Source: Clostridia bacterium (GTDB lineage Bacteria; Bacillota_A; Clostridia; Oscillospirales; Acutalibacteraceae). Taken from it: 10,936 nucleotides of DNA. The DNA lies in contig RZYX01000058.1 in assembly GCA_009930155.1 (NCBI GenBank), forward strand, positions 1-10,936, read 5' to 3'. This document shows positions 1 to 10,936 of this stretch, piece by piece. Under the pieces are notes generated by a model, which was not told the origin of the DNA, searched no databases, and saw only the letters and a list, made by a program, of their open reading frames with translations. The translations under genes and the position numbers were made by a program. Numbering within the stretch: the stretch's first letter is position 1; every line of letters begins with the position of its first letter.

Positions 1-147
1 GTACATACGGATGTTTCTGAGCGACTGCGTAAGCTTAATCCACAGCTTTATACAGAGGTGCGTGAAGTTCTTGATGTTAATAAGGCACAAAGACATATAA
101 GAGGTGGCTTAGCAACAAAGGAAAAATATAAAAAACTAAGTCGCTAG
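1..147 (+). CDS. spoIIID: SpoIIID sporulation transcription factor, C-terminal fragment
   Basis: The window opens inside this gene; 48 codons remain before the TAG stop. The translation begins VHTDVSERLRKLNPQL and continues with RHIRGGLATKEKYKKLSR. It lines up from memory with the second half of SpoIIID (VHKDLTERLPEINP... RHLRGGEATKLKYKK in Bacillus subtilis), covering the end of the helix-turn-helix and the basic C-terminal helix that contacts DNA. SpoIIID is a small (about 80-95 residue) mother-cell regulator acting after sigma-E during spore formation. No hairpin terminator is visible between its stop and the next promoter 14 bases downstream, so its transcript may run into the following T-box leader. 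The N-terminal half lies outside the window. The family call is firm; whether the missing part is intact is unknown. Confidence 0.86.
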   Translation, partial: VHTDVSERLRKLNPQLYTEVREVLDVNKAQRHIRGGLATKEKYKKLSR

Positions 148-161
148 GGTATTCGTGCTGC

Positions 162-190
162 TTGACAGTTGTATAATAATGCTGTATAAT
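162..190 (+). promoter_or_regulatory. sigma-A promoter of the first T-box operon
   Basis: TTGACA (162-167) and TATAAT (185-190) are both perfect consensus hexamers, 17 bases apart. The predicted start near 197 places the whole T-box leader in the transcript. With such a strong promoter, control probably lies mostly in the downstream T-box rather than in initiation. Confidence 0.88.
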
Positions 191-196
191 ACACCA

Positions 197-474
197 AAAT
201 CCAAAAATAAATGCATTGACAGAGAAGTGTATTTGCACTTGGCAATCAAAGAGAGTCTGTGGTAGCTGTGAACAGACATTGCCATCAAGTACTGTCGCTC
301 CCGAGCAGGAATCTGAAAGCGTATTGCGTTAGTAGGCGTTCTCGTTAGCTGCGTTAAAGCAAAAGGCTTGTTTGAGCTTTGAGGGTGTGCATTTTTTTGT
401 ATGCTGAAGTTGGGTGGTAACACGGGTGTATCAACTCGTCCCTTCATTAATTTGAAGAGACGGGTTTTATTTTA
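197..474 (+). promoter_or_regulatory. T-box riboswitch leader 1 (specifier probably GTC, Val)
   Basis: Seen: the antiterminator T-box motif GGGTGGTAACACGGG at 412-426, followed by a competing terminator (434-465). Upstream is a Stem I: base GAC (218-220), lower helix GAG/CTC (222-224 with 298-300), specifier-loop 5' strand AAGTGTATT (225-233), upper helix GGCAAT/ATTGCC (241-246 with 278-283), AGAGAG (250-255) and apical stem GTCTGT/ACAGAC (255-260 with 272-277), closing with CCGAGC (301-306). Counting one base plus a 4-nt helix strand back from CGAGC, as in Oceanobacillus glyQ (GGC-A-CUUC-GAGC, from memory), gives GTC at 294-296, a valine codon. The bulge UGGU (415-418) would pair with a tRNA ending ACCA (discriminator A73), compatible with tRNA-Val. 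The motif deviates from consensus GGTACCGCG (AAC for ACC). T-box identity is firm; the amino acid is a reasoned reading. Confidence 0.9.
434..474 (+). terminator. T-box 1 regulatory terminator
   Basis: The arms ACTCGTCCCTTC (434-445) and GAAGAGACGGGT (454-465) pair over 12 positions with one C-A mismatch and one G-U pair, around an 8-base loop, followed by TTTATTTTA. The left arm overlaps the sequence that would pair with ACGGGT (422-427) in the antiterminator, as expected for a mutually exclusive T-box switch. Confidence 0.85.
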
Positions 475-513
475 TTGTTTTTTATGCTCTTATTTTAAAG
501 GGAGGTTTGTTAA

Positions 514-1080
514 ATGGAAATTAGAATAGTTGAGGTGGCTGAAAGAATACGCAGCCTTAGAGAAATTATGAATTTCTCGGTGGAGGAAATGGCAACGGCG
601 GTAAACTACACCACAGAAAGATATCAGGCAGCAGAAAAAGGAGAGATAGATTTCTCCATAAACTTTCTTTATAAATGTGCCGACAAATTTGGCGTTGATA
701 TGGTAGAAATATTAACAGGTGAAAAGCCTCATCTTTCGTTCTATGCAATTACAAGAAAAGGTAGCGGACTTCCAATGGAGCGTCGTTCAGGTTTTAACTA
801 TTTTCATCTTGGTGCAAGGCTTAAAAACAAGCGTTGTGAACCGTTTGTTGTAACAGCACCATATAGTGATGATGAACAAAACCAACCTATTCATCTCTCA
901 TCACATGAGGGGCAGGAATTTGATTATATTTTAAAAGGTAAGATGAAGATTGCACTTGAAAATCATATCGAAATATTGTCGCAGGGTGATAGCGTGTTTT
1001 TTGATTCTTCTCATCCTCATGGAATGATAGCAGTAGATGGCGAGGATTGCACTTTTCTTGCAATAGTACTAAAAAAATAA
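514..1080 (+). CDS. XRE-family HTH regulator with C-terminal cupin domain
   Basis: A 188-residue protein. Residues about 8-68 form an XRE/Cro-type helix-turn-helix (AERIRSLREIMNFSVEEMA, then the YKCADKFGVDMVEILTG end typical of the fold). Residues about 127-185 form a small cupin barrel with HEGQEFDYILKG (H131, E135), a GD turn (G158-D159) and SSHPHGM (H167, H169). XRE-cupin proteins usually repress or activate a neighbouring catabolic or biosynthetic gene in response to a small ligand held in the cupin. The start is set by AAAGGGAGG (497-505), 8 bases upstream. It lies behind the T-box terminator and 36 bases ahead of the ligase gene, so the two form one operon. It is closely similar to residues 7-191 of the fused protein at 5292-2995. 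The two genes share a reading frame with a single TAA between them. The ligand and the DNA target are unknown. Confidence 0.9.
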   Translation: MEIRIVEVAERIRSLREIMNFSVEEMATAVNYTTERYQAAEKGEIDFSINFLYKCADKFGVDMVEILTGEKPHLSFYAITRKGSGLPMERRSGFNYFHLGARLKNKRCEPFVVTAPYSDDEQNQPIHLSSHEGQEFDYILKGKMKIALENHIEILSQGDSVFFDSSHPHGMIAVDGEDCTFLAIVLKK

Positions 1081-1116
1081 GCAAAAGGAATTTTAAAGCG
1101 ACTTAGGGGGATTAAT

Positions 1117-2781
1117 ATGACTGCACAGACATTGCACAAAAAATTTATTGATGAAACATTTGATTATTCTGGTAATCTCATAGACTATAAATTGATTTGC
1201 CCTGAAAAGTTCAATTTTGCTTATGATGTTATCGATAAAATAGCAGAACTTGAGCCAGATAGAATGGCTATTATATGGTGCAATCCAAAGGGCGAGAAAC
1301 AAAACTTTACTTATGGAGACCTTAAAAAGAATAGTGACAAGGTTGCAAATATGCTTAGAGCAAAGGGCATTGGCAAGGGCGATAAGGTAATGCTTGTTTT
1401 AAAGCGTCACTATCAATTTTGGTTTACAATTTATGCACTACATAAGCTTGGAGCAATAGCGATTCCTGCAACATTTTTGCTTACAAAGCACGATGTTGAA
1501 TACAGGGCAAATGCTGCGGGCGTTAAAATGATAATATGCACTGGAGATGGCGATGTTGCAGAGCATGTTGACACGGCAATGCCTGATTGTCCTACAGTAA
1601 AGTCAAGGATTATGGTTAATGGTTCTCGTGACGGCTGGGATAGTTTTGCACAGCTTTTTGAGCAAGCATCTGATAAGTTTGAACCAATTGATTACACCTC
1701 TCATGACCCAATGCTTATGTACTTTTCGTCAGGTACAACGGGTAATCCAAAGATGGTTTTACACCAAAATTCATATCCAATAGGTCATTTGATAACTGCA
1801 AAGTATTGGCATAATGTTAACCCAAATGGTTTGCATCTTACAATTTCTGATACAGGATGGGCAAAGGCTGCATGGGGTAAAATTTATGGTCAGTTTATGA
1901 TGGGAAGTTGCCAATTTATATATGATTTTGACAAATTTGATGCTAAAGATATTTTAGAAAAAATATCAGATTATAAAATCACAACTCTTTGTTGTCCACC
2001 AACAATGTTCAGATTCTTTTTGCAGGAGGATGTTAAGTCATACGACCTTTCATCACTAAGTTATTGCAACATAGCGGGTGAGGCACTGAGCCCAGATGTT
2101 TTCAACAAATGGTATGAAGCAACAGGGATAAAGCTAATGGAGGGTTTTGGTCAAACAGAAACAACTGTTTTGATTGCAAACCTTATAGGCATGACACCAA
2201 AGCCAGGCTCGATGGGCAAACCTGTACCTCATTATGATGTTAAAATAGTGGACGAGAATGGTGTGCCTGTACAAACTGGAACTACAGGTGAAATAGTTGT
2301 AAGAACAGAGTTCAAAGCACCTATCGGACTTTTCACAGAATATTATAACGATGATGTAAAAACAAAAGAATCTTGGCACGACGGATTTTATCACACGGGT
2401 GATACTGCATGGTGTGATGAGGATGGCTACTTTTGGTATGTTGGCAGAACAGATGATGTTATCAAATCTTCTGGTTATCGCATAGGACCATTTGAGATTG
2501 AAAGTGTTCTTGCAGAGCATCCATCTGTTTTAGAAAGTGCTGTAACAGGTATACCAGATCCAATAAGAGGAAATTTAGTTAAGGCTACAATAGTTCTTCG
2601 CTCTGGATTTGAACCATCAGATGATCTTATAAAAGAAATTCAGACTTTTGTTAAAAATGAAACAGCACCATATAAGTACCCACGAATTGTTGAGTTTGTT
2701 GATGAACTACCAAAAACAACAAGTGGAAAAATTCGCCGTATAGCTATTCGACAAGCAGATTTAGAAAAAAATAATAATTAA
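1117..2781 (+). CDS. AMP-forming acyl-CoA synthetase (Acs/MACS-like), stand-alone form
   Basis: A 554-residue member of the ANL adenylating family, related to acetyl-CoA and medium-chain acyl-CoA synthetases (COG0365 type). It converts a carboxylate, ATP and CoA to acyl-CoA, AMP and pyrophosphate. The core motifs are intact: P-loop SSGTTGNPK (204-212), GFGQTE (343-348), YHTGD (425-429), hinge region RTDDVIKSSGYR (444-455) and the A10 lysine in PKTTSGKIRR (K538). It should therefore be active and cytoplasmic. The start has AGGGGG (1105-1110), 6 bases upstream. It follows the XRE-cupin gene in a T-box-controlled operon, an unusual setting because T-boxes normally govern aminoacyl-tRNA synthetases, amino-acid biosynthesis or transport. 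This suggests the acyl-CoA feeds amino-acid synthesis. I remember a Methanosarcina relative described as preferring 2-methylbutyrate. By eye it is roughly half identical to the fused ligase at 5292-2995. The substrate is not proven. Confidence 0.93.
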   Translation: MTAQTLHKKFIDETFDYSGNLIDYKLICPEKFNFAYDVIDKIAELEPDRMAIIWCNPKGEKQNFTYGDLKKNSDKVANMLRAKGIGKGDKVMLVLKRHYQFWFTIYALHKLGAIAIPATFLLTKHDVEYRANAAGVKMIICTGDGDVAEHVDTAMPDCPTVKSRIMVNGSRDGWDSFAQLFEQASDKFEPIDYTSHDPMLMYFSSGTTGNPKMVLHQNSYPIGHLITAKYWHNVNPNGLHLTISDTGWAKAAWGKIYGQFMMGSCQFIYDFDKFDAKDILEKISDYKITTLCCPPTMFRFFLQEDVKSYDLSSLSYCNIAGEALSPDVFNKWYEATGIKLMEGFGQTETTVLIANLIGMTPKPGSMGKPVPHYDVKIVDENGVPVQTGTTGEIVVRTEFKAPIGLFTEYYNDDVKTKESWHDGFYHTGDTAWCDEDGYFWYVGRTDDVIKSSGYRIGPFEIESVLAEHPSVLESAVTGIPDPIRGNLVKATIVLRSGFEPSDDLIKEIQTFVKNETAPYKYPRIVEFVDELPKTTSGKIRRIAIRQADLEKNNN

Positions 2782-2826
2782 AATCGAACTATAAATCTAC
2801 TTTGTTATAACTTTATAATTATTTTA

Positions 2827-2876
2827 AAAAAGTCATTATTGTAGTTGCTAAATTCTACAATGATGGCTTTTATTAA
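2827..2876 (+). terminator. terminator of the XRE-cupin/ligase operon
   Basis: AAAAGTCATTATTGTAG (2827-2843) and CTACAATGATGGCTTTT (2855-2871) pair along their full 17-base length, counting G-U pairs, around an 11-base loop. The right arm ends in a T-run. The A-rich left flank makes it potentially bidirectional. It lies 45 bases after the ligase stop. Confidence 0.8.
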
Positions 2877-2930
2877 GTTAAATAATATTACTTTTTCAAA
2901 TATTATATTGTTTTATTTTTACACTTATAA

Positions 2931-2974
2931 ACAAAAAGATAGCAGACACATTTTTGTGCCTGCTATCTTTTTGT
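2931..2974 (-). terminator. bidirectional terminator after the fused regulator-ligase gene
   Basis: Perfect 15-bp arms ACAAAAAGATAGCAG (2931-2945) and CTGCTATCTTTTTGT (2960-2974) flank a 14-base loop that holds a further CACA/TGTG pairing. On the minus strand the stem ends in TCTTTTTGTTT, 20 bases past the stop at 2995. The A/T symmetry lets it also serve as a second terminator for the plus-strand operon. Nothing else gene-like is visible in 2782-2994. Confidence 0.85.
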
Positions 2975-2994
2975 TATTTTTATGAAAGTTGAAT

Positions 2995-5292
2995 TTATTG
3001 ATTTCTCAGTTCTACTCTTCTTATTTTACCACTGATTGTTTTTGGTAGTTCATCAACAAACTCAACAATTCGTGGGTACTTGTATGGTGCTGTGTGGGTT
3101 TTAACATATTTTTGAATTTCCTTTTTTAACTCATCAGTGCCTACAGTGCCTTTTGTTAAAACAATTGTAGCTTTAACAACTTGACCACGAATTGGGTCTG
3201 GTGCACCTGTTGCGGCACATTCAAGAATGTAAGGAAGTTCCATAATAACGCTTTCAATTTCAAAAGGTCCTATGCGATAACCAGAAGATTTGATAACATC
3301 ATCTGTTCTGCCAACATACCAAAGGTAACCGTCCTCATCACGCCATGCAGTATCACCTGTGTGATATATTCCGTCGCTCCAAGCTTCCTTAGTTTTTGCA
3401 TCGTCATTATAATATTCCATAAATAATCCAAAAGGAACTTCTTTATCTGTGCGGATTACAATTTCACCAACTTCACCAACGGGAACACTTTTGCCGTCAG
3501 CCGATATGATATCAACATCATACATAGGGCTAGGTCTGCCCATTGCACCAACTTTTGGGGTAGTGCCAACAGGATTAAATACAGAAAGGGTAGTCTCCGT
3601 TTGTCCAAATCCCTCCATAAGGGTAAGACCTGTTGCTTTTTTCCATTGTTCAAAAACCTCTGGGTTAAGAGCTTCGCCCGCTGTAGTTGAATATTCAATT
3701 GTGGAAAGGTCATACTTTGATAAATCCTCTTTTATGAAAAGGCGATACATAGTAGGGGGTGCACAGAAAGTTGTGATGCCATATTTTTTAAACATTGGTA
3801 AAATGATATTTGCGTCAAATCTATTAAAGTCGCATGTGAAAAGTCCTGCTTCACACATCCATTGTCCATAAAGCTTGCCCCAAAGAGCTTTACCCCAGCC
3901 TGTGTCAGCAATTGTAAGATGCAAACCATCAGGGTTAACATTGTGCCAATACTTTGCAGTAATGTAATGACCTAATGGATATTTATAGTCGTGCATAGCA
4001 ATTTTTGGGTATCCCGTTGTGCCAGATGTAAAGAACATAAGCATTGGGTCATTGCCACACGCAGTTTCAGAAGTTCTTGCAAACTCATTACTATACTTAG
4101 GCATTTCTTCATTAAAGTTGTTCCAGCCATCTTTGGACCCACCAACAATTATTTTAGTTTCAAGAGTAGGCGAGCTTGCCATTGCAAGGTCAACTTGATT
4201 TGCAACATCTCCGTCAGAAGTGCAAACAACAGCCTTAACGCCAGCAGCGTTAAATCTGTATTCAAGATCATGAGAAACTAACAAATGTGTAGCAGGAACG
4301 GCAATTGCAGCAAGTTTGTGTAATGCAATAATAGAGAACCAAAATTGGTAATGTCTTTTAAGCACAAGCATTACTCGGTCACCTTTTTTTATTCCAAGAG
4401 AAGCAAAGTAATTAGCTGTCATAGAAGAGTATTTAGCCATATCGTCAAAGCTAAAACGACGCTCTTCAAAGTCGTCAGTAATATGCAACATTGCAGTTTT
4501 GTTGGGGTACTTTTGTGCAAGAACATCTACAATGTCAAAAGCAAAGTTAAAGCTGTCACTGTTCTTGAAAGAAATATCTTTTAAAACTCCATTTTCATCA
4601 ACAGAGGTATTAATAAAGGAGTCTATAACAGTTTCATTTGCTTTTCGCTCAAGCCTTGATTTTACAACTTGTTCAAAATCATTCTCTGGAACATTCTGTT
4701 TATCATCAATATTTGATTGAAGAACAATTGCATATATCTCTGCACATTCTCCGTCAACTGCAATCATTCCGTGAGGAGATGAACTGTTATAATAGATTGA
4801 GTCACCAGCTTCTAAAACTTCAATATGCTCACCAATCTGAATTTTTATACTTCCGCTTATAACAATGTCAAACTCTTGTCCCTCGTGGGTAGAAAGTTTG
4901 ATAGGTTTATCTTGTTCAGATTCAGAATAAGGCATTTTAACATAGAATGGTTCAGCAACTTTTTTCTTGAATAAAGGAGCCATATTAATGTATTCAAAAC
5001 CTTTACGGCGAGCTATCGGCAAACCGTCACCCTTGCGGGTAAGGTTGTATGATGTAAGGGTAGGGCTGACACCACTAATTAAATCCGTAGGGTCAACATC
5101 AAGATGCTTTGCACATTTATATATAAATGTAAAACTAAAGTCTTTTTCACCAAGTTCATATTGGCGGTATTCATCGACTGAAACATCAGTATTGCGTGCC
5201 ATCTCAACTTCAGAAATTTCAAGAATTTCACGAAGTGTTTTAATTCGTTGTGCCACCTCTGCAAGCTGAATGCTCATATTGGTTTTTAGCAT
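2995..5292 (-). CDS. XRE-cupin regulator fused to AMP-forming acyl-CoA synthetase
   Basis: A 765-residue single polypeptide. Residues about 15-75 are an XRE helix-turn-helix, and about 133-191 a cupin (HEGQEFDIVISG, GDS, SSPHGM). A charged linker (about 192-217) leads into a full ANL acyl-CoA synthetase (about 240-765) with P-loop TSGTTGYPK (422-430), the GFGQTE and YHTGD motifs, RTDDVIKSSGYR (from R662) and the A10 lysine K756. The start at 5292 has AGGAGG 7 bases upstream; a second ATG (M6) aligns with the stand-alone regulator's start but has no better site. The architecture matches the two separate genes at 514-2781 joined end to end (755 versus 765 residues). A DNA-binding domain on a metabolic enzyme suggests a trigger enzyme that senses its substrate or product and adjusts transcription, but it could merely co-localise enzyme and regulator. 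It is controlled by its own T-box. Substrate and DNA target are unknown. Confidence 0.92.
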   Translation of the reverse strand: MLKTNMSIQLAEVAQRIKTLREILEISEVEMARNTDVSVDEYRQYELGEKDFSFTFIYKCAKHLDVDPTDLISGVSPTLTSYNLTRKGDGLPIARRKGFEYINMAPLFKKKVAEPFYVKMPYSESEQDKPIKLSTHEGQEFDIVISGSIKIQIGEHIEVLEAGDSIYYNSSSPHGMIAVDGECAEIYAIVLQSNIDDKQNVPENDFEQVVKSRLERKANETVIDSFINTSVDENGVLKDISFKNSDSFNFAFDIVDVLAQKYPNKTAMLHITDDFEERRFSFDDMAKYSSMTANYFASLGIKKGDRVMLVLKRHYQFWFSIIALHKLAAIAVPATHLLVSHDLEYRFNAAGVKAVVCTSDGDVANQVDLAMASSPTLETKIIVGGSKDGWNNFNEEMPKYSNEFARTSETACGNDPMLMFFTSGTTGYPKIAMHDYKYPLGHYITAKYWHNVNPDGLHLTIADTGWGKALWGKLYGQWMCEAGLFTCDFNRFDANIILPMFKKYGITTFCAPPTMYRLFIKEDLSKYDLSTIEYSTTAGEALNPEVFEQWKKATGLTLMEGFGQTETTLSVFNPVGTTPKVGAMGRPSPMYDVDIISADGKSVPVGEVGEIVIRTDKEVPFGLFMEYYNDDAKTKEAWSDGIYHTGDTAWRDEDGYLWYVGRTDDVIKSSGYRIGPFEIESVIMELPYILECAATGAPDPIRGQVVKATIVLTKGTVGTDELKKEIQKYVKTHTAPYKYPRIVEFVDELPKTISGKIRRVELRNQ

Positions 5293-5314
5293 AATAATTC
5301 CTCCTTTTAATTTA

Positions 5315-5358
5315 TAATAAAGAAACCCGTCTCAAAGAATATTCCTTGAGACGGGTTT
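5315..5358 (-). terminator. T-box 2 regulatory terminator
   Basis: On the minus strand AAACCCGTCTCAA (5358-5346) pairs perfectly with TTGAGACGGGTTT (5335-5323), with further GAAT/ATTC pairing inside, followed by CTTTATTAT. ACCCGT of the left arm is also complementary to GCGGGT of the T-box motif, which gives the alternative antiterminator. Confidence 0.9.
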
Positions 5359-5585
5359 AAAAACATACCCGCGGTACCACTCAAATTGCACCAAAAGGTG
5401 CCACCTCAAAGGCTCAAATAAGCCCAATGCATTGTCGTAGCATTAAAACACGAAAGACCCTACTTTTTACATTTCGAATCTTTGGCTCGGAAGGGATAAG
5501 TCATTGAGAAAATTGCGCATCGGCTTTCAGCAATCGCCGACTCTCTAAAGCTCAAAAAATCTCGACCGTCTTCGTCATAGCTGTT
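5319..5585 (-). promoter_or_regulatory. T-box riboswitch leader 2 (specifier probably ATC, Ile)
   Basis: Read on the minus strand. The motif GAGTGGTACCGCGGGT (5382-5367) is an almost perfect T-box antiterminator, followed by the competing terminator at 5358-5323. Stem I shows GAC then GAAG, an AGAGAG element, an apical stem TCGGC/GCCGA around a GATTGCTGAAA loop, and a closing CTTC-CGAGC. GAAG pairs with CTTC (5493-5490). The three bases one position before CTTC, where glyQ carries its GGC specifier, are ATC (5497-5495), an isoleucine codon. UGGU in the antiterminator bulge (5379-5376) fits tRNAs with discriminator A73, including tRNA-Ile. The base after the specifier is C where A is usual, so the codon assignment is less certain than the T-box call itself. 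Confidence 0.93.
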
Positions 5586-5591
5586 AATAAA

Positions 5592-5619
5592 ATTATACTA
5601 GTTTTTAATTCTTTGTCAA
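5592..5619 (-). promoter_or_regulatory. sigma-A promoter of the second T-box gene
   Basis: On the minus strand TTGACA (5619-5614) and TATAAT (5597-5592) are perfect hexamers with a 16-base spacer. The start is expected near 5585, at the beginning of the T-box leader. The -35 box is only 14 bases beyond the stop codon of the upstream VIT gene, with no terminator visible between. Confidence 0.87.
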
Positions 5620-5633
5620 TATGTTTAAACAAA

Positions 5634-6518
5634 TTAAATTTCTACGCCAAGAAAGTGTTTTACAATAAGACCAATAATAAATGAGAGTCCAGCAACGCTC
5701 ATGCTTATTATAGCCATTTCACTAAAATGGGATTTAAAGTTCAAATCTTGTGCGACAGAAAGATAAATGTTAAATGCAAATATAATAAACAAAGCAATAA
5801 ACAACATTACAATAAGTGCAATTAAAGTACTGTTTGCTGGTAAAATTAGATATGGCAAAATTAAAAATGCAACAGTAACTACATATGCAAATCCTGTATA
5901 TGTAGCGGATTTTAATGCATCTTGCCTACCCTCAGATTTTGCAGAAAGATATTCGCTAGATGCCATTGAAAGAGTTGCAGAAATACCAGTGATAAGACCT
6001 GAAAGAGCAACGATTTTGTTGTTGCCAAGTGCAAAGGTAAGTCCTGCAAGAGTACCCGTAAGTTCAACTAGGGCATCACTAAGACCAAGCACCATAGAGC
6101 CTACATATTTAAGCCTTTCTTCATCAAGCAAACCAAAAAGCTCTTGTTCGTGCCTTTCTTCATCCTGTGCAATTTGTTTTGCCTGAGGCACTTCATTTTC
6201 AAGCTTTTTATATAATTTGGAATCTTTAAGTTCACCACGCTCCATAAGTTTTATAGTAAATGTAAAACCAAGGATAACACTAATAACAGTATAAAGCCAT
6301 ATAACGATGGGGCTTACTTTAATATTAATTCCAGTGAACTGTTGCCAAAGGTCAGCATGGGATTTTTCATCTTTTGCAATCTGTTCCAAAACCCTTTTGT
6401 TTTCATCGTTTTTAGCTCGTTTTGCAATGTTGTTATAAACAAAGTATCCCTTAACTTCATTTTTTTGCATTTTTAAAATCAGCTTTTTAATATCATTGCT
6501 CAATGTTGTATCAATCAT
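5634..6518 (-). CDS. ferritin-like domain/VIT (CCC1) family membrane metal transporter
   Basis: A 294-residue membrane protein. The N-terminal part (about 8-135) is a rubrerythrin/ferritin-like helical domain with E21 and two ExxH motifs, E51-K-S-H54 and E120-E-R-H123, the kind of residues that bind a di-iron centre. A hydrophobic helix (about 69-90) sits inside it. From about 138 on comes the VIT1/CCC1 domain: GLSDALVELTGTLAGLTFAL, then SMASSEYLSAKSEGRQDALK (from 184), and several membrane segments (about 143-165, 168-188, 206-226, 231-253, 267-289). Family members move Fe2+ or Mn2+ across membranes, and ferritin-VIT fusions are linked to iron efflux or detoxification. The start has AGGAGG (6524-6529), 5 bases away. 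It is likely a single-gene unit. The metal preference cannot be read from the sequence. Confidence 0.88.
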   Translation of the reverse strand: MIDTTLSNDIKKLILKMQKNEVKGYFVYNNIAKRAKNDENKRVLEQIAKDEKSHADLWQQFTGINIKVSPIVIWLYTVISVILGFTFTIKLMERGELKDSKLYKKLENEVPQAKQIAQDEERHEQELFGLLDEERLKYVGSMVLGLSDALVELTGTLAGLTFALGNNKIVALSGLITGISATLSMASSEYLSAKSEGRQDALKSATYTGFAYVVTVAFLILPYLILPANSTLIALIVMLFIALFIIFAFNIYLSVAQDLNFKSHFSEMAIISMSVAGLSFIIGLIVKHFLGVEI

Positions 6519-6558
6519 AAATGCCTCCTAAAAACATCAATAAAAAAATTCTTTTAAT

Positions 6559-6587
6559 AATTTATTATAAGCTATAGCTTTTGTCAA
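6559..6587 (-). promoter_or_regulatory. possible promoter of the VIT gene, with an internal palindrome
   Basis: On the minus strand TTGACA (6587-6582) is followed 17 bases later by a weak -10 TAAATT (6564-6559). A better TATAAT (6569-6564) lies only 12 bases away, too close for standard spacing. A perfect 12-bp palindrome, AAGCTATAGCTT (6570-6581), fills the gap and could be an operator. The position of the -10 is uncertain. Confidence 0.4.
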
Positions 6588-6621
6588 ACTAATACTGAAT
6601 ATTGCTTTTATATGTTGCCTG

Positions 6622-7320
6622 CTAATTTAAAGATGAATCTTTTTGTGCAGAAGACTTGTTTATTAATTTCTTATAAATAAATGCAGAGATGATAGCAATA
6701 AAGATGTTGCATAAAAATGAGATTATAAATGCTGGTGATGTAGGGTCTGTTATAGTTGAACCAATAAAGGTAATAGCTATAATGCGAGATGAAAATCCCA
6801 AAACTCCGCCTAAAACATATCGGGTATAGCTTATTCCAACAGAGCCCATATAAAGGCTTACAACATCACTTGGAAGTATTCCTATTACTCTGGCAATATA
6901 AGAAAAAAAGAAGTCATTATTTTTTTGAATTGATGATAAAACACTTAGCTTTTTATATTTATTTATAAGATTATCTGCAAACTCACTGTCATAGTATCTT
7001 CCAATCCAGTAGGGAGTGCTTATGCAAATAGCAACACCTATTGTGTTTACGATTATTGCAGTAGGTATATTAAAAATGTTACCACTTACAATCATCAACA
7101 GAGAAATAGGGAAAACAAAAGAAAGGCTTTTTAAAGCATACATAATAAGTAAAAATAAAATAGCCAGCGGTATGTTTTGGGGCACATAATTAAGAAGTTG
7201 TTCAACAGTAAGATTCTCTTTAAAAGAGCTTAGCAAAATAGCAATTATTATAATTACCACAAAAGGAAAATAGCGGAAAAACACCTTTAAATATTTTCCT
7301 TTGTTAAGATCGTTTTTCAT
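6622..7320 (-). CDS. VTT-domain (TVP38/TMEM64, DedA-like) membrane protein
   Basis: A 232-residue integral membrane protein with about six hydrophobic segments: about 17-30, 52-76, 84-106, a re-entrant-like stretch around 141-160, about 165-185 and 195-216. It matches the VTT (SNARE-associated/DedA superfamily) pattern, with FPISLLMIVSGNIF and GVAICISTPYWIGRYYDSEF in the first half and the characteristic RVIGILPSDVVSLYMGSVGI stretch with its G-x-x-P-x-D core. Superfamily members are implicated in lipid flipping or scrambling and envelope homeostasis; the exact substrate of this branch is not known to me. The C-terminal tail is basic and polar. The start has GGAGG (7327-7331), 6 bases upstream. 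It points the same way as the VIT gene, about 100 bases upstream of it, but that gene seems to have its own promoter. It is divergent from the ArsC-like gene. Confidence 0.85.
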   Translation of the reverse strand: MKNDLNKGKYLKVFFRYFPFVVIIIIAILLSSFKENLTVEQLLNYVPQNIPLAILFLLIMYALKSLSFVFPISLLMIVSGNIFNIPTAIIVNTIGVAICISTPYWIGRYYDSEFADNLINKYKKLSVLSSIQKNNDFFFSYIARVIGILPSDVVSLYMGSVGISYTRYVLGGVLGFSSRIIAITFIGSTITDPTSPAFIISFLCNIFIAIISAFIYKKLINKSSAQKDSSLN

Positions 7321-7358
7321 AAAAAACCTCCGTCGGTAATGTTTTTTTAAAAATTAAT

Positions 7359-7386
7359 ATCTTATCTATTATATTACATTAGTCAA
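7359..7386 (-). promoter_or_regulatory. possible promoter of the VTT gene
   Basis: On the minus strand TTGACT (7386-7381) and TAAGAT (7364-7359) are 16 bases apart. The -35 is one base off consensus and the -10 two off. The distance to the start codon is reasonable. This call rests only on pattern. Confidence 0.4.
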
Positions 7387-7421
7387 TAGACTTATTTTTA
7401 TAACTATTATAACATGAAAAG

Positions 7422-7464
7422 ACAGTACACTTAAGTTTTTTATACAAAGCTTTAAGTGTACTGT
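7422..7464. repeat. perfect 13-bp inverted repeat (hairpin A)
   Basis: ACAGTACACTTAA (7422-7434) and TTAAGTGTACTGT (7452-7464) are exact reverse complements with a 17-base spacer. An extra G-U pair could extend the stem. It sits upstream of both divergent genes. The weak ATTTTA tail makes it a poor plus-strand terminator. It could be an operator, a relic terminator or a mobile-element remnant. Confidence 0.7.
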
Positions 7465-7470
7465 ATTTTA

Positions 7471-7496
7471 AAAGTTATTTTATTAAAAATAACTTT
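7471..7496. repeat. perfect 11-bp inverted repeat (hairpin B)
   Basis: AAAGTTATTTT (7471-7481) and AAAATAACTTT (7486-7496) are exact reverse complements with a 4-base loop. It begins 6 bases after hairpin A. Its right arm overlaps the first bases of the probable -35 box of the ArsC-like gene, a position that suits a repressor site. Confidence 0.7.
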
Positions 7497-7523
7497 GTAT
7501 ATACTTTTACAAAATGATATAAT
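7495..7523 (+). promoter_or_regulatory. probable promoter of the ArsC-like/metallopeptidase operon
   Basis: A perfect -10 TATAAT (7518-7523) lies 17 bases after a weak -35, TTGTAT (7495-7500). The predicted leader is about 150 bases. Confidence 0.5.
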
Positions 7524-7677
7524 AACCGTAATAATACTGCTTTATGTTTCAATGCTTTTTTATTTATGTGATATAACAATCATATTTTTATTATATAAAG
7601 CTTTAAATGGTAATGTGTTTAATGGCAAAATAATAATTGAGGCAAGTTCAATTATAATAACAAATGGAGTGATTTAT

Positions 7678-8034
7678 ATGAAAGTCTTGTTTATAGAATA
7701 TCCCAAGTGCTCAACTTGCCAAAAGGCAAAAAAGTGGCTTGATGAACATGGCGTTGAGTATGATGATAGACATATAAAGGAGCAAAGACCAACAAGACAG
7801 GAACTTGAAAAATGGTATGGAATGAGCGGGTTTTTGCTTAAACGCTTTTTTAACACAAGCGGAGTTTTATATAAACAATTGGGATTAAAAGATAAACTGC
7901 CACAAATGAGCGAAGAACAGCAACTAGATTTGCTTGCAACAGATGGAATGATTGTTAAGCGTCCGCTCATTATTGCGGATGATTTTGTGCTTGTAGGATT
8001 TAAAGAAAAAGATTGGGAACAAAAACTGTTATGA
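7678..8034 (+). CDS. ArsC/Spx-family thioredoxin-fold protein
   Basis: A 118-residue protein beginning MKVLFIEYPKCSTCQKAKKW, with a C11-S-T-C14 redox motif at the N-terminus of the first helix. It also has the family features RPTRQEL (37-43) and the late DGMIVKRPLI segment (89-98) with K94-R95. This is the ArsC-related/YffB/Spx fold. Relatives are glutathione- or thiol-dependent reductases (arsenate reductase-like) or, in Spx, RNA-polymerase-binding redox regulators. The short length and RPL motif fit the uncharacterised ArsC-like group better than true arsenate reductase; I cannot separate these further. The reading frame is open from 7456, but ATG 7678 is preferred because it has GGAG (7666-7669), 8 bases upstream, and starts the conserved fold. 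Its stop overlaps the next start by four bases (ATGA). Confidence 0.85.
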   Translation: MKVLFIEYPKCSTCQKAKKWLDEHGVEYDDRHIKEQRPTRQELEKWYGMSGFLLKRFFNTSGVLYKQLGLKDKLPQMSEEQQLDLLATDGMIVKRPLIIADDFVLVGFKEKDWEQKLL

Positions 8035-8549
8035 AATATGAATATACTTTAAAGCGTTCAAAAAGAAAATCGCTTGCACTGGAAATATCATGTAACTCTG
8101 AAATTATTGTGCGTTCACCAATGCGCCTTTCACAGAGGAAAATTGATAATTTTGTAAAGAAGCATGAGCAGTGGATAGAAATACACCTAGAAAAGCAAAG
8201 CAAGAGGCAGTGTGCAAAGGAACTTACAACACAGCAAATAGAAGAGCTGAAAAAGCAGGCGAGGGAAGTGATACCCCAAAAAGTGGAGTATTATAGCAAC
8301 CTTATGGAGCTTTATCCAACAGGAGTTAAAATAACCTCGGCTCAAAGGCGCTTTGGCAGTTGTAATGGTAAAAATAGCATATGTTTTTCCTATCGCTTAA
8401 TGCAGTATCCCAGTGAGGCTATAGATTATGTTGTGGTGCACGAACTTGCACACATAAAGCATAAAGACCATAGCAAAAATTTTTATTCACTTATTGCACA
8501 ATATATGCCCGACTACAAAGCAAGGGATGCAATTTTAAAGAATATGTAA
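8031..8549 (+). CDS. DUF45 (YgjP-like) zinc metallopeptidase-fold protein
   Basis: A 172-residue protein. The zinc site is H137-E-L-A-H141 followed by H147 in the KDHSKNFY segment. Ahead of it is the family's R-W/F-GSC motif (RFGSC, 107-111) and an N-terminal strand-rich part (RSKRKSLALEI). This is the YgjP/WLM-like metallopeptidase group (DUF45, M48-like), whose physiological substrate is not established. The start ATG overlaps the stop of the ArsC-like gene (ATGA, 8031-8034) and has only a weak GGGA about 11 bases upstream, so translation is probably coupled. An ATG at 8013 in the same frame lies inside the upstream gene and is less likely. No clear terminator follows; the next gene appears to have its own promoter. 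Confidence 0.87.
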   Translation: MKYEYTLKRSKRKSLALEISCNSEIIVRSPMRLSQRKIDNFVKKHEQWIEIHLEKQSKRQCAKELTTQQIEELKKQAREVIPQKVEYYSNLMELYPTGVKITSAQRRFGSCNGKNSICFSYRLMQYPSEAIDYVVVHELAHIKHKDHSKNFYSLIAQYMPDYKARDAILKNM

Positions 8550-8572
8550 AAAGTTTTTTAAAGTAAAATAAA

Positions 8573-8601
8573 TAGACGAAATATAAAAATTTATTTATAA
8601 T
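8573..8601 (+). promoter_or_regulatory. probable promoter of the BusR-like regulator gene
   Basis: TAGACG (8573-8578) and a perfect TATAAT (8596-8601) are 17 bases apart, giving a start near 8608 and a leader of only about 22 bases. No GTAAC/GTTAC pair like that of the opuC operator is seen here, so autoregulation is not evident. Confidence 0.55.
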
Positions 8602-8629
8602 AAATTGACTTGGAGGAAGGCAAAGGCAT

Positions 8630-9271
8630 ATGCAAGACAATATAAAAAACAAAATATCAATACCACGATATCAACAAATTGCAATTGAAATTGCATCAAG
8701 AATTGCAAGTGAAGAATATAAAGTGGGCGAAAAAATATATGCTCGTTCTTCTTTAGCTAGTCAATATGGAGTTTCAGCAGAAACAGCGAGAAGAGCTATT
8801 TGTGTATTGTCTGATTTAGATATTGTTACTTCTGAAAAAGGCAGTGGTGTTACTATTAAATCCCACGAGAATGCTGTAAATTTTATTAAACAATATAATA
8901 AACGTAAAACGATAGACACAATCAAGTCTAATATGTTATTGAGTTTTCAGCGTCAAAAGAATGAGATGGAAAACTTAAACGGTTGTCTTTCCGAGCTTCT
9001 TGAGGCTACAGAGCATTTTAGATCACTTAATCCGTTTATGCCATTTCAGATTAATATAACAAAAGATACGGAGTATATAAACTGCACGATTGCTGAGCTC
9101 CAGTTTTGGCAACATACAGGTGCAACAGTAATAGCAATTAAAAGAGAAGGCTCATTGGTAGTTTCTCCTGGACCTTATTTTGTTCTTTTAGAAAATGATA
9201 TTTTGTATTTTATTACACAAGATGATTCAATGCAGAGAGTTAAAAATTTTATATATCCACAAGAATATTAG
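8630..9271 (+). CDS. busR: BusR-like GntR/RCK_C transcriptional regulator (c-di-AMP responsive)
   Basis: A 213-residue protein. Residues about 12-78 are a GntR-type winged helix (PRYQQIAIEIASRI, then YGVSAETARRAICVLSDL and the wing EKGSGVTIK). Residues about 82-130 are heptad-rich and likely a coiled coil. Residues about 139-209 are an RCK_C/TrkA-C domain (IAELQFWQHTGATVIAIKRE, then a PGPYFVLLENDILYFI end). This exact order defines BusR of Streptococcus and Lactococcus, a tetramer that binds c-di-AMP through RCK_C and represses the glycine-betaine transporter genes. The start has GGAGGAAGG (8612-8620), 9 bases upstream. It is followed by its own terminator and then by an OpuC-type transporter with a BusR-like operator, which supports the functional call. 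Ligand binding is inferred from the family and is not visible in the sequence. Confidence 0.85.
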   Translation: MQDNIKNKISIPRYQQIAIEIASRIASEEYKVGEKIYARSSLASQYGVSAETARRAICVLSDLDIVTSEKGSGVTIKSHENAVNFIKQYNKRKTIDTIKSNMLLSFQRQKNEMENLNGCLSELLEATEHFRSLNPFMPFQINITKDTEYINCTIAELQFWQHTGATVIAIKREGSLVVSPGPYFVLLENDILYFITQDDSMQRVKNFIYPQEY

Positions 9272-9277
9272 TCTAAG

Positions 9278-9319
9278 TGCTAACCAATACTTTTTATAGT
9301 GTTGATTAGCATTTTTTTT
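9278..9319 (+). terminator. terminator of the busR-like gene
   Basis: TGCTAACCAATACT (9278-9291) pairs with AGTGTTGATTAGCA (9298-9311) with one C-A mismatch and one G-U pair around a 6-base loop, followed by eight T. It starts 7 bases after the stop. The transporter genes downstream are therefore mainly expressed from their own promoter. Confidence 0.85.
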
Positions 9320-9326
9320 AGGCAAT

Positions 9327-9355
9327 TTGACAAAGTAACAACTTATAAGTATAAT
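9327..9355 (+). promoter_or_regulatory. sigma-A promoter of the opuC operon
   Basis: TTGACA (9327-9332) and TATAAT (9350-9355) are perfect and 17 bases apart. The start is expected near 9362, so the transcript would begin inside the right arm of the surrounding inverted repeat. The repeat thus acts as DNA and not as an RNA hairpin. Confidence 0.88.
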
Positions 9356-9369
9356 TAAGTTGTTACTTT
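9332..9369. promoter_or_regulatory. BusR-type bipartite operator
   Basis: The perfect 13-bp arms AAAGTAACAACTT (9332-9344) and AAGTTGTTACTTT (9357-9369) are separated by 12 bases. They bracket the -10 box of the opuC promoter: the left arm fills the -35/-10 spacer and the right arm covers the start site. The GTAAC (9335-9339) and GTTAC (9362-9366) half sites are exactly 22 bases apart, the spacing reported for the BusR motif in Streptococcus agalactiae. Binding here would block RNA polymerase. Confidence 0.8.
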
Positions 9370-9384
9370 ATAAGGAGGACAAAT

Positions 9385-10521
9385 ATGATTCGTTTCGAAA
9401 ATATATCAAAATCTTTTAAAACAAAAGAAGTACTTAAAGATGTTAGTTTCACTGTTGGGGAAGGAAAGTTAGTTGCAATCATTGGCGAGAGTGGATGTGG
9501 AAAAACTACTCTACTTAAAATGATAAACTGCTTAATCAGACCCAAAAGAGGAACTATTTATATTAAAGGGGAAAATATCCAAAGCCTTGATGTTATTGAA
9601 CTAAGAAGGAAAATGGGTTATGTTATTCAGCAAACTGGTCTTTTCCCTCATATGACAGTTAGAGAAAACATTGAGATTATCCCTAAAGTACAAAAAAAAG
9701 ATGCAAATTTAATAATCGAGAATACACTTAATCTAATGGAAATGGTTGGACTTGACAGTAAAGAGTTTTTAGACAGGTATCCAACAGAACTAAGTGGAGG
9801 TCAACAGCAAAGAGTTGGTGTTGCCCGTGCTTTTGCAACTGATCCTGAAATTATATTAATGGATGAACCTTTTTCAGCACTGGACCCAATGACAAGAGCT
9901 GATTTGCAAGATGAATTGGTTGAATTGCAGTCTAAATTAAAAAAGACAATTGTCTTTGTAACACATGATATGGATGAGGCTATTAAAATTGCAGATATGA
10001 TTTGTATTATGAAGGACGGAAAAATACTGCAATATGATACACCAGAAAATATACTAAAAAATCCATATGATGAATATGTTTCTAGTTTTGTTGGAGCTGA
10101 GAGGATATGGTCATCACCTGAATTTATAAAAGTATCAGATATTATGATTGAAAAGCCAGTTACAGCATCAAAAGACCTTTCAGTTTTAAAATGTATGGAT
10201 AAGATGAGGCAATATAAAGTAGATAGTTTGATTATTGTTGAAAAAAATACCCGCCAAATGCAAGGTATTGTTAAGGCGAGCAAACTTAGAAATGTTGAGG
10301 ACAAATCACAAGCTTCTTATGGCTTTATGCAAAGTGAATTTCCAACACTTTCGCCGGACGATACAATTTTAGATGCTCTAAAAATAGTTAATGAAAAATC
10401 AACATCTACGGTACCGGTTGTTGATGAAAACAATCGATTAAAGGGCCTGATAACACGCAGTAGTTTGGTTACAACACTTAGCGAGCAATACTTTGACTTT
10501 GAGGAGGATGATATAGTATGA
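9385..10521 (+). CDS. opuCA: OpuCA-type osmolyte ABC transporter ATPase with CBS domains
   Basis: A 378-residue cytoplasmic ATPase subunit for uptake of quaternary ammonium osmolytes (glycine betaine, carnitine or choline). The nucleotide-binding domain has Walker A GESGCGKTT (34-42), signature LSGGQQQR (136-143), Walker B IILMDEP (156-162) and H-loop VTHD (192-195). The C-terminal part (about 245-370) carries two CBS repeats (VSDIMIEKPVTASKDLSVLK and the LSPDDTILDALKIVNEKSTS segment), followed by an acidic tail FDFEEDDIV. In Listeria and Staphylococcus OpuCA the CBS pair binds c-di-AMP and lowers transport. The start has AAGGAGG (9372-9378), 6 bases upstream and just after the operator. The stop overlaps the permease start by four bases (ATGA). 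The exact substrate cannot be told without the binding protein. Confidence 0.92.
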   Translation: MIRFENISKSFKTKEVLKDVSFTVGEGKLVAIIGESGCGKTTLLKMINCLIRPKRGTIYIKGENIQSLDVIELRRKMGYVIQQTGLFPHMTVRENIEIIPKVQKKDANLIIENTLNLMEMVGLDSKEFLDRYPTELSGGQQQRVGVARAFATDPEIILMDEPFSALDPMTRADLQDELVELQSKLKKTIVFVTHDMDEAIKIADMICIMKDGKILQYDTPENILKNPYDEYVSSFVGAERIWSSPEFIKVSDIMIEKPVTASKDLSVLKCMDKMRQYKVDSLIIVEKNTRQMQGIVKASKLRNVEDKSQASYGFMQSEFPTLSPDDTILDALKIVNEKSTSTVPVVDENNRLKGLITRSSLVTTLSEQYFDFEEDDIV

Positions 10522-10936
10522 ATTTTTTTAAATATGTTTCAGAAAACTATTTGCAAATTTTTAATCTCCTCATTGAGCATTTAAAATTAACGGCTATCTC
10601 GGTTGGGCTTGCTATTTTAATTGGTGTTCCATTAGGTATATTAATATCTTATTCTAAAAAGGCAAATAAGCCTGTTTTGGGATTTGCAAATATTGTACAA
10701 GCCATTCCAAGCCTTGCTTTGCTTGGCTTTATGATTCCACTTTTGGGCATTGGTAGAGTGCCTGCGATTGTAGCGGTTGTTTTATATTCATTGCTACCTA
10801 TAATAAAAAACACTTATACAGGTATAGATAATATCAATCCGCAAACATTAGAGGCGGCAAAAGGTATAGGTCTAACACCAGTTCAAATTTTGACAAAGGT
10901 TCAAATTCCATTGTCGTTGCCTGTTATTATGGCGGG
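10518..10936 (+). CDS. opuCB: OpuCB-type osmolyte ABC transporter permease, N-terminal part
   Basis: An incomplete gene: 139 full codons to the right edge, beginning MNFFKYVSENYLQIFNLLIE. Hydrophobic segments at about 24-45, 57-76 and 80-95 alternate with polar loops. The cytoplasmic EAA loop that docks on the ATPase is clear: E116-A-A-K-G-I-G, then ILTKVQIPLSLPVIMAG. This matches the BPD_transp_1 permeases of the OpuCB/OpuBB/ProW group. The start ATG overlaps the opuCA stop (ATGA), with GAGGAGG (10501-10507) 10 bases upstream inside opuCA, so translation is coupled. In many Clostridia this subunit is fused to a substrate-binding domain; the window ends too early to say. Confidence 0.9.
   Translation, partial: MNFFKYVSENYLQIFNLLIEHLKLTAISVGLAILIGVPLGILISYSKKANKPVLGFANIVQAIPSLALLGFMIPLLGIGRVPAIVAVVLYSLLPIIKNTYTGIDNINPQTLEAAKGIGLTPVQILTKVQIPLSLPVIMA

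Follow-up and report, generated by a model that had tools for sequence, protein, structure and literature searches.

We found that the window, by which we mean the whole 10,936-nt stretch of DNA analysed, from a gut-type bacterium, carries two paralogous AMP-forming acyl-CoA ligases, each behind its own T-box leader, and that one leader reads an isoleucine codon (AUC) and the other a valine codon (GUC). The best explanation is, with good probability, that the two ligases are induced by isoleucine and valine starvation and would activate 2-methylbutyrate and isobutyrate, respectively, for reductive carboxylation to the amino acids.

The isoleucine-type gene (2995 to 5292, minus strand) encodes a 765-aa protein with an XRE-type HTH, a cupin and a ligase part (Pfam HTH_3, Cupin_2, AMP-binding and AMP-binding_C), so the fused regulator-ligase of the preliminary description was recovered. 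PF00501 and PF13193 place it among the AMP-forming acyl-CoA synthetases. The TSGTTG motif (T422-G427) and the C-terminal lysine K756 of the ligase were invariant in 14 sequences, and so were H136, E140 and H174 of the cupin, which fit the His/Glu/His triad of a putative metal-binding cupin; such a triad is the mark of these proteins, and the HTH-cupin part may have a sensing role. On the plus strand the same functions are split between a 188-aa XRE HTH and cupin regulator (514 to 1080; Pfam), 50% identical to the fused N-terminus, and a stand-alone 554-aa AMP-forming acyl-CoA ligase (1117 to 2781; Pfam), 59% identical to the fused ligase. The closest PDB sequence to the fused ligase was 3etc (655 bits, query residues 245-764). 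MbcS was the best NCBIfam match and the nearest curated family of both window ligases, although neither reached the cut-off of 850 of the MbcS equivalog NF047394 (fused ligase 428.4, split ligase 490.9). Members of this ligase family are annotated with general names such as "AMP-binding protein".

The fused gene has an independent promoter, as claimed earlier: a sigma-70 type TTGACA-16-TATAAT lies at 5592 to 5619 (minus strand) and agrees with the consensus at 12 of 12 bases. The T-box that follows (leader 2; 5344 to 5587, minus strand) scored 97.8 bits against Rfam RF00230, whose gathering score is 93 (E 4.8e-21). Its core, which had been called near-perfect, matches GTGGTACCGCG exactly at 5370 to 5380 (minus strand), the N of the UGGN bulge being U, and an intrinsic terminator of 16 pairs was found at 5323 to 5358 (minus strand). 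In the Rfam register the specifier is ATC at 5497-5495, the same letters at the same coordinates as first proposed, and a single base (5494) separates it from CTTC at 5493-5490 on the minus strand. This CTTC forms the 3' strand of the helix that lies under the specifier loop, as placed by the Rfam alignment, the minimum-energy fold and the relatives; it pairs in that fold with GAAG (5570 to 5573, minus strand), and the helix covaries among relatives. Structure prediction for the minus-strand leader, which had been suggested as a check, gave the terminator (folding z -8.5) and the GAAG/CTTC helix, and stem I folded alone was no better than shuffles (z 0.84). Because of this, the register of the specifier rests on the Rfam alignment and the relatives. 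By sequence, leader 2 is confirmed as a T-box with the isoleucine specifier AUC, which would bind tRNA and switch transcription as other T-boxes do.

The split pair is preceded by leader 1, a T-box at 207 to 446 (plus strand; RF00230, 98 bits, E 4.2e-21), and by a promoter-like TTGACA-17-TATAAT at 162 to 190 (plus strand), which was seen in the sequence by eye and carries no score. Read in the same Rfam register as leader 2, the specifier is GUC (GTC in the DNA) at 294 to 296 (plus strand), for valine; split homologues including L156 and L185 have AUC at this register. The valine reading is less certain than the isoleucine one, because stem I of leader 1 takes another fold when folded alone.

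To read the specifiers of relatives, we used the best 80 of 575 confirmed relatives of the fused gene from a scan of named genomes, together with further loci from sampled genomes. The exact GTGGTACCGCG core was present within 600 nt upstream in 66 of those best 80. A readable T-box preceded 191 of 273 related ligases, and the specifier was AUC in 156, GUA in 31 and GUC in 4. No leader among the 191 read an amino acid other than isoleucine or valine, a result on which the preliminary description had staked its reading. AUC is also reported as the usual isoleucine specifier, at 99% in TBDB (PMC7778990). For 184 of the 273 the leader was read by script or by eye (149 AUC, 31 GUA, 4 GUC), and Rfam scans of 32 script-negative loci (at L304 for the second gene) added seven T-boxes (L170, L182, L224, L227, L245, L256 and L283), all AUC and all before ligases with Gly at the pocket position described below. 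Because the script depends on a T-box core close to the consensus, some rows came out wrong: L046, L175, L192 and L211 were set by hand to AUC and L151 and the window leader 1 to GUC, L281 was read by eye as AUC, and L159, L176 and L230, for which the script gave other triplets, were reset to having no T-box, Rfam finding none there. The 273-row alignment does not include two short sequences, L260, which reads GUC and has Ala, and L026, which reads AUC and has a broken frame; six rows of the alignment have too little upstream sequence for a leader to be read. A complete T-box was not found for 76 of the 273 ligases, 40 of which were negative in Rfam scans too and 35 by script only; another kind of case among the 76 is L167, which has a truncated T-box farther upstream.

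The bases around the codon gave a further view of the register. In 145 AUC rows the base 3' of AUC was A in 98, C in 37, G in 7 and T in 3, and the 5' base varied as well, so no frame but AUC stays constant. For the helix under the specifier loop we picked the 5' anchor blind to the 3' side; the helix then had all its pairs in 97.2% of 179 rows, compared with 71.9% after shuffling (maximum 76%), and in the 51 rows whose 3' side is other than CTTC it was fully paired in 94.1%, compared with 42.6% (maximum 56.9%). The helix proposed for the window as GAAG/CTTC is seen in the relatives as well.

A residue of the ligase was found to follow the codon of the RNA. In the first 166 rows one alignment column separated valine from isoleucine ligases completely; it lies in the motif DTGW[G/A]K, and its counterpart in E. 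coli Acs is residue 310, an acyl-pocket position. The fused ligase (AUC) has Gly467 here, in DTGWGK (codon at 3892 to 3894, minus strand), and the split ligase (GUC) has Ala249 (codon at 1861 to 1863, plus strand), the residue common to all 35 aligned valine-specifier ligases. In the pooled 184 rows Ala occurred in 35/35 valine and 0/149 isoleucine rows, the latter having Gly (146) or Met (3), while the runner-up column reached 33/35 against 8/149; with the seven later rows, all Gly, the isoleucine copies total 153 Gly and 3 Met. Once the rule was in hand it was applied to a second batch, which had Ala in 22 of 22 valine rows and, by alignment, Gly in 54 of 54 isoleucine rows. Phylogenetically this batch was no fresh sample: most of its valine rows came from tandem loci, as in the first batch. 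Of its 117 ligases, 9 had already been in the first batch. The same column in 83 script-negative rows held Gly in 58, Ala in 19, Met in 5 and Leu in 1.

What this column may do can be read from solved and modelled relatives. Acs residue 310 corresponds to Ile312 in archaeal numbering by an offset of 2, taken from Trp416/Trp414 (PMC10455477), and the four acetate-pocket residues described in PMC3477478 include Ile312, where Val was proposed to accompany a broader specificity. In ACSS3 a smaller residue was modelled to open space (PMC10906504); its equivalence to column 310 is our own reading. MacsMa, for which 2-methylbutyrate is reported as the preferred substrate (PMC10455477), has Gly at the codon-tracking position in our alignment. 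Gly in the isoleucine copies and Ala in the valine copies is what a C5 and a C4 branched acid, respectively, would ask for, the change from Gly to Ala presumably narrowing the acyl pocket of the valine copies.

The idea of a matched isoleucine/valine pair held beyond the window, since in 29 of 36 loci with a valine leader the AUC copy lies directly before the valine copy on the same strand. On the ligase tree the isoleucine/valine state requires three changes, one each for the tandem valine clade, the window split ligase and L151, and the window split ligase is sister to L185 (AUC; 66% identical). On this count, the window valine copy and the tandem valine copies seem to have arisen independently, each time giving the same pairing. 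There are only three independent switches; residue and codon agreed in 3/3, for which the sign test gives p 0.25. Of the 20 genomes that were examined closely, G002, G008, G011 and G020 showed no Ala-type copy.

The neighbours of the pair point to what may follow activation. The window itself has no Vor genes within its 10,936 nt, and a Vor enzyme in its host would have to be encoded elsewhere. In the related locus L061, a gene for a small ATPase of the P-loop type, whose Pfam CbiA score lies just below cut-off, comes downstream of the valine gene together with three 2-oxoacid:ferredoxin oxidoreductase subunits, and the alpha subunit passes the cut-off of NCBIfam VorB (NF005507) with 541 against 399 bits. 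A gene of such an oxidoreductase operon was found within 900 nt of 25 of 33 fused valine-specifier ligases with at least 700 nt of downstream sequence, and of 2 of 113 fused Gly-type isoleucine ligases; few isoleucine ligases adjoin the operon, as expected if the valine gene lies between. Relatives of the oxidoreductase subunits were near the ligase in 35 of 242 loci examined.

Genomes with two or more of these ligases mostly lack ilvC. All 20 genomes examined closely have at least one ligase of the same type, 17 of them two or more, and ilvC was over the cut-off in 6 of the 20, a seventh having two fragments. In Neglectibacter timonensis, which has an AUC ligase, no ilvC was found. Among 394 genomes of one order, ilvC (called at E below 1e-40, with at most three candidate ligases scored per genome and genome completeness unstated) was found in 113 of the 155 that have no ligase, in 71 of the 103 that have one and in 20 of the 136 that have at least two. 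The contrast between 20/136 and 184/258 (one or none) has p 3e-28 with kinship ignored. leuB was present in 42 of the 136 genomes with two or more ligases. We also asked whether leuB is selectively kept where ilvC is lost, and this failed (24/116 against 12/74, p 0.57). Because leuB is mostly missing as well as ilvC, hosts with two or more ligases seem to have lost canonical branched-chain synthesis broadly. Together with the Gly/Ala switch and the VorB-type operons beside the pair, the rarity of ilvC supports the substrates that the preliminary description had suggested, 2-methylbutyrate for the fused copy and isobutyrate for the other.

The main rival is that the ligases mainly prime branched-chain membrane fatty acids, and that the isoleucine and valine T-boxes only report that the usual primer sources are scarce. 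MbcS, the nearest curated family, is reported to have a role in membrane fatty acids (PMC10026030), and with leuB and ilvC mostly absent where there are two or more ligases, the hosts could be simple auxotrophs. But VorB-type operons adjoin the pair, which priming from free acids does not need, and lipids need no separate isoleucine and valine control of two pockets, so we consider this explanation unlikely. Still less probable is that the isoleucine-controlled ligase activates propionate, and that propionyl-CoA is turned into 2-oxobutyrate, from which the ilv enzymes make isoleucine. Isoleucine is normally made from 2-oxobutyrate, and the 71 of 103 single-ligase genomes with ilvC would suit this route; but it needs ilvC, which is absent in 116 of the 136 genomes with two or more ligases, and propionate would call for a smaller pocket, whereas the isoleucine copies have the smaller residue Gly and so a larger one. 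A specifier read in another register (UAU, UUA or UCC), or a leader that is not selective for isoleucine, is very improbable, since AUC is constant with both flanking bases varying and an active-site residue tracks the codon, even though stem I alone is not unusually stable and PMC7778990 describes at least one T-box that is read in a shifted frame.

In the preferred reading, starvation-controlled activation of branched-chain acids, uncharged tRNA-Ile would base-pair with both AUC and the UGGU bulge; the terminator would then be avoided and the fused ligase made. 2-Methylbutyrate, taken up from the amino-acid fermentation of other microbes, would most likely be converted by this MacsMa/MbcS-like ligase to 2-methylbutyryl-CoA, which a VorB-type 2-oxoacid:ferredoxin oxidoreductase would carboxylate to the 2-oxoacid, and transamination would then give isoleucine. 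The split paralogue under the valine (GUC) T-box would take isobutyrate to valine by the same route. The codon, the pocket residue and the neighbouring genes are what lead us to infer that the fused protein prefers 2-methylbutyrate. Since the ligase would be induced by scarcity of the amino acid and its reaction costs ATP, the pathway most likely runs in the direction of the amino acid. Some rumen bacteria require branched-chain volatile acids. Rumen work treats 2-methylbutyrate and isobutyrate as isoleucine and valine precursors, citing older work (PMC7356843).

If this is right, the locus offers candidate genes for the activation step of isobutyrate and 2-methylbutyrate as valine and isoleucine precursors, a regulatory logic (starvation-induced, ATP-spending) that suggests the direction of flux, and a single residue that may predict the substrate, so that the RNA codon could annotate a vaguely named enzyme family. 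A wider view, which we believe about as much as we doubt it, is that in many gut and rumen bacteria of Oscillospiraceae type a widespread, starvation-controlled route to isoleucine and valine from branched-chain volatile acids takes the place of ilvC, that codon (AUC to GUN) and pocket residue (Gly to Ala) have changed in step on three or more occasions, making the codon a predictor of the substrate, and that the fused enzyme is also a ligand-sensing transcription factor.

Neither T-boxes nor AMP-forming acyl-CoA synthetases are new, nor is the use of branched-chain acids. What is new, as far as we have seen, is the presence of isoleucine and valine T-boxes on paired, often HTH-cupin-fused ligases, together with the agreement between the RNA codon and a residue of the active site; no title or abstract linking T-boxes to these ligases was found in the open literature, which is weak evidence of novelty with subscription papers mostly outside the search. 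Leader 2 shares with the T-box riboswitch RF00230 the AGAGA apical motif, the specifier loop, the UGGN bulge, the terminator and a score over the gathering threshold, but it has a gap in the 5' side of the specifier loop where the consensus has AGUA. The usual T-box targets are aminoacyl-tRNA synthetases and genes of amino-acid synthesis and transport, whereas here the target is a fusion of an HTH-cupin regulator with an acyl-CoA ligase. The VorB family 3-methyl-2-oxobutanoate dehydrogenase (NF005507) is matched by the alpha subunit beside the pair in L061 and is absent from the window. MacsMa of Methanosarcina acetivorans (3etc), which prefers 2-methylbutyrate, is the nearest solved sequence to the fused ligase, and both have Gly at the pocket position, but the match leaves out the HTH-cupin part. 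MbcS of Staphylococcus aureus uses both 2-methylbutyrate and isobutyrate and serves membrane lipid priming (PMC10026030); there one enzyme takes both acids, whereas the window ligases, scoring about half the MbcS cut-off, form a putative pair tuned to one acid each.

Analysis of the related loci in other genomes indicated that the set of T-box-linked ligases may hold a third, leucine-linked member. At locus L020 (1350-5596), the T-box specifier read in the sequence was CUC (Leu), and this T-box drives a leuA-like gene, with an 824-aa frame behind it combining a TIM barrel with an AMP-binding ligase, the whole unit lying directly upstream of an AUC-controlled fused ligase. Loci L021 and L030 likewise carried T-box cores plus a similar ligase.

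The residue at the acyl-pocket position was Met, not Gly, in three split, AUC-controlled ligases (L164, L209, and L212), and these may use a different substrate. Six further loci (L170, L182, L224, L227, L256, and L283) kept AUC as the stem I reading, their T-boxes scored 52-72 bits, far under the gathering threshold, and the antiterminator core was degenerate where ACCGCG was expected. These T-boxes may have another mode of action, e.g., on translation. No T-box was detected at eight loci with separate HTH-cupin and ligase genes (L113, L140, L142, L143, L145, L146, L148, and L149); the acyl-pocket residue there was Ala in seven and Gly in L113, and L143 adjoined a Vor-like operon.

The product of L061 10928-11593 is a P-loop ATPase of 221 aa with weak similarity to CbiA/MinD. 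It and its homologues traveled with the VorB-type operon at the loci that have this operon near a ligase, mostly lying after the Val ligase and before the operon genes. Near-full-length homologues of the fused protein were also found in Bacteroidota records (H1-H4, from Bacteroides, Parabacteroides, Phocaeicola, and Prevotella), with 48-51% identity and 94-100% coverage.

Among the other genes of the window, domain analysis identified a membrane protein of VIT1 type whose N-terminus resembles rubrerythrin (5634-6518), as well as a regulator with GntR and TrkA_C domains next to a ProV-type betaine/choline ABC transporter (8630-10934; proV over the cut-off). This regulator-transporter layout is similar to that of the c-di-AMP sensor BusR.
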